Of a stretch of 64,000 nt of DNA, positions 1 through 64,000 are shown piece by piece; position 1 is the first letter of the stretch, and the number at the start of each line of letters is the position of its first letter. A model generated the notes under the pieces. The model was given only the letters and a program-made list of their open reading frames with translations, searched no databases and was not told the origin of the DNA. The position numbers were made by a program, and so were the translations under genes. The stretch comes from Bacteroidales bacterium (lineage in GTDB: Bacteria; Bacteroidota; Bacteroidia; Bacteroidales; Salinivirgaceae). Location: assembly GCA_012519055.1 (NCBI GenBank), contig JAAYQU010000001.1, positions 1 to 64,000 on the forward strand. Reading direction: 5' to 3'.

Positions 1-877
1 AAATGCAGAAATAACATTAGAAGCCAATCCCGATGATTTAAACACACGATATCTTAAAGAATTAGCGCGAACTTCTGTAAATAGATTAAGCATAGGTGTA
101 CAATCTCTTAATTCATACTATTTGAAGCTAATGCACAGAAGACACAACGAAGAGCAAGCCATTTCAAGTATTAACCATGCCAGAAGATTTGGGTTTGATA
201 ACATTAGCGTTGATATCATATATGGAATCCCCGGATTGACAATTAAGGAACTTAATTCTACTTTAGACAAGCTAAACAGGGCGAACATACAACACCTTTC
301 TGCATACCACATTACATATGAAGAAAATACCGTATTCGATAATCTTAAAAACAAAGGTTTAATTATTCCAATATCCGATAACGAAAGTTATGAGCAATAT
401 ATGGCAATAATTGAGTGGGCAAAGTCAAACGATTTTATTCATTATGAAATTTCAAACTTTGGCAAGAAAAGTTTTTTCTCTAAACACAACTCAAACTACT
501 GGGATCAAGTGCCTTACTTAGGAGTTGGTGCCGCTGCCCACTCGTATAATGTTCACAGCCGCAGGTGGAATATTGATAATATACATGAATACGTGAGGTA
601 TGCCGAGAAAGGTGGACAGATATATAAAGAGGAGCAACTTTCAACAACTGACAGATATAATGAACTGTTATTAACATCATTACGTACAGCCCACGGAATA
701 GACCTTGAAAAGGTAAAAAACGAATTTGGAGAAGATAAGGCTCAGCTTATTCTTTCATTTGCAGAACGTTATGAAAAATCGGGGTATATGGTTTTGGAAG
801 AAAATTCGGCAATACTCACAGAAAGAGGTTTTTTTATTTCCGATAGAATTATTAGCGATATGTTTGTTGACAAATAA
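1..877 (+). CDS. hemW: HemW-like radical SAM protein, C-terminal part (cut by left edge)
   Basis: The reading frame is open from the left edge (first full codon at base 2) to the stop at 875-877, so the start and the radical SAM CxxxCxxC loop lie outside. The visible part begins AEITLEANPDD and continues with RLSIGVQS, both typical of the HemW/coproporphyrinogen-oxidase-like core. Further on come DIIYGIPG and YLGVGAAAHSY, a HemW signature, and a C-terminal winged-helix-like tail. HemW binds heme and is regarded as a heme chaperone rather than a true HemN oxidase; that is family knowledge. An internal TTG at 122 could be mistaken for a start, but the upstream codons match the family, so the gene extends beyond the window. 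Confidence 0.9.
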   Translation, partial: NAEITLEANPDDLNTRYLKELARTSVNRLSIGVQSLNSYYLKLMHRRHNEEQAISSINHARRFGFDNISVDIIYGIPGLTIKELNSTLDKLNRANIQHLSAYHITYEENTVFDNLKNKGLIIPISDNESYEQYMAIIEWAKSNDFIHYEISNFGKKSFFSKHNSNYWDQVPYLGVGAAAHSYNVHSRRWNIDNIHEYVRYAEKGGQIYKEEQLSTTDRYNELLLTSLRTAHGIDLEKVKNEFGEDKAQLILSFAERYEKSGYMVLEENSAILTERGFFISDRIISDMFVDK

Positions 878-948
878 AGAATTGACTAAAACGTTATTCT
901 AACAAAGTTCTAAAATTCAACTATTTCATAGAAATTAGCAAGCAGATT

Positions 949-1368
949 ATGAAGCGTTATTTGTTAATTATTTTTACAACAGTTGCTCTTCTATTAGGAT
1001 ATACGAGTGATATATTTTCACAATCAAATCACACTGATTTACAGGATATTGACTTCTTTAATCTCTTGGTATCCACACCAAATTCAGTTATTTTGGATGT
1101 TCAGACTGCGAAAGAGTTTAAAAAATGTCATATCGCTAATGCTATTAGTGCCCCCCAAAAAAAAATATTGCTTAAAATTTGCGATACATTGAGCATAGAG
1201 AGTGATATTTTTATCTACTGTTTTCATGGGGAGAGAAGCCTGTTTTGTCAAACACTGCTCGATAGTTTGGGGTTTATAAATGTCCACAATCTCAAAAATG
1301 GCTTAGACCCTGCATTACAAAATCCAATCATGAACCAATACAAATCTTTAATCTATTTTAAGGAATAA
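949..1368 (+). CDS. Secreted rhodanese-like domain protein
   Basis: This 139-residue protein has a hydrophobic N-terminal signal sequence (about residues 1-24, ending near FSQS) followed by a single rhodanese fold. The conserved parts visible are VILDVQTAKEFKKCHI (the VxDVR-E-HI region) and the active-site loop YCFHGERS, whose Cys is kept. A six-residue loop of this kind is typical of sulfurtransferase-type rhodaneses. It probably acts in the periplasm, but its sulfur donor and acceptor cannot be told. It lies 71 nt after hemW on the same strand. The product starts at an ATG; no strong ribosome binding site is seen. Confidence 0.8.
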   Translation: MKRYLLIIFTTVALLLGYTSDIFSQSNHTDLQDIDFFNLLVSTPNSVILDVQTAKEFKKCHIANAISAPQKKILLKICDTLSIESDIFIYCFHGERSLFCQTLLDSLGFINVHNLKNGLDPALQNPIMNQYKSLIYFKE

Positions 1369-1430
1369 CCTCCTAAGTTCTCCAAACTATCTCAACAATT
1401 GAAATTACTCATATACAATAATATATAGGT

Positions 1431-1438
1431 TATATTTG
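1431..1438 (+). promoter_or_regulatory. Possible -7 promoter box (TATATTTG)
   Basis: TATATTTG fits the Bacteroidota TAnnTTTG box and lies 80 nt upstream of the gene starting at 1518. No TTTG at -33 with the usual spacing is present, so the call is weak. Confidence 0.35.
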
Positions 1439-1517
1439 TTTTATATTAGCGAATGTTTTATATTCGTTTGGTAAAACTGATAGCAAAAAGCAGATCTCAC
1501 GATAAACGTAAAATGAT

Positions 1518-2981
1518 ATGAAACAAATACAAATTTCTCTGATTCTCGTACTTATTTCAACAATAAGTACATTTGGACAAAATTTTCAAACCATAAGTTC
1601 CGACCGGATAGCTTTTTTTGAGAATGAGTACAACAACGTCAAAGCTGTTCGGATTGACTCTGTAAAGTATCAAAACGATTCTCTGTTATACCCTTTTACT
1701 ACCATACAACAATTGGATTATGATTGCTTCTCTCCACTTGAAGCTTCATGGATTGGGAAAAGCGTGATAATAAAAGATAATGGGCTAAATGGGTTCATTA
1801 ATAAAATGGGAGATACTATATCTATAAAAACCGATGCTAATTTGGGAGATACATGGATTGCCTACGCACTACAAGATTCTCTTACAATCGAAGCATCTGT
1901 AGTAAGCTATGATACGTTGACATTCATAGGAATTACCGACTCCGTAAAAACAATTAATTTTCAGGTTTATGACAAAAATATGAACCTGTTGGATTGGGAA
2001 CTAAACAATATGAACATACGGATAAGTAAGTATCACGGATTTGTTACAACATTTGATTTCTATCTGTTTCCAAATTTGCAATTTGATTATCCATACGAAA
2101 CACTTGAAGAGTATAATTTAATTGGATTATCAAATCCCAAGGCTGGTATTAGTAACCTTACTTGGTTCGAAGTTAACGATTTTCAAGTAGGTGACGAATT
2201 GCATATTTTAGATGAATCGAGTTGTTGGAATTTCGATGGATACGGTTCAGCCACAACAAGTAAAGCAAATTATAAATACTTGGAACGCACAGATTATTCT
2301 GACTCAATTGTTTATCGATATTCACGAAAACAGAGTATTCATACGGTTTGGACCGATAGTTCTGATTTTAAATACTATAACGACACTTTAACAACGACAA
2401 TAAAGCCCAATCCACTATTTGATAAACTTCCCGGAGAACCTATCATTTATGAAAACGAAACATATAATTATTATATGACAAACGGGTCTCACTTGTCTAA
2501 AACAGATGCAGGAGGAACTGAAAGATATTGGTTTGATGATAATTATTGTTGGAACGCGGCTCTTGTTGACGGATGCTTAAGAGATGACAAATATATTAAA
2601 GGACTTGATGGTCCGTATTATTCCTGCACACAATCGTTTTGTCTTGGTGGTGCAGAACGAAAATTAGCTTACTATAACAAAGGAGGGGTCACATGGGGCA
2701 ATCCTCTTACAATAACAGGGATTTCAGATGCTTCAATATCAAGGGATATTACAATTTTCCCAAATCCAGCTAAAAATCAAATAACAGTCAATATTTCTGA
2801 TGGCAATTATCAGGATTTGCAAATCTTTATTTATGATATTCAAGGGAAATTGCAGAAAATAGAGTGTTTAGAATCAAACAATTCAACTATTAATATTTCA
2901 AATTTAGATTTAGGGGTTTATATCTTAAAAATATCTGATAATGAAAGAGTTTTAAAAATAGATAGATTAATAGTTGAATAA
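1518..2981 (+). CDS. Secreted protein with type IX sorting domain, function unknown
   Basis: The protein has 487 residues. A clear signal peptide (MKQIQISLILVLISTISTFGQ) is followed by about 390 residues that I do not recognise, containing scattered Cys pairs (for example around LDESSCW and DDNYCWNAALVDGC). The last 80 residues form a type IX secretion C-terminal sorting domain: ITIFPNPAKNQITVNI, then IYDIQGKLQ and LGVYILKIS. This predicts passage through the outer membrane by the Por/type IX system and attachment or release at the surface. It is first of three secreted-protein genes in a row (to 4500). No enzymatic motif was found. Confidence 0.75.
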   Translation: MKQIQISLILVLISTISTFGQNFQTISSDRIAFFENEYNNVKAVRIDSVKYQNDSLLYPFTTIQQLDYDCFSPLEASWIGKSVIIKDNGLNGFINKMGDTISIKTDANLGDTWIAYALQDSLTIEASVVSYDTLTFIGITDSVKTINFQVYDKNMNLLDWELNNMNIRISKYHGFVTTFDFYLFPNLQFDYPYETLEEYNLIGLSNPKAGISNLTWFEVNDFQVGDELHILDESSCWNFDGYGSATTSKANYKYLERTDYSDSIVYRYSRKQSIHTVWTDSSDFKYYNDTLTTTIKPNPLFDKLPGEPIIYENETYNYYMTNGSHLSKTDAGGTERYWFDDNYCWNAALVDGCLRDDKYIKGLDGPYYSCTQSFCLGGAERKLAYYNKGGVTWGNPLTITGISDASISRDITIFPNPAKNQITVNISDGNYQDLQIFIYDIQGKLQKIECLESNNSTINISNLDLGVYILKISDNERVLKIDRLIVE

Positions 2982-3038
2982 TATGGGGGCTTAACCAAAT
3001 CCATTTAGCGACAATTCTGACAGCTAACTGCGTTGCCG

Positions 3039-3713
3039 ATGAGAAAACTTGTTAAAATATTACCTATAGTTCTTTCCCTATTTACAACAAATTCATTCGG
3101 ACAAACCGATAAGAATCTGATTTTCAATTTTCAAACAGATACATTAAAAGTTGAATCCAGTGATAAAGATGTCGCTGAACCAGAATTGTATTTCCCTATG
3201 GCAACACGGATTGACTCAAACAGGTGCATAGGACTAAGTTTATTCCGCAACAGGTGGTACTCAGAACACCTGCGAGCTATGAATGAACCAATATTGTATA
3301 ATGGGGTGCAGCAAAAAAAGGTATTTCGTTTTACATGGCTAAGGACATTCCACAACCCAATCATCATCAGAATTGAGAATAAAAATGATTCTATCAGTTT
3401 ATTTTATAAAATGACTAATGGAGATGGTGAATATGAACCAGGAAAAATAATAATTGACAAAAGAAAACAATTGACTATAAACGATTGGAACAAATTTATC
3501 CAGTTAGTAATCTTTTGCAATTTCTGGACAACAATGCCATGTGAAGAATTCTTAGTAGGATTAGATGGTTCTCGATGGATTTTAGAGGGAGCAACCGATA
3601 AATATTATCAGTTAATAGACGAATGGTCTCCAGATGAGGGGGCATACTATGATTGTTGCAATTTCCTTATTGAATTGACTGATTTAGAGTTTGAGGAGAA
3701 CGAGAAATATTAA
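3039..3713 (+). CDS. Secreted hypothetical protein
   Basis: This protein of about 224 residues has an N-terminal signal peptide (MRKLVKILPIVLSLFTTNSFGQ). I place the start at the ATG at 3039, because the alternative TTG at 3033 adds only two residues before the basic signal-peptide start. The mature part is acidic with a conserved-looking stretch DGSRWILEGATDKYY followed by WSPDEGAYYDCC. I associate that pattern with uncharacterised Bacteroidota proteins, but I cannot name a function. It starts 57 nt after the preceding gene and 19 nt separate it from the next. Confidence 0.6.
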   Translation: MRKLVKILPIVLSLFTTNSFGQTDKNLIFNFQTDTLKVESSDKDVAEPELYFPMATRIDSNRCIGLSLFRNRWYSEHLRAMNEPILYNGVQQKKVFRFTWLRTFHNPIIIRIENKNDSISLFYKMTNGDGEYEPGKIIIDKRKQLTINDWNKFIQLVIFCNFWTTMPCEEFLVGLDGSRWILEGATDKYYQLIDEWSPDEGAYYDCCNFLIELTDLEFEENEKY

Positions 3714-3732
3714 TTAATTCGGCGCATAACTT

Positions 3733-4500
3733 ATGAACAAAATACTTTTGTCAATACTTACAATCCTTCTGACTTTAACAGCCAAAAGCCAATCCATTGA
3801 TTTGGAAACAGAAAGATTTAATGGTGTTAAAAGACTTGAAGTGAGGTCATTTAATGGTTGTGTTAAAAAGGGGTACCGCGCAGTATATATATTTAACAAC
3901 AAAGGAGAAGCGATTGAATCATCAAATTTTTTCAGAAGAAAACTTTTATCAAAATATGAATACAAGTATAATGAAAAAGGTTTGCTAATCGAGAAAACTC
4001 AAGTATTCGATATAAATAATAGAAACAAAAATATAACAACTAAATTTATTTATGAATTTGATGAACAAGAAAGAATGATTTCTAAATCAAAGTATTTTGG
4101 ACCATGGGTATCAGTGGAAAACTTTCAAACCTTTAATAACAAAGGGCTTCCAACCACAATTATTAGGACATTTAATAATGATACTACAACAATTCTAAAA
4201 GAGTATGATACATTTGGGAATGAATGCAAAATTCAAAAAGTTGAAAATGATTCTATAATAACTCTCGAAGAAAAAAGATATAATGCTAATGGGGATATAT
4301 CTTACAGTATTATTCCAGACTTAGTTGGGAAAGATGAGGCAGGACTTGCCATATTTATCGGTGGAAACAGGTTTTCAGCAATAGAAGAGTACGAATATGT
4401 TTACGACAGCATGAATCTTTGGACTGAAAAATATGTTCTATTTGATAACCAAAAATTATTAATTGAAAAAAGAAAATACATATTATTCCCTAATCGCTAA
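3733..4500 (+). CDS. Secreted protein with YD/RHS-like repeats
   Basis: This 255-residue protein has a signal peptide (MNKILLSILTILLTLTAKSQS). The body carries short repeats of the form YxYNEKGLLIEK, YEFDEQERMISKS, FNNKGLPTTI, YDTFGNECKIQK and YNANGDIS. These resemble the tyrosine/Asp-Gly repeats of RHS/YD-repeat proteins and build beta-strand-rich structures. No toxin or lipobox is seen. It probably sits in the periplasm or outer membrane; its role is unknown. Confidence 0.6.
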   Translation: MNKILLSILTILLTLTAKSQSIDLETERFNGVKRLEVRSFNGCVKKGYRAVYIFNNKGEAIESSNFFRRKLLSKYEYKYNEKGLLIEKTQVFDINNRNKNITTKFIYEFDEQERMISKSKYFGPWVSVENFQTFNNKGLPTTIIRTFNNDTTTILKEYDTFGNECKIQKVENDSIITLEEKRYNANGDISYSIIPDLVGKDEAGLAIFIGGNRFSAIEEYEYVYDSMNLWTEKYVLFDNQKLLIEKRKYILFPNR

Positions 4501-4538
4501 CATAATAGGGTAGAATACATTTACTACATAATCACAAC

Positions 4539-6803
4539 ATGAAAACAGTTCACTACTATTTCATACTGATTGCTCTTATAATCATATCTTCTTGTCAAGG
4601 CAATAAGCTAAAAGATAATGCAAACTCAACAGATACTGTTCAGTTAATTCCATTACCCAATAAAATTAAAGTTGGTCAAGATTCGCTCAATATAACATCT
4701 GGTTTGAAACTCAATTTTGCGGAACTTAATCCTGAAATAGAAAACAATCTGACAACTTACTTGAAATCCACTACGCTGAACATTTCAGAATCGGGAATAG
4801 ACGTTAGGTTTTTATTAAACAATTCGCAAAACTCAACTACGCCGGACGAATCTTACAAATTGATTGTCAATAAAAAAGGAATTGAAATAAGTGCGGAAAC
4901 TGAAGTAGGACTATTCTATGCCATTCAAACACTTATCCAACTAACCGAGCAAAATCCTGACAGATTGCCATTTATCGAGATAGAAGACAGCCCACGTTTT
5001 GCATATCGAGGTGCGCATATAGATGTTTCGCGACATTTCTTCTCACTCGATTTTCTAAAAAAGCAAATCGATATGATGGCACATTACAAGCTCAACTATT
5101 TTCATTGGCACCTAACTGACGGACCGGGTTGGCGAATAGAAATAAAACAGTATCCCGAATTGACAAATATCGCTGCATGGCGCACACATTCGCTTTGGAA
5201 AGAGTGGTGGGCTTCTGAAAGGAAATATGCAAATGAAAGTGCCCCAAATGCTTATGGTGGCTATTACACGCAAGAAGAGGCAAGAGAGCTGGTCGAATAC
5301 GCCTCAAAAAGACATATCACAATTATACCCGAAATAGAGATGCCGGGACATTCGGAGGAGGTTCTTGCGGTATATCCACATCTATCATGCACAGAAAAAC
5401 CATATACAAGCAGTGAGTATTGTATTGGCAATGAGGAGACTTTTGTTTTCTTAGAAAATGTTTTAAGTGAGATTATAGACGTTTTCCCGTCCGCTCATAT
5501 TCATATTGGCGGAGATGAAGCAAGTAAAGAGCATTGGAAAAAGTGTCGCAAATGTCAGGAACGCATTAAGAATGAGGGTTTAAAAGATGAAGCCGAACTG
5601 CAAAGCTATCTAATCAGACGAATAGAAAAATATCTGCACTCTAAAGGTAGAAAGCTTATTGGTTGGGATGAAATCTTAGAGGGCGGATTAGAAAAAAGTG
5701 CGATAGTGATGAATTGGCGCAGTGAAAATATTGGAATTGAGGCTGCACAAGCAGGACACAAAGTTATTTTGACACCAGGTAAATATACCTATTTCAATGG
5801 CTATCAAGCCTCGCCCGATAAAGAGCCTGAAGCTATGGGTAGTTTCTTGCCATTGGAAAATGTTTACGCCTACAACCCTGTACTCGACAGCCTTTCAGCC
5901 GAATATATAGGTAATATATGGGGCGTTCAGTCGTGTCTGTGGGCAGAATATATTCCTACCGAAGATCTTGCGGAATATATGCTCTATCCACGCTTGTTGG
6001 CACTTGCCGAAGTAGCTTGGACAAACCCGCAAAACAAATCTTGGGAGTCGTTCAAACGGCGTGTTAATCTATCTATCCCGATATTGCAACAGAAAGGTTA
6101 TAACACTTTTACCTTGAGCAAAGAGCCTAACGTTTTTATGGAAAACGATTCTGTCAATAAAGCGATATCCGTTACTTTAACATCTGAGATATATCCTGTA
6201 GAAATACGCTACACAACTGATGGTTCGGCTGTTACAAGCAAATCGTTGTTGTATGAAAATCCGATTTTGGTAAGAGATTCGACAAAACTAAAAACTCAAC
6301 TCTTTAGAAACGGAAAACCTTTGGGCGAGGTTTTAGAGAAACGGGTTGATTATCACAAAGCTATCGGGAAACGGATTGAATATCTCAACCCATACAATAG
6401 GTACTACCCTGCAAGTGGAGAAAAGAGTTTGATTGATGGACTTTTCGGCGGAATCTCGTATGGTGATGGCTTTTGGCAAGGCTTTATAAAAACAGGTTTC
6501 GATGTGATTATCGATTTAGGTGAAACGGATTTGCTTCGTCATACACGTATCAATTTTTTACAAAATGGAAGTGTTGAAATTTGGCTACCAAAAGATATTA
6601 CTATTTCACTCTCTAATGAAAGAGACGGAGATTTTGAAACAGTTGCCACATTCAGTAACAGCGTGATAGACAATAGACCTGGCACATTCGTCAAATCGTT
6701 TGAATGGAACGGCTCTCAACAGGCACGGTTCGTCCGTATTACTGCAACCATAAATCCCTTAGTTCGTGGATGGATTTTTGCTGATGAGATTGTTGTGTGG
6801 TAA
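4539..6803 (+). CDS. GH20 beta-N-acetylhexosaminidase lipoprotein
   Basis: This 754-residue protein starts with a lipoprotein signal whose lipobox is ISSC (Cys at about residue 19). An N-terminal hexosaminidase domain 2 (residues about 35-150) leads into the GH20 barrel: RGAHIDVSRHFF, YKLNYFHWHLTDGPGWR, IIPEIEMPGHS and the catalytic Asp-Glu pair in HIGGDEASKEHW, then GWDEILEGGL and WGVQSCLWAEY. A chitobiase-type C-terminal part and an F5/8-type-C-like beta domain follow (about 530-754). The enzyme should release terminal GlcNAc/GalNAc from glycans at the cell surface or in the periplasm. The length and the domain order agree with Bacteroidota enzymes of this family. Confidence 0.93.
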   Translation: MKTVHYYFILIALIIISSCQGNKLKDNANSTDTVQLIPLPNKIKVGQDSLNITSGLKLNFAELNPEIENNLTTYLKSTTLNISESGIDVRFLLNNSQNSTTPDESYKLIVNKKGIEISAETEVGLFYAIQTLIQLTEQNPDRLPFIEIEDSPRFAYRGAHIDVSRHFFSLDFLKKQIDMMAHYKLNYFHWHLTDGPGWRIEIKQYPELTNIAAWRTHSLWKEWWASERKYANESAPNAYGGYYTQEEARELVEYASKRHITIIPEIEMPGHSEEVLAVYPHLSCTEKPYTSSEYCIGNEETFVFLENVLSEIIDVFPSAHIHIGGDEASKEHWKKCRKCQERIKNEGLKDEAELQSYLIRRIEKYLHSKGRKLIGWDEILEGGLEKSAIVMNWRSENIGIEAAQAGHKVILTPGKYTYFNGYQASPDKEPEAMGSFLPLENVYAYNPVLDSLSAEYIGNIWGVQSCLWAEYIPTEDLAEYMLYPRLLALAEVAWTNPQNKSWESFKRRVNLSIPILQQKGYNTFTLSKEPNVFMENDSVNKAISVTLTSEIYPVEIRYTTDGSAVTSKSLLYENPILVRDSTKLKTQLFRNGKPLGEVLEKRVDYHKAIGKRIEYLNPYNRYYPASGEKSLIDGLFGGISYGDGFWQGFIKTGFDVIIDLGETDLLRHTRINFLQNGSVEIWLPKDITISLSNERDGDFETVATFSNSVIDNRPGTFVKSFEWNGSQQARFVRITATINPLVRGWIFADEIVVW

Positions 6804-6850
6804 TGCTCGTATTCGTTTAATAAATATTTATTCACTTTTTATTCACTTGG

Positions 6851-6917
6851 TTCCCACCACTTTCAAATAACAAGCTAAATCAATAAATTCATCAACGACA
6901 ACTGTTCTGGTCATTTG
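6851..6917 (-). pseudogene. Remnant duplicate of the rsmA 3' end
   Basis: Read on the minus strand this stretch encodes VDEFIDLACYL-KVVGTK-stop, matching the true RsmA end VDEFIDLACYL-REVQSWVK-stop. Thirty-four bases (6863-6896) are identical to 8752-8785. The homology extends a few codons further towards the mtnN stop, with mismatches and a 1-nt deletion. The fragment touches the mtnN stop codon at 6911-6913. It has no start of its own and is a leftover of duplication or insertion at the end of rsmA. Confidence 0.8.
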
Positions 6918-7678
6918 AATTGTTGATAAAACATCTTGATTATTTCAAGTGAATATTTACTGGAAACATTTTTAATGAAAGAAGTGAAATCTAATTCAGC
7001 TTTTTCGTCCGCAGTATCAGAAATTGCTCTTATTATCGTGAAAGGAATTTCATATTCATAACAAACTTGGGCTACTGCTGCCCCTTCCATTTCCACACAC
7101 AAAACTGAAGGCAAAACATTTAGGAGAGCATGTTTGTCATTGCTATTTGAAAAAAATTTGTCTCCGCTTGCTATATCCCCAATAAATAGTTTAGGCTCCC
7201 GAATTCCAAAGTGGTTTAACTCTTCTCTGCTAATTACTTTTTCTAAATGTTTTTTATCAAAAAGTTCATTAATTATTTTTTCAGCAATACTTAAATTTTC
7301 TTTACGACACTCAAAGAAGGAAACACCAAGCAATGGAATTTCAAATTGTTCTATTAATGGTCTGCCATCCATATCGTGCTGAAACAACTTCTTACCAATC
7401 ACAATATCTCCAATGCGCAATTCTGAATTAATTGCTCCGGCAACTCCAGTAAAAATAAGTTCCGTAATTTCGAACTTTAGTATGAGAGTTGTCACGGTAG
7501 TTGCAGCAGCAACCTTTCCCCAGCGTGAAAATACAACTATAGTTTTGATATTGTTCAATAATCCAACATAGTATTTTCTGCCACCAAGTTCTACTTCTTG
7601 CTTTTCTGATAGCAATTCCGTGATACTATTGATTTCCTCGGGCATTGCTCCCATAATTCCAATTGTTTTCTTACTCAT
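6911..7678 (-). CDS. mtnN: 5'-methylthioadenosine/S-adenosylhomocysteine nucleosidase
   Basis: The protein has 255 residues and belongs to the PNP/UDP phosphorylase-type nucleosidases. It opens with GIMGAMPEEI, containing the catalytic Glu. It also has FTGVAGAINSELRIGDIVI, the ribose-binding motif VEMEGAAVAQVC and the catalytic Asp region RAISDTADE, which are hallmarks of MtnN. It cleaves the adenine from MTA and SAH, recycling by-products of methylation and polyamine synthesis. The gene lies between two copies of the rsmA 3' end, so it may be a late arrival here. A somewhat longer middle segment (residues 100-165) than in E. coli MtnN leaves some room for a related nucleosidase. Confidence 0.85.
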   Translation of the reverse strand: MSKKTIGIMGAMPEEINSITELLSEKQEVELGGRKYYVGLLNNIKTIVVFSRWGKVAAATTVTTLILKFEITELIFTGVAGAINSELRIGDIVIGKKLFQHDMDGRPLIEQFEIPLLGVSFFECRKENLSIAEKIINELFDKKHLEKVISREELNHFGIREPKLFIGDIASGDKFFSNSNDKHALLNVLPSVLCVEMEGAAVAQVCYEYEIPFTIIRAISDTADEKAELDFTSFIKNVSSKYSLEIIKMFYQQFK

Positions 7679-7887
7679 TTTTTTAGCAGTCTATTTGATT
7701 TGATGCGTATTAGTTTGAAGTTAGCACTGTCATATAAGGTTTGCCGATTGCGTACAAGTATATGCAAATGTGGGCGATTGCGGACTGCGTTCTTGTCCAC
7801 CGTTGTTGAAGTTGAAGCGGGAGAAAATGCCCAAAAAACCACAGAAACCCTTATTTGCTATACCGTGTGTTAGCGTGCGTAATTCAT
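7679..7887. other. Intergenic stretch with GC-richer, repeat-like sequence
   Basis: These 209 bases between mtnN and the next minus-strand gene have no ORF. The part 7730-7880 is richer in G and C than its surroundings and ends in GTTAGCGTGC (7869-7878), whose exact inverse stands at 8560-8569. It looks like a mobile-cassette or interspersed-repeat border, but the identity is not known. Confidence 0.4.
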
Positions 7888-8538
7888 TTATAATCTATAT
7901 TTTAAATTCATTATTAACATTGGGAACCATTTACTTTTTATGTCTTTAAATCCCATGCCTGGAATAAAATTACCATAACTATACAAATCTAAATACTTAT
8001 CAGTCGGGAATGAAAGTTGAAAGTCAATATTTGTTTTTAATCGACTCGTTATCTTAAATTCGTATCCAAGTGACGAACTAAATCCAAATAAATAAACTGT
8101 ATGTTCGATCTCGTCCGCATAGGAATATGGTCTTGGATCAATCGGTGATAAATAAAATCCTTTCTCATGGACAATTGAATTTGTCATAAATAATCCAAAA
8201 TGAAAGAAATTTTGTTTTTCAAAGTCCTTTCTGAAATTTAAATATCCTCCAAGTTTTAAATATCCACCTGACTGTTTGTCAATCTCATACCCATCATACA
8301 GTTTAATGTGTGGTGTTAAAAACATTCCAATCAAGTCGTAGTTTTCATTATATCCAAATGCGTATCCAATATCCACAATCGGAGTCAATAATGGTTTATA
8401 ATCAATCGAATAATTTAAGTTAATCGTTGAAGTTGGTAATTGTAAAATATTCAATCCTATAAATTGGTTTTTATCAATTTGTCCATATAATTTTAGTCCA
8501 ATTAAGATTATCAATATTGTTAAAATCCTTTTTGTCAT
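7888..8538 (-). CDS. Putative outer-membrane beta-barrel protein
   Basis: This 216-residue protein has a signal peptide (MTKRILTILIILIGLKLYGQ). The rest shows alternating aromatic/hydrophobic strands such as GGYLKLGGYLNFRKDF, GFSSSLGYEFKITSRL and a C-terminal strand MLIMNLKYRL ending in a bulky residue, as in small outer-membrane barrels. No family is recognised. The gene is flanked by the 10-bp inverted pair GTTAGCGTGC (7869-7878) and GCACGCTAAC (8560-8569). It sits inside the segment bounded by duplicated rsmA ends. Confidence 0.6.
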   Translation of the reverse strand: MTKRILTILIILIGLKLYGQIDKNQFIGLNILQLPTSTINLNYSIDYKPLLTPIVDIGYAFGYNENYDLIGMFLTPHIKLYDGYEIDKQSGGYLKLGGYLNFRKDFEKQNFFHFGLFMTNSIVHEKGFYLSPIDPRPYSYADEIEHTVYLFGFSSSLGYEFKITSRLKTNIDFQLSFPTDKYLDLYSYGNFIPGMGFKDIKSKWFPMLIMNLKYRL

Positions 8539-8648
8539 GTTTCAGGGTTTTTATTTTATGCACGCTAACGTATAATTTACTAAACAAAGTTAAACATTCG
8601 TATATTGTTTTTTATTTCATTAATACAATCGGTCAAATGTAATAAATA

Positions 8649-8724
8649 ATACCTATTGGACAGCTAATATAGTCAAATCTGCGCTTTCGCTATTTTGGGC
8701 TATGTGTCTATTAAATCAATATTT
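8649..8724. repeat. Interspersed structured repeat, family B, copy 1 (degenerate)
   Basis: The stretch from ATACCTATTGGACAGC to AATATTTATC aligns almost base for base with 42220-42297. It shares the order ATTGGACAGCTA, ATAGTC, CGCT-TCGCT, TTTTGG-CTATGT and TCT-TAA. This copy abuts the rsmA stop codon. Its inner stem is only partly kept. Confidence 0.65.
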
Positions 8725-8725
8725 A

Positions 8726-9502
8726 TCACTTAACCCAGCTCTGTACCTCTCTCAAATAACAAGCTAAATCAATAAATTCATCAACCGATAGCTGTTCGGG
8801 TCTTTTGTCAAACACAGTGTCAGTTAGTGACTGTTTTTCAAATAGTTGGCTAAGGCTGTTGCGTAGTGTTTTTCGCCTTTGGTTAAATGCTGTTTTAATA
8901 ACGGATAGTAAAAACTTTGGGTCAACTCCTTTTAGATCTCTGACGTTTCGCTCTAAAAGAATAACTCCCGATTTAACTTTGGGAGGCGGAATAAAAACAT
9001 GCTCAGGTACTGTAAAACAGTACTTTACTGTGTAAAACATTTGTGTCCATACGCTCAATATCCCGTACTGCTTGGAGTTGTGGTTTGTTGCTACTCTTTC
9101 GGCAACCTCTTTTTGAAACATTCCTACAACCACAGGTATTTGCTGGTAATGCTCAATTATTTTAAAAAGTATAGGCGATGAAATATTATACGGGAAATTA
9201 CCGATAACCATAAACTCGTCATCAAAAAGCTCATTGAGAGGAAGTTTTAAAAAGTCCCCAAAATGAATTCTATCCTTTAGTTCAGGTATATCACTCTCCA
9301 AAACTTCAACACTTTCGCTGTCTAATTCAACTACATGTAGTTTTTCTTTATGTAAATCAATTAAGAACTTAGTTAAAACACCTGTACCTGGTCCTATTTC
9401 TAAAACAGGCATGCTGTTTTGAGGAAGTAGTTCTGCTATCTTTCTCGCTATATTTTTGTCTGCAAGAAAATGCTGTCCCAGATGTTTTTTTGCTCTTATC
9501 AT
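8726..9502 (-). CDS. rsmA: 16S rRNA m6(2)A1518/A1519 dimethyltransferase
   Basis: The 258-residue protein begins RAKKHLGQHFLADKNIARKI, the classical RsmA/KsgA start. It continues with the SAM-binding motif VLEIGPGTGVLT, a motif with FGDFLKL, and the catalytic NFPYNISSPI (NxPY). The C-terminal part has FIPPPKVKSGVI and FNQRRKTLRNSL. It dimethylates two adenines in the 3' helix of 16S rRNA during small-subunit assembly. Its last codons are duplicated at 6851-6917. The gene lies 56 nt downstream of the S46 peptidase, with a hairpin between. Confidence 0.95.
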   Translation of the reverse strand: MIRAKKHLGQHFLADKNIARKIAELLPQNSMPVLEIGPGTGVLTKFLIDLHKEKLHVVELDSESVEVLESDIPELKDRIHFGDFLKLPLNELFDDEFMVIGNFPYNISSPILFKIIEHYQQIPVVVGMFQKEVAERVATNHNSKQYGILSVWTQMFYTVKYCFTVPEHVFIPPPKVKSGVILLERNVRDLKGVDPKFLLSVIKTAFNQRRKTLRNSLSQLFEKQSLTDTVFDKRPEQLSVDEFIDLACYLREVQSWVK

Positions 9503-9519
9503 TCTAGGAAGTTAAAATA

Positions 9520-9548
9520 TAGAGTTGTGCTTAAGCAACACAACTCTA
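9520..9548. terminator. Hairpin between S46 peptidase and rsmA
   Basis: TAGAGTTGTG (9520-9529) and CACAACTCTA (9539-9548) form a perfect 10-bp stem with a 9-nt loop. In the minus direction an AT-rich tract (TATTTTAACTT) follows. It may reduce read-through from the peptidase gene. Confidence 0.5.
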
Positions 9549-9558
9549 CATAAAAAAT

Positions 9559-11706
9559 TTATTTATTGATTACAAGTTCTTCGAGAATATTTTGCGCCTC
9601 ACCATATCTCTCGATAATAAAGAGCGCAAAGCGAATATCTATGCTAATATTTCTGCAAATCTCAGGGTTATAATACATATCGCTCATTACACCTTCCCAG
9701 GCTCTATCGAAATTAATTCCTACCAATCTTCCATAGGCATCGACAACGGGGCTTCCACTGTTGCCGCCTGTGGTGTGGTTGGTAGCTGCAAAACAGACTG
9801 ATACTTTGCCATCTTCGCCAGTATAGGTTCCAAAATCGTTTGATTTATACAAATCCTTTAGTTTATCGGGTACAACATAATCGTACACTCCAAGATTACC
9901 TTTTTCGATTACTCCGTCTAACGTTGTATGCCATTCGTAATAAACTGCATCAACAGGTTTAAATCCCATTGTCTTACCATAAGCTATTCTGAATGAGCTG
10001 TTTGCGTCCGGATAAAATTGCCTGTCTGTTTGCATTTTTCTTAAACCTTCGACATATCTTTTTTCCAAATCAGGTAACTCTCTCTCTAATTGTCTAAGCT
10101 GAGGACCAATAAGCGCTGAATATGTATCTTGCAGAGCTGTAAACAGTTGATAAAACGGGTCGTTTGAAGCTACTTTGCTTTTGCTTGGTTTGTAGTTGTT
10201 AATCAACTCGATAAGTTTAGTGCTATCTGCAAAAATAGATTTTGTGTAAAACCATTGGGCAATTTTATCAAAATCGCCTTTGTGCTTTTTCTTTATGCTT
10301 TTAAAATAGTCGGGTTGATACTCAAGAGGAACATTTGAATCAAATTTGTCCAAAATCCTCGCGCAAATTTCCTGGTCGATTGGCTGATGGTAGTCTTTAT
10401 AAAATCCACGTGTTATACTTATAAGCTTCTCTTTATCAATCGAATCGGAATTTGAGCCTAAACTTCTAAGTCGATATGCAAATGTTAGAAGCTCTATTTG
10501 AAATGGTCCCTCGTTGTAGTAAACTCTTAATGGAGCTATTTTATAAAGTTCTGAATATATAAAGTCGAACCTCTCTAATATGTTTTGATATTCAGAATTA
10601 GACTTAGCAAAGTTAGAAAATTGATTTTCAAGCTTTTTTTTCTGTCCAACAACATCAAATCTATCGAGACCCTGAATCTCTCCAATCCATTTTTTCCATC
10701 CATTAGCAACACCTGCAAGCTTGCTGCTGTATTTTATTCCAACTTCTCTATCCTTTGCCATAAATTGTTTCATAATTGATATCCTAACATCTCGCAACTC
10801 AATCCTAATCGGGTTTTCGTAATCCTTAAACAGAGTAATAGCCTGTGATGGCAGATATTGCTGTGTTGTACCGGGATATCCCATTACGAAAGTAAAATCA
10901 TTTTCTGACAGTCCTTTGCCATTGATTTCAAAATATTTATCGGGCACATAGGGCTTATTATCAGGCGAATATGGGGCAGGTTTATTGTCTACTCCTGCAT
11001 AAATTCTAAATAGCGCAAAATCACCAGTATGGCGGGGCCAAACCCAATTGTCGGTATCTCCGCCAAAATTTCCAATTGCCGATGGTGGTGCTCCAACTAA
11101 ACGTACATCATTAAATATTTCGTAAACCGATAGGTAATACTCATTACCGTTGTAATAGGAATAAACTTTTGCGTGATAATGATTTCCTTCAACAGCCTCT
11201 TTTTCAATGACTTTTATATTCTCTTTTACTATAGAGTCTCTTTCTGTTACGCTCATTTTGTCATCAACACCTTTAAAAACAGATTGTGTTACATCTTCCA
11301 TTTTTCGTAATATACTGACTGTCAACCCCGTATTGGTTAGTTCTTCCGTCATGGAGTATGCCCAAAAACCATCTTTTAGATAGTCGTTTTGCAGTGTGCT
11401 ATGTTTTTGGATAAAACTGTATCCGCAATGGTGGTTCGTTATGAACAAACCTTGATTGGATATTATTCCCCCTGTACAAAAGTGCCTAAAGGGTCTCCCC
11501 TCCGTCCCTAACCCAACTACGGCTTCACTTAATCCATGTTTTTCTAAGGAATAAATATCATCTGCCTCCAAAGTCAAACCCTTCTCTTTCATTTGGTTAA
11601 TTATACCGTCCTTTAATTTAAACGGCAACCACATTCCTTCATCTGCTCTAACCTGAATAGCGGTTAGTAAAAAAACTAAGGATAGATAAAATACTGATTC
11701 TCTCAT
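9559..11706 (-). CDS. S46 dipeptidyl-peptidase, DPP11-like
   Basis: This 715-residue protein has a signal peptide (about residues 1-21). The S46 family is clear from ITNHHCGY (catalytic His, residues 91-96), GNFGGDTDNWVWPRHTGDF (catalytic Asp region) and TGGNSGSPV with Ser650. Eighteen residues after the Ser comes Arg668 in INFDRAWE. In known S46 enzymes the residue at that spacing sets the S1 pocket: Arg in DPP11 (Asp/Glu preference), Gly in DPP7 (hydrophobic preference). I therefore infer a DPP11-like enzyme that removes acidic dipeptides in the periplasm. Such enzymes feed peptide-fermenting Bacteroidota. Confidence 0.92.
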   Translation of the reverse strand: MRESVFYLSLVFLLTAIQVRADEGMWLPFKLKDGIINQMKEKGLTLEADDIYSLEKHGLSEAVVGLGTEGRPFRHFCTGGIISNQGLFITNHHCGYSFIQKHSTLQNDYLKDGFWAYSMTEELTNTGLTVSILRKMEDVTQSVFKGVDDKMSVTERDSIVKENIKVIEKEAVEGNHYHAKVYSYYNGNEYYLSVYEIFNDVRLVGAPPSAIGNFGGDTDNWVWPRHTGDFALFRIYAGVDNKPAPYSPDNKPYVPDKYFEINGKGLSENDFTFVMGYPGTTQQYLPSQAITLFKDYENPIRIELRDVRISIMKQFMAKDREVGIKYSSKLAGVANGWKKWIGEIQGLDRFDVVGQKKKLENQFSNFAKSNSEYQNILERFDFIYSELYKIAPLRVYYNEGPFQIELLTFAYRLRSLGSNSDSIDKEKLISITRGFYKDYHQPIDQEICARILDKFDSNVPLEYQPDYFKSIKKKHKGDFDKIAQWFYTKSIFADSTKLIELINNYKPSKSKVASNDPFYQLFTALQDTYSALIGPQLRQLERELPDLEKRYVEGLRKMQTDRQFYPDANSSFRIAYGKTMGFKPVDAVYYEWHTTLDGVIEKGNLGVYDYVVPDKLKDLYKSNDFGTYTGEDGKVSVCFAATNHTTGGNSGSPVVDAYGRLVGINFDRAWEGVMSDMYYNPEICRNISIDIRFALFIIERYGEAQNILEELVINK

Positions 11707-11740
11707 GATTATATGTTTTTGTTTAATATTTTAGTTTTGT

Positions 11741-12346
11741 TTATAAAAATTCTGCCAACTCCTTATAAATCTTTTGGGTAGGCAATCCCATAACATTAAA
11801 ATATGAACCTTCGATCTTCAAAATTCCCACCATTCCAACCCACTCCTGTATGCCGTAAGCACCTGCTTTATCGTAAGGTTTATATTTGTCAACATAATAG
11901 TTAATATCACTATCTGTCAATTTATCGAACCATACGGTTGTAATATCGTGAAACAGTTTATATTTATCATATCCTAAAATACAGACCCCGCTAACAACCT
12001 CGTGCTTGCTATCTGATAGAGTCTTTAGAAACATCACCGCCTCGTCTCTATTTTTGGGTTTGCCTATTATTTTGTTATTGTGTACAACAATTGTATCACA
12101 GGTAATTACAAGTTGATTTTTACTTATTTTATCTTTTATTGTGCTTGCTTTTTTATGTGCGATATATTCGGCTGTCTCAATATAGTTCAGGTTATTTGGT
12201 GCCGACTCATCAATATCAAGCGTATCAACAATTGTAAAGCTAAATCCTAAATCGCTTAGTAACTGTTGGCGACGTTTTGATTGCGAAGCAAGAACTATTT
12301 GATACTTTTTTTCTATTTTTTCGATAAGTCCGGTATGTTTGACCAT
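11741..12346 (-). CDS. maf: Maf-family nucleotide pyrophosphatase
   Basis: I choose the ATG at 12346 (VKHTGLIEKIEKK...). It gives about 201 residues and leaves 10 nt after the upstream prenyltransferase gene, whereas the longer frame would overlap that gene. The N-terminal VLASQSKRRQQLL and central TCDTIVVHNNKIIGKPKN are the Maf nucleotide-binding and catalytic motifs. YDKAGAYGIQEW near the end is also characteristic. Maf proteins hydrolyse dTTP/UTP or modified nucleotides and are linked to division arrest; which subfamily this is cannot be settled by eye. Confidence 0.9.
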   Translation of the reverse strand: MVKHTGLIEKIEKKYQIVLASQSKRRQQLLSDLGFSFTIVDTLDIDESAPNNLNYIETAEYIAHKKASTIKDKISKNQLVITCDTIVVHNNKIIGKPKNRDEAVMFLKTLSDSKHEVVSGVCILGYDKYKLFHDITTVWFDKLTDSDINYYVDKYKPYDKAGAYGIQEWVGMVGILKIEGSYFNVMGLPTQKIYKELAEFL

Positions 12347-12356
12347 AATAGTATTT

Positions 12357-13310
12357 TTATTGCAATAAGCCAAACATAAAGGGGAACAGTATCCCGGTTA
12401 GCATTACAAATTTAATTATTTTCCCTGACAAGGAGTATTGTTTAGCCTCTCGTGCTTTGTGGGTTCTGTAAATAACAAAAAACAAAGGTATAATGATAAA
12501 TAGTGTCAAATATATTGCATAGACTATAAAATAAGGATCTTTAGACAAGTACAACACACATAAGACACTAACTAACAATATTATAACAAGGGTCACTATC
12601 TGAACTATCCATTTAGCTTTGTTTGGACCAAGCACTATAGGAAGAGAACGCCGCAAATATCGGGCATCACCTTTAATATCTTCGAAATCCTTGGTTACTT
12701 CACGAATAAAATTGGTTAGAAATGCAAATACAGAAAAAACCAAAACAGTGTAAAATGCAAATTTCATCGTATTTAGAGTTCCAATATCATCGGGGAAATT
12801 ACCGTTAAGTTTTAGATACCAAGCAAATTCGTACAACGCAACCTGAAACGGAACTAAAAATGCCATTGACGAAACTGCGATATTGCCAAGTAATCCCGAT
12901 TTTTTCAACGAGAGACTGTAAAACCAAAATATAGCTGTTACAGCAAAATAGACAACTGCAACCCACCATATCCCTACTCTGTACGCAAGGAATAAGCCAA
13001 TTAACAGTCCAACAATATTTAGGACACTATGCGAAAGTATTGCAAACCGCCTGCTTACCCCCTTGCCTACCACAACTCTTGAGGGGCGGTTAATTGCATC
13101 TATTTTTTGATCAAAATAGTCATTTATTGCGTATCCAGCTGCACCAATGGCAAGCGTTGCCAATATCATTAAACAAAAATCGCAAATAGGCATTTGAACA
13201 GATAATCCGACTTTTGAAAATAGCGGCATAATAATTCCATATCGCATGGAAATTATCGTAAGGGCTATTATTAGCAGGTTTACCGCTCTAAAAAGTCGAA
13301 CATACTTCAT
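12357..13310 (-). CDS. UbiA-family prenyltransferase (geranylgeranylglyceryl-phosphate type)
   Basis: The 317-residue protein has about eight or nine hydrophobic segments. It carries the two Asp-rich motifs of UbiA enzymes, NDYFDQKIDAINRP (residues about 64-77) and DFEDIKGDARYLRRSLPI. In Bacteroidota the homologue in this neighbourhood is usually named as a geranylgeranylglycerol-phosphate geranylgeranyltransferase, an archaeal-type ether lipid enzyme; the substrate here is not proven. It lies between kdsC and maf in a tight minus-strand block. Confidence 0.8.
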   Translation of the reverse strand: MKYVRLFRAVNLLIIALTIISMRYGIIMPLFSKVGLSVQMPICDFCLMILATLAIGAAGYAINDYFDQKIDAINRPSRVVVGKGVSRRFAILSHSVLNIVGLLIGLFLAYRVGIWWVAVVYFAVTAIFWFYSLSLKKSGLLGNIAVSSMAFLVPFQVALYEFAWYLKLNGNFPDDIGTLNTMKFAFYTVLVFSVFAFLTNFIREVTKDFEDIKGDARYLRRSLPIVLGPNKAKWIVQIVTLVIILLVSVLCVLYLSKDPYFIVYAIYLTLFIIIPLFFVIYRTHKAREAKQYSLSGKIIKFVMLTGILFPFMFGLLQ

Positions 13311-13320
13311 GACCTATGAG

Positions 13321-13372
13321 TTAAAAGTTTATAAAGCTTCTTTCTCCTTGTACCTTGCACCTTGTTACTTAA
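13321..13372. repeat. Degenerate interspersed repeat (AAGGTACAAGG ... CTTTATAAACTTTTAA), copy 1
   Basis: Read on the minus strand, ACAAGGTGCAAGGTACAAGGAG and then CTTTATAAACTTTTAA appear. The same two-part pattern returns at 42158-42216 and 43658-43722, and its second half alone at 44519-44632 and 61478-61510. It fills the gap between the prenyltransferase gene and kdsC. Confidence 0.55.
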
Positions 13373-13871
13373 TAGGCCACTTTCCTTGAGCTCTAAGTGT
13401 TTGCTCAATTACATCACGCACACATCCACGACCTCCTGCAAATGCTGAAACGTAGTGCGAGAGATTTTTTATCTCAGAGTCAGCATCTGCCGGACAAGTT
13501 CTTATCCCTGCAAGTTGGATAACTGAATAGTCGGGCATATCATCTCCCATAAACAGTACTGTATCGGGATTCAAATTGTGTTTTGATGTAAAATCAATAA
13601 ACTCCTTACATTTATCGCCCGCTCCCATGTAAATATCTTTCACTCCAAGTCGCTCCATGCGAACTTTCACAGATTTTTCATCGGCTCCGGTAATAATTGC
13701 AATGGGATATCCTAATTTGCAGGCTAACTGAACTGCATATCCATCACGGATATTCATGGTGCGAAGTTGTTCGCCACCTGGCATAAGCAACAGACTTCCA
13801 TCGGTAAAGACACCGTCAACGTCAAATGCAAATGCCTTAATAAAGCTTAGTCGTTCTTTAAAGTTTAGCAT
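13365..13871 (-). CDS. kdsC: KdsC-like 3-deoxy-D-manno-octulosonate 8-phosphate phosphatase
   Basis: This 168-residue protein is a HAD phosphatase of the compact KdsC type without a cap domain. It has FAFDVDGVFTDGSL with the nucleophile Asp, IITGADEKSVKVRMERLG, and FMGDDMPDYSVI as the Mg-binding motif. KdsC removes phosphate from Kdo-8-P to give Kdo for lipopolysaccharide core. The Kdo transferase waaA lies at 62369 in the same window, which fits. Confidence 0.88.
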   Translation of the reverse strand: MLNFKERLSFIKAFAFDVDGVFTDGSLLLMPGGEQLRTMNIRDGYAVQLACKLGYPIAIITGADEKSVKVRMERLGVKDIYMGAGDKCKEFIDFTSKHNLNPDTVLFMGDDMPDYSVIQLAGIRTCPADADSEIKNLSHYVSAFAGGRGCVRDVIEQTLRAQGKWPIK

Positions 13872-13907
13872 AATAATGGGCTTTTTGCAAATATAAGTAT
13901 TTGTTAA

Positions 13908-14690
13908 TTATTTTTTACCGTATTTATCTCTTATTATTTCTGTCAATATTTCGTATATATGTTTTTCACTATCAGCCAGTAGCGATAAATGTTTGTTTAT
14001 TGTATTCAAATCGTTTCTGACTGCCGGTCCTGTTTGTGATAAGGAGGGGCTTGTGTGCAGAGCTTTTTCGGTTGTCTCTTTAATCAAACTGTGTAGCAAT
14101 GAAAAATCGAGATTACTGTCTCTCAATATATTCTCTGATATTGAGTACATAAAGTTGGTAAAATTACAAGCAAATACAGCAGCCAAATGAATCATAAGTC
14201 TTTGGCTACTACTAATTTCTACGACATTATCACTTAAAGTATTTGCCAATTCTGTTAATACACTCTTAGTGAATGAATTGTTTGATTCAATACAAACAGT
14301 GATATCTTTAAAACTAACTTGTTTTAGTTTATGCAGGGTTTGCAAAGGATATAGAACTCCGTAATTGATACTGCTACATTTAAGTTCTGACATATCGATA
14401 CTTCCTGCAGTATGCAACATTACAGAACCTTCGGGCAATGCGATTTTTTGCGCTGTTTCAGCAACTAAACGGTCAGGAACTGATAAGACACAGACACATG
14501 GATCGGTTATCTTAGCTCCATAACTAATTGCTGCTAACCCTTGTTCGGATATATACTCTTCAGCTTCTCTCCCTCCGCGAGTTATAACTCCGATTATTCT
14601 AATATTATTCAATTTTAACGAGTGCACTAATGAACGAGCAACTCCACCTGTGCCAACAACAATTACAGGTAAGGAACTACATTGTTTCAT
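13908..14690 (-). CDS. Rossmann-like and DUF2520 domain protein
   Basis: The 260-residue protein starts with a nucleotide-binding fold, VIVVGTGGVARSLVHSL (residues about 9-25), followed by VCVLSVPDRLVAE and VMLHTAGSID. The C-terminal half contains HLAAVFACNFTNFMY, the pattern of DUF2520 (ProC/6PGDH-like). Such proteins have an NAD(P)-dependent reductase fold, but the reaction is not known. The start overlaps the end of the DUF2807 gene by 14 nt, so the two are probably translated together. Confidence 0.85.
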   Translation of the reverse strand: MKQCSSLPVIVVGTGGVARSLVHSLKLNNIRIIGVITRGGREAEEYISEQGLAAISYGAKITDPCVCVLSVPDRLVAETAQKIALPEGSVMLHTAGSIDMSELKCSSINYGVLYPLQTLHKLKQVSFKDITVCIESNNSFTKSVLTELANTLSDNVVEISSSQRLMIHLAAVFACNFTNFMYSISENILRDSNLDFSLLHSLIKETTEKALHTSPSLSQTGPAVRNDLNTINKHLSLLADSEKHIYEILTEIIRDKYGKK

Positions 14691-15363
14691 AAATTACAGA
14701 TATTATACCACTTTTAGATTTTTTAATACCCGATGAATCGGTTCCACCATATACTTTAAGTTCGCCTTTACTCCTTACTTTGCCAGTTATTTTTGTTGTT
14801 TTGTTGAATGCTGCAAACCCCCATGTATTTATGTTTACCAAAGCATTTTCAATATTTGCATCGTTAGCGCGGAGATTCCCTTTTAGTGAAGATTTTACAT
14901 CAAGAGAGTTTATATTTCCTGTTAAATATCCAAAACCGTCTGTTCTCACTTTCATTGCCACAAAATTTGTCTTCAAGTTTGCTCGGAGTTCTCCGCCCGT
15001 TACTATTTTTACTTCGACTGTGTCTGAGGGCATTTCATCTTCTATTATCAAATTTGCAGAGTGTTTTACTGTAATCTCTTTAAGTGGTTTTCCGTGAATT
15101 TCAACAGTTGCTTTATGCTCTTTCTTGGCTCCCAACTTTTTGTGTTTTACTATTATCGTGTTGTTTTTTAGTTTATAACGAACTAAATCCGCATTTTCTT
15201 TGATATCTACCTTATTCTCTCCATCCGGAGCAATATGGTAGCTTACCGATAAATTACCTTTAACTTTAATATTTACATAAGGCTCAACAGATTGAGTATA
15301 ACTGTAATTAAACAGAGAAAAAAGCAAAATAAAAGCTGTAATTAAAGATATTTTTCCGTGCAT
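14677..15363 (-). CDS. Secreted DUF2807-type protein (auto-transporter adhesin-like head)
   Basis: The protein has 228 residues. A signal peptide (about residues 1-24, ending near YSYTQS) is followed by VEPYVNIKVKGNLSVSYHI and a right-handed beta-helix-like body with LKEITVKHSANLIIEDEMP, SLKGNLRANDANIENALVNI and a Gly/Lys-rich end. The pattern matches the putative auto-transporter adhesin head GIN domain (DUF2807). Its function is unknown. It lies between rpe and the DUF2520 gene. Confidence 0.75.
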   Translation of the reverse strand: MHGKISLITAFILLFSLFNYSYTQSVEPYVNIKVKGNLSVSYHIAPDGENKVDIKENADLVRYKLKNNTIIVKHKKLGAKKEHKATVEIHGKPLKEITVKHSANLIIEDEMPSDTVEVKIVTGGELRANLKTNFVAMKVRTDGFGYLTGNINSLDVKSSLKGNLRANDANIENALVNINTWGFAAFNKTTKITGKVRSKGELKVYGGTDSSGIKKSKSGIISVIYETM

Positions 15364-15374
15364 TTTAAGTGAAT

Positions 15375-16025
15375 TTAAGCGTTTTTTAATGATATAATTG
15401 CCTCCTCGGGATTAGGAGATTTAAAAACATAACTTCCTGCTACTAAAACATTTGCACCGCATTGTACTAATTTAGCAGCGTTAGTATTATCAACACCACC
15501 ATCTACCTGTATCTTAACATTCAATGATCTTCTCTTTATCTCACTGCTAAGCTTTTTGATTTTATCGTAGCTGCGTTCAATAAATTTTTGTCCTCCAAAA
15601 CCGGGATTAACCGACATAATCAAAACCATATCAAGGTCCTCCAAAACATCAAACAGCAATTCAACCGATGTGTGTGGATTTATTGCCACGGCAGCCATTG
15701 CTCCCGTATCTTTAATTTGCCGAACTGTTCTGTGCAAATGTATAGCCCCCTCGAGATGAACGGTCAGAATATCTGCACCTGCATCACGAAACGCAGTTAT
15801 ATATCGTTCGGGCTTATCTATCATCAAATGGACATCTAGAGGTTTTGATGTTGTGGTTTTAATTTGACTTATTACAGGCATTCCGAAAGTGATATTGGGA
15901 ACAAAAATTCCGTCCATAATATCTAAGTGTAGCCAGTCGGCTTGGCTTCTGTTTAACATTTCAATGTCAGCCTTTAGATTTAAAAAGTTGGCTGATAAGA
16001 GCGATGGAGAAACAAGTATTGACAT
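15375..16025 (-). CDS. rpe: Ribulose-phosphate 3-epimerase
   Basis: I take the ATG at 16025 (MSILVSPSLLSANF), the normal start of this enzyme; the frame is open further upstream but that part is not conserved. The TIM-barrel motifs are DWLHLDIMDGIFVPNITFG, LDVHLMIDKPE, MSVNPGFGGQKFI and VDGGVDNTNA. This gives about 216 residues, the usual length. It interconverts ribulose-5-P and xylulose-5-P in the pentose phosphate pathway. Confidence 0.95.
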   Translation of the reverse strand: MSILVSPSLLSANFLNLKADIEMLNRSQADWLHLDIMDGIFVPNITFGMPVISQIKTTTSKPLDVHLMIDKPERYITAFRDAGADILTVHLEGAIHLHRTVRQIKDTGAMAAVAINPHTSVELLFDVLEDLDMVLIMSVNPGFGGQKFIERSYDKIKKLSSEIKRRSLNVKIQVDGGVDNTNAAKLVQCGANVLVAGSYVFKSPNPEEAIISLKNA

Positions 16026-16187
16026 AAGGTTTTTTTTCAAAAGTACGAAAAATCGGGGCAATAAAGGCAAATTCTCAATAATTATTTCTTTTTTCAGAAT
16101 GGTATAAATATTCTGAACTTTTATTGTTTATAAGTGTTGTATATGCTAATGTTATATGTTTACTCAACAAATAATAAATATACGATT

Positions 16188-16370
16188 ATGGAAAAAGATG
16201 TAACAATATGCTATTGCAACAATGTTAACAAAAGTGAAATTGTTAAAGCTATTAAGGAAAAAGGGTTAAAAACCGTTGACGAAGTTGGCGAAGAAACAAT
16301 GGCAGGAACCGGCTGTGGACAGTGCCAAGATGATATTCAAGAAATCCTTGACGAAATAAACGGCAAATAA
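16188..16370 (+). CDS. BFD-like [2Fe-2S]-binding protein
   Basis: This 60-residue protein is counted from the ATG at 16188 (MEKDVTICYCNNV); the frame's longer upstream extension is hydrophobic and unlike the family. Cys8 and Cys10 (CYC) with Cys43 and Cys46 (TGCGQC) form the four-Cys pattern of BFD-like [2Fe-2S] domains, as in bacterioferritin-associated ferredoxin and the NifU/NirB middle domain. Free-standing copies occur in many Bacteroidota. An electron-transfer or iron-related role is likely but the partner is unknown. Confidence 0.85.
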   Translation: MEKDVTICYCNNVNKSEIVKAIKEKGLKTVDEVGEETMAGTGCGQCQDDIQEILDEINGK

Positions 16371-16410
16371 CCACTGAAGCTAACAGATTGTCACAAAACA
16401 CTATGGAGAG

Positions 16411-16446
16411 AGTGATGCAGTTAACGTACCTATATCACTTTTTACT
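16411..16446 (+). terminator. Possible terminator after the BFD-like gene
   Basis: AGTGAT (16411-16416) and ATCACT (16434-16439) can pair, followed by a short T run. The stem is short and lies between convergent genes. Confidence 0.35.
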
Positions 16447-16488
16447 TGCTTTCTATTGACAAATTGTGGCTTAAAATTTTCAAAAGTT

Positions 16489-17352
16489 TTATTGCCCAAG
16501 ATAAGTTTTCAAATTTTGGCAACGAGTTGTGTGCTTTAAACGTTTAATAGATTTTTCTTTAATTTGCCGCACACGTTCGCGGGTAAGTCCAAATTTATCT
16601 CCAATTTCTTCAAGAGTAATAGCTTGAGTATTAATCCCATAGTAGTGTCTAATGATGTCTGCTTCCCTTGTGGACAATGTTGAAAGCACTCGCTCTATCT
16701 CTTTGATCAACGAATCATTTAATAAATTTCTATCTGGTCCGTTGTTATCTGTAGATTCTAGAATGTCGGACATTGACAAGTCTTCATCTTCATTTAATGG
16801 TGCATCAATTGAGACATGTTTCCCTATGGTTTCCAAAGAACGCTTGACTTCACTTGGCGAGAGATCAAGAGCATTAGCTATTTCTTCGGCTGTTGGCTCA
16901 CGTTCAAATTCTTGTTCTAAACTCGCAAACGTTTTTAAAATTCTATTTGCAGAGCCTATTTTATTTAACGGCAGCCTTACTATCCTTGCCTGCTCTGCTA
17001 ATGCTTGCAAAATTGATTGACGAATCCACCAAACTGCATAAGAGATAAATTTAAAACCTCTGGTTTCATCAAATCGTTGAGCGGCTTTAATTAAACCTAA
17101 ATTTCCTTCATTTATTAAATCGGGCAAGCTTAGTCCCTGGTTTTGATATTGCTTTGCAACAGATACAACAAACCTGAGATTGGATTTTACAAGTTGATCG
17201 AATGCAGCTTGATCGCCATTTTTTATCCTGCGTGCAAGCTCTATCTCCTCTTCAACCGTTAGCAACTCTACTTGTCCTATTTCGCGCAAATAGCGATCTA
17301 ATGAGACGGTATCGCGGTTTGTAACTTGCTTTGATATTGTAAGTTTTCTCAT
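16489..17352 (-). CDS. rpoD: Primary RNA polymerase sigma factor (short Bacteroidota type)
   Basis: The 287-residue protein contains region 1.2 ([18 protein letters not shown]), region 2 ([45 protein letters not shown]), region 3 and region 4 with the helix-turn-helix ([27 protein letters not shown]). There is no region 1.1 and no large non-conserved insert, as is usual for the primary sigma factor of this phylum, which reads TTTG/TAnnTTTG promoters. Promoters of exactly that type are seen in this window. Confidence 0.95.
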
Positions 17353-17388
17353 TTATGTGCAATTTGTGGTTTGGTTTTAAAAACATCT

Positions 17389-17396
17389 CAAATATA
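17389..17396 (-). promoter_or_regulatory. Possible -7 box upstream of rpoD
   Basis: On the minus strand the bases read TATATTTG, about 37 nt before the rpoD ATG. No good -33 element is seen at the normal spacing. Confidence 0.35.
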
Positions 17397-17628
17397 GTAT
17401 ATATTTTAACATATATGTTCTGAACCAAATTTAGTGAGCGCAATTTTTGTGGGAGTGCTATTTAATTATGGTTTAATTGTACTTCTAAAACAGTATACCT
17501 ATTAATTAAAACACTTTTATTGTTAAAGTTGTTCACAGATTTTTAAAATATCTTCAGTTTTTCTTTCTGCGTTTGAAAAAGAGATGATAGGGGTTGTTTA
17601 AACACTTATCCAACTGCAGTTAAATTAG

Positions 17629-18017
17629 TGGAGCCGGCGGGAGTCGAACCCGCGTCCAGACAAGCGGCCAGATTGCTTTCTACATGCTTAGCCATTCGTT
17701 GATTGTAGGGCAGCTACCGGAGAGTGGCATCCAATATCAGCCTTAGCTCCTAAATTTTCGCATAACATTCGGAGCAAACGCTATACTATCCTCAACTTCC
17801 TGCACCCCATGCTCGGACGGCAAGAGGAAAAACCTCCGTGAGATGTCTCGTCGCAGCTCCTTGAGCCAGCGATTAAGCTAATCGACTAAATCGTATTAGG
17901 CAGCGAGAGCAAAATTATTTTCGCCATTTAATTGTTGTTGACCCTTTTTTGCAGGAGTAGTCAATCCCCGCATGCTTACAACCCCACACATCATGCTGTC
18001 AAAACCAAGTCGGCCCC
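17629..18017 (-). ncRNA. ssrA: Transfer-messenger RNA (tmRNA)
   Basis: On the minus strand the RNA begins GGGGCCGACTTGGTTTTGAC and ends in a T-arm GGGTTCGACTCCCGCC followed by CGGCTCC and a discriminator A. GGGGCCG pairs with CGGCTCC as the acceptor stem, with one G-U. The tag frame (17896-17925) reads GGC GAA AAT AAT TTT GCT CTC GCT GCC TAA, that is GENNFALAA-stop, one residue away from the GENNYALAA form I know from Bacteroides. The 3' CCA is not encoded (the genome continues CTA) and must be added. With SmpB it rescues stalled ribosomes. Confidence 0.97.
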
Positions 18018-18053
18018 ATAATTTTATGGTGGAGCTTTAAAACAAATAGCTTG

Positions 18054-18085
18054 CAAAGTTAAGCCTTTTTATCGAAAATTACAAT
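18054..18085 (-). promoter_or_regulatory. tmRNA promoter
   Basis: The minus strand carries TAACTTTG (18054-18061) and ATTG (18082-18085) separated by 20 nt, close to TTTG-N19-TAnnTTTG. Transcription would start about 30 nt before the mature 5' end. Confidence 0.65.
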
Positions 18086-18086
18086 G

Positions 18087-18094
18087 TATATTTG
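18087..18094 (+). promoter_or_regulatory. -7 box upstream of the M28 peptidase gene
   Basis: TATATTTG lies 25 nt before the ATG at 18119. It is directly next to the -33 region of the divergent tmRNA promoter, so the two promoters share sequence. Confidence 0.5.
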
Positions 18095-18118
18095 CATTAA
18101 GAAACAAAGACTACTGTT

Positions 18119-20497
18119 ATGTATAAATTTCCACTTCTAGTAGCAATACTAAGCATATTAACATTTGGTACTGTTCTTAGTCAAAAGAATGACCCTTACG
18201 AACTTATACATAATCTGACCGAAATGGTAAATCCTGATAGTTTGGCAAGAACCATTCAGGACTTGGAGGCATTTGTAAGCAGATATTCTACAAAACCCAA
18301 CCGAATCCATATTGTATCGTATTTGAGGAACAGACTTGAATCATACGGCTGCGATATCGAAATTGATACATTCCCGTACATAAACAACGGTTTCAATTTT
18401 GAACAGTACAATGTTATTGGGAAAATATATGGCACAAACAATTCAGCACCGTTATTGATAGGAGCACACTATGACAGTTGTTGCAGGACAGATTCATCGC
18501 CAGGAGCAGACGACAACGCTTCAGGGATTGCAACTGTTATTGAGGCTGCCAGAATAATTTCACAGTCGGGATTTACGCCTCGTCGAACAATTTATTTTGG
18601 AGCTTGGGCGGCAGAAGAACAAGGACTGTTGGGCAGCAGAAATTATGCACGCAAACTCAGTCTATTAGGGGTTGAACTTGACTTGGCAATAAACTTAGAT
18701 ATGATTGCTACTAACAGATCAGAAAATTATAGGGCTTATGTTAAAACTTCTTCATCTGTCACTGAACATGCACTGTTTTTTGGTAATTTGAATGGGGGAT
18801 TATCCTTAATACAAGACGCTCCAACAAGCAATTCTGACCATGCATCATTTCGACAATACGGATATCCTATTCTATATTTTCATGAATACGATTTTAGTTC
18901 CTACTATCATACTTCCCGCGATTTGTTTATTCATTTGGATATGAACTATTGCGCAAGAGTAACACAGGCAGCATTGGCAAACCTATATGCTTTCTCACAA
19001 ATGATTGACAAGCCTGAATTAGTTTGCGTCGGCAATAATGGAACAGGCACGGGAATATACGCTCAATGGTTGCCGGTAAAAGATGCTGTTTCGTACAGAA
19101 TTAAACTACAAAGCAGCGGAGATATTTTACTCGACACATTAATAACAAGCTCTTTATCATTGAGTTACGAAGATTCCTCTTTTTCATCTCTTTCACTAGT
19201 TAATTTTTATATCTCAGCTGTTGACAGTTTGATGTTTGAAGGAGTGGCTGTAACTGAAAACATTAAACTGAGCGATAAACCATTAGCATTAAACGAAGTA
19301 AAAGCTTTTTCAGACCCTGATAAAATTACAATATCATGGAAAGCACCGAGTGAGCGCGACTTAAAAGAGGTAATTGTTTGGGTCCGTGAAGAAAATCAAG
19401 ATGTTTTTGTTGATTTTGGCCGCACAGATCCCTACTCAACAGAATACGACATTATTCCTGAAGATAGCCGTCATTTATATATAAAACTTCAATGTGTTGA
19501 TAGTGCGGGGAACAATGGTGCGGAATCTGCAATAACATCAGGAGCTTTAGCTAAGTTTGACAGAGGGTTACTTGTCATTAGTGATGTTAGTACGGCAAGT
19601 GGATTTTCTAACGACTCTGTAAGAGGTTATTTTAGAGCTCTTAACAAGGTAGTACCAACAACAGTCATAAGGTCGTCAGCAAAAATACCAAACATATACA
19701 AAGCCTACGAAATGGTGTTGTGGCACAGTACAAAAGCTATTTTATCGCAAAGAATAGTTACAAATCTCGACAATTTAATAGATTACGTAAACTCAGGAGG
19801 AGGGCTTATTGTTAGCACTGATTATCCACAAAAGATGTTCGTTATTAATGAACAATACTCACTTTCTGTACCAAATGAAAGTCCTGTTAATTCGTTCCTA
19901 CATATATCAAAAATTGAATTTGTCAACGGCAGTCGATTAGAGCAAGCCCGAAGCAACCTCGCACCAACTCTTAACGTTGATCCAGAACGAGTCCCAAGTC
20001 AATTTGATGGTAATCTTAAGGAGTTTTGTGCAATAACCCCTATTGCTCCGTTGGCGCCTATTTACACTGGATATACATCACTATCTGGTAATTTAATGAA
20101 TAACAAAACTATTGGTATTATATCTAATGAGAATCCAAAATTGTGTGTTTTAAGTTTCCCTATGTTTTATTTTAAACACAACGAAATCTGCGATTTTATT
20201 TCATTTCTGAGAAACGAATGGGGATATACATCAATACCTATTGTCAGTTCAAATAAGGGGACTTTTAATTTTTATCCTAATCCCGCTGGCAATGTAGTTA
20301 CTGTTACAGTTGAAGAGACAGGAAATGATATTAATATAGAAGTATTTGATTTACAAGGAACAAGAGTCCTTCAATTAAGTAAAAAATGGTATGAAATGTT
20401 GACAACTAAAGATATAATTGTCAATATTTCAAAACTCCAGCATAATGTTTATTTCATTAAAGTTAACAATGAAACTAAATTATTGCTAAAACGTTGA
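18119..20497 (+). CDS. Secreted M28 zinc aminopeptidase with type IX sorting domain
   Basis: This 792-residue protein has a signal peptide (residues about 1-22). The M28 catalytic domain covers about residues 25-300: IGAHYDSCC (His and Asp), GADDNASGIATV, AAEEQGLLGS (general base and metal Glu), LDMIATN and YHTSRD (last His). It is followed by fibronectin-like beta domains and a region of unknown fold. The C-terminal 75 residues (FNFYPNPAGNVVTV, EVFDLQGTRVL, NVYFIKV) are a type IX secretion sorting domain. It probably trims peptides at the cell surface. Confidence 0.9.
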   Translation: MYKFPLLVAILSILTFGTVLSQKNDPYELIHNLTEMVNPDSLARTIQDLEAFVSRYSTKPNRIHIVSYLRNRLESYGCDIEIDTFPYINNGFNFEQYNVIGKIYGTNNSAPLLIGAHYDSCCRTDSSPGADDNASGIATVIEAARIISQSGFTPRRTIYFGAWAAEEQGLLGSRNYARKLSLLGVELDLAINLDMIATNRSENYRAYVKTSSSVTEHALFFGNLNGGLSLIQDAPTSNSDHASFRQYGYPILYFHEYDFSSYYHTSRDLFIHLDMNYCARVTQAALANLYAFSQMIDKPELVCVGNNGTGTGIYAQWLPVKDAVSYRIKLQSSGDILLDTLITSSLSLSYEDSSFSSLSLVNFYISAVDSLMFEGVAVTENIKLSDKPLALNEVKAFSDPDKITISWKAPSERDLKEVIVWVREENQDVFVDFGRTDPYSTEYDIIPEDSRHLYIKLQCVDSAGNNGAESAITSGALAKFDRGLLVISDVSTASGFSNDSVRGYFRALNKVVPTTVIRSSAKIPNIYKAYEMVLWHSTKAILSQRIVTNLDNLIDYVNSGGGLIVSTDYPQKMFVINEQYSLSVPNESPVNSFLHISKIEFVNGSRLEQARSNLAPTLNVDPERVPSQFDGNLKEFCAITPIAPLAPIYTGYTSLSGNLMNNKTIGIISNENPKLCVLSFPMFYFKHNEICDFISFLRNEWGYTSIPIVSSNKGTFNFYPNPAGNVVTVTVEETGNDINIEVFDLQGTRVLQLSKKWYEMLTTKDIIVNISKLQHNVYFIKVNNETKLLLKR

Positions 20498-20654
20498 GTT
20501 ATATGCATTAACGACACAGTATATAAAATCTTTGACCCAAAAATTATTCTTCTGCACGGAGTTAATTATTTCAAGTAAGTCGGCTGGTTTCAGTTTCATT
20601 TGTTCATTCAACAGATACCTTATTTTGGTTTTTCTTGCATTTTTTACGTTTTAT

Positions 20655-20685
20655 TTTGGTTTTTAATAAAAATGTACTATCTTTG
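20655..20685 (+). promoter_or_regulatory. Canonical promoter with no protein gene downstream
   Basis: TTTG (20655-20658), 19 nt, then TATCTTTG (20678-20685) match the Bacteroidota consensus exactly. The next 110 bases hold no plausible ORF, and the next gene (cheB) runs in the opposite direction. Confidence 0.75.
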
Positions 20686-20689
20686 CTTT

Positions 20690-20802
20690 GATGACCATTC
20701 TCTTGTAACCGCGGTTTAACCAGTTGCCTGAGTTTGGTCATCTTTAGTATAGCATTGCTGTTTTTCTCAAGTTTTGAGAAAAACAAAAGCTATGATGTAC
20801 GG
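20690..20802 (+). ncRNA. Candidate structured small RNA
   Basis: Just after the promoter at 20655-20685, GATGACCA (20690-20697) pairs perfectly with TGGTCATC (20735-20742) around a 37-nt loop that holds AACCGCGGTT. Next comes a strong hairpin: GTTTTTCTCAA (20759-20769) and TTGAGAAAAAC (20773-20783) with a 3-nt loop, extended outwards by TAGC/GCTA pairing. I do not recognise it as 6S, SRP, RNase P or a known riboswitch. The exact 3' end is uncertain. Confidence 0.55.
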
Positions 20803-20804
20803 TT

Positions 20805-21992
20805 TTAGTGTTTGTGATTTATAACAAACTGAGCCATTTGGTTTAATGGTAGTACGTGTTGGGCGGCTCCTAGTTTAATAGCCTCCTTAGGCATTCCAAA
20901 TATTACGCTCGATTTTTCATCTTGGGCAATGGTTACAGCACCTCTTTCTTTTAGTTCCAATAGTCCCCTGGCACCATCGTCTCCCATTCCTGTCATAAGT
21001 ATTCCCAATGCGTTAGGACCTGCATATATTGCTGCACTTCTGAAAAGTATATCAACCGAAGGTCTGTGTCTGTTTACTAATGGACCATCGTTGATTTCAA
21101 CGTAATAACGCGCACCACTGCGTTTTAACAACGTATGGCGATTTCCTGGAGCAATCAAAGCCCTTCCTCTGATTATTGTGTCGTTATCTTCTGCCTCCTT
21201 TACTGAAATTTGGCATAACTCATTAAGCCTATCTGCAAACGAGCGGGTAAAGACCTCTGGCATATGTTGCACAATTACGATTCCTGGCGAGTCGGGAGGC
21301 AAAGCCGTAAGAAACTCACGCAAAGCTTCTGTTCCACCGGTAGATGCACCTACTACAACGACCATTTCAGTTGTTTTTATCATCGATTGCCCTTTTGTGA
21401 ATGGGAGTATTACGTCGGCGCTTAGCTTTGGCTGTACCTGTATTGGTTCGCTTATACGTGGTCTTTCTTTTTTCGGCAGTGTAGTTGTGGTTTGTTGCGA
21501 TGTTATTATCGGTGATTCCGTTTGTGGTACAGATGTTGGGGTTTTTGTCACAGGTTTAGTAGTAGCACTAGCATAACCACGACGTTTTGGTTTAACCTTA
21601 GACGCAGTTTTAACCGAATCTGTGATTCTAATGCGCGACTCTTCTATAAATTCTCTGGTACTCATGTTAGGCTTTGCAATGATGTCTACTGCACCAAGCT
21701 CAAGCGCGCGCACTGCAGTATCTGCTCCTTTTGTTGTAAGTGATGATATTATTACTACTGGAATAGGATGTTGGCTCATTATTTTTCTCAAAAAGGTGAG
21801 TCCATCCATTCTTGGCATTTCAATATCGAGAGTTATTACATCGGGAACCTCTTTACGAATCTTCTTTGCTGCAAAATAGGGATCTGCTGCGACGCCAATA
21901 ACCTCTAACTCGGGATCCATATTAAAGATAGCAGAAAGAGTTTGTCTCACAACTGCGGAGTCATCAACAATCAATACCTTAATCTTTTTCAT
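20805..21992 (-). CDS. cheB: Chemotaxis response regulator protein-glutamate methylesterase
   Basis: The 395-residue protein has an N-terminal receiver domain ([11 protein letters not shown], phospho-acceptor Asp56 in [11 protein letters not shown]). Its C-terminal methylesterase has the catalytic triad Ser217 (GASTGG), His243 (VQHMP) and Asp338 or Asp339 (GMGDDGARG). The linker (about residues 130-205) is long and rich in Thr, Pro and Lys. CheB removes methyl groups from chemoreceptors when phosphorylated by CheA. It is the last gene of the operon, 146 nt after cheD. No receptor gene is nearby. Confidence 0.95.
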
Positions 21993-22138
21993 ATTTCTAT
22001 AGTTTTCAGTCTAAGGTCGTATGGATCTCATATGCTTTACAGTCATACTTTTGAGTATCTAGTCCAAGGTTAGTGCGTTATATGGCCACAACTACAAATG
22101 GTATAACAAGGTATTCGATTTGCTGTTACGATCTTACA

Positions 22139-22618
22139 TTATGGTTGAGCAACTGTACGTTGAATGGTTTTCATAAGGACAACACCTGTTTGTGTGTTAA
22201 ATTGCAACTTACGTCCAAACTTTCCCCCTGTATCTGCTGCAACTATTTTTATGCCAAGATCTTGTAACATTGATTCTGCAACTTCTATATTTCTTTTACC
22301 TATGTTAAACAAATTAGTGGTAGTATCAATAACCTCACCACCTCCAAAAACTTTAGCTACAATATTATGTTTTCGGCTACCCATTTTCAGCATCTGTTCA
22401 TATAATTTTTCAATGGCTATATTGCCATATTTAGGTGATGCTAATCCCTCGCCATTCCAAAAAGGGAGCATATAATGATTTATTCCACCTATCTTAAGTG
22501 TGTTATCGTGAAAACACACCGCTATACAAGAGCCAAGTATAGTATTAACCAAATATGGTTCAACCGAATAAAACATGGCCGCTGGATAAAGATAATGTGA
22601 AGGCAATGTATTCGTCAT
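22139..22618 (-). CDS. cheD: Chemoreceptor glutamine deamidase
   Basis: This 159-residue protein shows the CheD pattern NTILGSCIAVCFHD with catalytic Cys31, GGINHYMLP with His48, and KVFGGGEVI and NIGKRNIEVAE. CheD deamidates receptor glutamines and in some bacteria works with the CheY-phosphatase CheC; no cheC is seen here. It is separated by only 3 nt from the preceding histidine-kinase-like gene, so it is part of the same transcript. Confidence 0.93.
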   Translation of the reverse strand: MTNTLPSHYLYPAAMFYSVEPYLVNTILGSCIAVCFHDNTLKIGGINHYMLPFWNGEGLASPKYGNIAIEKLYEQMLKMGSRKHNIVAKVFGGGEVIDTTTNLFNIGKRNIEVAESMLQDLGIKIVAADTGGKFGRKLQFNTQTGVVLMKTIQRTVAQP

Positions 22619-22621
22619 AAT

Positions 22622-23527
22622 TTAAAACACCACGTTATCTAAGTCATCAAACAAAAATTCATTTCCATCAAAAGCCATTCCTTCCACTACCGTACAAGCC
22701 AACCTAGGGATACTTATAATTATAAGAGTGCCCATGCCCTCTTCACTACTCAAGTCAATTCTTCCTCCAAGAATATCAAGATACGATTTGGTTATTGATA
22801 GCCCTAATCCGTATCCTTCGTTAACCGAATTTATCTCATCATTTCCCTTCTCAAAGCGATCGAATATTCTTTCTAAATTTTCATGAGAAATTCCTTCTCC
22901 ATAGTCTCTGATTGAAACAAAAAGCTCTTCGTCAACAACAGCAGTCTTTATTTCTATGTTGCTTAAATTGTTGCTGAATTTAATACCATTACTCAAAATG
23001 TTTGATATAATGAGTTTAAACATTTCGGCGTCAGTAGGAAAAACAAAATTATCGCCTACCTCTTCGGATACATGGTATTCAAAATTAACAGTCAGGTTTT
23101 TTTGTTCTGTTTTATGTTTGTATGTGTCTATAACGCTATTAATTACACCATTAATATCAACATTGTTTATTTCAACATTTGTTTGTCCAGCTTCAACTTT
23201 GGCAGCAGCAAAAATATTTTTAAGTTGGAAATCTAAATTAAAAGCCTCATTATATATAAGCTGAGCCATTGATTTTGCTCTATCTGTGTCTTTTATTTCC
23301 ATAATAGATTTACTCAAGCCTAAAATAGAAGCAAAAGGATTGACCATTTCATTTGTGACGTTTGAAAGAAAATGGCTTTTAAGAGCCTCGCTCTCGTTAA
23401 GTTTTACATTAGCAACTTTAAGTTCTTCGTTAATCTCTTGCAATTGTTTTAAGTTTCTTCTACATTGCAACATTCTATTTTTTAACTCCTCAAGTAGCTC
23501 TTCTTCTGTAAGTTGATATTTATTCAT
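22622..23527 (-). CDS. Histidine-kinase-like protein with Asn at the phospho-acceptor site
   Basis: The start at 23527 (MNKYQLTEEELLEEL) gives 301 residues. An N-terminal coiled coil (about residues 5-50) leads into a HisKA-like helix reading FLSNVTNEMVNPFASILG. By alignment with FLxNMSHEIRTPL, the phospho-accepting His is replaced by Asn59 (codon AAT). The HATPase domain looks complete: ILSNGIKFSN (N box), IRDYGEGIS (G1), ERIFDRFEKG (F) and GYGLGLSITKSYL (G2). There is no membrane segment or sensor domain. It overlaps the adjacent response-regulator gene. It may bind ATP and act as a phosphatase, scaffold or regulator. Confidence 0.88.
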   Translation of the reverse strand: MNKYQLTEEELLEELKNRMLQCRRNLKQLQEINEELKVANVKLNESEALKSHFLSNVTNEMVNPFASILGLSKSIMEIKDTDRAKSMAQLIYNEAFNLDFQLKNIFAAAKVEAGQTNVEINNVDINGVINSVIDTYKHKTEQKNLTVNFEYHVSEEVGDNFVFPTDAEMFKLIISNILSNGIKFSNNLSNIEIKTAVVDEELFVSIRDYGEGISHENLERIFDRFEKGNDEINSVNEGYGLGLSITKSYLDILGGRIDLSSEEGMGTLIIISIPRLACTVVEGMAFDGNEFLFDDLDNVVF

Positions 23528-23891
23528 TTTTCCCTGTAAGATCATTAATTATTTCGACAAGTTTTATTTCAGAAAATGGTTTTGCTATCACTGCATCTGC
23601 TCCCAACTCTTTTGCCTTTTCCAGATACTCATCAACAGTATAAGCGCCACCACCTGTTGTGGCAATTATTTTTAAGTTTTGTTGTTCTGCCTTAATTTCC
23701 ACAATTAACTCAAGTCCTCCTTTCTCGGGCATAATTATGTCAACCAAGACAACATCATAGTCATTTTCTCTTATTTTCTTAATACCCTCAACTCCGTTAG
23801 GAGCATCATCAACATATATAGGATAATCAACGAGTAAATCTTTAATGATTTCACGCATTATTACATCATCATCAATTATCAGTAGTCTCAT
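23520..23891 (-). CDS. Single-domain response regulator
   Basis: This 123-residue CheY-like receiver domain has LLIIDDDV (acidic pocket), Asp51 in LVDIIMPEKGG as the acceptor, ATTGGG with the conserved Thr, and Lys104 in AKPFS. It overlaps cheR by 4 nt (ATGA) upstream and the histidine-kinase-like gene downstream. It may be a second CheY or a phosphate sink. It differs from the cheY at 27459-27823. Confidence 0.92.
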   Translation of the reverse strand: MRLLIIDDDVIMREIIKDLLVDYPIYVDDAPNGVEGIKKIRENDYDVVLVDIIMPEKGGLELIVEIKAEQQNLKIIATTGGGAYTVDEYLEKAKELGADAVIAKPFSEIKLVEIINDLTGKNE

Positions 23892-24751
23892 CGATGGTCG
23901 TCTTTTTGAAAAATTGTTGGTTTTATATGCTTTAATGGTACATTCATGTTTGTTATAGATTCAGAATGACCAAGAAAGAAATATCCTTTCGGTCGTAAGT
24001 GCCGGCACAGCTTATTTATCACGTTTTCTTGCGTTTCTCTATCAAAGTATATCAAAGTGTTTCTACAAAATATGATATCAAAGGTTTCATTTATCGAATA
24101 AGATGAATCCATAAGATTCATTCTGCCAAATTTAACTTTTGATCTTACTTGTGGAATAACTCTGTATAAATTTTTCCTGGGATCTTTCGATTTTAAAAAA
24201 TACTTTCTCCTCAATGACATGGGAATTGGCTCTACTTTATCCTCTTTATAAACCGCATCGATTGCTGCTTTTAAAACAATCGTAGAGATATCCGTTCCAA
24301 TAATTTGATAATCTATTCCACTATTATTTTTAATATTTTCGTTAAACTCATTGATTGTAAACGCAATAGTATATGCTTCTTCTCCACTTGAACTTCCTGC
24401 GCTCCATATTTTTATGTTTCGCTGGTTGTTTGATATGGCTTCAGGTAGTATTACATCTCTCATAAAATCAAAATGGGCAGGCTCGCGAAAAAAATCGGTT
24501 TTGTTGGTTGATACAACATCCATCATATGTATAACCTCCTCAGAACCGGGCGTTCCAAACACATGTTCAATATACTCTTTGAATGTAGACAAATTCAGTT
24601 CTTTAAGTCGCTTTTGCAAACGACTTTGCAACATAACTTTTTTCACATACGGCATTTTAATTCCATACTCGCCATATATGTATGAACTTAATGCATCAAA
24701 ATCTTTATCTGACAACTGAGCATTATAATATGTTTTGGGCTGAATGTCCAT
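23888..24751 (-). CDS. cheR: Chemotaxis protein methyltransferase
   Basis: I choose the ATG at 24751 (MDIQPKTYYNAQLSDKDF), since the TTG further up is less likely. The protein has about 287 residues with the N-terminal CheR helical domain (YGIKMPYVKKVMLQSRLQKR) and the SAM-binding domain (IKIWSAGSSSGEEAYTIAF, IIGTDIS, DIIFCRNTLIYFD, FFLGHSES). CheR methylates receptor glutamates. The C-terminus lacks an obvious TPR extension. Confidence 0.95.
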   Translation of the reverse strand: MDIQPKTYYNAQLSDKDFDALSSYIYGEYGIKMPYVKKVMLQSRLQKRLKELNLSTFKEYIEHVFGTPGSEEVIHMMDVVSTNKTDFFREPAHFDFMRDVILPEAISNNQRNIKIWSAGSSSGEEAYTIAFTINEFNENIKNNSGIDYQIIGTDISTIVLKAAIDAVYKEDKVEPIPMSLRRKYFLKSKDPRKNLYRVIPQVRSKVKFGRMNLMDSSYSINETFDIIFCRNTLIYFDRETQENVINKLCRHLRPKGYFFLGHSESITNMNVPLKHIKPTIFQKDDHR

Positions 24752-24802
24752 CACTTTTATATACAAATTTTAATTAAGAAGATTTCTTACATAAGCGTTT
24801 TA

Positions 24803-25336
24803 TTACTCTTCCTCTTTAACTTCTCCTGCCTCTTCAGTTTTTGCCTGTAGCAATACTACTTCGTTGGTTGAAAAAATGAGGTCGATATTCAAAAGCATTA
24901 TAAATGCATCGTCACCTTGACGCCACATACCTTTAATAAACTCGGCTTTATATCGAGTTCCAATACTTGGAGATGGTTCAACCTGCATCTCGTCAATTTC
25001 AAGCACTTCACTTACTGAATCAACCAAAATACCCAACATTACTTCTTCACCACTGATGTCAACATTTAATACTATAATACATGTATCGGGAGTTGCTTCT
25101 TTTTTTTCCATTCCGAACTTTACACGCATATCAACAACTGGCAACACATTACCTCTCAGATTGATAACTCCGCACATGTACTCAGGAGAATGTGGTACTT
25201 TTGTTATGGGCTTGAGCTCTAATATGTTTAATACTTTCTGAACGTTAGTAGCAAATTCCTCGTCTCCAAGACGAAAAGACAAGTAGGTTTGAATGTCTTT
25301 GCTTACTGTGTCGGCTTCTTTGTGTTTCTCTTTCAT
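24803..25336 (-). CDS. cheW: Chemotaxis coupling protein CheW
   Basis: The protein has about 177 residues from the ATG at 25336 (MKEKHKEADTVSKD). Its SH3-like CheW fold is visible in TYLSFRLGDEEFATNVQKVLNI, ITKVPHSPEYMCGVINLRGNVLPVVDMR and VSEVLEI. CheW links receptors to CheA. An acidic tail (EEAGEVKEEE) extends beyond the usual end. The gene lies 62 nt after cheA. Confidence 0.93.
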   Translation of the reverse strand: MKEKHKEADTVSKDIQTYLSFRLGDEEFATNVQKVLNILELKPITKVPHSPEYMCGVINLRGNVLPVVDMRVKFGMEKKEATPDTCIIVLNVDISGEEVMLGILVDSVSEVLEIDEMQVEPSPSIGTRYKAEFIKGMWRQGDDAFIMLLNIDLIFSTNEVVLLQAKTEEAGEVKEEE

Positions 25337-25398
25337 AATATTGTTATTTTTGTTTTTTCTTATAGTTTTATACACTAGTAATATCTTTAGTAAAATTT

Positions 25399-27459
25399 TT
25401 AATCACCGATTTTCACCTCTGTTTTTGCAAACAGTTCTATAAGTTTATTTGGATCTAACACTAATGCAACTGTTCCATCGCCTAAAATTGTTGCACCAGA
25501 GAAAAAATCTTGTTCTTTAAATGCACTTCCGAGTGGCTTTAAAACAGCCTGATACTCTCCAATGATTTCGTCTACAGTAAAACCCATGTAATATTCGCCA
25601 TACTCAATTGTAACAACTCTTTCTAAAGGTGGCGGAATAGATTTCATCTTGAAGTATTTACGTAGGTTTATTATCGGCACCTGTTCCCCGTCAGCTAAAA
25701 TCAGATTATTAACAGCTTTTTCTATCTTAGTATGCTCATATTCATATACTTTATGGACAGAAGATAGTGGTATTACTATGTTTGTATTTTCAACTTTCAC
25801 TAATAATCCATCTATAATCGATAATGTAAGTGGTAGCTTAATTGTTACTGTTGTCCCCAATCCTAGCTTACTGTCTATTTCAACTTGTCCTCTTAAATCA
25901 GCTATTTTCCGTTTCACAACATCCATTCCTACACCACGTCCTGAAAGGTTTGTAACAACTTTAGCCATGCTAAATCCCGGCAGAAACAGAAAATCAAAAA
26001 GCTCTTTATTAGAAATCTCTGATTCTGAGCTTATTAGATCTTTTTCAATTGCTTTTGCTCTAACTTTTTCGGCATCAATGCCTTTTCCGTCATCAATAAT
26101 TTGTATATAAACATTTGTTCCTGAATAGTACGCATTAAAAAGTATTTTGCCTCTGGCTGGTTTTCCTTTTTTTACCCTCTCTTCGGCGCTCTCTTCAATT
26201 CCGTGATCAATACTATTTCTTATTATGTGCATTATCGGATCGGCAAGCATCTCAATAATATTTTTATCCAACTCGGTTTCAGTTCCTCGAGACTCAAAGA
26301 CAATATCCTTATCCAAGTCGTGTGATAACTCTCGAACTAATCGCTGAAAACGTGTAAGCATGTTGGAAACTGGTATTAATCTTATGCTAAAAACGTCATC
26401 ACGTAAACGGCGAGTTATTTTTTCAATCTCTTCCGATATTGGAGCCAATCCGATATGCTGGTTATGTTGGGTATATAATGATAGCTGCGCTTGTATTGTA
26501 ACAAGTTCGCTGACCCAGTTTATCAGATTATCGAGCTTTTCGCTTGATACCCGTATCGAGGCTATAGTTTGTTCGCTAGAGTGTGTAGACTGTACTCTTT
26601 GTCTTTGAAAATTTGGGTCACTTTCGTTTTGTGCCTTTTCAAAGTCTAGAGCAATGGCGCTCAATTTATCAAACAAGTCATTGTAATTTTTCGATAAGGT
26701 TTCTAACAGTGTTTTTCTATGTGATTCTTCTGCTAACAAATTGTTATCGGAAAGCTTTGCTACTTCAACTTTCGAACGCTTGTTTGTAAAAATAAAAACA
26801 TCCATAATTGCATTTATGTCATCATCTGTTGCTACCAACAAATTCCATGACATGTAACAATCTATTGGATCTATTTTTTCATATTTCGGTATTTTGGAGA
26901 ATATAGGAACAATTAGTATTTCCCCAAGCTGCCATATATCATCAATTAAAAACAAAGGATTTGAACCATCTTGAAAGAAATCGACAGAAGGTTCGAAGCG
27001 AACAAAATATGTTTTTGTATGCTTGCTTATCTCTTTACTATTGCCTTTGGATGAAGTTTTCGAATCGTTTGATTTCAAAACTCCTGTACTAAGAATATTC
27101 TCAATCTGTTCGATAAATTTATTATTATCTTTCTCTAATTGCGCAACTGTTTTTGGTGTTTCTTCTATCAAGTTACGCAAATGGTCAACTGCATTAAGAG
27201 TTATATCAAGAATATCGTCTGTAACCTGATACTCTCCTGCTCTTATTTTGTCGTAAATATTTTCTAGCAAATGCGTGAATTTATCAATCAATGTAAATCC
27301 AAACATTGCACTACCTCCTTTAAGTGAGTGCATTACGCGAAAAACTTCTTCGACAATGGACTTATCGGTTCTATTGCCTTCCAACTTAAGTACCATGTGT
27401 TCAAGTTCGGCAATAAGTTCTCTGGCTTCTTCTTTAAATTTTTCTTTAAACGCTTCCAT
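25399..27459 (-). CDS. cheA: Chemotaxis histidine kinase CheA
   Basis: The 686-residue protein has the full CheA layout. The Hpt domain carries His44 in VMHSLKGGSAMFGF. A beta-rich P2-like middle domain (about residues 140-240) follows, then a P3 dimerisation helix pair (SSEKLDNLINWVSELVTIQAQL). The HATPase has IIRNSIDHGIE, IDDGKGID, LPGFSMAKVVTNLSGRGVGMDVV and GTTVTIKLPLTLSI, and a CheW-like P5 domain ends the protein. The start codon overlaps the stop of cheY as TAATG. CheA phosphorylates CheY and CheB. Confidence 0.95.
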   Translation of the reverse strand: MEAFKEKFKEEARELIAELEHMVLKLEGNRTDKSIVEEVFRVMHSLKGGSAMFGFTLIDKFTHLLENIYDKIRAGEYQVTDDILDITLNAVDHLRNLIEETPKTVAQLEKDNNKFIEQIENILSTGVLKSNDSKTSSKGNSKEISKHTKTYFVRFEPSVDFFQDGSNPLFLIDDIWQLGEILIVPIFSKIPKYEKIDPIDCYMSWNLLVATDDDINAIMDVFIFTNKRSKVEVAKLSDNNLLAEESHRKTLLETLSKNYNDLFDKLSAIALDFEKAQNESDPNFQRQRVQSTHSSEQTIASIRVSSEKLDNLINWVSELVTIQAQLSLYTQHNQHIGLAPISEEIEKITRRLRDDVFSIRLIPVSNMLTRFQRLVRELSHDLDKDIVFESRGTETELDKNIIEMLADPIMHIIRNSIDHGIEESAEERVKKGKPARGKILFNAYYSGTNVYIQIIDDGKGIDAEKVRAKAIEKDLISSESEISNKELFDFLFLPGFSMAKVVTNLSGRGVGMDVVKRKIADLRGQVEIDSKLGLGTTVTIKLPLTLSIIDGLLVKVENTNIVIPLSSVHKVYEYEHTKIEKAVNNLILADGEQVPIINLRKYFKMKSIPPPLERVVTIEYGEYYMGFTVDEIIGEYQAVLKPLGSAFKEQDFFSGATILGDGTVALVLDPNKLIELFAKTEVKIGD

Positions 27460-27823
27460 TATCTCACAACTTTTTTAATTGCCTCGAGCAGTTTCTCGGG
27501 AACAAATGGTTTGACAATCCAGCCTGTAGCCCCGGCATCTCTAGCTTCCATTTTTTTTGCTGTTTGCGACTCGGTGGTCAAAAACAATATTGGAATAAAT
27601 TTATACTCTTCTATAGTTCTAACTTTCTTTATTAGTTCAATGCCGTTAAGGTTTGGCATATGCAGGTCGGTGATAATCAAATCGTACTTCTGTCCATCAA
27701 GATATTTAAGAGCATCTTGTCCATCGACTGCTTTAACTACTTCGTGGCCAGCATTTTCTAAAGTAAAACTAACTACTTCGCGAATACTTTCTGAGTCATC
27801 AACAATTAAGATTTTTTCTCCAT
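27459..27823 (-). pseudogene. cheY: CheY-like response regulator with an apparent frameshift
   Basis: The conserved receiver sequence runs ILIVDDSESIREVVSF, then ITDLHMPNLNG (acceptor Asp), FLTTES and VKPFVPEKLL, ending at the stop 27459-27461. The only ATG in the right place (27823, 6 nt after the STAS stop) reads into a stop after five codons. Adding one A to the A6 run (27812-27817 on the plus strand) restores MEKKILIVDDS. Either the assembly lost a base, the polymerase or ribosome slips on the A run, or the gene is broken. The rest of the gene shows no decay. Confidence 0.8.
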
Positions 27824-27829
27824 GGGAAT

Positions 27830-28138
27830 CTATTCTTTATCAAGTATTGTGATATTTGCGTGTTGTAATAAAACTGATGCTGACTGACTTAAATCGGCAT
27901 CATAGTATACTTCGAGTTTTTTTGCTTCTCGATCACGCTTAAAAGCGTAAAGCAACTGTACAGCAGATAAGTCAAAAGCTTCAACTTTTTCAAAGATAAC
28001 TCTTATTTTACGATTATCTGTTAAAAACTCTTGTAGTATACTTTTTAATTCATTACTATTAGCAATGCTAACATCTCCTGAGAGTTTGATATTAACTTGC
28101 TTTTCTGTTTTTTTTACGTTTTTACGCAGTGTTGACAT
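27830..28138 (-). CDS. STAS-domain protein of the chemotaxis operon
   Basis: I use the ATG at 28138 (MSTLRKNVKK), giving 102 residues. The pattern VNIKLSGDVSIANSNELKSIL and VEAFDLSAVQLLYAFKRD is that of STAS domains, with a Ser at the place where anti-anti-sigma factors are phosphorylated. STAS proteins of this sort are found first in che operons of several phyla. Its partner may be the HATPase protein at 22622-23527, in the manner of anti-sigma/anti-anti-sigma pairs; this is speculation. Confidence 0.85.
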   Translation of the reverse strand: MSTLRKNVKKTEKQVNIKLSGDVSIANSNELKSILQEFLTDNRKIRVIFEKVEAFDLSAVQLLYAFKRDREAKKLEVYYDADLSQSASVLLQHANITILDKE

Positions 28139-28660
28139 ATTTTGGTGTATTAAATAACAAAACAATTATATATTCAGTTCACTTTCCAAATATTTTGAAT
28201 TTTTATTTACCTGTAAACTCCCCTGCATCGATTTCATTTAGCAAAAAACAAATTTGCCAACATCATCTTGCACTATACTAGTACGCAGATTACCTCACAT
28301 GCAAATTAATTAAAACAAACTGTATGCCGACATTGTTTTAAAAAAGATAAGTTAACTCTTATTTTTTACCAACAATGTTTTTTTGAATATAAACAATATG
28401 TTTCAGTAAATGTTTGCACGATAAATAAAAATAAGTATATAGCAAAGTTAGATATTATTTGCAATGCATCAAAAATTTCTAATTTTACTTAACTAAAAAG
28501 TAACTGCAAATTAATGATGGAATAGTTAAATAATAACTAATTTTGGGTTCGTTATAAAAAACCTGTTAATATTATGAGTTTTCTATAGATTGAATTACAA
28601 ACAAATTCACGTAGAAAAATATTCGTAAAAGACAATTTATCACATCACAAGGTCTGTAAA
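28139..28660. other. Long leader of the che operon and divergent gap before lnt
   Basis: No ORF is convincing in these 522 bases. They contain the che promoter (28443-28473) and a leader of about 300 nt before the STAS gene. Near the start of that leader lies a long hairpin: AACAATGT (28371-28378) pairs with ACATTGTT (28330-28337), with A6/T6 and TAAG/CTTA pairing inside. Towards lnt there is only a weak -7 box, TAATTTTG at 28538-28545. Confidence 0.6.
28443..28473 (-). promoter_or_regulatory. Promoter of the chemotaxis operon
   Basis: On the minus strand TTTG (28470-28473), 19 nt, then TAACTTTG (28443-28450) match the Bacteroidota consensus exactly. The start site would be near 28437, leaving a leader of about 300 nt. 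Confidence 0.75.
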
Positions 28661-30286
28661 ATGACAAAAAATAACATACTGTTATCAGTTTTATCGGGGC
28701 TGTTGCTTGCCACCTCATGGTTTTTTAAGCCTTTTGCTTTATTGATATTAGTTGCAATTGTTCCTTTGTTGCTTGTGGAAAACAGTGTTGAGGGTTTGAA
28801 AGATTCACAAAAGAAAATGACTCTGTATGCCTCTATCACATTTCTCATATGGAACTCATTAACAATATGGTGGATATATAAAGCCACACTTTTTGGTGCC
28901 ATTTTCGCTGTTATAGGTAACAGTTTTCTTATGCTTTTTACGTTTTGTCTCTACTTTTGGCTGAGAAGAAAAAGCAATTTTAGAATTAGTAATTATACGT
29001 TAATTATATGGTGGTTGGCTTTTGAATTTGCTTATCTACGTACTGAAATATCGTTTCCCTGGCTTCATTTAGGAAATACTTTTAGCACTACGCCCTCGCT
29101 TGTACAGTGGTACGAATACACAGGAACTCTTGGAGGAACTCTTTTGGTGTTGTTTGTCAACATATCACTGTCAAGAATTATAATTGCATTTAAAGAAAGT
29201 AAAAACAACAAATACACTATATATCAAACTATTGCAACCCTGTTTATTCCAGCTTTTCTGTTTACATATAGCTGGTTTGTTTATAGCAACTATGAGGAAA
29301 AAGGTGAAGCATTTGAGGTTGTCGTTGTACAACCCAATATAGACCCATATAAAGAGAAGTTTAACGGGCTTTCAGATCGTGAACAATTAGACAGAATATT
29401 AGACCTGGCAGCAAAAAAAATCACTACCGAGACACGTATGGTTGTGGCTCCTGAGACTGCAATTACTGAAAATGTTTGGGAAAACAGTATAGAGAACGCC
29501 ATGTCGTCAATTGTGATTAGTAGTTTTTTAAGCAATTGGAATAATCTTTCTGTACTTATTGGTGCCAGCACAAGGAAGATATATGAAAATGGAGAAACTC
29601 CATCCCCAACTGCGATAGCCTTCAGAGACACAGCAATTTTTTACGATAGGTTCAATACCGCCTTAATGTACGATTCGGCTGAAATACAGATATATCATAA
29701 GTCTAGATTAGTAATAGGAGTTGAAAAAATGCCCTATCCAAAGTATTTAAAGTTTCTGGAGAGTATTAGCATCGATCTTGGGGGAACCGTAGGAAGTCTG
29801 GGTACACAAGAGATTCCTTCAGTATTCAAATTTGGAAGTATTATGGCTGCACCTGTTATTTGCTACGAATCGGTATATGGCGAGTATGTTACCGAGTATG
29901 TACACGAAGGGGCAAATATGTTGTCAATAATAACTAACGATGGTTGGTGGGGCAATACTCCTGGTTACAAGCAACATCTCTCATTTGCAAGCCTGCGAGC
30001 CATAGAGACACGCCGAGCCATTGCCCGTTCTGCAAACACTGGCATAAGCTGTTTTGTCAACCAACGTGGCGAAATATTACAGCCAACAGAGTGGTGGACA
30101 CCCGATGTAATCTCCGATAAAGTTCATTTGAACACCGAAACCACATTCTATACGAAATATGGCGATTGGCTTGGGAGGGCTGCGGGGATATTCTCACTTC
30201 TTTTAATGGCTTACGGAATTACTCTTGTTTTACAAAGCAGGAGAGTTTCTTTGAAAAAGCGACACTCAAAAAAGCTAGATAATTAA
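28661..30286 (+). CDS. lnt: Apolipoprotein N-acyltransferase
   Basis: The 541-residue membrane protein has about six N-terminal hydrophobic segments (residues 1-200), a nitrilase-like periplasmic domain (about 220-500) and a last membrane helix. The catalytic triad is visible: Glu in VVAPETAI, Lys in VIGVEKMPYP, and Cys in APVICYESVYG. FEFAYLRTEISFPWLHLGNT in the membrane part is also typical. Lnt adds the third acyl chain to lipoproteins, many of which are encoded in this window. The start ATG lies in a rather bare context. Confidence 0.93.
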   Translation: MTKNNILLSVLSGLLLATSWFFKPFALLILVAIVPLLLVENSVEGLKDSQKKMTLYASITFLIWNSLTIWWIYKATLFGAIFAVIGNSFLMLFTFCLYFWLRRKSNFRISNYTLIIWWLAFEFAYLRTEISFPWLHLGNTFSTTPSLVQWYEYTGTLGGTLLVLFVNISLSRIIIAFKESKNNKYTIYQTIATLFIPAFLFTYSWFVYSNYEEKGEAFEVVVVQPNIDPYKEKFNGLSDREQLDRILDLAAKKITTETRMVVAPETAITENVWENSIENAMSSIVISSFLSNWNNLSVLIGASTRKIYENGETPSPTAIAFRDTAIFYDRFNTALMYDSAEIQIYHKSRLVIGVEKMPYPKYLKFLESISIDLGGTVGSLGTQEIPSVFKFGSIMAAPVICYESVYGEYVTEYVHEGANMLSIITNDGWWGNTPGYKQHLSFASLRAIETRRAIARSANTGISCFVNQRGEILQPTEWWTPDVISDKVHLNTETTFYTKYGDWLGRAAGIFSLLLMAYGITLVLQSRRVSLKKRHSKKLDN

Positions 30287-30389
30287 CAATAAAGCAAGAC
30301 CTTTTTATTAAAAAAAACATGCTTTTGTAAACATTTTCATATACATTTGCTATTGTTCAAAATTCGAAGAGAGTCGTTAACAGGATGAC

Positions 30390-30421
30390 AGTGTTGTTTT
30401 TTTACTTTTCAACACTATTTT
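30390..30421 (+). terminator. Likely terminator after lnt
   Basis: AGTGTTG (30390-30396) and CAACACT (30410-30416) form a 7-bp stem followed by ATTTT. Confidence 0.5.
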
Positions 30422-30493
30422 AGAAAGTAAAATACGATAATTTTATGTCTTAGAACTTAAGATCTTCTCGTTTGATATTAAAAAAATAAAGAC

Positions 30494-32026
30494 ATGAGAA
30501 ATATTTTAATTTCAGTTTTGAAGAAAGTAAAATACACACTTATAGCACTCTTGCTATTTACATTTGCGTTTACTTCTGACACACCAAAAAGTACCTACAC
30601 GGTTCCAAGAACAATCTGGTCTGTTAGTTCTGCCGATATAGATTTAGATGGTGATATGGATATAATTGTTGGTCATAAAACAATGTTGCAAGAAACAAAT
30701 CCGTCATTTACAATATTAAAAAATGACGGCAAAGGGAATTTTACAATAGCCGATACATCAAAAAGCTTTTGCGGTTCTCAAGAAAATATTTTTGCATGTA
30801 AAATTGACGAAGATGATTATCCCGATTTGGTAACTTTATACGGAGAACTTTGTGATCGTGATGGTTTTTTTGAAAGATATATTCGTGTTTGGTACAACGA
30901 AAATGGAAGTTTTAATACTTATAAAGATTTTTTGCTATATCGTACATTAGCGGGCCTTAATTATATTGTTCGTGATGTTACTTACGGAGATGTAAACGGT
31001 GACGGACTTATAGATATACTTGTATTGTCGAATTGGATACAAAACTGGATGGTGCTATATAATCTTGGATATGGTTTACTTTCACCACCAGAATTCTATA
31101 ATACTGATCATCCTCCACGGGGTATACAGTGCGGAGATTTGAATGGCGATGGTAGAGATGATGTTGTTGTTGCTTTTGGAGAAGCATTAGAAATTTACTA
31201 TTCAAGAACTTTTGGTCTTGAAAAAAAGGTGCTTGACCCTCTGTCATCTAGTGAACGAATTTCCATTGTTGATTTCAATTTAGACGGATTAGTAGATATT
31301 ATATCTATGGGTGGTTCAGCGACCGTGAAGTGGATAAATTTCTACCAAAATATAGGAAATGAAAATTTCCTAAAATTAGACAAGTATGTTTCAACACCGG
31401 GGGGAAACCCTTTTGTTATAGATTACAATAATGATGGTTTGCCCGATATAGCTTACAACTTGGGAACTCCCCCCTTTGCAGAGTTTATGGACACTATTGT
31501 AGGTATAGAAATACTTTACAATCTTGGGAACTTTCAACTCTCAGAGCCTCAACCTATACCTTTGGTTCATCTAGGTGGTGAAGGAGGAATATTTTACGCG
31601 ACTGATCTTGATGGCAACGGATATAACGATTTTATAATAGCTCAATTGCGTTACTCTTACTTAGAGAACAATCTTATGTTGTTATTTAATGATGGCAATG
31701 GCAATTTTGTAGATAATCCTGTGGGCATTAGTGAATTTTCCTCAAAAAGAGAAAAAGCGATGCTTCGCTGTTACCCAAACCCTTTTACTGAGTATATAAA
31801 CTTTGAATATAAGATAGAAAAAGCAGCTATGGTAGAGCTAAGCGTTTACGACTTGCAAGGCAAGCTTATACAATGTTTAACCCAACAAATCAAGGAAGGA
31901 GGAGATCATTCAATACAATGGCATGGGCTTGCTAATGGTTTTATACCGGAAAAGCCCTCTGTTTTAATTGCCTGCCTTAAAGTAAACGGAGAAATCTGCC
32001 AAGCAATTAAAATTATAAAAAAGTAA
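30494..32026 (+). CDS. FG-GAP/VCBS repeat protein with type IX sorting domain
   Basis: This 510-residue secreted protein has an N-terminal hydrophobic signal (about residues 12-30). It has repeated calcium-binding-like loops of the FG-GAP/VCBS type: ADIDLDGDMDIIVG, GDVNGDGLIDILVL, GDLNGDGRDDVVVA, VDFNLDGLVDII, IDYNNDGLPDIAY and TDLDGNGYNDFII. They form a beta-propeller of about seven blades. The C-terminal 85 residues start LRCYPNPFTEYINFEYKI and match a FlgD-like/type IX sorting domain. It is probably a surface protein; the ligand is unknown. It lies 13 nt before the next gene and may share its transcript. Confidence 0.85.
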   Translation: MRNILISVLKKVKYTLIALLLFTFAFTSDTPKSTYTVPRTIWSVSSADIDLDGDMDIIVGHKTMLQETNPSFTILKNDGKGNFTIADTSKSFCGSQENIFACKIDEDDYPDLVTLYGELCDRDGFFERYIRVWYNENGSFNTYKDFLLYRTLAGLNYIVRDVTYGDVNGDGLIDILVLSNWIQNWMVLYNLGYGLLSPPEFYNTDHPPRGIQCGDLNGDGRDDVVVAFGEALEIYYSRTFGLEKKVLDPLSSSERISIVDFNLDGLVDIISMGGSATVKWINFYQNIGNENFLKLDKYVSTPGGNPFVIDYNNDGLPDIAYNLGTPPFAEFMDTIVGIEILYNLGNFQLSEPQPIPLVHLGGEGGIFYATDLDGNGYNDFIIAQLRYSYLENNLMLLFNDGNGNFVDNPVGISEFSSKREKAMLRCYPNPFTEYINFEYKIEKAAMVELSVYDLQGKLIQCLTQQIKEGGDHSIQWHGLANGFIPEKPSVLIACLKVNGEICQAIKIIKK

Positions 32027-32039
32027 AGTATTAAAAACT

Positions 32040-33839
32040 ATGTTTAAAATAAAAAACATAATAGTTACGCTATTTGCCCTGACAATAAGCACAGTTGCCT
32101 TGACACAAACAATAGGCGAAAAGATCAAGATAGACGATTATCATATTTACAAAATAACAAGCCTTGAGCCCCCAACTGTTGAAGTTGTGCCAGACTTTGC
32201 TGGACCTCCGTATTGGAATCAAATAAAACCTTATGGCAATTTAGTTATACCAGACACAGTATTCTATAAAAACATTTTATTCAAAGTTACTTCTATTGGA
32301 AAAGGTGCTTTCTATGGTTGCGATAACTTAATATCTGTTGTTATTCCTAACTCCGTGAAATCATTTGGTGCTCGTTCTTTTATATTCTGCAACCGTTTAA
32401 CATCAATTAATATTCCTGACTCTTTGAGGTCAATTGCAGATTGTGCTTTCAGCTATTGCTCAGGAATAACATCAGTTAATATTCCTGATTCAGTAACGTC
32501 AATTGGTAGTTATGCATTTTTTGAATGCTCAGGTCTAACATCTGTTAACATCCCTAAATTATTAACTTCAATTAATAACCATACTTTTTTCAAATGTACA
32601 AGCTTAACATCTGTTACTTTTCCCGATTCACTGACATCAATTGAAGAATATGCTTTTGCTTACTGTTCTAATTTAACATCGGCTACTATTCCTAACTCCG
32701 TAACATCTATCGGAGAGTTTGCTTTTGGTTATTGCTCTAGTTTAACATCAGTTAATATTCCTGAACTCATAACTTCAATAGAGATAGGTACTTTTTTTCA
32801 ATGTACAAATTTAATATCAATTACTATTCCTGAAATAGTAACTGAGATTGGGCTGGGAGCTTTTTTATCCTGCGAGAGTTTAACAGAGCTTACTATTCCT
32901 GCATCTGTTACTTCAATCGGTAAAGGAGCTTTTGATGGTTGTATTGGCTTAACCTCAGTTACTATTCCAAAATCTGTTACATTTATTGGCAATGGAGCTT
33001 TCAGGCGATGTACTTCGCTTACTGCTATAGACGTTGCGACCGAAAACACGGAGTATATCAGCGAAAACGGAGTATTGTTTAACTATGACAAAACTACGTT
33101 AATAACTTATCCTGCGGGCAAGGTGGGAGCTTCATACGATATTCCATTATCTGTTGACTCAATAGGGATTGCTGCTTTTGAGGGTAGTGTACATCTTACG
33201 TCAATAACTGTTCCTGAACAGATAACGTCAATTAGTCGTTATACCTTTGCCAAATGCGCTGCATTAGAGTCAGTTACTCTCCATAACTCCTTAACGTCAA
33301 TTGGAGACGCTGCTTTCAATAGTTGTAGTAGTTTAATATCAATTACAATACCTACAACGGTAAAATCAATTGGAGATGAGGCTTTTATCCATTGTACAGG
33401 ATTAACTTCTATAACTTCTCTAATAACAGACCCCCGCTTAGTAACATTAGGTGAAAAGGTGTTTTTTGGTGTTCCCAAAGGCACAGATGCTAATGCTTGT
33501 GCGCTCTATGTTCCTGAAGCAAGTTTACATCAGTATCAAAATGCATGGCAATGGAAAGACTTTATACCAAATATGTTTACAAGTATAGAGGATACTCCGC
33601 AAGTCTCTGTTATAGTCTATCCCAATCCAGCAAGCGACTTTCTTAATATAAAAAGCGACACGCCTATCTGTAGCTTTGAGATTTACGATGCTCTTGGAAG
33701 ATTGGTGAAATACCAGACTGAAATGTTTGATACAGAGAACATTATAGATGTATCTTCGCTTACATATGGTATCTATTTTATTAAACTACACACCACAAAC
33801 GGCATTGCAGAACATAAAGTTGTAATTAGGGTTTACTAA
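32040..33839 (+). CDS. BspA-type leucine-rich repeat surface protein with type IX sorting domain
   Basis: The 599-residue protein has a signal peptide (about residues 1-22). From about residue 85 to 480 it consists of 23-residue BspA/TpLRR repeats of the form LTSVNIPDSVTSIGSYAFFEC, about 16 units, broken once by an unlike segment (YISENGVLFNYDKTTLITYP). The end (VIVYPNPASDFLNIKSD, FEIYDALGRLVKY, YGIYFIKL) is a type IX sorting domain. BspA proteins often act in adhesion. The repeats also show at DNA level but are coding. Confidence 0.9.
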   Translation: MFKIKNIIVTLFALTISTVALTQTIGEKIKIDDYHIYKITSLEPPTVEVVPDFAGPPYWNQIKPYGNLVIPDTVFYKNILFKVTSIGKGAFYGCDNLISVVIPNSVKSFGARSFIFCNRLTSINIPDSLRSIADCAFSYCSGITSVNIPDSVTSIGSYAFFECSGLTSVNIPKLLTSINNHTFFKCTSLTSVTFPDSLTSIEEYAFAYCSNLTSATIPNSVTSIGEFAFGYCSSLTSVNIPELITSIEIGTFFQCTNLISITIPEIVTEIGLGAFLSCESLTELTIPASVTSIGKGAFDGCIGLTSVTIPKSVTFIGNGAFRRCTSLTAIDVATENTEYISENGVLFNYDKTTLITYPAGKVGASYDIPLSVDSIGIAAFEGSVHLTSITVPEQITSISRYTFAKCAALESVTLHNSLTSIGDAAFNSCSSLISITIPTTVKSIGDEAFIHCTGLTSITSLITDPRLVTLGEKVFFGVPKGTDANACALYVPEASLHQYQNAWQWKDFIPNMFTSIEDTPQVSVIVYPNPASDFLNIKSDTPICSFEIYDALGRLVKYQTEMFDTENIIDVSSLTYGIYFIKLHTTNGIAEHKVVIRVY

Positions 33840-33884
33840 AAAAAGTCTTATTCTTTTGATTTTAAGCATAATACATGCATTTTT

Positions 33885-33910
33885 ACCTTGTTTAAGTGCA
33901 AGGTTTTACT
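33885..33910 (+). terminator. Likely terminator after the LRR gene
   Basis: ACCTTG (33885-33890) and CAAGGT (33899-33904) pair and are followed by TTTACT. Confidence 0.45.
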
Positions 33911-33978
33911 AATATTTTTCAAAAAATTCGTGCACTTATGTTTAAACCTAAACCCAATTAGAAATCTGAAGTCGGAAA

Positions 33979-34161
33979 TGTCCGTAGGACAACATGTGAT
34001 TAACCGTAAGATTTATCTTACGGAAACGGCACCCCCTCGACTTTCGTCCGTAGGGCGACACTAATACATTAAAGCAATGTGCCACCCTACGGGTGGGATT
34101 GTGTGCTATTGCACACCCATAGGCTTACGCCTATGGTTAATCATATGTTGTCCTACGGACA
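33979..34161. repeat. Nested palindromic element (183 bp)
   Basis: A 27-base arm at 33979-34005 (starting TGTCCGTAGGACAACATG) is the inverse of 34135-34161 with a single G-T wobble. Between them lie four more hairpins: 34004-34023 (CCGTAAGAT/ATCTTACGG), 34048-34092 (CCGTAGGG/CCCTACGG core), 34101-34116 (GTGTGC/GCACAC) and 34117-34136 (CCATAGGC/GCCTATGG). There is no ORF. The shape suggests a small non-autonomous mobile element or a REPIN-like repeat. Confidence 0.8.
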
Positions 34162-34270
34162 AAAAACATGTACTAATCCAAAAATATGAATCTTCAAAAA
34201 TCAACCATATCATAAAGACGCAGTCTTTCCTAAATGTTCCTTAACTCCTTAATGGATATTTAGTTAATGT

Positions 34271-34334
34271 CCACCAACCACGCATCACGCAACCCACACC
34301 TAAAGATAACATACTTTTTCAGTGAACCCTAATT
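34271..34334. repeat. Interspersed repeat, family C, copy 1
   Basis: CCACCAACCACG at the start and ACTTTTTCAGTGAACCCTAATT at the end return in the same order and spacing at 46000-46058, with similar bases between. Confidence 0.6.
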
Positions 34335-34358
34335 AACAATTAGCGGTTATAGAAATAA

Positions 34359-34398
34359 AAAAACCGATAATCTCTTTACTAAGAATTTATCGGTTTTT
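34359..34398. terminator. Bidirectional terminator
   Basis: AAAAACCGATAA (34359-34370) and TTATCGGTTTTT (34387-34398) form a perfect 12-bp stem with A and T runs on both sides. It lies 22 nt after the lipoprotein gene ending at 34420 (minus), which it should terminate. Confidence 0.8.
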
Positions 34399-34419
34399 CT
34401 ATTTTGAACTATATTCGCC

Positions 34420-35295
34420 TTATTTTACGCTTATTACCAAGTATTTAGACTGTTGCCAAAATAAGTCGGGGTTCTCAATTGTTAAGCTGTCAACGGTTTT
34501 GTCGCCGTGTAACGTATAACTTTCTGTTGGGTGCGAAGTGATAAGTTTTACTCTTTTAGCACCTAAAACAAACGTTTTTTTCACATATTTATCAGCGGCT
34601 TCAAAATATCTAGTGTTCAAATCGTCAGAGACTGTACGAGTTTTGCCAATACCTATAAATCCGCCAGACTTGTCAATTACTTTGTTTGCAATCAACTCTT
34701 TTTCAGTTCCTATGGCATAGTATACTGTATTGAGTCTTTCTTTTTGGTCAGCCAGCTCAACTTTTTGTTCTTCAATTACCTGATAGCGCTCCTGTGCTAC
34801 AATACTCAGACTGTCAACTTTTACGTTCAAGCCTGTGATTTGATATTCCATTCTCTCAAGTTGACCACGAAGAACCTCTATCTCAACCACTTTCTCTTCC
34901 ATCTGTTTGGTCATACGTTCTACTATCGACTCCAAGTCTTTGTTTTTAGTCGATAAAGACTTAACGTTATGCGACATCTGGTTCAATTTTTTACGGTTTT
35001 GCAACAACATGTCGTAAATCGCATTAATTTGTTCATTTACCTCTTCGTGTGCGGGTTTAGACTTTTCACCCGAAACTGCAAGTTTGTTAATTATTCCCTC
35101 TTTTGCAGCAATACTGTCGAGATTTGACTGTATTGCATTAAAAGTTTCGGCAAAGTTAAAAAGAGCCTCTTCGTTTTGTCCTTGCTGATTTTTTAATTTC
35201 AAGTTTTCTTCTCTAAGTTGCTCAAGCTCAGCTTGATGTGTGTTACATGCAACTACTCCTAAAAGAGCTATTGCTAAAAAAGCTAATCGTTTCAT
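34420..35295 (-). CDS. Coiled-coil lipoprotein, function unknown
   Basis: The 291-residue protein has a lipoprotein signal (MKRLAFLAIALLGVVAC, lipid Cys17). A long coiled coil fills about residues 20-190, rich in Glu, Lys, Gln and Leu with heptad spacing. A compact C-terminal part (LITSHPTESYTLHG, FWQQSKYLVISVK) follows. It has no OmpA-type peptidoglycan motif. I associate this layout with uncharacterised Bacteroidota proteins; a spacer or envelope role is possible. Confidence 0.7.
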   Translation of the reverse strand: MKRLAFLAIALLGVVACNTHQAELEQLREENLKLKNQQGQNEEALFNFAETFNAIQSNLDSIAAKEGIINKLAVSGEKSKPAHEEVNEQINAIYDMLLQNRKKLNQMSHNVKSLSTKNKDLESIVERMTKQMEEKVVEIEVLRGQLERMEYQITGLNVKVDSLSIVAQERYQVIEEQKVELADQKERLNTVYYAIGTEKELIANKVIDKSGGFIGIGKTRTVSDDLNTRYFEAADKYVKKTFVLGAKRVKLITSHPTESYTLHGDKTVDSLTIENPDLFWQQSKYLVISVK

Positions 35296-35343
35296 TTTGT
35301 TGTTGTTTTTATGGGTTTATTTTATGAGTTAAAAGTTTGTAAA

Positions 35344-35371
35344 GTAGAGACGGAGCATGCTCCGTCTCTAC
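35344..35371. repeat. 28-bp perfect palindrome, copy 1
   Basis: GTAGAGACGGAGCA and its exact inverse TGCTCCGTCTCTAC lie back to back. It starts 3 nt after the HD-protein stop. Identical copies are at 44491-44518 and 45813-45840, and a variant is at 38019-38046. Confidence 0.9.
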
Positions 35372-35373
35372 AA

Positions 35374-36171
35374 TTATTTTGTTAATTTTTGTTCAATATA
35401 TTGTGTGATAATATCATTTATGTTATCAAACAATTCATCGTCTTTCAGACATTTGGTTATAAATTGATATCCCTCAGAACTGGAAATTAAATTAAACGTT
35501 GACTTATAATTAACGTCAAAAATCCAACTAAGTTGCATAACTAAAAAATCAGCTGCCGATTTTAACTGTTGCTTATTCACAACCTTGTGATTTTTAAACT
35601 GTTGATATGCTTCATCAGAAATTTTTCCATTCTCTTCCAAATTGAGCAAAACAGTACTTTTGTTTTCATCAGACTCTTTTTCCAAACTTTCTTGCATTAC
35701 CCGGTAAACATCGAGTTTGTCGGCATCTCTGACAACTTTGGTTATTTTTTCGGAAATTTCGTCTGGATATTCTGTTACATATCTTTTGTTATGATTTTTA
35801 ACTGCATACAAAAGAGCCAGCTGTTCGGGCGTACTAAAATGTTCGAGGAACCCTGTGTTTGAAAGCACATTGTGTCCCAAATCGCCATGATCGACAGATT
35901 GTAAGTCATCAAAAGTTCTGTAAAAATTGAGTTGTTCGAAACGACCTATGTCATGCATTATCCCTCCGACTTTGCACAACAAAATCGTTTTATCATCGAA
36001 ATTCTCCGAGTGTGCAATCTTACCTGAAAGTTCAGATACTTTTAAAGAGTGCTCTTTTTTTAAGTTAATAAGTTGAAGAAATTCTGGTTCTTCGTCGTCA
36101 TCAACAAAGCAATCGACGTAGTTTAAAAAATCGCTTTCTATTTCGCTAAAAAGGTCTAAATATTCAGACAT
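35374..36171 (-). CDS. HD-domain phosphohydrolase
   Basis: This 265-residue protein carries the HD metal-binding pattern: EHSLKVSELSGKIA (first His), GGIMHDIGRFEQ (His-Asp), VDHGDLGHNVL, KNHNKRYV and RDADKLDVYRV (last Asp). Such proteins hydrolyse nucleotides or phosphodiesters; no GGDEF, EAL or synthetase domain is attached, so the substrate is open. Its start overlaps the next upstream Cys-rich gene by 16 nt, suggesting coupled translation. Confidence 0.85.
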   Translation of the reverse strand: MSEYLDLFSEIESDFLNYVDCFVDDDEEPEFLQLINLKKEHSLKVSELSGKIAHSENFDDKTILLCKVGGIMHDIGRFEQLNFYRTFDDLQSVDHGDLGHNVLSNTGFLEHFSTPEQLALLYAVKNHNKRYVTEYPDEISEKITKVVRDADKLDVYRVMQESLEKESDENKSTVLLNLEENGKISDEAYQQFKNHKVVNKQQLKSAADFLVMQLSWIFDVNYKSTFNLISSSEGYQFITKCLKDDELFDNINDIITQYIEQKLTK

Positions 36172-36407
36172 TCTAATTTTGACATTATATCCTTTGCCTC
36201 ATCAGTGCTTCGTCCACATATAAGTGGGTCGGGTTTGAAATCCGCACACACTTTCGGTCTATCAGGATGGTTATAAATTAAACATTTTAAATCGTCAGAC
36301 AGGTAAAGGCAACGTTCGCCCGCCTTTTTCCCGTTGGGATGCAACGGACTTGGAGATGATATGGATAAATAGATACAACAAGCTGCGCAATTATCATGAC
36401 ACTCCAT
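36156..36407 (-). CDS. Small Cys-rich YkgJ-like metal-binding protein
   Basis: The 83-residue protein has eight Cys spread as in the YkgJ (zinc- or iron-chelating) family: CHDNCAACC at the start, GERCLYLSDDLKCLIYNHPDRPKVCADF in the middle, and PLICG. The middle motif with CxxY...RPxxC is typical. The cluster or metal it binds is not established. It is placed between gltX and the HD-domain gene. Confidence 0.8.
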   Translation of the reverse strand: MECHDNCAACCIYLSISSPSPLHPNGKKAGERCLYLSDDLKCLIYNHPDRPKVCADFKPDPLICGRSTDEAKDIMSKLECLNI

Positions 36408-36419
36408 ATCACACGTTAT

Positions 36420-37940
36420 CTATTGTATTGATATATTGTTAATTGCAAATTCAATTCTATTTACACAAGCCTCAGCACCAATAGTTTCGCATATCGCAAA
36501 CAAGTCGGGTCCAACTGAACCTCCTACCAAAGCCAATCTAAGTGCGTTAGCAACGGCACCAAAGCCTAATCCGTTTTGCTCTATATATTTCGAAACGTTC
36601 TCCTTAATAGTTGCTACCTCATACGGTGTTGTTTCAGAAATGATTTTTCCCACATTATTTACGTGAGGAATAATATCAGCTTTCCAACGTTTCTTTACAA
36701 CACTTGGATCGAACTCGGTTGGATTAATAAAGAAAAACCAGCCATGATCCCACAATTCGTGTGTAAAGTTCAGACGCTCCTTTATAAGCTGAACAATTTT
36801 TAAAACATATGAATAATTGGCTGTTATTCCTTTGTTTTTTAGGATATTAACAAACTCCACTGCCAAAAAATCGTCACTTTTCAGCAAAATATGTTGGTGG
36901 TTGAACCAACGTGCTTTATCGGGATCAAAACGTGCTCCAGATTTGCTTACGCGCTCTAAATCAAACGCTTCTATCAACTGTTCGAGGCTAAAAATCTCCT
37001 GCTCAGTGCCGGGATTCCAACCTAAAAGCGCAAGTAAATTAATTACAGCTTCGGGCAGATAACCATCTTCGCGGTATCCGCGGCTAACTTCTCCTTCGGG
37101 CGATTCCCATAACAAAGGGAAGACAGGAAATCCCAATTTATCTCCATCGCGTTTACTCAATTTTCCTTTGCCTTCGGGTTTTAAAATCAACGGAAGATGT
37201 GCAAAATTTGGCATTGTATCTTGCCAGCCAAAAGCCTCGTACAAAAGCACATGCAACGGAAGTGAGGGCAACCACTCTTCACCACGGATTACGTGAGTTA
37301 TCTCCATTAAGTGGTCATCAACAACGTTTGCCAAATGGTAAGTTGGCAGTCCGTCTGATTTGAAAAGTACTTTATCGTCAAGTGTTTGTGTATCAACTTT
37401 TATCGTGCCTCTTATAATATCATTCATAACGACCTCGCGGTTCTCTGGTATTTTAAACCTTACGACATAAGGTTCATCATTCTCGATTATTCTCATCGAC
37501 TCTTCTAAAGGGAGTGTCAGAGAGTTTTTCATCTGCATACGTGTAGTCGTGTCGTAGGTAAATACCTTACCTTGAGCCTCATACGATTTTCTTATAGCAT
37601 CTAACTCCTCTGGTGTGTCAAAAGCAAAATATCCCCAACCTTTATCAATCAGTTCATTAGCATATTTAACATATATTTCGGAACGCTCAGACTGCCGATA
37701 AGATGCGTGAGGACCTCCAACAGTGTGTCCTTCGTCTATTTTCAGTCCAAGCCAACGAAACGACTCGATTATATACTCCTCCGCTCCGGGAACATATCGC
37801 GTTTGGTCGGTATCTTCAATACGGAGAATAAATTTACCTCCTTTGCTACGTGCAAAAAGATAGTTGTATAGGGCTGTTCTTACACCTCCGATATGAAGTG
37901 GTCCTGTGGGACTCGGTGCAAATCGTACTCTTACTGTCAT
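36420..37940 (-). CDS. gltX: Glutamyl-tRNA synthetase
   Basis: The 506-residue class I synthetase starts RVRFAPSPTGPLHIGGVRTALYNYL (the HIGH motif is GPLHIGG) and has the KLSKRDGD loop (KMSKS type). LRIEDTDQTR and GLPTYHLANVVDDHLMEITHVIRG are typical. It charges tRNA-Glu, and possibly also tRNA-Gln where no GlnRS is present. Its length is usual for the phylum. Confidence 0.96.
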   Translation of the reverse strand: MTVRVRFAPSPTGPLHIGGVRTALYNYLFARSKGGKFILRIEDTDQTRYVPGAEEYIIESFRWLGLKIDEGHTVGGPHASYRQSERSEIYVKYANELIDKGWGYFAFDTPEELDAIRKSYEAQGKVFTYDTTTRMQMKNSLTLPLEESMRIIENDEPYVVRFKIPENREVVMNDIIRGTIKVDTQTLDDKVLFKSDGLPTYHLANVVDDHLMEITHVIRGEEWLPSLPLHVLLYEAFGWQDTMPNFAHLPLILKPEGKGKLSKRDGDKLGFPVFPLLWESPEGEVSRGYREDGYLPEAVINLLALLGWNPGTEQEIFSLEQLIEAFDLERVSKSGARFDPDKARWFNHQHILLKSDDFLAVEFVNILKNKGITANYSYVLKIVQLIKERLNFTHELWDHGWFFFINPTEFDPSVVKKRWKADIIPHVNNVGKIISETTPYEVATIKENVSKYIEQNGLGFGAVANALRLALVGGSVGPDLFAICETIGAEACVNRIEFAINNISIQ

Positions 37941-37961
37941 TTTACATTTTTAATTGTGCCG

Positions 37962-37969
37962 CAAAGATA
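37962..37969 (-). promoter_or_regulatory. Likely -7 box for gltX
   Basis: The minus strand reads TATCTTTG, 21 nt before the gltX ATG. No clear -33 box is visible. Confidence 0.45.
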
Positions 37970-38018
37970 CATGAAAACAAGTTCATGGGTTTATTATTTC
38001 GGATATTTTTTGATGACA

Positions 38019-38046
38019 GTAGAGACGGTGCATGCACCGTCTCTAC
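38019..38046. repeat. 28-bp perfect palindrome, copy 2 (compensated variant)
   Basis: Same as the other three copies except that both arms differ: GACGGTGCATGCACCGTC replaces GACGGAGCATGCTCCGTC. Two changes at mirrored positions keep the palindrome perfect. Confidence 0.9.
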
Positions 38047-38068
38047 ATCCTGTTAATTGATAAAGCTA

Positions 38069-39154
38069 TCAATTACTGCTTCTTTGATTAAACTGATACT
38101 TCAGAGATATTATGTGTGAATAGAGTGCTCCCGAAACATTTCCGATATCGGTATAAGCATAATCTAATCCAAATCGGTTTATTTGCAAGCCTGCACCAAT
38201 ACCCGGCATAATTGTATAGTGTTTTTTCGATTCATCCCCAATCTCTTGTTGAAGGTTGCGTATTCCAAATCGGGCATAAACAATATTATCGAAGCTAAAC
38301 TCTAAGCCGAGTTGGGGATCCATGCTTATAAAATTGGTGCGAATAAGGGTATTTCTTTTTTTATCTGTAGTGATATCGAGGTTAAACTCTCCCAAAATCT
38401 TAAAACGTTCGCGTATTGTGTATGAATATGATACTGCTCCAATAATCCGCGGGGTAGTTATTTCGAGAGAATTGGTGGGTATCTCGTTTCCAGTCTCTAT
38501 AAATACTTCTCGCAAGTCGTCTGTATTATAACTCCATGCGTTAAAAGTTCCTGTAACATCACGAGCTATCGCAGCAAAAACCCAATCGTCTAATACATAT
38601 CTCGCACCAACATCAAAACCAAAACCCCACGATTTTGCAAAATCGCCAGCCTTACGTCTTATAATTTTTATATTACCGCCTACTGAAAGGTTTTCAACTG
38701 GTATTTTTTGCGCAAAAGTGCCAATAAAAGCCATATCTGCAACAGAAAATGATGTCACACGATCGTAATTTAGAACTCCGTCTTTATACAAATTCAGTGT
38801 ATTGGGAATATTATCGACTCCAAATCTTATAAACGAAATTCCAGCCACCTGACTTTCGTTTATACGGTAAGCAACTGCACCATAATCGTACTTTGCGATG
38901 CCTGCAAAATATTCAGAGTGCATGTATCCAACCTGCATATCGTTTTCCATTGACAATAGCCCCGACGGATTGTAATAGGTTGAATAGATGTCAGTTGTTG
39001 AAGCTGCAACCGAATTGCCCATGCCCATTGCTCTTGCTCCAATGCCGATACTTAAAAACTCATTACTATATTTCCTTACTACCTGTGCCGATAAAGAGTT
39101 AACGGAAAAAATCATTAGAAAAAACGAAACTGATATTGTGATCTTGCGAATCAT
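38069..39154 (-). CDS. PorV/PorQ-like outer-membrane barrel protein
   Basis: This 361-residue protein has a signal peptide (about 1-24, ending SLSAQ). Near the start it has EFLSIGIGARAMGMGNSVAAS and the FadL-like pattern TYYNPSGLLSMENDMQVGYMH, seen in the PorV/PorQ (UPF0164-like) proteins of the type IX system. The rest is a run of amphipathic strands ending LKYQFNQ. PorV and PorQ guide cargo to the surface; four cargo-type sorting domains occur in this window. Whether this is a system component or just a relative cannot be decided here. Confidence 0.8.
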   Translation of the reverse strand: MIRKITISVSFFLMIFSVNSLSAQVVRKYSNEFLSIGIGARAMGMGNSVAASTTDIYSTYYNPSGLLSMENDMQVGYMHSEYFAGIAKYDYGAVAYRINESQVAGISFIRFGVDNIPNTLNLYKDGVLNYDRVTSFSVADMAFIGTFAQKIPVENLSVGGNIKIIRRKAGDFAKSWGFGFDVGARYVLDDWVFAAIARDVTGTFNAWSYNTDDLREVFIETGNEIPTNSLEITTPRIIGAVSYSYTIRERFKILGEFNLDITTDKKRNTLIRTNFISMDPQLGLEFSFDNIVYARFGIRNLQQEIGDESKKHYTIMPGIGAGLQINRFGLDYAYTDIGNVSGALYSHIISLKYQFNQRSSN

Positions 39155-39199
39155 ACTATATAATTATTTCTGTAAAGATAGAGAACGTTATTTCGTTTA

Positions 39200-39207
39200 C
39201 AAAAGTA
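39200..39207 (-). promoter_or_regulatory. Possible -7 box for the PorV-like gene
   Basis: The minus strand reads TACTTTTG, 46 nt before the ATG. A TTTG (39231-39234) lies 23 nt further up, slightly more than the usual spacing. Confidence 0.4.
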
Positions 39208-39268
39208 TGTTTCTTTTGAATTAGTCATAACAAACTGATATATAAAATTAACAAAATCAGGTTTAATT

Positions 39269-39721
39269 TTAATTTGAGGAGAACGCATTGAGCAGGTCAT
39301 CTATATATTTTTCGCCTCTTTTAGTTTGAAGCGGCACAACGCCCTCAAGTCTTACAACTGTCGGATATTTAGATATATTATTTTCTAAATCTATGATATT
39401 CACAATCTTAATAAATAGACTTCTTTCCGAGAAATAGTCGAAAATATATAAAAACCTCTCTCCCTTATTGCTACACCAATCTTCTATATTAATATCTTTC
39501 ATCAAATGCTTGCTATGCTCGTCCATATCAATTAGTGTCGCCTCGGAAATTTTTTGCCAATTTTCATCTGTTTTCCAAAAAGAGGCAAGATTATTACTGT
39601 CAAAATTTAACGCTTCTATAATAGCATGATGAAAATCGAGGAAACTATTTTTTTGATGTAACTGTAATTCCAAAACAAAATCCTCAGACTCACCACTCAA
39701 TATTAGAAAATGAAAAACCAT
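39269..39721 (-). CDS. Plasmid pRiA4b ORF-3-like protein
   Basis: The 150-residue protein looks like the pRiA4b ORF-3 family common in Bacteroidota: VLELQLHQKNSFLDFHHAIIEALNFDSNNLASFW near the start, LSDEHSK-like acidic middle, GERFLYIFDYFSERSLFIKIV, and VVRLEGVVPLQ. The family is named after a plasmid gene but is widely chromosomal; its function is unknown. A long inverted repeat lies just upstream (39743-39792). Confidence 0.75.
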   Translation of the reverse strand: MVFHFLILSGESEDFVLELQLHQKNSFLDFHHAIIEALNFDSNNLASFWKTDENWQKISEATLIDMDEHSKHLMKDINIEDWCSNKGERFLYIFDYFSERSLFIKIVNIIDLENNISKYPTVVRLEGVVPLQTKRGEKYIDDLLNAFSSN

Positions 39722-40147
39722 TGTTTTTATGTGTTAGAATCAACTATATATTGCACATAAAAATTATGTACTTTTTGTTTTGCAATATAGTTAATTCTTT
39801 TCTAATGATTGTTTTACGACGTTACAAATTATGGTAAATCAATTATTAACTTTTATTAATATTTAACTGATTGACTTAAATATAGCAAGAAAAGACTATA
39901 TCAAAGGGGGAAACAATATGAATTTTATAAGTTTTATTTCTACAAGTTTTGTATCTTAGTTTCGTTAATTATTCATTATATGCGATGTTAAATTGTTTCC
40001 ACCAATGGATAAAGCACTATTAATTAAGAATATATGCAGAGTGTTAACAATGCAGACAAAATAATTAACACATATATACTGAAAAACAGATAAAATATTC
40101 GTGACTCTATTATAATAATATTAAACCAAACACTAAAACAATAAGAT
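39722..40147. other. Intergenic region with one inverted repeat
   Basis: This AT-rich divergent gap of 426 bases has no convincing ORF. AACTATATATTGCA (39742-39755) faces TGCAATATAGTT (39781-39792), a near-perfect inverted pair about 25 nt apart, just upstream of the pRiA4b-like gene; it could be an operator or leader hairpin. TATCTTAG near 39952 is one base off the promoter consensus and faces the gene at 40148. Confidence 0.45.
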
Positions 40148-40723
40148 ATGATAAAAAGGTCTCTAATTATTATTTTGCTTTTTGCGATAACTAGATTTAT
40201 AATAAGTTGTTGCAATGAAAAAGGTTTTAATTTTGAATTTTCAAAAGTTGACCTAACTTTTGGAAATAATATTATCCATGGATCAGTAAATGATTTGGAT
40301 TCTATCAAATATGACCAATTGATCGGACAGATTGATTTGGGATATACCCGTATAGCATATTTAAATTTAAATTTTTCAAATAATTTGTACGCATTTGATT
40401 GTGAACCTTTATACGAATCGATCAAAAAGATCTCTGATGTTCAAATAATCACGATTAATAAATTTAACAATGACAAATTAGAGGGTTCTGAATTAACAGT
40501 AAGTTATAAAGTTTTGGGATACGATATGGAATTTGACGGAACTAAAGAAACATTAATTAATATTCTTAATAAGCGATACGGCAGATTACCAAAAGAAATT
40601 ATTTGTTTTAAATTCAATGAAATACCAAACAAAAATTCATACCACAAATTTTCGGTTAATGTATTATTTGATGACGAAACCATGATTTCAGATACAACTA
40701 ACATGATTTATCTATATGATTAA
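40148..40723 (+). CDS. Putative lipoprotein, function unknown
   Basis: This 191-residue protein has a basic start (MIKRS), a hydrophobic stretch and a lipobox-like IISC (Cys21, with a second Cys after it). The body is rich in Asn, Lys, Asp and Ile with no family motif that I recognise. The base composition is even more AT-rich than in the neighbours. It may be a lineage-specific accessory gene. Confidence 0.5.
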   Translation: MIKRSLIIILLFAITRFIISCCNEKGFNFEFSKVDLTFGNNIIHGSVNDLDSIKYDQLIGQIDLGYTRIAYLNLNFSNNLYAFDCEPLYESIKKISDVQIITINKFNNDKLEGSELTVSYKVLGYDMEFDGTKETLINILNKRYGRLPKEIICFKFNEIPNKNSYHKFSVNVLFDDETMISDTTNMIYLYD

Positions 40724-40907
40724 GTATCTGCATACAAAACTCGATATAGATCATATAAAAACGAAAAAAATCAACAAATCAAAAAGAGATATTTTTTATT
40801 GCTTTGGTCGAACTACTAGAGAATATAAATCAAGCAATTAATGAAATAGATATATAGCAAAAGAAACAGTTATAAGCTAACGATATAAACCATAAAAGAT
40901 TGAAATC

Positions 40908-42134
40908 ATGAAAATTATTATTCCACTTATCATCTTACTAACTCTTTTTAGTTGCAACAATCAGAGCCAAAATAAATCTGAGCAAGAACCGATAAAAGAG
41001 GCAATAATATTGCCAGATAACGCTATTCCTTTTATTTATAAAGGCGGAGTAATTATGGATATAAAAGTCAACGATTCAATCATGGGAAGCTTCCTTTTTG
41101 ATACTGGTTCGGACCAATTATATCTCGATAGTTCATTTGTAGCCAACAATAATATCCTTACACAAAAGGGCAGAACGAAAGAAATAAGTGGTGTTGGAGC
41201 AAACACTCCCCGAGTTCCCGTTTCTGATAATATAAAATTGGAGATAGACTCATTGACTATTACTTACAATAATGTTCCTGTTTTAAATCTTAACTCCATC
41301 AGAGGGGAAAAGATTGATGGTATATTTGGAATAGATATTTTTAGGAGTTCCGTTTTAAGAATCAATTTTGACAGCAGTTATTTTCAAATAATTAAGCCAT
41401 CTGATTTTGTTATTCCAAGCGAGCATGACAGTCTGAAAATCACTATTGCGGGGAACAAAACCTTTATTAAATGTAAGGCATTAATTCTTGACTCTCTAAA
41501 TGTAGATGGCTTTGCTATGTTAGATTTGGGAAGTGGACATAATCTAACATTTACAAGTGTGATTGCCCACGATTTCAACTTCAACGACAATATAACAAAC
41601 AAATACTCTGTTACACATAAAAACGCAGGATATGGAGGAGACTCCCACTCTTATTATTTTAGAGCCAAAAAATTAAATATAGGTAAATATACTCTTGAAA
41701 ACCCTGTTATGAATTATTCTACTGACGAAAGTGGGGGGCTATCAATGTGGGGACCTATGGGTTTAATTGGAATAGGAGTAATGAAAAGGTTTGACTTGAT
41801 ATTCGATTTTCCAAACAAGAAATTGTATTTCAAACCTAACAGTTTGTTCAACGAACATTTCTTTTCAAGCACAACTGGATTTACGGGAAAATATAGAGAA
41901 TCAGATAGTGTTGCAGGATTCATAATTGGAAATGTTATTGAAAATTCGCCTGCCAGTGCTGCCGGAATAAAGCCGGGAGATATAATTACCCATTTGAATG
42001 GTTTAGAGATTTTGTCATACCCAGATACAGAGAGAAATAACCTGTTTCTACAAGATACAATGGAGTTGGAATTTAAAATCAAACGAGGCACTGAATCACA
42101 CATCGTTAAATTTGTTCCACGAGAAATGCTATGA
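40908..42134 (+). CDS. Retropepsin-like aspartyl protease lipoprotein with PDZ domain
   Basis: The 408-residue protein starts with a lipoprotein signal (lipobox LFSC, Cys16). Two half-sites of a pepsin/retropepsin-like fold appear: GSFLFDTGSDQLYLD (DTG) and FAMLDLGSGHNLTF (DLG at the second site). IDGIFGIDIFRSS and GLIGIGVMKRFDLIFDFPNKKLY are typical companions. The last 90 residues (GFIIGNVIENSPASAAGIKPGDIITHLNG) form a PDZ domain. DLG instead of DTG/DSG at the second site is common in this family. It probably faces the periplasm. Confidence 0.85.
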   Translation: MKIIIPLIILLTLFSCNNQSQNKSEQEPIKEAIILPDNAIPFIYKGGVIMDIKVNDSIMGSFLFDTGSDQLYLDSSFVANNNILTQKGRTKEISGVGANTPRVPVSDNIKLEIDSLTITYNNVPVLNLNSIRGEKIDGIFGIDIFRSSVLRINFDSSYFQIIKPSDFVIPSEHDSLKITIAGNKTFIKCKALILDSLNVDGFAMLDLGSGHNLTFTSVIAHDFNFNDNITNKYSVTHKNAGYGGDSHSYYFRAKKLNIGKYTLENPVMNYSTDESGGLSMWGPMGLIGIGVMKRFDLIFDFPNKKLYFKPNSLFNEHFFSSTTGFTGKYRESDSVAGFIIGNVIENSPASAAGIKPGDIITHLNGLEILSYPDTERNNLFLQDTMELEFKIKRGTESHIVKFVPREML

Positions 42135-42157
42135 AACGAGCATGCCAACTTTATATG

Positions 42158-42216
42158 AAGGTATAAGGTAAAAGGAGCAAGTAGAAAGTGTTTTTAACTT
42201 TATAAACTTTCTCCTT
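42158..42216. repeat. Degenerate interspersed repeat (AAGGTATAAGG ... CTTTATAAACTTT), copy 2
   Basis: AAGGTATAAGGTAAAAGGAGCAAG-type sequence is followed by TTTAACTTTATAAACTTTCTCC, matching copies at 13321-13372 (inverse) and 43658-43722. Confidence 0.55.
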
Positions 42217-42219
42217 TTA

Positions 42220-42297
42220 ATACCGATTGGACAGCTACAATAGTCCAAACTTCGCTATCGCTCTTTTGGACTATGTATCTGTAACATCGGTATTTTC
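42220..42297. repeat. Interspersed structured repeat, family B, copy 2 (intact)
   Basis: Outer arms ATACCGAT (42220-42227) and ATCGGTAT (42286-42293) and inner arms ATAGTCCAAA (42240-42249) and TTTGGACTAT (42265-42274) are both perfect inverse pairs, so the element can fold as a double-stem hairpin. It aligns with 8649-8724. Confidence 0.75.
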
Positions 42298-42364
42298 CAT
42301 TGTAAAATTTTAAAAAAGATTGGACTATTTTAAAATTACAATTGGTATAACTTTTAACTGTGAA

Positions 42365-43411
42365 TTACAGTTGCATTATAAAATCGCAAGTATTTATTCT
42401 ATCGGCAAAGTCGTTAATATCAGGATATTGCGATTTTCCGAAAGGTACCCATGAGTTGTCAATTTTGGCATCCCCAACCACGCATTGAACCATTGAATCT
42501 AAGGCTTTTAAAGATTTTTTAACTTCCTCTATCGACTTATATATTTCAAAATGAACCACTGACATTGGCGAATTTAGTTTCGACTCCTGAATCATAATAA
42601 CTGGACCGCAATCGTAAAAAGTTTCTCCTTTAGTCAACATCATTGCCTTTTGAAACCTTAGATTGTCAGACCAATCTTTATGATTAGTCATCCAGGAATA
42701 TGCAGAAAGAGAGTCTTGAATTTGTTTAATACATTCTTCATCAGGCAGATAAATTTTAGAAACTGAACGACATCCCATTCCAAAATAGAGGCAAATATCT
42801 TTGGTTAACTCTTCAATCTCTTCTGCTGTCTCATTTCCAGTAATTACAGCCACACTGTTTCGGCTACCTCTTAAAATTGAGGGAATCTGCCCATATTTAT
42901 AGCTAAAGTAACTCATGGTATTATTTGTGCCGGAGGCAATCAGAGCATCTATATTGTCTGTAATTTCTTGCACAAAAGAGATATGTTTGGCAATCTCGGG
43001 AAAATCTTTTTCTAAATAGGATACCAGCGTGGGTAGTAAGATTGTATCTTTAGACGAAAGCTTAACAACCGCTTTATTCCCCGTCAAAAGCACTATTATA
43101 AAGTCATGAAATCCAACTAAAGGGATATTACCCGCCATTATTAATCCTATCGTTTTGGGGGTTTTCGCAAATTTGATTCTGTTTTCATTGTAAAAACTCC
43201 AAAGTTTATCTTTATTAAGCCACTGGCTAACCCCTTTTAACGAGTTGATTACAAATGGTTTAACAAACCAACTGTTCTGCTCGTGACAATCCAAAACAGC
43301 GGTGCTAAGCTCGGGATATTTAGCAACCCTCTCCTCTTCAGAGAGACTAAGAAAATTACTGATGATTGACCCAAGTTTGTCAAGAACATCTATAATACAA
43401 TCGGGCTTCAT
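42365..43411 (-). CDS. Acyl-CoA reductase, LuxC-like
   Basis: The 348-residue protein belongs to the aldehyde-dehydrogenase-like acyl-CoA/fatty-acid reductases. It has TIGLIMAGNIPLVGFHDFIIVLLTGNKAVVKLSSKD, a nucleotide-binding core, IASGTNNTMSYFSYKYG, and the Cys-bearing FGMGCRSVSKIYLP. Bacteroidota homologues reduce acyl-CoA to aldehyde, perhaps for plasmalogen or alcohol formation; that is inference. No other lux-type gene is near. Confidence 0.85.
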   Translation of the reverse strand: MKPDCIIDVLDKLGSIISNFLSLSEEERVAKYPELSTAVLDCHEQNSWFVKPFVINSLKGVSQWLNKDKLWSFYNENRIKFAKTPKTIGLIMAGNIPLVGFHDFIIVLLTGNKAVVKLSSKDTILLPTLVSYLEKDFPEIAKHISFVQEITDNIDALIASGTNNTMSYFSYKYGQIPSILRGSRNSVAVITGNETAEEIEELTKDICLYFGMGCRSVSKIYLPDEECIKQIQDSLSAYSWMTNHKDWSDNLRFQKAMMLTKGETFYDCGPVIMIQESKLNSPMSVVHFEIYKSIEEVKKSLKALDSMVQCVVGDAKIDNSWVPFGKSQYPDINDFADRINTCDFIMQL

Positions 43412-43763
43412 TTGATTAATAATTTATGGGTTGAATGCAATCTACTTTGAATGGTACCCTCTTTATCAATTAACACAAATTGATGGATAAAAGTTCACAC
43501 AAACCTCACTTTTAAGCTATAAAACAAGCAATTTATATTGTGTATAAATTTACTGTAAACGCTGTTATCAAAAAAACAATTAATTGTTTATGGTTTATTT
43601 TGTAAAAGTAAAACATTTCATGATGTAAAATAATTATCTTTGCCTGAAATAAAGTTGAAAGGTAAAAGGTACAAGGTAAAAGTGAAGAACGGAGCACTTT
43701 ACAAACTTTTAACTTTCACCTTAATTGTTAATTGTACATTGCTAATTGTTAATTGATAAAGGT
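43412..43763. other. Intergenic region before purQ, mostly repeats
   Basis: These 352 bases hold no ORF. They contain a -7-like TATCTTTG at 43635-43642 pointing to purQ without a clear -33 box, the degenerate repeat 43658-43722, and a run of AATTGTTAATTG-type short repeats (43727-43757). A similar short repeat is seen near 57330 (inverse). Confidence 0.55.
43658..43722. repeat. Degenerate interspersed repeat, copy 3
   Basis: AAAGGTAAAAGGTACAAGG leads to CTTTACAAACTTTTAACTTTCACC, the same two-part order as copies at 13321 (inverse) and 42158. Confidence 0.55.
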
Positions 43764-44450
43764 ATGAAGTTTGGAGTAGTAACATTTCCCGGATCTAACT
43801 GTGATCACGACATGATTTATACATTGGAAACTATCATGGGGCATGAAATTGTTCATCTATGGCACAAAGATGGCTCTATACCAAAAGTAGATGCCATTGC
43901 ACTACCCGGAGGTTTCACTTATGGAGATTATTTACGCTGTGGCGCCATTGCGAAACACAGCCCAATCATGGCCGAAGTAATCAAATTTGCTAATCAAAAC
44001 CGCCCAGTTTTTGGAATATGCAACGGATTTCAAATTTTGTGCGAATCGGGATTGCTACCCGGAGTGCTACTGCAAAATACAAACCAGAGATTTATCTGTA
44101 GTAACCAGTATATTATAGCTGACAATCCTAAAACAGCATTTACAGCACACGCAGGTTCAAAACCATTAAATATACCAATTGCTCACAGTGAGGGTCGTTA
44201 TTATGCGCCTGATGAGGTGTTAGAAGAGCTGGAAGATAATGGTCAGGTTCTCTTTAGATACTGCGACAAAAATGGAAAAATTACTGACGAGGCAAATCCA
44301 AACGGAAGCGTAAACCATATTGCTGGCGTTTGCAACAAAAACAAAAATGTTTACGGAATGATGCCACACCCCGAACGCGCTGCAGACCACGAGCTTGGAA
44401 ATACCGATGGACTGTTTATTCTCGAATCGTTTATTAAATGGATAAGCTAA
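43764..44450 (+). CDS. purQ: Phosphoribosylformylglycinamidine synthase, glutaminase subunit
   Basis: The start is the ATG at 43764 (MKFGVVTFPGSNCDHDM), the family's usual N-terminus; the TTG at 43746 lies inside an intergenic repeat. The class I glutamine amidotransferase triad is visible: nucleophile Cys in FGICNGFQIL, His and Glu in MMPHPERAAD. The protein has about 228 residues. It supplies ammonia to PurL in purine synthesis. Many Bacteroidota have a single long PurL, so a separate PurQ implies a PurL/PurS set elsewhere. Confidence 0.94.
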   Translation: MKFGVVTFPGSNCDHDMIYTLETIMGHEIVHLWHKDGSIPKVDAIALPGGFTYGDYLRCGAIAKHSPIMAEVIKFANQNRPVFGICNGFQILCESGLLPGVLLQNTNQRFICSNQYIIADNPKTAFTAHAGSKPLNIPIAHSEGRYYAPDEVLEELEDNGQVLFRYCDKNGKITDEANPNGSVNHIAGVCNKNKNVYGMMPHPERAADHELGNTDGLFILESFIKWIS

Positions 44451-44490
44451 TAATAAGGTGCAAAAAGGCGCACTAAACGTAGAAGACATT

Positions 44491-44518
44491 GTAGAGACGG
44501 AGCATGCTCCGTCTCTAC
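44491..44518. repeat. 28-bp perfect palindrome, copy 3
   Basis: Identical to the copy at 35344-35371. It lies 41 nt after purQ and is directly followed by CTTTATAAACTTTTAAC-type repeat sequence. Confidence 0.9.
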
Positions 44519-44536
44519 TTTATAAACTTTTAACAC

Positions 44537-44589
44537 TTCGACTTCGCTCACATTTCGACTCTGCTCAGTGCATCGCTTCGACAAGCTCA
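44537..44589. repeat. Three tandem TTCGAC-N-GCTCA units
   Basis: TTCGACTTCGCTCA (44537-44550), TTCGACTCTGCTCA (44554-44567) and TTCGACAAGCTCA (44577-44589) follow one another. Such TTCGAC...GCTCAG sequences are a familiar interspersed repeat in many bacterial genomes. It lies in the purQ-DUF502 gap. Confidence 0.65.
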
Positions 44590-44643
44590 GCGACCGAGTA
44601 CAACGCTTTTAACTTTAAAAACTTTTAACTAAAAATAGAAATT

Positions 44644-45225
44644 ATGAAAAAAATTCCCAAATATTTTGTTCAAGGGCTTGTGTTTGTACTACCATTAGCC
44701 ATAACCTTTTATCTTATATATATTGTCTTTATGTGGGTGGACAATATTATTCCTTTTAAAATCCCTGGATTAGGAATATTGGTAATTCTGACAAGTATAA
44801 CCATTCTTGGATTTTTGTTTCAAAAATTGGTTACTACTCGTTCAATGGGTGTATTGAAGCGCATGTTTAGGAAAGCTCCGTTACTTAAAGTTATATACAC
44901 ATCAATAAAAGACCTATTCTCTGCTTTCGTAGGGAAAGAGAAAAAGTTTGATAAACCCGTTTTGGTTACAATGGACAATGTAAACAAAATCAAACAGTTA
45001 GGCTTTGTTACTCAAACCGACCTGTCGTTTATCGATGTACCCGAAGGGTTTATTTCTGTATATATCCCATGCTCTTACGGTATTCTGGGAGATATGTATA
45101 TCGTTCCAGCTGAAAACGTTGAGCCCATTAAAGGACATCCAGCCGAAATAATGAAATTTATCGTTAGTGGTGGTGTTTCAAAAATAAACCCAGACTACGA
45201 TCCAGATTCAGAAGAGCAAGAATAG
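44644..45225 (+). CDS. DUF502 membrane protein
   Basis: This 193-residue protein has two N-terminal membrane segments (VQGLVFVLPLAITFYLIYIV and LGILVILTSITILGFLF) joined by a short loop with WVDNIIP. The cytoplasmic rest contains KAPLLKVIYTSIKDLFSAF and FISVYIPCSYGILGDMYIVP, both typical of DUF502. The function of the family is unknown; it is widespread in bacteria. The gene follows a chain of repeats. Confidence 0.88.
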   Translation: MKKIPKYFVQGLVFVLPLAITFYLIYIVFMWVDNIIPFKIPGLGILVILTSITILGFLFQKLVTTRSMGVLKRMFRKAPLLKVIYTSIKDLFSAFVGKEKKFDKPVLVTMDNVNKIKQLGFVTQTDLSFIDVPEGFISVYIPCSYGILGDMYIVPAENVEPIKGHPAEIMKFIVSGGVSKINPDYDPDSEEQE

Positions 45226-45244
45226 TCTTTCCTAGACAATAACA

Positions 45245-45796
45245 TTATAGGTTTTGCTCGAACAAGGGTTTGTATATCGCACCCTTGGGAGTTAAGGTAC
45301 TTTGGTACATAATTACTTTGTCGCACAGAACTGTTTGAAATTCCTTGTTTCGATATTTTCTAGATAAGTCGTTAACTATATTGGTATCATTTAGTTGCTT
45401 AATTCTCCCAATAGTTATATGCGGCTTGAAAGCACGAAAGTCGTGTTGAATTTTATGCTGTAAAACAATGTCATTAATGACCTTGTGTAGTTCTATGAGA
45501 TGTTCGCTTTGCTCTATACCTACCCAAATAACTGTAGGGCTTGCTTTGGGTCCAAAATAACCGACATTAGCAACTTTCAACTGGAAGGTTCCAAAATCAC
45601 TAATTCTATTTTTGAAATCGGTTTGGATCTTTTGAATTACACTGTTTTGAGTATCTCCTAAAAACACAATTGTCAGATGAAGAGTTGAAAAATCGACCCA
45701 ATTGATTTTTGACGTTGATAGACTCTGTTTAATGTCTAACATTGCCGTTTTAAGTTCCTCGTTTACAGGTATATCTATTGCTATAAAAGTTCTCAT
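45245..45796 (-). CDS. thpR: RNA 2',3'-cyclic phosphodiesterase
   Basis: The 183-residue protein is a member of the 2H phosphoesterases. It starts MRTFIAIDIPVNEELK and has both HxTx motifs, LHLTIVFLGDT and PHITIGRIK. The family opens 2',3'-cyclic phosphates at RNA ends in vitro. It is convergent with the DUF502 gene, with only 19 nt between. Confidence 0.92.
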   Translation of the reverse strand: MRTFIAIDIPVNEELKTAMLDIKQSLSTSKINWVDFSTLHLTIVFLGDTQNSVIQKIQTDFKNRISDFGTFQLKVANVGYFGPKASPTVIWVGIEQSEHLIELHKVINDIVLQHKIQHDFRAFKPHITIGRIKQLNDTNIVNDLSRKYRNKEFQTVLCDKVIMYQSTLTPKGAIYKPLFEQNL

Positions 45797-45812
45797 ATCA
45801 GCATAAAGTAGT

Positions 45813-45840
45813 GTAGAGACGGAGCATGCTCCGTCTCTAC
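45813..45840. repeat. 28-bp perfect palindrome, copy 4
   Basis: Identical to the copy at 35344-35371. It lies 17 nt upstream of the thpR start. Confidence 0.9.
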
Positions 45841-46058
45841 GTTGAAAACGTTGCCCTTGTGAACCGCTTTACTTGGGCTAAAGCCCAAAAAGCACGGGTG
45901 CTTACTCAATCCCCGACTTGAAAGTCGGGGCTATTGATACAAAAATTGCCTCATTAATCACCAGCCACCAATCACCAGCCACCAATCACCAGCCACCAAC
46001 CACCAACCACGTAATTCGCACCCAAAAATTGCATGAACTTTTTCAGTGAATCCTAATT
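45841..46058. repeat. Mosaic of hairpins and tandem repeats
   Basis: Hairpin TTGGGCT/AGCCCAA (45873-45888) is followed by hairpin CCCCGACTT/AAGTCGGGG (45911-45930). Then come three exact 14-bp units AATCACCAGCCACC (45956-45997), the shortened units AACCACC and AACCACG (45998-46011), and family C repeat copy 2 (46000-46058). No ORF is present. Confidence 0.8.
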
Positions 46059-46081
46059 TGTCATGTAGTAAGCGATAATTT

Positions 46082-49000
46082 TTACTTTATTTCAATCTCT
46101 ATCCATTTAGAACGGTCTGGCTCTTCAGGTGTTTTCCATTTTTTAGGTGGATTTTCCTTCAACTCTTTTAACAACACCTCTACAGCCTTTTCGAGAGATG
46201 GATCTTTCCCTTGTGCGACCAAATGCGGAGAGTCAATCACCTCAATATCAGGATACACTCCTACTCCCTCAATAATCCACTCTCCATCTTTATTATAAAT
46301 ACCAAATCGAGGAACATTAAACGAACCTCCGTCAACAAATCCGGGATTTGCGGAAATTCCAACAAGTCCTCCCCAAGTGCGTGCTCCTATAACGGTTCCC
46401 AATTTCTTTTGTTTAAAGAAATACGGAAACGCATCGCCACCCGATGACGAATATTGGTTGATAAGCATAACTTTTGGACCATCGTGAGCGATACCAGGGG
46501 TGCGCATTGGATCAAGTCCATTTACATTCCATTTTGCAAGGGTTTCGCGACTAACGATTTCAATCATTCTATCGGGGATAAATCCACCGCCGTTAAATCT
46601 GTCGTCAATAATTAAAGCCTCTTTATCGTTGTATGCATACATTCCGCGATGTAACTCACGGTTACCATCATACGATGTGTTTGGTATGTGCATATAACCT
46701 ATTTTCCCGTCAGAAAGTTTGTCAACCATCGCACGTCGTTCGTTTACCCAATCAAGGTACATAAGTTCGTGTTCACTCTCAATTGGCTTAACTGTGTAGG
46801 TTATTGCACCATCGGCGGATGGTTTAGAATTGACGGTAATTTTCACGGGCACATTGACTTTGTTTTCAAGAAACTTGTAAGGATTTTCGTTAGTTGTAAC
46901 ATCTATCCCGTCTATTGCTATCAAATAGTCGCCCTCTCTAACATTAATACCTTGTTCGGTAAGAGGTGCACGCCGGCTTGGGTTCCAGTTCTCACCTTGA
47001 TATATTTTAGTGAATTTATATCGCTGATTTTTTAAGTCTGCTGCAAATTTAGCACCTAAAAGACCTGTCTCTAAGCGTTTTACCTTTTCAAAATCGCCGT
47101 AATTTGAGTAAGCGTGTCCGGCGTTAGTCTCTCCTATCATTTCTCCAAAAATGTAGTCTAAGTCAAATCTGTGACTAACAAAAGGTAACAACTCGCTATA
47201 TTTTTTACGGAAACCATCCCAGTCAACTCCGTGTATATTAGAGACATAGAAATAGTCGCGATAAATACGCCAACCATCGGCAAATACTTGTTTCCACTCC
47301 TCACGTGGCTCGATACGCATATCAAGTTTATCGAGGTTTAGCTTACCATCTCCTGCCTTTTGATTTGGTGCTAACGTAGCAACTCCGTAATCTGAGCCTT
47401 GACTGTAAAGGAATTTGTTTTCGTTGGCTGAAACAACGGCAAATGAGATACCTTCCATTATTGTCTCTTGCTTCTGCTCTTTAATGTCAAATCGTTGAAA
47501 TCCTTCATCATTACAAAAAACAATTCCATTTTTTATTGCATCAAGATTCCAATAAGAGCCTGATGGTAACGGGAATGCCACAATACGCTGATTTATTCCG
47601 TCAAAATCTATTGTAACATTTAAGTCTTTTTCTGACTTATCATCTTTTTTAGCGTTATCTTTTTTCTGCTCTGTACTCTTTTGAGAGTCATCGCTTGGCG
47701 TTTCAAGCGTTTCCTTAATATCCAACAGTCTTGGGCTATCTTTTCTAAGTGCTACAGCATAAATACGCGTTGCTTTATTGTAAAGATAATTGAACTCAAA
47801 ATCAGAGAATGCCAAATTAAAATCGCGGTTAGATCGGAAAAATATGTAGTTTCCACATTCAGAAAACACGGGACTTCTGTCGCTGAAAGTTGCATCGGTT
47901 AGTTGAGTTTTTTCAGATTTTTCGATATTGTAAACCCAAATTGCAGACTGATTGTTAGGATTATTTTTTGTGTATGTAACCCAACGAGAATCGGGAGAAA
48001 ACGAATACGAACGTATCTCATTGCTTGTTGGAGTATCAATGACTGTAACTTTTTTAGTGGTTACATCAACAAGCTGGAGTTGCATGCTTCTGTCAAAAAA
48101 GACCAAATATTTACTGTTTGGCGACCATTCTGCTTGATATTTCCAACCTTTAGAGTTTTTGGTAATTTGCGTTGGCTTTGCACCCTCTTTATTTTCAAGC
48201 AAGTACAACTCATATTCATCGGTAGCGTCATTATAGTATGCAATATATTTTCCATCGGGTGACCATGCTGATGACAAATCCCTAACTCCTTGACTGTTTG
48301 TAAGATTAGTTATTGTGCCCTCTCCAGCGGGAACTGAAAAGATATCTCCACGAGCATCAATCAATACACGGTTTCCGTTTGGAGAGATATCAACACCACT
48401 GATATCTTCTTTTACATTTTTGAAATATGGAAGCGTATATGGATTATCGTAATTGATACTGATTTTTACTCTCTCTATATTTCCATTTGCTAAATTTAGC
48501 TTATAAATATGTCCTCCATGTTCATAAACAATTTGACCATTTGAGCCACTGGGCCACATAACATCAAATGTGTCGTGGTTTGTAACTTTTGTAGTAGCCT
48601 TAGTATTAACATCGTAGCTAAATATATTTAGCCATAGGTCTCTGTCCGAAGCATAATAAATTTTATCGCCGTACCAAACGGGAACTTGATCTGTACCCTT
48701 AAAGTCGGTAATCTCTTCGGAGAGATTTTTCTCTAAATCGTAAATCCAAATATTTGAGGCTCTACCACCTTTATATCTTTTCCATGTTCTAAATTCGCGG
48801 TCGATATATGAAAAAGCAACTTTTTTATTGTCGGGCGAAAGTGTTCCAAAACCTCCGTGCGGTATCGGAAGCTCTTCCTCTAAACCTCCCTCTATACTGA
48901 TTGTAAAGTATTTTCCCATTCGGTCACCATATTCGGTTCTGTTGCTGCGGAAAAACACCTTTTTGCTGTCGGCTGTCCACCCTAAAACCACGTTATCAAA

Positions 49001-49348
49001 CCCTCCACGTGGTGGCAAGTTTGTAACATCGTTATAAAAAGTTAATTGTTTAGGAGTACCTCCATTTGCGGGCATTACATAAACTTGTCGGCTTCCGCTG
49101 TACTCGCCTGAGAAAGCAATCCATTTTCCATCTGGAGATATTTTTGGAAAAAGCTCAATTCCACGATGTGACGTTAGTTTGCGGGCTACTCCACCTTTTG
49201 AATCGACTGTCCAAATGTCGCCTGCATAAACAAATACTATGCGTTCACCGTTGATGTCGGGGAAACGCATCATTCGGGCATCATCATAAGCCCACGACTT
49301 TGTTGCGCAAAAAGTTACCGCAACAAACAGAAATAATAATTTTTTCAT
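46082..49348 (-). CDS. Tricorn-like S41 protease
   Basis: From the ATG at 49348 the protein has 1088 residues with a signal peptide (MKKLLFLFVAVTFCATKSWA). The first 650 residues form WD40/PD40-like propeller repeats (IAFSGEYSGSRQVYVMPANGGTPKQLT, WSPDGKYIAYYND and others). A Lys/Asp/Ser-rich linker, a Tricorn C1 helical domain, a PDZ domain (INVREGDYLIAIDGID) and the S41 core (LIDDRFNGGGFIPDR, NQYSSSGGDAFPYFF with nucleophile Ser) follow. Tricorn homologues degrade peptides; in Bacteroidota they are periplasmic. The longer frame to 49378 is not needed, as the signal peptide begins at 49348. Confidence 0.93.
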   Translation of the reverse strand: MKKLLFLFVAVTFCATKSWAYDDARMMRFPDINGERIVFVYAGDIWTVDSKGGVARKLTSHRGIELFPKISPDGKWIAFSGEYSGSRQVYVMPANGGTPKQLTFYNDVTNLPPRGGFDNVVLGWTADSKKVFFRSNRTEYGDRMGKYFTISIEGGLEEELPIPHGGFGTLSPDNKKVAFSYIDREFRTWKRYKGGRASNIWIYDLEKNLSEEITDFKGTDQVPVWYGDKIYYASDRDLWLNIFSYDVNTKATTKVTNHDTFDVMWPSGSNGQIVYEHGGHIYKLNLANGNIERVKISINYDNPYTLPYFKNVKEDISGVDISPNGNRVLIDARGDIFSVPAGEGTITNLTNSQGVRDLSSAWSPDGKYIAYYNDATDEYELYLLENKEGAKPTQITKNSKGWKYQAEWSPNSKYLVFFDRSMQLQLVDVTTKKVTVIDTPTSNEIRSYSFSPDSRWVTYTKNNPNNQSAIWVYNIEKSEKTQLTDATFSDRSPVFSECGNYIFFRSNRDFNLAFSDFEFNYLYNKATRIYAVALRKDSPRLLDIKETLETPSDDSQKSTEQKKDNAKKDDKSEKDLNVTIDFDGINQRIVAFPLPSGSYWNLDAIKNGIVFCNDEGFQRFDIKEQKQETIMEGISFAVVSANENKFLYSQGSDYGVATLAPNQKAGDGKLNLDKLDMRIEPREEWKQVFADGWRIYRDYFYVSNIHGVDWDGFRKKYSELLPFVSHRFDLDYIFGEMIGETNAGHAYSNYGDFEKVKRLETGLLGAKFAADLKNQRYKFTKIYQGENWNPSRRAPLTEQGINVREGDYLIAIDGIDVTTNENPYKFLENKVNVPVKITVNSKPSADGAITYTVKPIESEHELMYLDWVNERRAMVDKLSDGKIGYMHIPNTSYDGNRELHRGMYAYNDKEALIIDDRFNGGGFIPDRMIEIVSRETLAKWNVNGLDPMRTPGIAHDGPKVMLINQYSSSGGDAFPYFFKQKKLGTVIGARTWGGLVGISANPGFVDGGSFNVPRFGIYNKDGEWIIEGVGVYPDIEVIDSPHLVAQGKDPSLEKAVEVLLKELKENPPKKWKTPEEPDRSKWIEIEIK

Positions 49349-49445
49349 ATAAATGGGTTTTTTATTAATTTTTAACATTTAAGTCTGTAAAATACAAAAT
49401 TTTAACTAAAATTACTTTTTAAACCGTAAAAAGGTCGTTTATATA

Positions 49446-50657
49446 TTAACTATCAAAGTACAACAGGTCGGTGCTATCAATCTCAATCTTATCATCAAGA
49501 AATTGAGGTAAATAAAGGCTACGACCAACAATCTTTACCATCTCTTCCTGATAAATCATAGGACCTGATAATGTGTTTTTCAAAACAACTACAGTTATTT
49601 TTTGTTCAGGAAAACGCATTAGCAATGTTTTAAAGCCTTGCCACCATCCTGTATGGTAATATACAGCTGCTTGATTGTAATTGGCTATTCTCCAACCATA
49701 TCCATAATTATTTTTTGACGAGATTGGTCTTCCATGTGGAGTTAATGCTAATTCAAGTGTTTCGTTTTTTATAATTACAGAATCGTATAGAGCTTGATCC
49801 CACGATACAAGATCTCTTGCTGTTGACCATATACCTTTATCGCCATAACAGCCGTTGAGATAATCTTCCCGGCTATCACGCCCAAATTTGCTATAGCCTG
49901 TTAGCATGTTAGGGAAGTTATCATTGACATTTGGCACCAAAAGTTCGGTTTGCAACATTCCTGCAGGTTCAAATAGATTGTTTCTGAGATAATTGTGAAA
50001 CGACTCTCCTGTAATTCGTTCAACTATAAGCGATAATACAACATAACCTGTATTAGAGTATCTGAATCTACTTCCGGGTTTTGAATAGATTGCTGGGGGA
50101 TTTTTTACTAATAGTCTTAATAAAGAGTCGCCAGAAATAGAATTATAACGAGAATCTGCAAATTTATCTAAAAAATAAATATAATTCGGTAGCCCCGATC
50201 TGTGACATAACAGTTGATGAATAGTAATGTTATGGTAGGGAAACTCAGGAATAAATTTTTGTACTGTATCATAGATATTTAGCAAACCCCTTTCATATAA
50301 TTGTAAAACTGCCACCGCCGTAAATTGCTTAGTAATAGAGGCTAATTGAAAACGGGAATTTTGATTTATATTGGCATTTATTCTTCTGTTTTTAAACGAC
50401 TTATACCGCTCAAAAACAATATCTCTACCGCATGAAACTATCATTGCTCCTGAAAAGCCGCCTGTTATCTTTTCATTATAAAGTTTCTCGACTTCTCCTC
50501 TTAAAATAGGATAAAATGAAGTATCGGGTTTATTTAATTCTTCAGTATTATACAAAGGGGATTTGTTAGAAAGGCTTAATGGAAAATTATTTCCCAAAAT
50601 AAAAAATAGAACTGATGTGAGTAACAAAAATAAAAATTCAGTTTTTCCTCTCCTCAT
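49446..50657 (-). CDS. Serine hydrolase of the beta-lactamase (class C/PBP4*) family
   Basis: This 403-residue protein has an N-terminal hydrophobic segment (FLFLLLTSVLFFILG). The three motifs of penicillin-recognising serine enzymes are present: SITK in FQLASITKQFTAVAV, YSN in FRYSNTGYVVLS and HTG in YYHTGWWQG. A typical LCHRSGLPNY follows the first motif. Family members are peptidases, esterases or modifiers of D-amino-acid compounds; the substrate is unknown. Confidence 0.88.
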   Translation of the reverse strand: MRRGKTEFLFLLLTSVLFFILGNNFPLSLSNKSPLYNTEELNKPDTSFYPILRGEVEKLYNEKITGGFSGAMIVSCGRDIVFERYKSFKNRRINANINQNSRFQLASITKQFTAVAVLQLYERGLLNIYDTVQKFIPEFPYHNITIHQLLCHRSGLPNYIYFLDKFADSRYNSISGDSLLRLLVKNPPAIYSKPGSRFRYSNTGYVVLSLIVERITGESFHNYLRNNLFEPAGMLQTELLVPNVNDNFPNMLTGYSKFGRDSREDYLNGCYGDKGIWSTARDLVSWDQALYDSVIIKNETLELALTPHGRPISSKNNYGYGWRIANYNQAAVYYHTGWWQGFKTLLMRFPEQKITVVVLKNTLSGPMIYQEEMVKIVGRSLYLPQFLDDKIEIDSTDLLYFDS

Positions 50658-50730
50658 TACTGTTAGTAATAAAATTTTAGACCCTACAAAAATATAAAAA
50701 TAGTGTTTCCATCACCATGTTTATTCAATT

Positions 50731-51936
50731 TTAAAGAAAAGGTTCCATCACTCGATAGTAATATCCATGCATAAATGCTATTGCCATTCCATAATTTGTT
50801 ATAGGAACTCCAGCATCAATAGCAACTTGCAAACGCTGATGTAGCTGCTTTCTGGTTACCATGCAACCACCGCACTGAACAACTAAAGCATAATCAGTAA
50901 TAGGACGATTAATTGCTGACAGACCTGCAACAACATCAAACTCTAGTTGTTTTTGGGAAAAATCTTTCATCCAACGTGGAATTTTCACTCTCCCGATATC
51001 GTCACAACTAACGTGATGTGAGCATGATTCAAGAATCAGAACTCTGTCACCATCTTTCAAACTACCAATCTTAGGTGTCCCTTTCATATACTCCTGAAAA
51101 TTACCTTTATGGCGAGCTAAGACGATGCTAAATCCTGTAAGTGGAATATTTTCAGGCACAAGAGTGTCCACCCGATAGAAAAGTTGGGAATCGGCAATCG
51201 CTAATTTTGGCTTAATGCCGGTTGTTTTTAAAAATTGCGCCACCTCATTGAATTGCAGAACAATAGAGACTGCACGATTGTCCAATATATCACGAATTAC
51301 TTGAACTTGTGGTAATATCAGTCGTCCTGCAGGAGCCTCTGCATCTATTGACACTATGAGCAATACGATATCACCTTCGCCAACAATATCTCCCAATATT
51401 GAGGACATTGTGTAAGCTGTTTCGGGAATCAAGCGTTTAATCTCATCAATAATTGCTTTTAATCCTTCGGGATTTGCAGTATTGATGAGAAAAATCTCTT
51501 TATTGTACTTATCTTGTTTCGATTTAATTAGCTGATTGTCAGGAGTAGAAATATCTGTCTTTGAATAGACTAAAACATAAGGTAGCTTGTGTTTGTCGAA
51601 ATCTTTAATAAGATTATCCTCTATTTCACCAAACTGATTATCAGTAACTAAAAGTAAAGCCAAATCTATTTGCGATACAACTTGTTGCGTTCGCTGGATA
51701 CGTTTTTTCCCGAGTGCCCCGACATCATCTATTCCAGCAGTATCAATAATAACTACCGGTGAAAAATCCAAAATTTCAACCGAACGCTTAACAGGGTCAG
51801 TTGTAGTACCTGGAATATCAGAGACAATGGCAACTTCTTGTCCAGTTAGTATATTGATAAAAGTTGATTTACCAACATTTCGACGACCAAATATCCCTAT
51901 ATGTGGTTTTAAATCGCGTGATGTTTTGTTTGTCAT
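50731..51936 (-). CDS. hydF: [FeFe]-hydrogenase maturation GTPase
   Basis: The 401-residue protein has a small-GTPase N-terminal domain (GRRNVGKS at 17-24, PGTTTDPV, DTAGIDD, SKTD), a dimerisation middle domain and a C-terminal [4Fe-4S] domain with C305-x-H307 in ESCSHHVSC and CGGC at 355-358. That combination identifies HydF, the scaffold on which the H-cluster 2Fe unit is assembled from HydE and HydG products. Neither hydE, hydG nor a hydrogenase is in the window. The strand shift to the next gene is 13 nt. Confidence 0.93.
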   Translation of the reverse strand: MTNKTSRDLKPHIGIFGRRNVGKSTFINILTGQEVAIVSDIPGTTTDPVKRSVEILDFSPVVIIDTAGIDDVGALGKKRIQRTQQVVSQIDLALLLVTDNQFGEIEDNLIKDFDKHKLPYVLVYSKTDISTPDNQLIKSKQDKYNKEIFLINTANPEGLKAIIDEIKRLIPETAYTMSSILGDIVGEGDIVLLIVSIDAEAPAGRLILPQVQVIRDILDNRAVSIVLQFNEVAQFLKTTGIKPKLAIADSQLFYRVDTLVPENIPLTGFSIVLARHKGNFQEYMKGTPKIGSLKDGDRVLILESCSHHVSCDDIGRVKIPRWMKDFSQKQLEFDVVAGLSAINRPITDYALVVQCGGCMVTRKQLHQRLQVAIDAGVPITNYGMAIAFMHGYYYRVMEPFL

Positions 51937-51949
51937 ATGTCAATTGCTT

Positions 51950-52882
51950 TTAAACAAAAACCTTTACTGCTTTTGGGATAATGCTTATTTCATAAGGCGT
52001 AGAGCCGATGATTTCTCCATCAGTCTCTGCAAAAATTTCTTGTTCAGACTCAATAAGGAATTTCTTAGTTTTGAACATTCTTACTCCTCTAACCTTGCTT
52101 ACGCTCCCATTAAATAATCTTCCAACGTTTATTGCAATTTTAAATTTTGGCATATTTTCGTAAATAGTAACGTCTAACCAACCGTCATCAATTATTGCAT
52201 CAGGAGTTTGGAGCATTCCTCCTCCTGAGTATTTCCCATTACCAATACTTATAGACAAAAACTTCCCTTCAAGAATTTCATCGTTTATGTGAATTTTTAA
52301 ATGCCACGGCTTATAGTTAATAAGGTTTTTGAGCAAACTGAACATATAAGACAATCTTGTTCTCTTCCCTCTTGCTTTCATTTGATTGGTTGCTTTTACT
52401 ACAACAGAGTCAAAGCATAAACCTGCAATATTTATAAAATATGCTTCTTTGTTTTCGGATTCGTCTTTATATCTAATTAAGCCTACATCTTGAAATTTTG
52501 TTTTCTTCTGTTTAAATCTATCTATTGCCTTTTGATAATCGTTGTCAAACTCGTAATATTTAGACCAGTCATTTCCAGTACCCATTTGAATAATGCCTAA
52601 GCTAATATCTTCAGAACTAACTTCATTTTGTTTACAAACGGCATTTATTACTTCGTTTACTGTTCCGTCTCCTCCGACAATTATAAAGTTTCTATGTCCA
52701 ACTTTTATTTGCTCCAGAACAATTTGTTCAGCATGTCCGTTGAATTCAGTAAAAGCAAAATCTAAATCTAAATTGTTTTTATTTATAACTTCTAATATAT
52801 TGGACCATTCGCGTTTGCCTTCTGAATTTCCAGCGTTGGGATTTATTAAAAAGAAATATTTGTTTTCGTAGGTATTATTCAA
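51950..52882 (-). CDS. Diacylglycerol/lipid kinase-like protein, copy A
   Basis: The protein has about 310 residues when started at the TTG at 52882, which matches the start context of copy B (both in ATATTTTGAATA). Motifs are KYFFLINPNAGN, IIVGGDGTVNEVI (GGDGT catalytic loop) and GIIQMGTGNDWSKYY (GTGND). IGNGKYSGGGMLQTPDAIIDDGWLDVTIYE is the usual C-terminal core. Such kinases phosphorylate diacylglycerol, ceramide-like lipids or other lipids. It lies 381 nt from copy B. Confidence 0.85.
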   Translation of the reverse strand: MNNTYENKYFFLINPNAGNSEGKREWSNILEVINKNNLDLDFAFTEFNGHAEQIVLEQIKVGHRNFIIVGGDGTVNEVINAVCKQNEVSSEDISLGIIQMGTGNDWSKYYEFDNDYQKAIDRFKQKKTKFQDVGLIRYKDESENKEAYFINIAGLCFDSVVVKATNQMKARGKRTRLSYMFSLLKNLINYKPWHLKIHINDEILEGKFLSISIGNGKYSGGGMLQTPDAIIDDGWLDVTIYENMPKFKIAINVGRLFNGSVSKVRGVRMFKTKKFLIESEQEIFAETDGEIIGSTPYEISIIPKAVKVFV

Positions 52883-53262
52883 AATATCTGTTTTTAAACT
52901 ATTGGGATTTATTTTTTTAAAGCAACAAAAGTACAAAATTATTATTGCAAAAACACTTAGTTTAGCTAAAACAGTGAAACTGAAAAGATTAGTAAGATTT
53001 TATAATAACTAAAAAACAATTTGATGATGGCAAATTATTAACACCAGTCAAAAAAATGTGACTAAAGATAATTCTCAAAAGAGATATTTCCATAAAATTA
53101 AAGTACATCAATGTTGTACCTGTAAAAACAACTAGGAAAGTATAAATTGGGTTTTAGTCCCCAAAAACCTGATGATTATGATTTCTCTTTTTCCGTTGAA
53201 ACGAAAAAGTATTGATGTTAAATAAAAATACTATTTAGAGCTTTTCAAAATGTATATAATTT
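52883..53262. other. Gap between the two lipid kinase copies
   Basis: No ORF is seen in these 380 bases. TACTTTTG on the minus strand (52926-52933) is a good -7 box for copy A, with no well-placed -33 box. The rest is AT-rich without a repeat that I recognise. Confidence 0.5.
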
Positions 53263-54192
53263 TTACACAAAAACTTTTACCGCATTTGGGATAATGCTTA
53301 TATCATAAGGAGCAGAGCCAATAATTTCGCCATCGGTTTGGGCAAAAACATCTTGCCCAGATTCTACAAGTATTTTTTTAGTTTTAAACATTTTAGCCCC
53401 CTTAACCTTGCTTATGGTCCCATTGTATAGTCTCCTGATGTTTAATACAATTCTACACTTTGGCATGTTTTCATAAATAGTAACATGTAACCAACCGTCA
53501 TCAATTATTGCGTCGGGAGTTTGCAGCATTCCTCCTCCTGAATATTTTCCATTACCAATACTCATAGACAAAAATCTTCCTTCGAGAATTTTATCATTTA
53601 TTTGGACTTTTAAATGCCACGGCTTATAACTAATAAGACTCTTTAACAAATTAATCATGTAGGACAGACTTGTTCTCTTCCCTCTTACTTTCATTTGGTT
53701 GGTTGATTTTGTTACAACAGAATCGAAACACAAACCTGCTATATTTATAAAGTATGCTTCCTTGTTTTTTCCTTCATCCTTGTATCTAACTAAACCTACA
53801 TCTTGAAATTTTGTATTTTTTTGTTTAAATCTGTCTATCGCTTTTTGATAATCGTTATCAAACCCATAATATTTAGACCAATCGTTTCCCTTACCAATTT
53901 GAATAATACCTAAGCTAATATCTTTAGAACTAACTTCATTTTGTTTACAAATGGCATTTATCACTTCATTTAATGTTCCATCCCCTCCTACAACTATAAA
54001 GTTTTTGTGTCCAGCTTTTATTTGTTCTGAAACAACTTGTTCTGCATGTCCATTGATTCTAGTGACAGCAAAATCAAAGTCTAAATTATTATTATTTATA
54101 ACTTCTAAAATGTTAAACCATTCAAGTTCGGCTTCTGAGTTGCCGGCATATGGGTTTACAAGAAAAAAATATTTATCTTCGTAAGTATTCAA
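53263..54192 (-). CDS. Diacylglycerol/lipid kinase-like protein, copy B
   Basis: This 309-residue protein is about 80% identical to copy A by eye and starts at a TTG in the same context. GGDGTLNEVI is intact, but the second motif reads GIIQIGKGNDWSKYY: the conserved Thr of GTGND is Lys (codon AAG). The C-terminal ends (DGEIIGSAPYDISIIPNAVKVFV) match copy A closely. Copy A has the standard motif, so copy B has probably shifted or lost activity. The pair is a tandem duplication. Confidence 0.85.
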   Translation of the reverse strand: MNTYEDKYFFLVNPYAGNSEAELEWFNILEVINNNNLDFDFAVTRINGHAEQVVSEQIKAGHKNFIVVGGDGTLNEVINAICKQNEVSSKDISLGIIQIGKGNDWSKYYGFDNDYQKAIDRFKQKNTKFQDVGLVRYKDEGKNKEAYFINIAGLCFDSVVTKSTNQMKVRGKRTSLSYMINLLKSLISYKPWHLKVQINDKILEGRFLSMSIGNGKYSGGGMLQTPDAIIDDGWLHVTIYENMPKCRIVLNIRRLYNGTISKVKGAKMFKTKKILVESGQDVFAQTDGEIIGSAPYDISIIPNAVKVFV

Positions 54193-54273
54193 AATATTTA
54201 TTTTTTAATAATTAATTCTAAATTTTTCAACTTAAAGGTAAGTGTAATCAGTGGTTTTTACTAAATTTCTAAT

Positions 54274-55608
54274 TTAAGTAACTATTCCTATAAGTGTTGC
54301 TGATGAAGCAGAAACTATTTTTACTTTAACAAGGTTACCAATTTTTGTGCCATTATTCGGAAATACCACAACCTTGTTTTGAGATGTCCTTCCAAACATA
54401 TCTTTATCAGACTTTTTTGAATATCCCTCCACAAGAACTTCGAAGGTTTTTCCTACTTCGGCTTGGTTCCGTTTTTGGGATATTTTGTTTTGCAGATCTA
54501 TTATCTCTGTCAAACGCTTTATTTTAATATCTTCGGGCACATCATCGGGTAGTTTTTTTGCGGCATAAGTTCCGGGTCGCTCGCTATATTTAAACATAAA
54601 CGCCGAATCGAACTCAACTTCACGTAAAAGCTCCAATGTTTGCAGAAAATCTTGTTCTGTTTCGCCTGAAAATCCACAAAAAACGTCTGTTGTAAGACCA
54701 CAATTGGGAATTAGAGTACGAATCTTTTTCACTCTCTCTAAATAATACTCACGTGTATATTTACGGTTCATTCGCTCCAAAACAGCATTGCTTCCAGCCT
54801 GAACGGGCAAATGTATATGTTTGCAAACATTGTTATATCGGGCAATAACCTCTATCAACTCATCTGATATATCTTTAGGATGGGATGTTGTAAACCTAAC
54901 ACGTAAATTTGGGTTAATTTTTGCAATCATCTCCACGAGTTTGGGGAAATTAATTTCTTTATCCTCTTCTATCCAATTGTAACTGTTTACGTTTTGCCCC
55001 AAAAGAGTAACCTCACGGTAACCCTTGTCAATCAACGACTTAATCTCATTGATAATATCTTTAGGATTGCGACTTCGCTCCCTGCCACGTGTATATGGAA
55101 CAATGCAATATGTACAAAAATTATTACACCCACGCATAATGCTTACAAAACCGCTAATAGAATCGTCTGCAACTCTTTCAGGAACGATACCTGAGTAGGT
55201 TTCAACTTCACTCTGTTCAATATCAATACCTTTTGAACCAGAAATAGCTCTGTCGAGCAGCATAGGCATGTCGCGATACGAGTCGGGACCTGCAACAATA
55301 TCAACAGCTTGATGTTCTATCAACTCCTGACCTACTCGCTTAGCCATGCAACCAATAACACCAACTTTGACATTAGGTTTTCGTCTTTTGTAACCTTTGA
55401 AAAAATCCAGCCTATTCCAAACTCGCTGCTCTGCGTTATCGCGGACACTACAAGTGTTTATTAATACAAGATCGGCATTGTTAACATCATCGGTGAGTTC
55501 GTATCCCTGAGCAACTAATATCGCCGCAACAACCTCACTATCAGCTATATTCATCTGACAACCATAAGTTTCTATAAATAGTTGCGGCTTTCTTATTTTA
55601 AAACTCAT
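54274..55608 (-). CDS. miaB: tRNA-2-methylthio-N6-dimethylallyladenosine synthase
   Basis: The 444-residue methylthiotransferase has the N-terminal cluster Cys residues (ETYGCQMNIADSE, INTCSVRDNAEQRV, VGVIGCMAKR). Its radical SAM triad is in SIMRGCNNFCTYCIVPYTRG, and a TRAM domain ends it. The order RGRERSR and NVNSYNW distinguishes MiaB from MtaB and RimO. It methylthiolates i6A37 in tRNAs that read UNN codons. Confidence 0.96.
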   Translation of the reverse strand: MSFKIRKPQLFIETYGCQMNIADSEVVAAILVAQGYELTDDVNNADLVLINTCSVRDNAEQRVWNRLDFFKGYKRRKPNVKVGVIGCMAKRVGQELIEHQAVDIVAGPDSYRDMPMLLDRAISGSKGIDIEQSEVETYSGIVPERVADDSISGFVSIMRGCNNFCTYCIVPYTRGRERSRNPKDIINEIKSLIDKGYREVTLLGQNVNSYNWIEEDKEINFPKLVEMIAKINPNLRVRFTTSHPKDISDELIEVIARYNNVCKHIHLPVQAGSNAVLERMNRKYTREYYLERVKKIRTLIPNCGLTTDVFCGFSGETEQDFLQTLELLREVEFDSAFMFKYSERPGTYAAKKLPDDVPEDIKIKRLTEIIDLQNKISQKRNQAEVGKTFEVLVEGYSKKSDKDMFGRTSQNKVVVFPNNGTKIGNLVKVKIVSASSATLIGIVT

Positions 55609-55676
55609 TTTAAATATCTTGGTTAAAAATTAACAACTTTAGAGCTCTTTATGATGTTTCACAAAATTCACATAAA

Positions 55677-56303
55677 TCAAAATTCTATTTTCAACTGATT
55701 GTCTAACAATTTGAAACTCCTACGATGGTATTTGGTTATGCCATACTGCTTGATTGCCTCGCGATGTTTGACGGTTGGATATCCTTTGTTTTTATTCCAC
55801 AAATATTCGGGGTATTCCAAAGCGATTTTATCCATAAATCTGTCTCGGGCTGTTTTTGCCAGGATTGAAGCTGCAGCAATGCTTTTAAACTGTGCATCAC
55901 CTTTAACAATGGTTTTGTATTTTACCTCTCCATACGGTTTAAATCGGTTGCCATCAACAATAATAAATTCAGGTCTAATCTTCAGCATATCTAGCGCACG
56001 GTGCATACACAAGATAGATGCATTTAAAATGTTTATTTTATCGATTGTTTCGCGGTCAACAAATGCTACGGCGTAATCAATTGCATTTTGTTCAATAAAA
56101 ACACGTACTTCCTCTCGTTCCTTGTGAGAGAGTTGTTTCGAGTCATTTAGAAAAGGATGGTCAAAGTTATTTGAAATTATTACAGCCGCTGCAACTACAG
56201 GACCTGCCAGACAGCCCCGACCGGCTTCATCGCATCCAACTTCAAACTTAAACCCTGAATAGTTTTCTTTTAATATGCTGTTTCCTTGACGTATTGTTGA
56301 CAT
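55677..56303 (-). CDS. rnhB: Ribonuclease HII
   Basis: The 208-residue enzyme shows EVGCDEAGRGCLAGPVVAAAVI with the catalytic Asp-Glu pair, LNDSKQLSHKERE, IIVDGNRF and a C-terminal YPTVKHREAIKQYG. It removes ribonucleotides from DNA and RNA primers. It sits 21 nt after the secreted protein gene at 56324. Confidence 0.95.
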   Translation of the reverse strand: MSTIRQGNSILKENYSGFKFEVGCDEAGRGCLAGPVVAAAVIISNNFDHPFLNDSKQLSHKEREEVRVFIEQNAIDYAVAFVDRETIDKINILNASILCMHRALDMLKIRPEFIIVDGNRFKPYGEVKYKTIVKGDAQFKSIAAASILAKTARDRFMDKIALEYPEYLWNKNKGYPTVKHREAIKQYGITKYHRRSFKLLDNQLKIEF

Positions 56304-56323
56304 TTAAGACAACTTACAACCAC

Positions 56324-57298
56324 CTATTTATCCATATCCGCAGGAACTACAAGCCGTAATTCTCCTTTTGTAATCGAACCTGCTGTAATTAGAGTTTTGA
56401 ACTCATCTTCGCTAATCGTTATCGACTTTGTTTTATTTCTCTCGTATTCAAATGTTGCAGATAACCAATTGTTTATTAATATCTCGTATTCAGCATATTT
56501 CGCATATTTATAACGTTTCAAGTCGTCAATAGTGCGTTTATTAAGTATGATATCGACATAACTTATCGGACCTTTAGGTTTCGATGGCTTATTTTGTGCA
56601 ATTGATTGCTCTATTTTTTTTACCTCTACCGGATCTTCAGGCATTTGATCCGGATCTGCCATATTAAGCTCTTTTTCAGTAACCTCATCTCCATCTTCTT
56701 CAACTAAAAAGTTTGGAGTTCTAGCCCTCTCGGCCTCAATTAGATCCTTACTTTTTAATATAAGTATTGAGTTTAAATAATTGTCTGGACGGTATATAAT
56801 GTAATGGTTATTTTCTGTATAAGACTCAGTTGTATATTGCCTCGGCTCAATTTTCTTACAACCAATTGGTGTTGCATTACAATTTACTTCTTCAACTTCC
56901 TTAGTCTTGATATTGATTTTTTTAAACTTATTTCTAAAAATATCGGTATTTGCATAAAAAAATTCACCTTCTGGATCAAAAGTACTGTTATACAACTCTA
57001 TACGATTGTCATCCAAACGTAAGGAGACCAACTCTTCCCAAGTATAAAGTTTATAAACCTTTAAATAGGTATGTGAGGCTTTTTCAGCTCTGAAAGTTGC
57101 TACAAAATAGTTGTTGTATTTATCAACCATTATTTCAAGCACACTGCTTCTCTTATGTCTGGGTCCTACTATTCTTTTTTCGAATCTATACTTCTCTATT
57201 TTTTCCTCTCTCTCTGTTTTAACCTGTGATTTGGCACTAAAGGCAACGCCACACACTAACAAAACAACAAGAAAAATATTATTTATAGCTTTTTTCAT
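56324..57298 (-). CDS. Secreted hypothetical protein
   Basis: The 324-residue protein has a signal peptide (about 1-24, ending AFSAKSQ). The N-terminal half is beta-rich (SSVLEIMVDKYNNYFVATFRAEKASHTYLKVYKLYTWEELVSL), followed by an acidic stretch (EEDGDEVTEKELNMADPDQMPEDP) and a helical C-terminal part. I do not recognise a family. It lies between rnhB and glyS. Confidence 0.6.
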   Translation of the reverse strand: MKKAINNIFLVVLLVCGVAFSAKSQVKTEREEKIEKYRFEKRIVGPRHKRSSVLEIMVDKYNNYFVATFRAEKASHTYLKVYKLYTWEELVSLRLDDNRIELYNSTFDPEGEFFYANTDIFRNKFKKINIKTKEVEEVNCNATPIGCKKIEPRQYTTESYTENNHYIIYRPDNYLNSILILKSKDLIEAERARTPNFLVEEDGDEVTEKELNMADPDQMPEDPVEVKKIEQSIAQNKPSKPKGPISYVDIILNKRTIDDLKRYKYAKYAEYEILINNWLSATFEYERNKTKSITISEDEFKTLITAGSITKGELRLVVPADMDK

Positions 57299-57368
57299 AT
57301 GTCTATAATTTTTTCAGTTTAGGGTCACAATTAACAATGTGCAATTAAGTCAAAAAGAGACCTCAAAT

Positions 57369-58928
57369 TTATAATAAATTATCTAATCTACGCAATAATT
57401 TACTCATTGAAACCTTACTATCAACTATTTCAGTCAGCTTATCAATCGGGATACGTTCTTGCTTCATTGTATCGCGATCACGTAAAGTGACTGTGTTAGT
57501 ATCTAATGTCTCATGATCGATTGTTATGCAATATGGCGTTCCAATAGCATCGTGGCGACGATATCTTTTACCTATGCTGTCTTTCTCATCGTATTGACAA
57601 ACAAAGTCATATTTCAAATTATTAAATATTTCTGCTGCTTTTTCTGGTAATCCATCTTTGTTTACTAATGGGAAAACTGCGACTTTCACAGGTGCGAGCG
57701 GGGCAGGTATTTGCAACACAATTCGCGTATCTGATTTTCCTTCGCTTTCAAGAACCTCTTCTTTATAAGCGGCTGACAATATCAACAAAAACATTCTATC
57801 TAGCCCTATTGATGTCTCTACAACATACGGCACATAACTTGTATTTGTTTCATTATCATAATATTGCAACTTCTTACCTGAAAACTCTTGGTGTTGTTTC
57901 AAATCAAAATCGGTACGAGAATGTATTCCCTCAACCTCTTTGAAACCTATTGGGAATTCAAACTCTATGTCAGTTGCTGCGTTTGCATAGTGTGCAAGCT
58001 TTTCGTGATCGTGATATCTAAATCTACTTTCGTCAATACCCAAGTTTTGATGCCATGCCATACGTGCTTTTTTCCAGTACTCAAACCATTTGATCTCCTC
58101 GCCCGGCTTGACAAAAAACTGCATCTCCATTTGTTCAAACTCACGCATACGGAAAATAAACTGGCGTGCAACAATTTCATTACGAAATGCTTTACCAACC
58201 TGAGCTATCCCAAAAGGCAGACGCATACGTCCTGTTTTAGCAACATTCAGGTAGTTAACAAAAATGCCTTGAGCCGTTTCAGGTCTTAAATAAATTGTGT
58301 TTGCATCATCGCTAACTGAGCCTAATTTGGTTTCAAACATTAAGTTAAACTGGCGTACATCTGTCCAATTACGTGAACCACTTACAGGGCAGACGATTTG
58401 TAAATCTTCTATCAGCTTTTTAAATCCCTCTAAATCGTCTTTGTTTTGAACATCAGCCAAACGTTGTTGAATATTTTTGACTTCAGCCGAATAACCTAAA
58501 ACACGTTGATTTGTTGTAACAAACTGTTCGCGATCGAAGCTGTCTCCAAAACGCTTTTGTGCTTTAGTTATCTCTCTATTAATCTTATCTTCAATTTTTT
58601 GAATATGTTCTTCGACTAAAACATCGGCACGATATCGTTTTTTTGAATCCTTATTATCAATCAACGGATCATTGAATGCTCCAACATGACCGGAAGCTTT
58701 CCAAATGGTTGGATGCATAAATATTGCTGAATCAATTCCAACAATGTTTTCATTAAGCATGGTCATTGTTTTCCACCAATATTCACGAATGTTAGATTTT
58801 AAAGCTACACCGTTTTGTCCATAGTCATAAACTGCGCTTAACCCGTCATAAATCTCACTCGACTGAAACACAAACCCGTACTCTTTCGAGTGGGCTATAA
58901 TCTTCTTAAATAAATCTTCCTGTATCAT
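57369..58928 (-). CDS. glyS: Glycyl-tRNA synthetase (dimeric alpha2 type)
   Basis: The 519-residue class II synthetase shows YGFVFQSSEIYDGLSAVYDYGQNGVALKSNI, the class II motif 2 region GKAFRNEIVARQFIFRMREFEQME, and motif 3 in SIGLDRMFLLIL. It is the eukaryote/archaea-like homodimer found in Bacteroidota, not the alpha2beta2 form. An anticodon-binding domain ends it. The start codon ATG at 58928 begins MIQEDLFKK. Confidence 0.95.
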   Translation of the reverse strand: MIQEDLFKKIIAHSKEYGFVFQSSEIYDGLSAVYDYGQNGVALKSNIREYWWKTMTMLNENIVGIDSAIFMHPTIWKASGHVGAFNDPLIDNKDSKKRYRADVLVEEHIQKIEDKINREITKAQKRFGDSFDREQFVTTNQRVLGYSAEVKNIQQRLADVQNKDDLEGFKKLIEDLQIVCPVSGSRNWTDVRQFNLMFETKLGSVSDDANTIYLRPETAQGIFVNYLNVAKTGRMRLPFGIAQVGKAFRNEIVARQFIFRMREFEQMEMQFFVKPGEEIKWFEYWKKARMAWHQNLGIDESRFRYHDHEKLAHYANAATDIEFEFPIGFKEVEGIHSRTDFDLKQHQEFSGKKLQYYDNETNTSYVPYVVETSIGLDRMFLLILSAAYKEEVLESEGKSDTRIVLQIPAPLAPVKVAVFPLVNKDGLPEKAAEIFNNLKYDFVCQYDEKDSIGKRYRRHDAIGTPYCITIDHETLDTNTVTLRDRDTMKQERIPIDKLTEIVDSKVSMSKLLRRLDNLL

Positions 58929-59245
58929 TGTTATTTTTAAGCTTTTAAAATCGAGTGCAAAAATAAACTAAAATTTATGTTTAATTGCAAAATAACGCCG
59001 AATATACAATTATAGTACCTACATATCACACTGTTTTTGATAAATAACATATCATTAAGAAAAGATAAAGCAGAATTAAAGTCAGGTTTTCGAGTGTAAA
59101 GTTTAGGTTGGCATGTTCGTTGTAGCAGTCCAAAAACAGTTATTGATTTTTATAAAAGTACTCCTTTTGTTGTCTATAAAAATTCTGTAACTTGCAACGT
59201 TTTTTTTAATTTATAAATATAATAAATCAAAAGTTTTTTAACAAT
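58929..59245. other. Divergent promoter region of glyS and the S9 peptidase
   Basis: No ORF is seen. For glyS, the minus strand reads TATTTTTG (58958-58965) with a TTTG-like element about 22 nt further up (58988-58991). For the S9 gene, TTTG (59166-59169), 18 nt, TAACTTGC (59188-59195) is one base off the consensus. Confidence 0.5.
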
Positions 59246-61372
59246 ATGACAATGAGAAAGTTAATTTTTATTTTGCCGGTATTGCTTATTGCGGTATCGT
59301 GCGCTGACAAAGCAAAAGAGAAAATCGTGTATCCCGAAACCGCAAAAGTTGATACGGTTGACATCTATTTTGGGCATGAAGTTGCTGACCCTTATCGTTG
59401 GCTTGAAGATGACAACTCGGAACAAACCAAAAACTGGGTAAATGCACAAAACGAAGTGACCCAAAACTATTTGTCTAAAATCCCATTTCGCGATTACATT
59501 AAAAACCGATTGACTGAACTTTGGGACTATCCACGTAATTCTGCTCCATTTAAAAAAGGTGGTTACTATTTTATTTTCAAAAATGACGGATTACAAAATC
59601 AAAGTGTAGCTTATTATACACGTTCACTTGACGAAGAACCGAAAGTTTTGCTCGACCCAAATCTTTTAAGCGATGATGGCACTGTTTCGTTGACTGAATT
59701 CTCGGTATCAGAATGCGGAAAATATTTAGCATATGGAATTTCAAGAGGAGGCTCAGACTGGAATGAGTTTTTTGTAAAAGATATTGAGACAGGAGAAGAT
59801 TTAAAAGAGGATCATATCCAATGGGTAAAATTCTCAGGTGTCACATGGTACAAAAATGGATTTTATTACTCACAATATCCTGAACCAAAAGCAGGAGATG
59901 AACTTAAAGGTGTTAATGAAAACAATAAAGTTTACTATCACGAGATTGGTACTCCACAGTCGAAAGATAAATTGATTTACGAAGATACAAAAAATCCAAA
60001 CTGGAGTTTTTATGTAGACATTACTGAAGATATGAAATATATGGGTATATCAGTAACCGAATCCACCACAGGCAATGCTTTATATATCAGAGACATAAAA
60101 ACACAAAAGCAAACTGTTTTGGTTGACAATTTTGAATCGTCCTATTATATAGTTGACCATATCAACGGTAAACTCTTGATTATGACCAATAATAATGCAC
60201 CAAAATATAAGATTGTAGCTGTTGATCCACATAACCCAGAACGTGAAAACTGGGTTGATTTTATACCTGAGGCAGAAGGTGTATTAAATGGCATTTCATT
60301 AGTTGGTGGCAAAATAATTGCTTCTTATATGGAAGATGCACACTCTAAAATTCGCATTTTCGATTTATCTGGTAAATATCTATACGACATAGACAACCAA
60401 GAAGTTGGAAGCATTGGCGGTTTTAGTGGAAAAATAGAAGATAACGAAACTTTCTATACCGTAACATCATTTACAACCCCTGCAACCATATACAGATATG
60501 ATGTAGCCTCTAATAAATCAGAACTATATGAAAGTTCAGCTGTTGATTTTGATGCTTCAAAATATGAGACAAAACAGATTTTTTATACAAGCAAAGATGG
60601 AACAAAAGTCCCGATGTTTATTGTACACAAGAAAGGTCTTAAGTTAGATGGGAACCGTCCTACCCTACTATACGGTTATGGTGGTTTCAACATCAGTTTA
60701 ACACCTTCTTTCAGCATCACACGACTTATTTGGCTTGAAAATGATGGTGTATTTGCAATGGCTAACACTCGTGGTGGTGGCGAATATGGCGAAACATGGC
60801 ATAAAGCTGGAACAATACTTCAAAAACAAAATGTTTTCGATGATTTTATTGCAGCAGCAGAATATCTAATCGACAACAAATATACAAGCAACAAACGTTT
60901 GGCTATTCAAGGCGGATCCAACGGAGGACTTCTTGTAGGAGCAGTAGCCAACCAACGTCCAGATCTGTTTGCAGTTGCATTCCCAGCAGTCGGAGTTATG
61001 GATATGCTTCGTTATCATAAATTTACAATTGGTCGCTATTGGGCAACTGATTACGGCACAAGCGAAGATAGCGAAGAGATGTTTCTTTATTTGAAAGGAT
61101 ACAGCCCTCTACACAATGTTAATCCTGAAACATATCCGGCAACACTAGTAACTACAGCCGATCACGACGACCGCGTTGTTCCTGCCCACTCATTCAAATA
61201 TATTGCAGCACTGCAAGCCACATACACCGGCAATAATCCTGTTTTAATAAGAATAGACACAAAAGCAGGGCACGGTGCAGGGAAACCAACATCAATGGTT
61301 ATCCAAGAGTATGCTGACCTGTGGGCGTTTGCATTCTATAATATGGATTTTAAACCAGTTAATAACAATTAA
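59246..61372 (+). CDS. Prolyl oligopeptidase (S9A) lipoprotein
   Basis: This 708-residue enzyme has a lipoprotein signal (lipobox AVSC, Cys19). The seven-blade propeller (about 75-425) begins with VADPYRWLEDDNSEQTKNWV, the S9A start. The alpha/beta-hydrolase domain has Ser in GGSNGGLLVGA, Asp in DHDDRVVPAHS and His in KAGHGAG. It cuts short peptides after proline. The start could be M1 or M3 (MTMRKL); both suit. Confidence 0.95.
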   Translation: MTMRKLIFILPVLLIAVSCADKAKEKIVYPETAKVDTVDIYFGHEVADPYRWLEDDNSEQTKNWVNAQNEVTQNYLSKIPFRDYIKNRLTELWDYPRNSAPFKKGGYYFIFKNDGLQNQSVAYYTRSLDEEPKVLLDPNLLSDDGTVSLTEFSVSECGKYLAYGISRGGSDWNEFFVKDIETGEDLKEDHIQWVKFSGVTWYKNGFYYSQYPEPKAGDELKGVNENNKVYYHEIGTPQSKDKLIYEDTKNPNWSFYVDITEDMKYMGISVTESTTGNALYIRDIKTQKQTVLVDNFESSYYIVDHINGKLLIMTNNNAPKYKIVAVDPHNPERENWVDFIPEAEGVLNGISLVGGKIIASYMEDAHSKIRIFDLSGKYLYDIDNQEVGSIGGFSGKIEDNETFYTVTSFTTPATIYRYDVASNKSELYESSAVDFDASKYETKQIFYTSKDGTKVPMFIVHKKGLKLDGNRPTLLYGYGGFNISLTPSFSITRLIWLENDGVFAMANTRGGGEYGETWHKAGTILQKQNVFDDFIAAAEYLIDNKYTSNKRLAIQGGSNGGLLVGAVANQRPDLFAVAFPAVGVMDMLRYHKFTIGRYWATDYGTSEDSEEMFLYLKGYSPLHNVNPETYPATLVTTADHDDRVVPAHSFKYIAALQATYTGNNPVLIRIDTKAGHGAGKPTSMVIQEYADLWAFAFYNMDFKPVNNN

Positions 61373-61392
61373 CAATTACGAATTACGAATGG

Positions 61393-61461
61393 GACACAGA
61401 TAACACGGATTAAACTGATTTGCACGGATAAAAATCTGTGTGAATATGTTACATCTGTGTC
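61393..61461. repeat. Interspersed repeat with double hairpin
   Basis: GACACAGAT (61393-61401) and ATCTGTGTC (61453-61461) pair outside, CACGGAT and ATCTGTG pair inside. The wording (ACACGGATTAAAC, CACGGATAAAAATCTGTG, CATCTGCGTTC) is a common interspersed repeat of Bacteroidota. ACTTTATAAACTTTTAAC repeats follow to 61510. Confidence 0.65.
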
Positions 61462-61578
61462 ATCTGCGTTCTACTAACTTTTAACTTTACTAACTTTATA
61501 AACTTTTAACTATATTTACTATTTTTGGGTTTTATAAGACTAAAGCACCAAAATATAATGTTATATAATAATCGCTAT

Positions 61579-62358
61579 ATGAAATTTTTAGCCATCAACA
61601 AATCAGGATTTAAAGCGTCTATCACCATATTATTAATGGTCTCTATTTTTTTCAATGCGAAATCACAAAGTATAAAAAGAGACTCTCTAACATTAACTAC
61701 ACTATCAGCAAATGTAGGCTTCTGTTACCCAATGGGTGATTTAAATAACAGATACAACTTTTTTGGTCAAGCTGGATCATCTTTTATGATGAAATTCAAA
61801 AACAATATCTCTTTATCAGCAGAGGGTTTAGTACTGTATGGAACTGGCTACAAAGGCGAAGACCCATTAAGATTAATCTTAAACTCAAACGGCACCCTTA
61901 CAAACGAATATGGGCAACCTGCTGAGTTTTCGAGAGGTATGAGAGGAATGCAAATAACCACAAAAGTTGGGTATATTTTCTCAAAATATGCACATAATCC
62001 CAACTCGGGTATTACAGTCTCTTTGGGCGGAGGATTCTTTCAATCGAAATACTGGATTGATCAACGTGGTAACAACATACCACAAATTATGGGTGACTAT
62101 GTAAAAGGTTATGATAGATTGTCGAACGGCTTCGCTTTAACTCAATTTGTTGGCTACACCTATTTTCACAATAAAAACTTTTGGAACTTTTTTATTGGTG
62201 TAGAATTTACCGAAGCTTGGACACAAAACCGTCGCAGCTGGGATTTTACGTTAATGCGTAAAGACGATAGTCGTTACAATGAGTTTATGGCGACAATTAA
62301 AGCTGGATGGATAATTTCGTTTATCAAACGAGAAGCCGAAGATATTTATTATTACTAA
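61579..62358 (+). CDS. Putative outer-membrane beta-barrel protein
   Basis: I start at the ATG at 61579 (MKFLAINKSGFKASITILLM), which puts a signal peptide ending near AKSQS first; ATG 61558 is an alternative. The protein has about 259 residues, with strands such as LSANVGFCYPMGDLNNRYNFFGQ, KFKNNISLSAEGLVLYGTGY, GITVSLGGGFFQSKYWI and a last strand ATIKAGWIISFI. No family name is given. It lies 10 nt before waaA, so the two are probably co-transcribed. Confidence 0.65.
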   Translation: MKFLAINKSGFKASITILLMVSIFFNAKSQSIKRDSLTLTTLSANVGFCYPMGDLNNRYNFFGQAGSSFMMKFKNNISLSAEGLVLYGTGYKGEDPLRLILNSNGTLTNEYGQPAEFSRGMRGMQITTKVGYIFSKYAHNPNSGITVSLGGGFFQSKYWIDQRGNNIPQIMGDYVKGYDRLSNGFALTQFVGYTYFHNKNFWNFFIGVEFTEAWTQNRRSWDFTLMRKDDSRYNEFMATIKAGWIISFIKREAEDIYYY

Positions 62359-62368
62359 AATTCTGATA

Positions 62369-63619
62369 ATGCGACTATTATATACCCTTAGCATTAGTTT
62401 ATACAGCTTGGCTATTAGGTTAGTCTCAGTAAAAAACCAAAAGGCAAAACTGTGGGTTGATGGTCGTAAGAACTGGAAACAGGGCTTAAAAAATGCCATG
62501 AAAAACAACACTAAACCTGTTGTATGGGTGCACTGTTCTAGCTTAGGGGAATTTGAGCAGGGACGGCCTGTTATTGAATCTATCAAAGAAAAAAGTGACA
62601 ATCTATTTATATTGTTAACTTTTTTTTCACCATCGGGATATGAAATCAGAAAAAAATATGCTCACGCTGATTATGTGTGTTATTTGCCCTCAGACACAAT
62701 TACCAATTCAATAAATTTCGTAACGATTGCCAATCCTACAGTTGCTCTTTTCGTAAAATATGAGTTTTGGTATAATTATCTAAAAGTGTTGAAAAACAGA
62801 GATATACCTGTTTGGTTAATATCAGGAATATTTCGTCCTAGCCATCACTTTTTTAAATGGTGGGGATTTTGGTTCCGCAAACAATTAAACTGTTTTGACC
62901 ATTTTTTTCTTCAAAATCAAGCATCAGCACAACTACTCGATAGAATTAATATAAAAAACTACACTATTGGTGGCGATACCCGCTTTGACAGAGTTATTGA
63001 GGTTGCCAAAAGCGGCAAAGAGATAGAGATTGCCAAAACGTTTAAAAACAATAAGTTTACAATAGTTGCGGGTAGTACTTGGCAAGCAGATGAAGATATT
63101 TTAACAAGATATATCAACGAATCGGATAACGATTTCAAATATATAATTGCACCACACGAAATAGACAAAGAGCATGTGCAGCAAATTGTCTCAAAAATAT
63201 CTAAAAAAACCATAAAATACTCCGAAGTTAATACCAATACCGACCTATTGAGTGCAAAAGTTTTAATAATAGACAACATAGGAATGTTATCAACGCTTTA
63301 TAGATATGCCGATTTAGTCATGATTGGTGGTGGTTTTGGGAAAGGAATTCACAATATTCTTGAACCTGCTGTTTTTGGTATTCCTATAATTATAGGTCCT
63401 AATTATCAAAAATTCAATGAAGCTGTCGAACTTGTGAAACGAGAAACAGTTTTCACAATAAAATCTTATAATGAGTTTTCAGAACTTGTAAACAATTTAT
63501 CGGGAGACAAGGTTAGATTAAAGAAAATTTTTGAAACTCAAAATCAATATATTAAAGCAATGTCGGGGTCAACTACCATTATCGTAAACAAACTTCTTTC
63601 AATTACTGAAACCCTTTAA
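62369..63619 (+). CDS. waaA: 3-deoxy-D-manno-octulosonic acid transferase
   Basis: This 416-residue GT30/GT-B enzyme has a membrane-anchor-like N-terminus, the WVHCSSLGEFEQGRPVIESI motif (HASVGE-like acceptor region), FVKYEFWYNYL, and nucleotide-sugar parts VAGSTWQADE, APHEIDKEHV and MIGGGFGKGIHNILEPAVFG. It transfers Kdo from CMP-Kdo to lipid A. Its partner kdsC lies at 13365 in the window. Confidence 0.94.
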   Translation: MRLLYTLSISLYSLAIRLVSVKNQKAKLWVDGRKNWKQGLKNAMKNNTKPVVWVHCSSLGEFEQGRPVIESIKEKSDNLFILLTFFSPSGYEIRKKYAHADYVCYLPSDTITNSINFVTIANPTVALFVKYEFWYNYLKVLKNRDIPVWLISGIFRPSHHFFKWWGFWFRKQLNCFDHFFLQNQASAQLLDRINIKNYTIGGDTRFDRVIEVAKSGKEIEIAKTFKNNKFTIVAGSTWQADEDILTRYINESDNDFKYIIAPHEIDKEHVQQIVSKISKKTIKYSEVNTNTDLLSAKVLIIDNIGMLSTLYRYADLVMIGGGFGKGIHNILEPAVFGIPIIIGPNYQKFNEAVELVKRETVFTIKSYNEFSELVNNLSGDKVRLKKIFETQNQYIKAMSGSTTIIVNKLLSITETL

Positions 63620-63873
63620 AAAATACGATATCAACCGATTAATACGCTCTGTATTTGCTTGTTAACACACAATTGTTACAATTTGTTAATAATTGTTTTT
63701 GTAAAATTTATCGCATTACATTAAATTCGCAAGACTGTTTTTTGAGAGTTTTACCTTATAATTATACAACAAGAATTCAGTCATTTACTGGTTATATTGC
63801 TTATTAAGTGTAACAATAAAACCAAATAATTAAGTAGAATTTAACAACACTAACGATAAAACTTAATATAATA

Positions 63874-64000
63874 ATGCTAACGGATGAAATAATAGCCCCT
63901 AAAAGCAATACAATGCGGAAAACTTATTCAAATGAAGAGGCAGCAGAAGCGACCTTAGCCTATTTTAAAGGCGACCAATTAGCGACATCGGTATGGCTAA
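63874..64000 (+). CDS. nrdJ: Ribonucleotide reductase, B12-dependent type (N-terminal part, cut by right edge)
   Basis: The frame from the ATG at 63874 reads MLTDEIIAPKSNTMRKTY and then SNEEAAEATLAYFKGDQLATSVWL to the edge. The stretch ATLxYFxGDxLAxxVW is typical of the start of adenosylcobalamin-dependent (class II) ribonucleotide reductases. Only 42 codons are inside, so the call rests on this motif. The 254-base gap upstream shows no riboswitch or repeat that I can name. Confidence 0.7.
   Translation, partial: MLTDEIIAPKSNTMRKTYSNEEAAEATLAYFKGDQLATSVWL

Follow-up and report, generated by a model that had tools for sequence, protein, structure and literature searches.

Why should a probable promoter stand at the meeting point of two convergent genes, neither of which it could serve? 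This question is raised by the intergenic gap at positions 20498-20804 of the 64,000-nucleotide stretch of DNA analysed here (the window), which separates a gene encoding an M28 peptidase with a type IX secretion tail (18119-20497, + strand) from the convergent cheB, encoding a receiver and a methylesterase (20805-21992, - strand). An earlier note had interpreted the gap as the site of a small RNA (sRNA), and the analysis partly supports this interpretation: on balance, we favour a free-standing sRNA gene that is intergenic, encoded on the + strand and specific to the lineage.

A probable promoter in the convergent gap

The candidate promoter is composed of the -33 element TTTG (20655-20658, + strand), which opens the 18-mer TTTGGTTTTTAATAAAAA, a 19-nt spacer and the -7 element TATCTTTG (20678-20685, + strand). 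From the promoter spacing, transcription is predicted to start at about 20690 on the + strand. Both sequence and coordinates confirm the previous assertion of a Bacteroidota promoter in a convergent gap without a protein gene to serve, and no protein-coding frame served by the promoter was found on the + strand of the gap. Such a promoter of its own, with no protein gene to use it, is a mark of an sRNA gene, seen here at the level of sequence only. The same gap also contains a 54-codon open frame on the minus strand (20489-20650), the start of which is unclear (..MKLKPADLLEIINSVQKNNFWVKDF..). This frame was rejected as a gene relic, for Pfam and the relatives gave chance-level matches only.

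Taken bare, the promoter pattern is weak. Searches for TTTG-N17-21-TANNTTTG yielded 263 matches in the 2.7-Mb genome, compared to 228 for the reversed control, and within the window the pattern is rarer than predicted by shuffling. Nevertheless, this promoter type appears to be in use in this genome, as suggested by the tandem copies at rRNA and the -7 part at tmRNA. Two tandem promoter copies are located before the 16S rRNA on contig C7, and the second of them has the octamer TATCTTTG as its -7 element, exactly as in the candidate; a matching pair is found on contig C18. The 16S rRNA was identified by visual inspection of its 5' sequence. Moreover, TAACTTTG, corresponding to the -7 part, precedes the tmRNA in the genome. 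Within the window, the -7 motif TANNTTTG in gaps between codirectional genes is oriented with these genes in nine of 11 cases and against them in two (one-sided p 0.03), the two wrong-way motifs being spread over roughly 4.1 kb of such gaps. From this wrong-way rate and the added demand for TTTG, we roughly estimate that about 0.01 false full promoters would occur in a gap as long as this one, even before +1 is required to fall on the opening base of a strong hairpin. The promoter is credible because of its position, its likeness to the rRNA promoters and the hairpin beginning at the expected +1, and we consider the promoter at 20655-20685 to be probably genuine, though not proven.

Two hairpins and the end of the putative RNA

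Hairpin 1 (20690-20742, + strand) consists of 8 bp, a 2x2 loop, 3 bp, another 2x2 loop, 5 bp and a small apical helix. Its stem, formed by GATGACCA (20690-20697) and TGGTCATC (20735-20742), encloses a 37-nt loop that pairs internally via CTC/GAG, GUAAC/GUUGC and GGU/ACC. Hairpin 2 (20747-20800, + strand) has the pairings GUAUA/UGUAC, CAU/AUG and GCU/AGC in addition to an 11-bp GUUUUUCUCAA/UUGAGAAAAAC helix and a triloop, its core being GTTTTTCTCAA (20760-20770) paired with TTGAGAAAAAC (20774-20784) across a 3-nt loop. The two stems described previously, one closing a 37-nt loop and the other an 11-bp stem nested in more pairing, are thus correct in coordinates and pairing. The internal loops of both hairpins are small and mostly symmetric, and the bases predicted to be unpaired are limited to 1- to 3-base loops, the UUUA linker and the tail.

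The region 20687-20830 has a minimum free energy of -49.9 kcal/mol, compared to -26.1 +/- 3.5 kcal/mol in dinucleotide shuffles (z -6.8), a stable secondary structure of the kind sought in an sRNA gene. None of the 200 shuffles folds as well, and in a sliding-window survey (2244 windows, each of 114 nt, covering both strands of the 64 kb), the fold is among the top handful. The opposite strand likewise folds strongly (z -6.3), and palindromes in general fold strongly on the reverse strand too. Compared strand by strand, hairpin 1 has a stability of -23.5 kcal/mol as + RNA versus -19.0 kcal/mol as - RNA, and hairpin 2 of -18.5 versus -17.4 kcal/mol; the + strand is more stable because G-U pairs turn into C-A on the other strand. 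This bias of folding favours a + strand transcript.

We propose that the housekeeping-sigma RNA polymerase would initiate at about 20690 from TTTG-N19-TATCTTTG, giving an RNA of about 110-120 nt that would extend to about 20800-20806 and fold into two successive hairpins, each paired almost throughout. An intrinsic terminator with a U-tract, a further mark of an sRNA gene, was found at the candidate on neither strand. Terminator-like sites are about as many as in shuffles across three 20-kb stretches of the window, and since they do not clearly exceed the shuffle expectation, the missing terminator is weak negative evidence. In sRNA calling, an intrinsic terminator is a supportive and not a hard criterion (PMC7366714).

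The cheB stop codon is at 20805-20807 and the predicted hairpin 2 stops at 20800, so that an RNA ending with this hairpin would be antisense only to any 3' untranslated tail of cheB. The antisense overlap with the cheB transcript that the earlier note envisaged is therefore conditional, requiring one of the two transcripts to run on.

Copy number and distribution

BLAST at E<=0.001 revealed no second genomic copy of the element apart from its own palindrome, in contrast to the several copies that define a MITE or palindromic repeat. The Rfam covariance models, including Bacteroidales-1 (6S), gave no match at the gathering threshold, and relaxing the search to E 10 added eukaryotic chance matches only, which upholds the claim that the element fits no known RNA family. 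BLAST searches of 41 and of 198 genomes recovered only the element itself, and so did a single-sequence covariance model run on 41 and on 393 genomes of the order; since such a model with strict filters misses distant relatives, these searches indicate that the element is restricted at ordinary sensitivity but do not prove it completely absent elsewhere. Collections of plasmids, phages and viruses gave no match. BLAST matches to the A/T-rich hairpin arm in G062, G107, G161, G191 and G119 were rejected, as they lack the promoter-hairpin unit and mostly lie in apparent coding sequence.

Both same-genus genomes carry cheB (76-78% identity) and the M28 gene (44-45%), yet not side by side, indicating that the gap is a lineage-specific junction. 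The promoter-hairpin unit is absent behind cheB and behind the M28 gene in both. One of these genomes retains the tmRNA-M28 neighbourhood, its tmRNA being presumed by visual inspection. Among the named genomes, no cheB locus exceeds 68% identity, hence there is no sibling gap to align. The earlier note had suggested looking for conservation in close relatives, and for compensating changes by a covariance-model search and in the cheB-downstream region. Neither the gap nor a homologue was found in the same-genus genomes. As cheB and the M28 gene are not adjacent in those genomes, the result argues for lineage restriction and does not disprove the RNA; for want of a homologue to align, the stems gain no support from covariation.

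The 18-mer TTTGGTTTTTAATAAAAA has exactly two occurrences in the genome. The second belongs to another orphan promoter (L176; G000 C16:16737-16768, minus strand), behind which lie a 9-bp hairpin and then a U6 tract; its flanking genes appear by eye to be uvrB and GNAT. This unit behind uvrB possibly encodes an RNA of about 45-50 nt. It is conceivable, though improbable, that the candidate is a young, constitutive, almost fully double-helical sRNA, born at a rearrangement junction and sharing the TTTGGTTTTTAATAAAAA promoter block with the uvrB-side unit, the two belonging to a small group of orphan RNAs controlled by one shared upstream signal.

Very stable hairpins are also present in the two remaining convergent gaps of more than 200 nt. 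The hairpin at 42181, in one of them, is a repeat matched 41 times in this genome but not at all in the six relatives searched, two of which are of the same genus; it lies in a MITE-like palindrome of about 112 nt (42160-42330, core about 42218-42330). The hairpin at 61390 belongs to a palindromic repeat of about 80-95 nt (61380-61475) with 29 genome matches, located in a gap between codirectional genes. A REP-like perfect palindrome, GTAGAGACGGAGCATGCTCCGTCTCTAC, occurs four times in the window (35344-35371, 38018-38047, 44491-44518 and 45813-45840), always in gaps and once with a GTGCATGCAC centre, and has more copies in L163. The gap 33970-34165 contains several nested hairpins made from related arms (CCGTAGG..., CCATAGG...), and part of its 34030 structure has a 91% identical copy in L195. 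Weaker gap hairpins at 34315 and 9520 were compared with a limited DNA set only. The notion that every strong gap hairpin is a repeat, true for 42181 and 61390, is false for the single-copy candidate.

Competing explanations and known systems

The hairpins could alternatively be a transcription-end structure that blocks or stabilises the 3' ends of the M28 and/or cheB mRNAs, the promoter-like site being coincidental or producing no more than a short antisense blocker. The strong folding of both strands, the location exactly between two gene ends and the very stable hairpins in the other two large convergent gaps are in agreement with such a role, as is the scarcity of canonical terminators in the three 20-kb stretches scanned. 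However, a U-tract is found on neither strand, the 42181 hairpin tested from another convergent gap proved to be a repeated element and not a gene-specific terminator, and the promoter just before the first base of the hairpin, together with the + strand folding bias, is left unexplained. We regard this explanation as rather unlikely. Still less probable is that a palindromic, MITE-like mobile element inserted in the gap left a lone copy, surviving or decayed, with a chance promoter. The many palindromic elements in the gaps of this genome and the lineage-specific synteny junction speak for it, and the MITE- and REP-like palindromes (42181, 61390, GTAGAGACGG...CCGTCTCTAC) resemble the candidate in being very stable gap hairpins. 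They are repeated, whereas the candidate is single-copy and immediately preceded by a promoter; moreover, it is made up of two unlike hairpins and not of a single terminal palindrome. No target-site duplication surrounds the hairpins: a 14-nt direct repeat, the only one found, lies upstream of both, at 20620 and 20651.

A divergent housekeeping RNA (6S or SRP RNA) overlooked by Rfam would fit the lack of any match to RF01693, the Bacteroidales 6S-type family, in this genome and its five nearest relatives (G000-G005), all of this family of the order, that RNA family being present in G007, a genome of another family. Nevertheless, this identity is highly improbable: the relaxed Rfam search brought up eukaryotic chance matches only, the candidate forms two separate hairpins, in contrast to 6S RNA, which is a single long rod with a bubble, and it is missing from the same-genus genomes, unlike a housekeeping RNA.

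Returning to the favoured sRNA gene, its product would have almost no unpaired run, which makes binding of a protein or RNase, or action in cis on the cheB mRNA at its 3' end, likelier than seed pairing in trans. Such cis action would depend on the facing cheB end entering the gap, and both modes are our guess. If expressed, the RNA would join, as a lineage-specific sRNA beside a chemotaxis cluster, the few characterised so far in the phylum and provide an example of an sRNA born at a synteny breakpoint, leaving the general picture unchanged.

Compared to GibS of B. thetaiotaomicron, which has a long unpaired 5' end bearing the seed and a Rho-independent terminator (PMC7366714), the candidate is helical from its first base and lacks a recognised terminator; it also leaves hardly any stretch unpaired, so that regulation through a seed, as in GibS, is unlikely. 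It resembles cis-antisense and convergent 3'-end RNAs in facing the 3' end of cheB, and extensive folding has been predicted for selected cis-antisense RNAs of B. thetaiotaomicron (PMC7366714), but its hairpins stop before the cheB stop codon and any overlap is hypothetical. The intergenic sRNAs of B. thetaiotaomicron, comprising GibS and the ANNOgesic set, share with it the intergenic location, the canonical promoter of the phylum, the short length and often the restriction to a strain (PMC7366714). A canonical promoter is found in 76% of the intergenic candidates of that species, and 27 of its 49 high-confidence intergenic sRNAs are strain-specific (PMC7366714), so that strain specificity is not unusual. 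Altogether, the gap probably contains an sRNA gene confined to this species, and genes of this kind are common.
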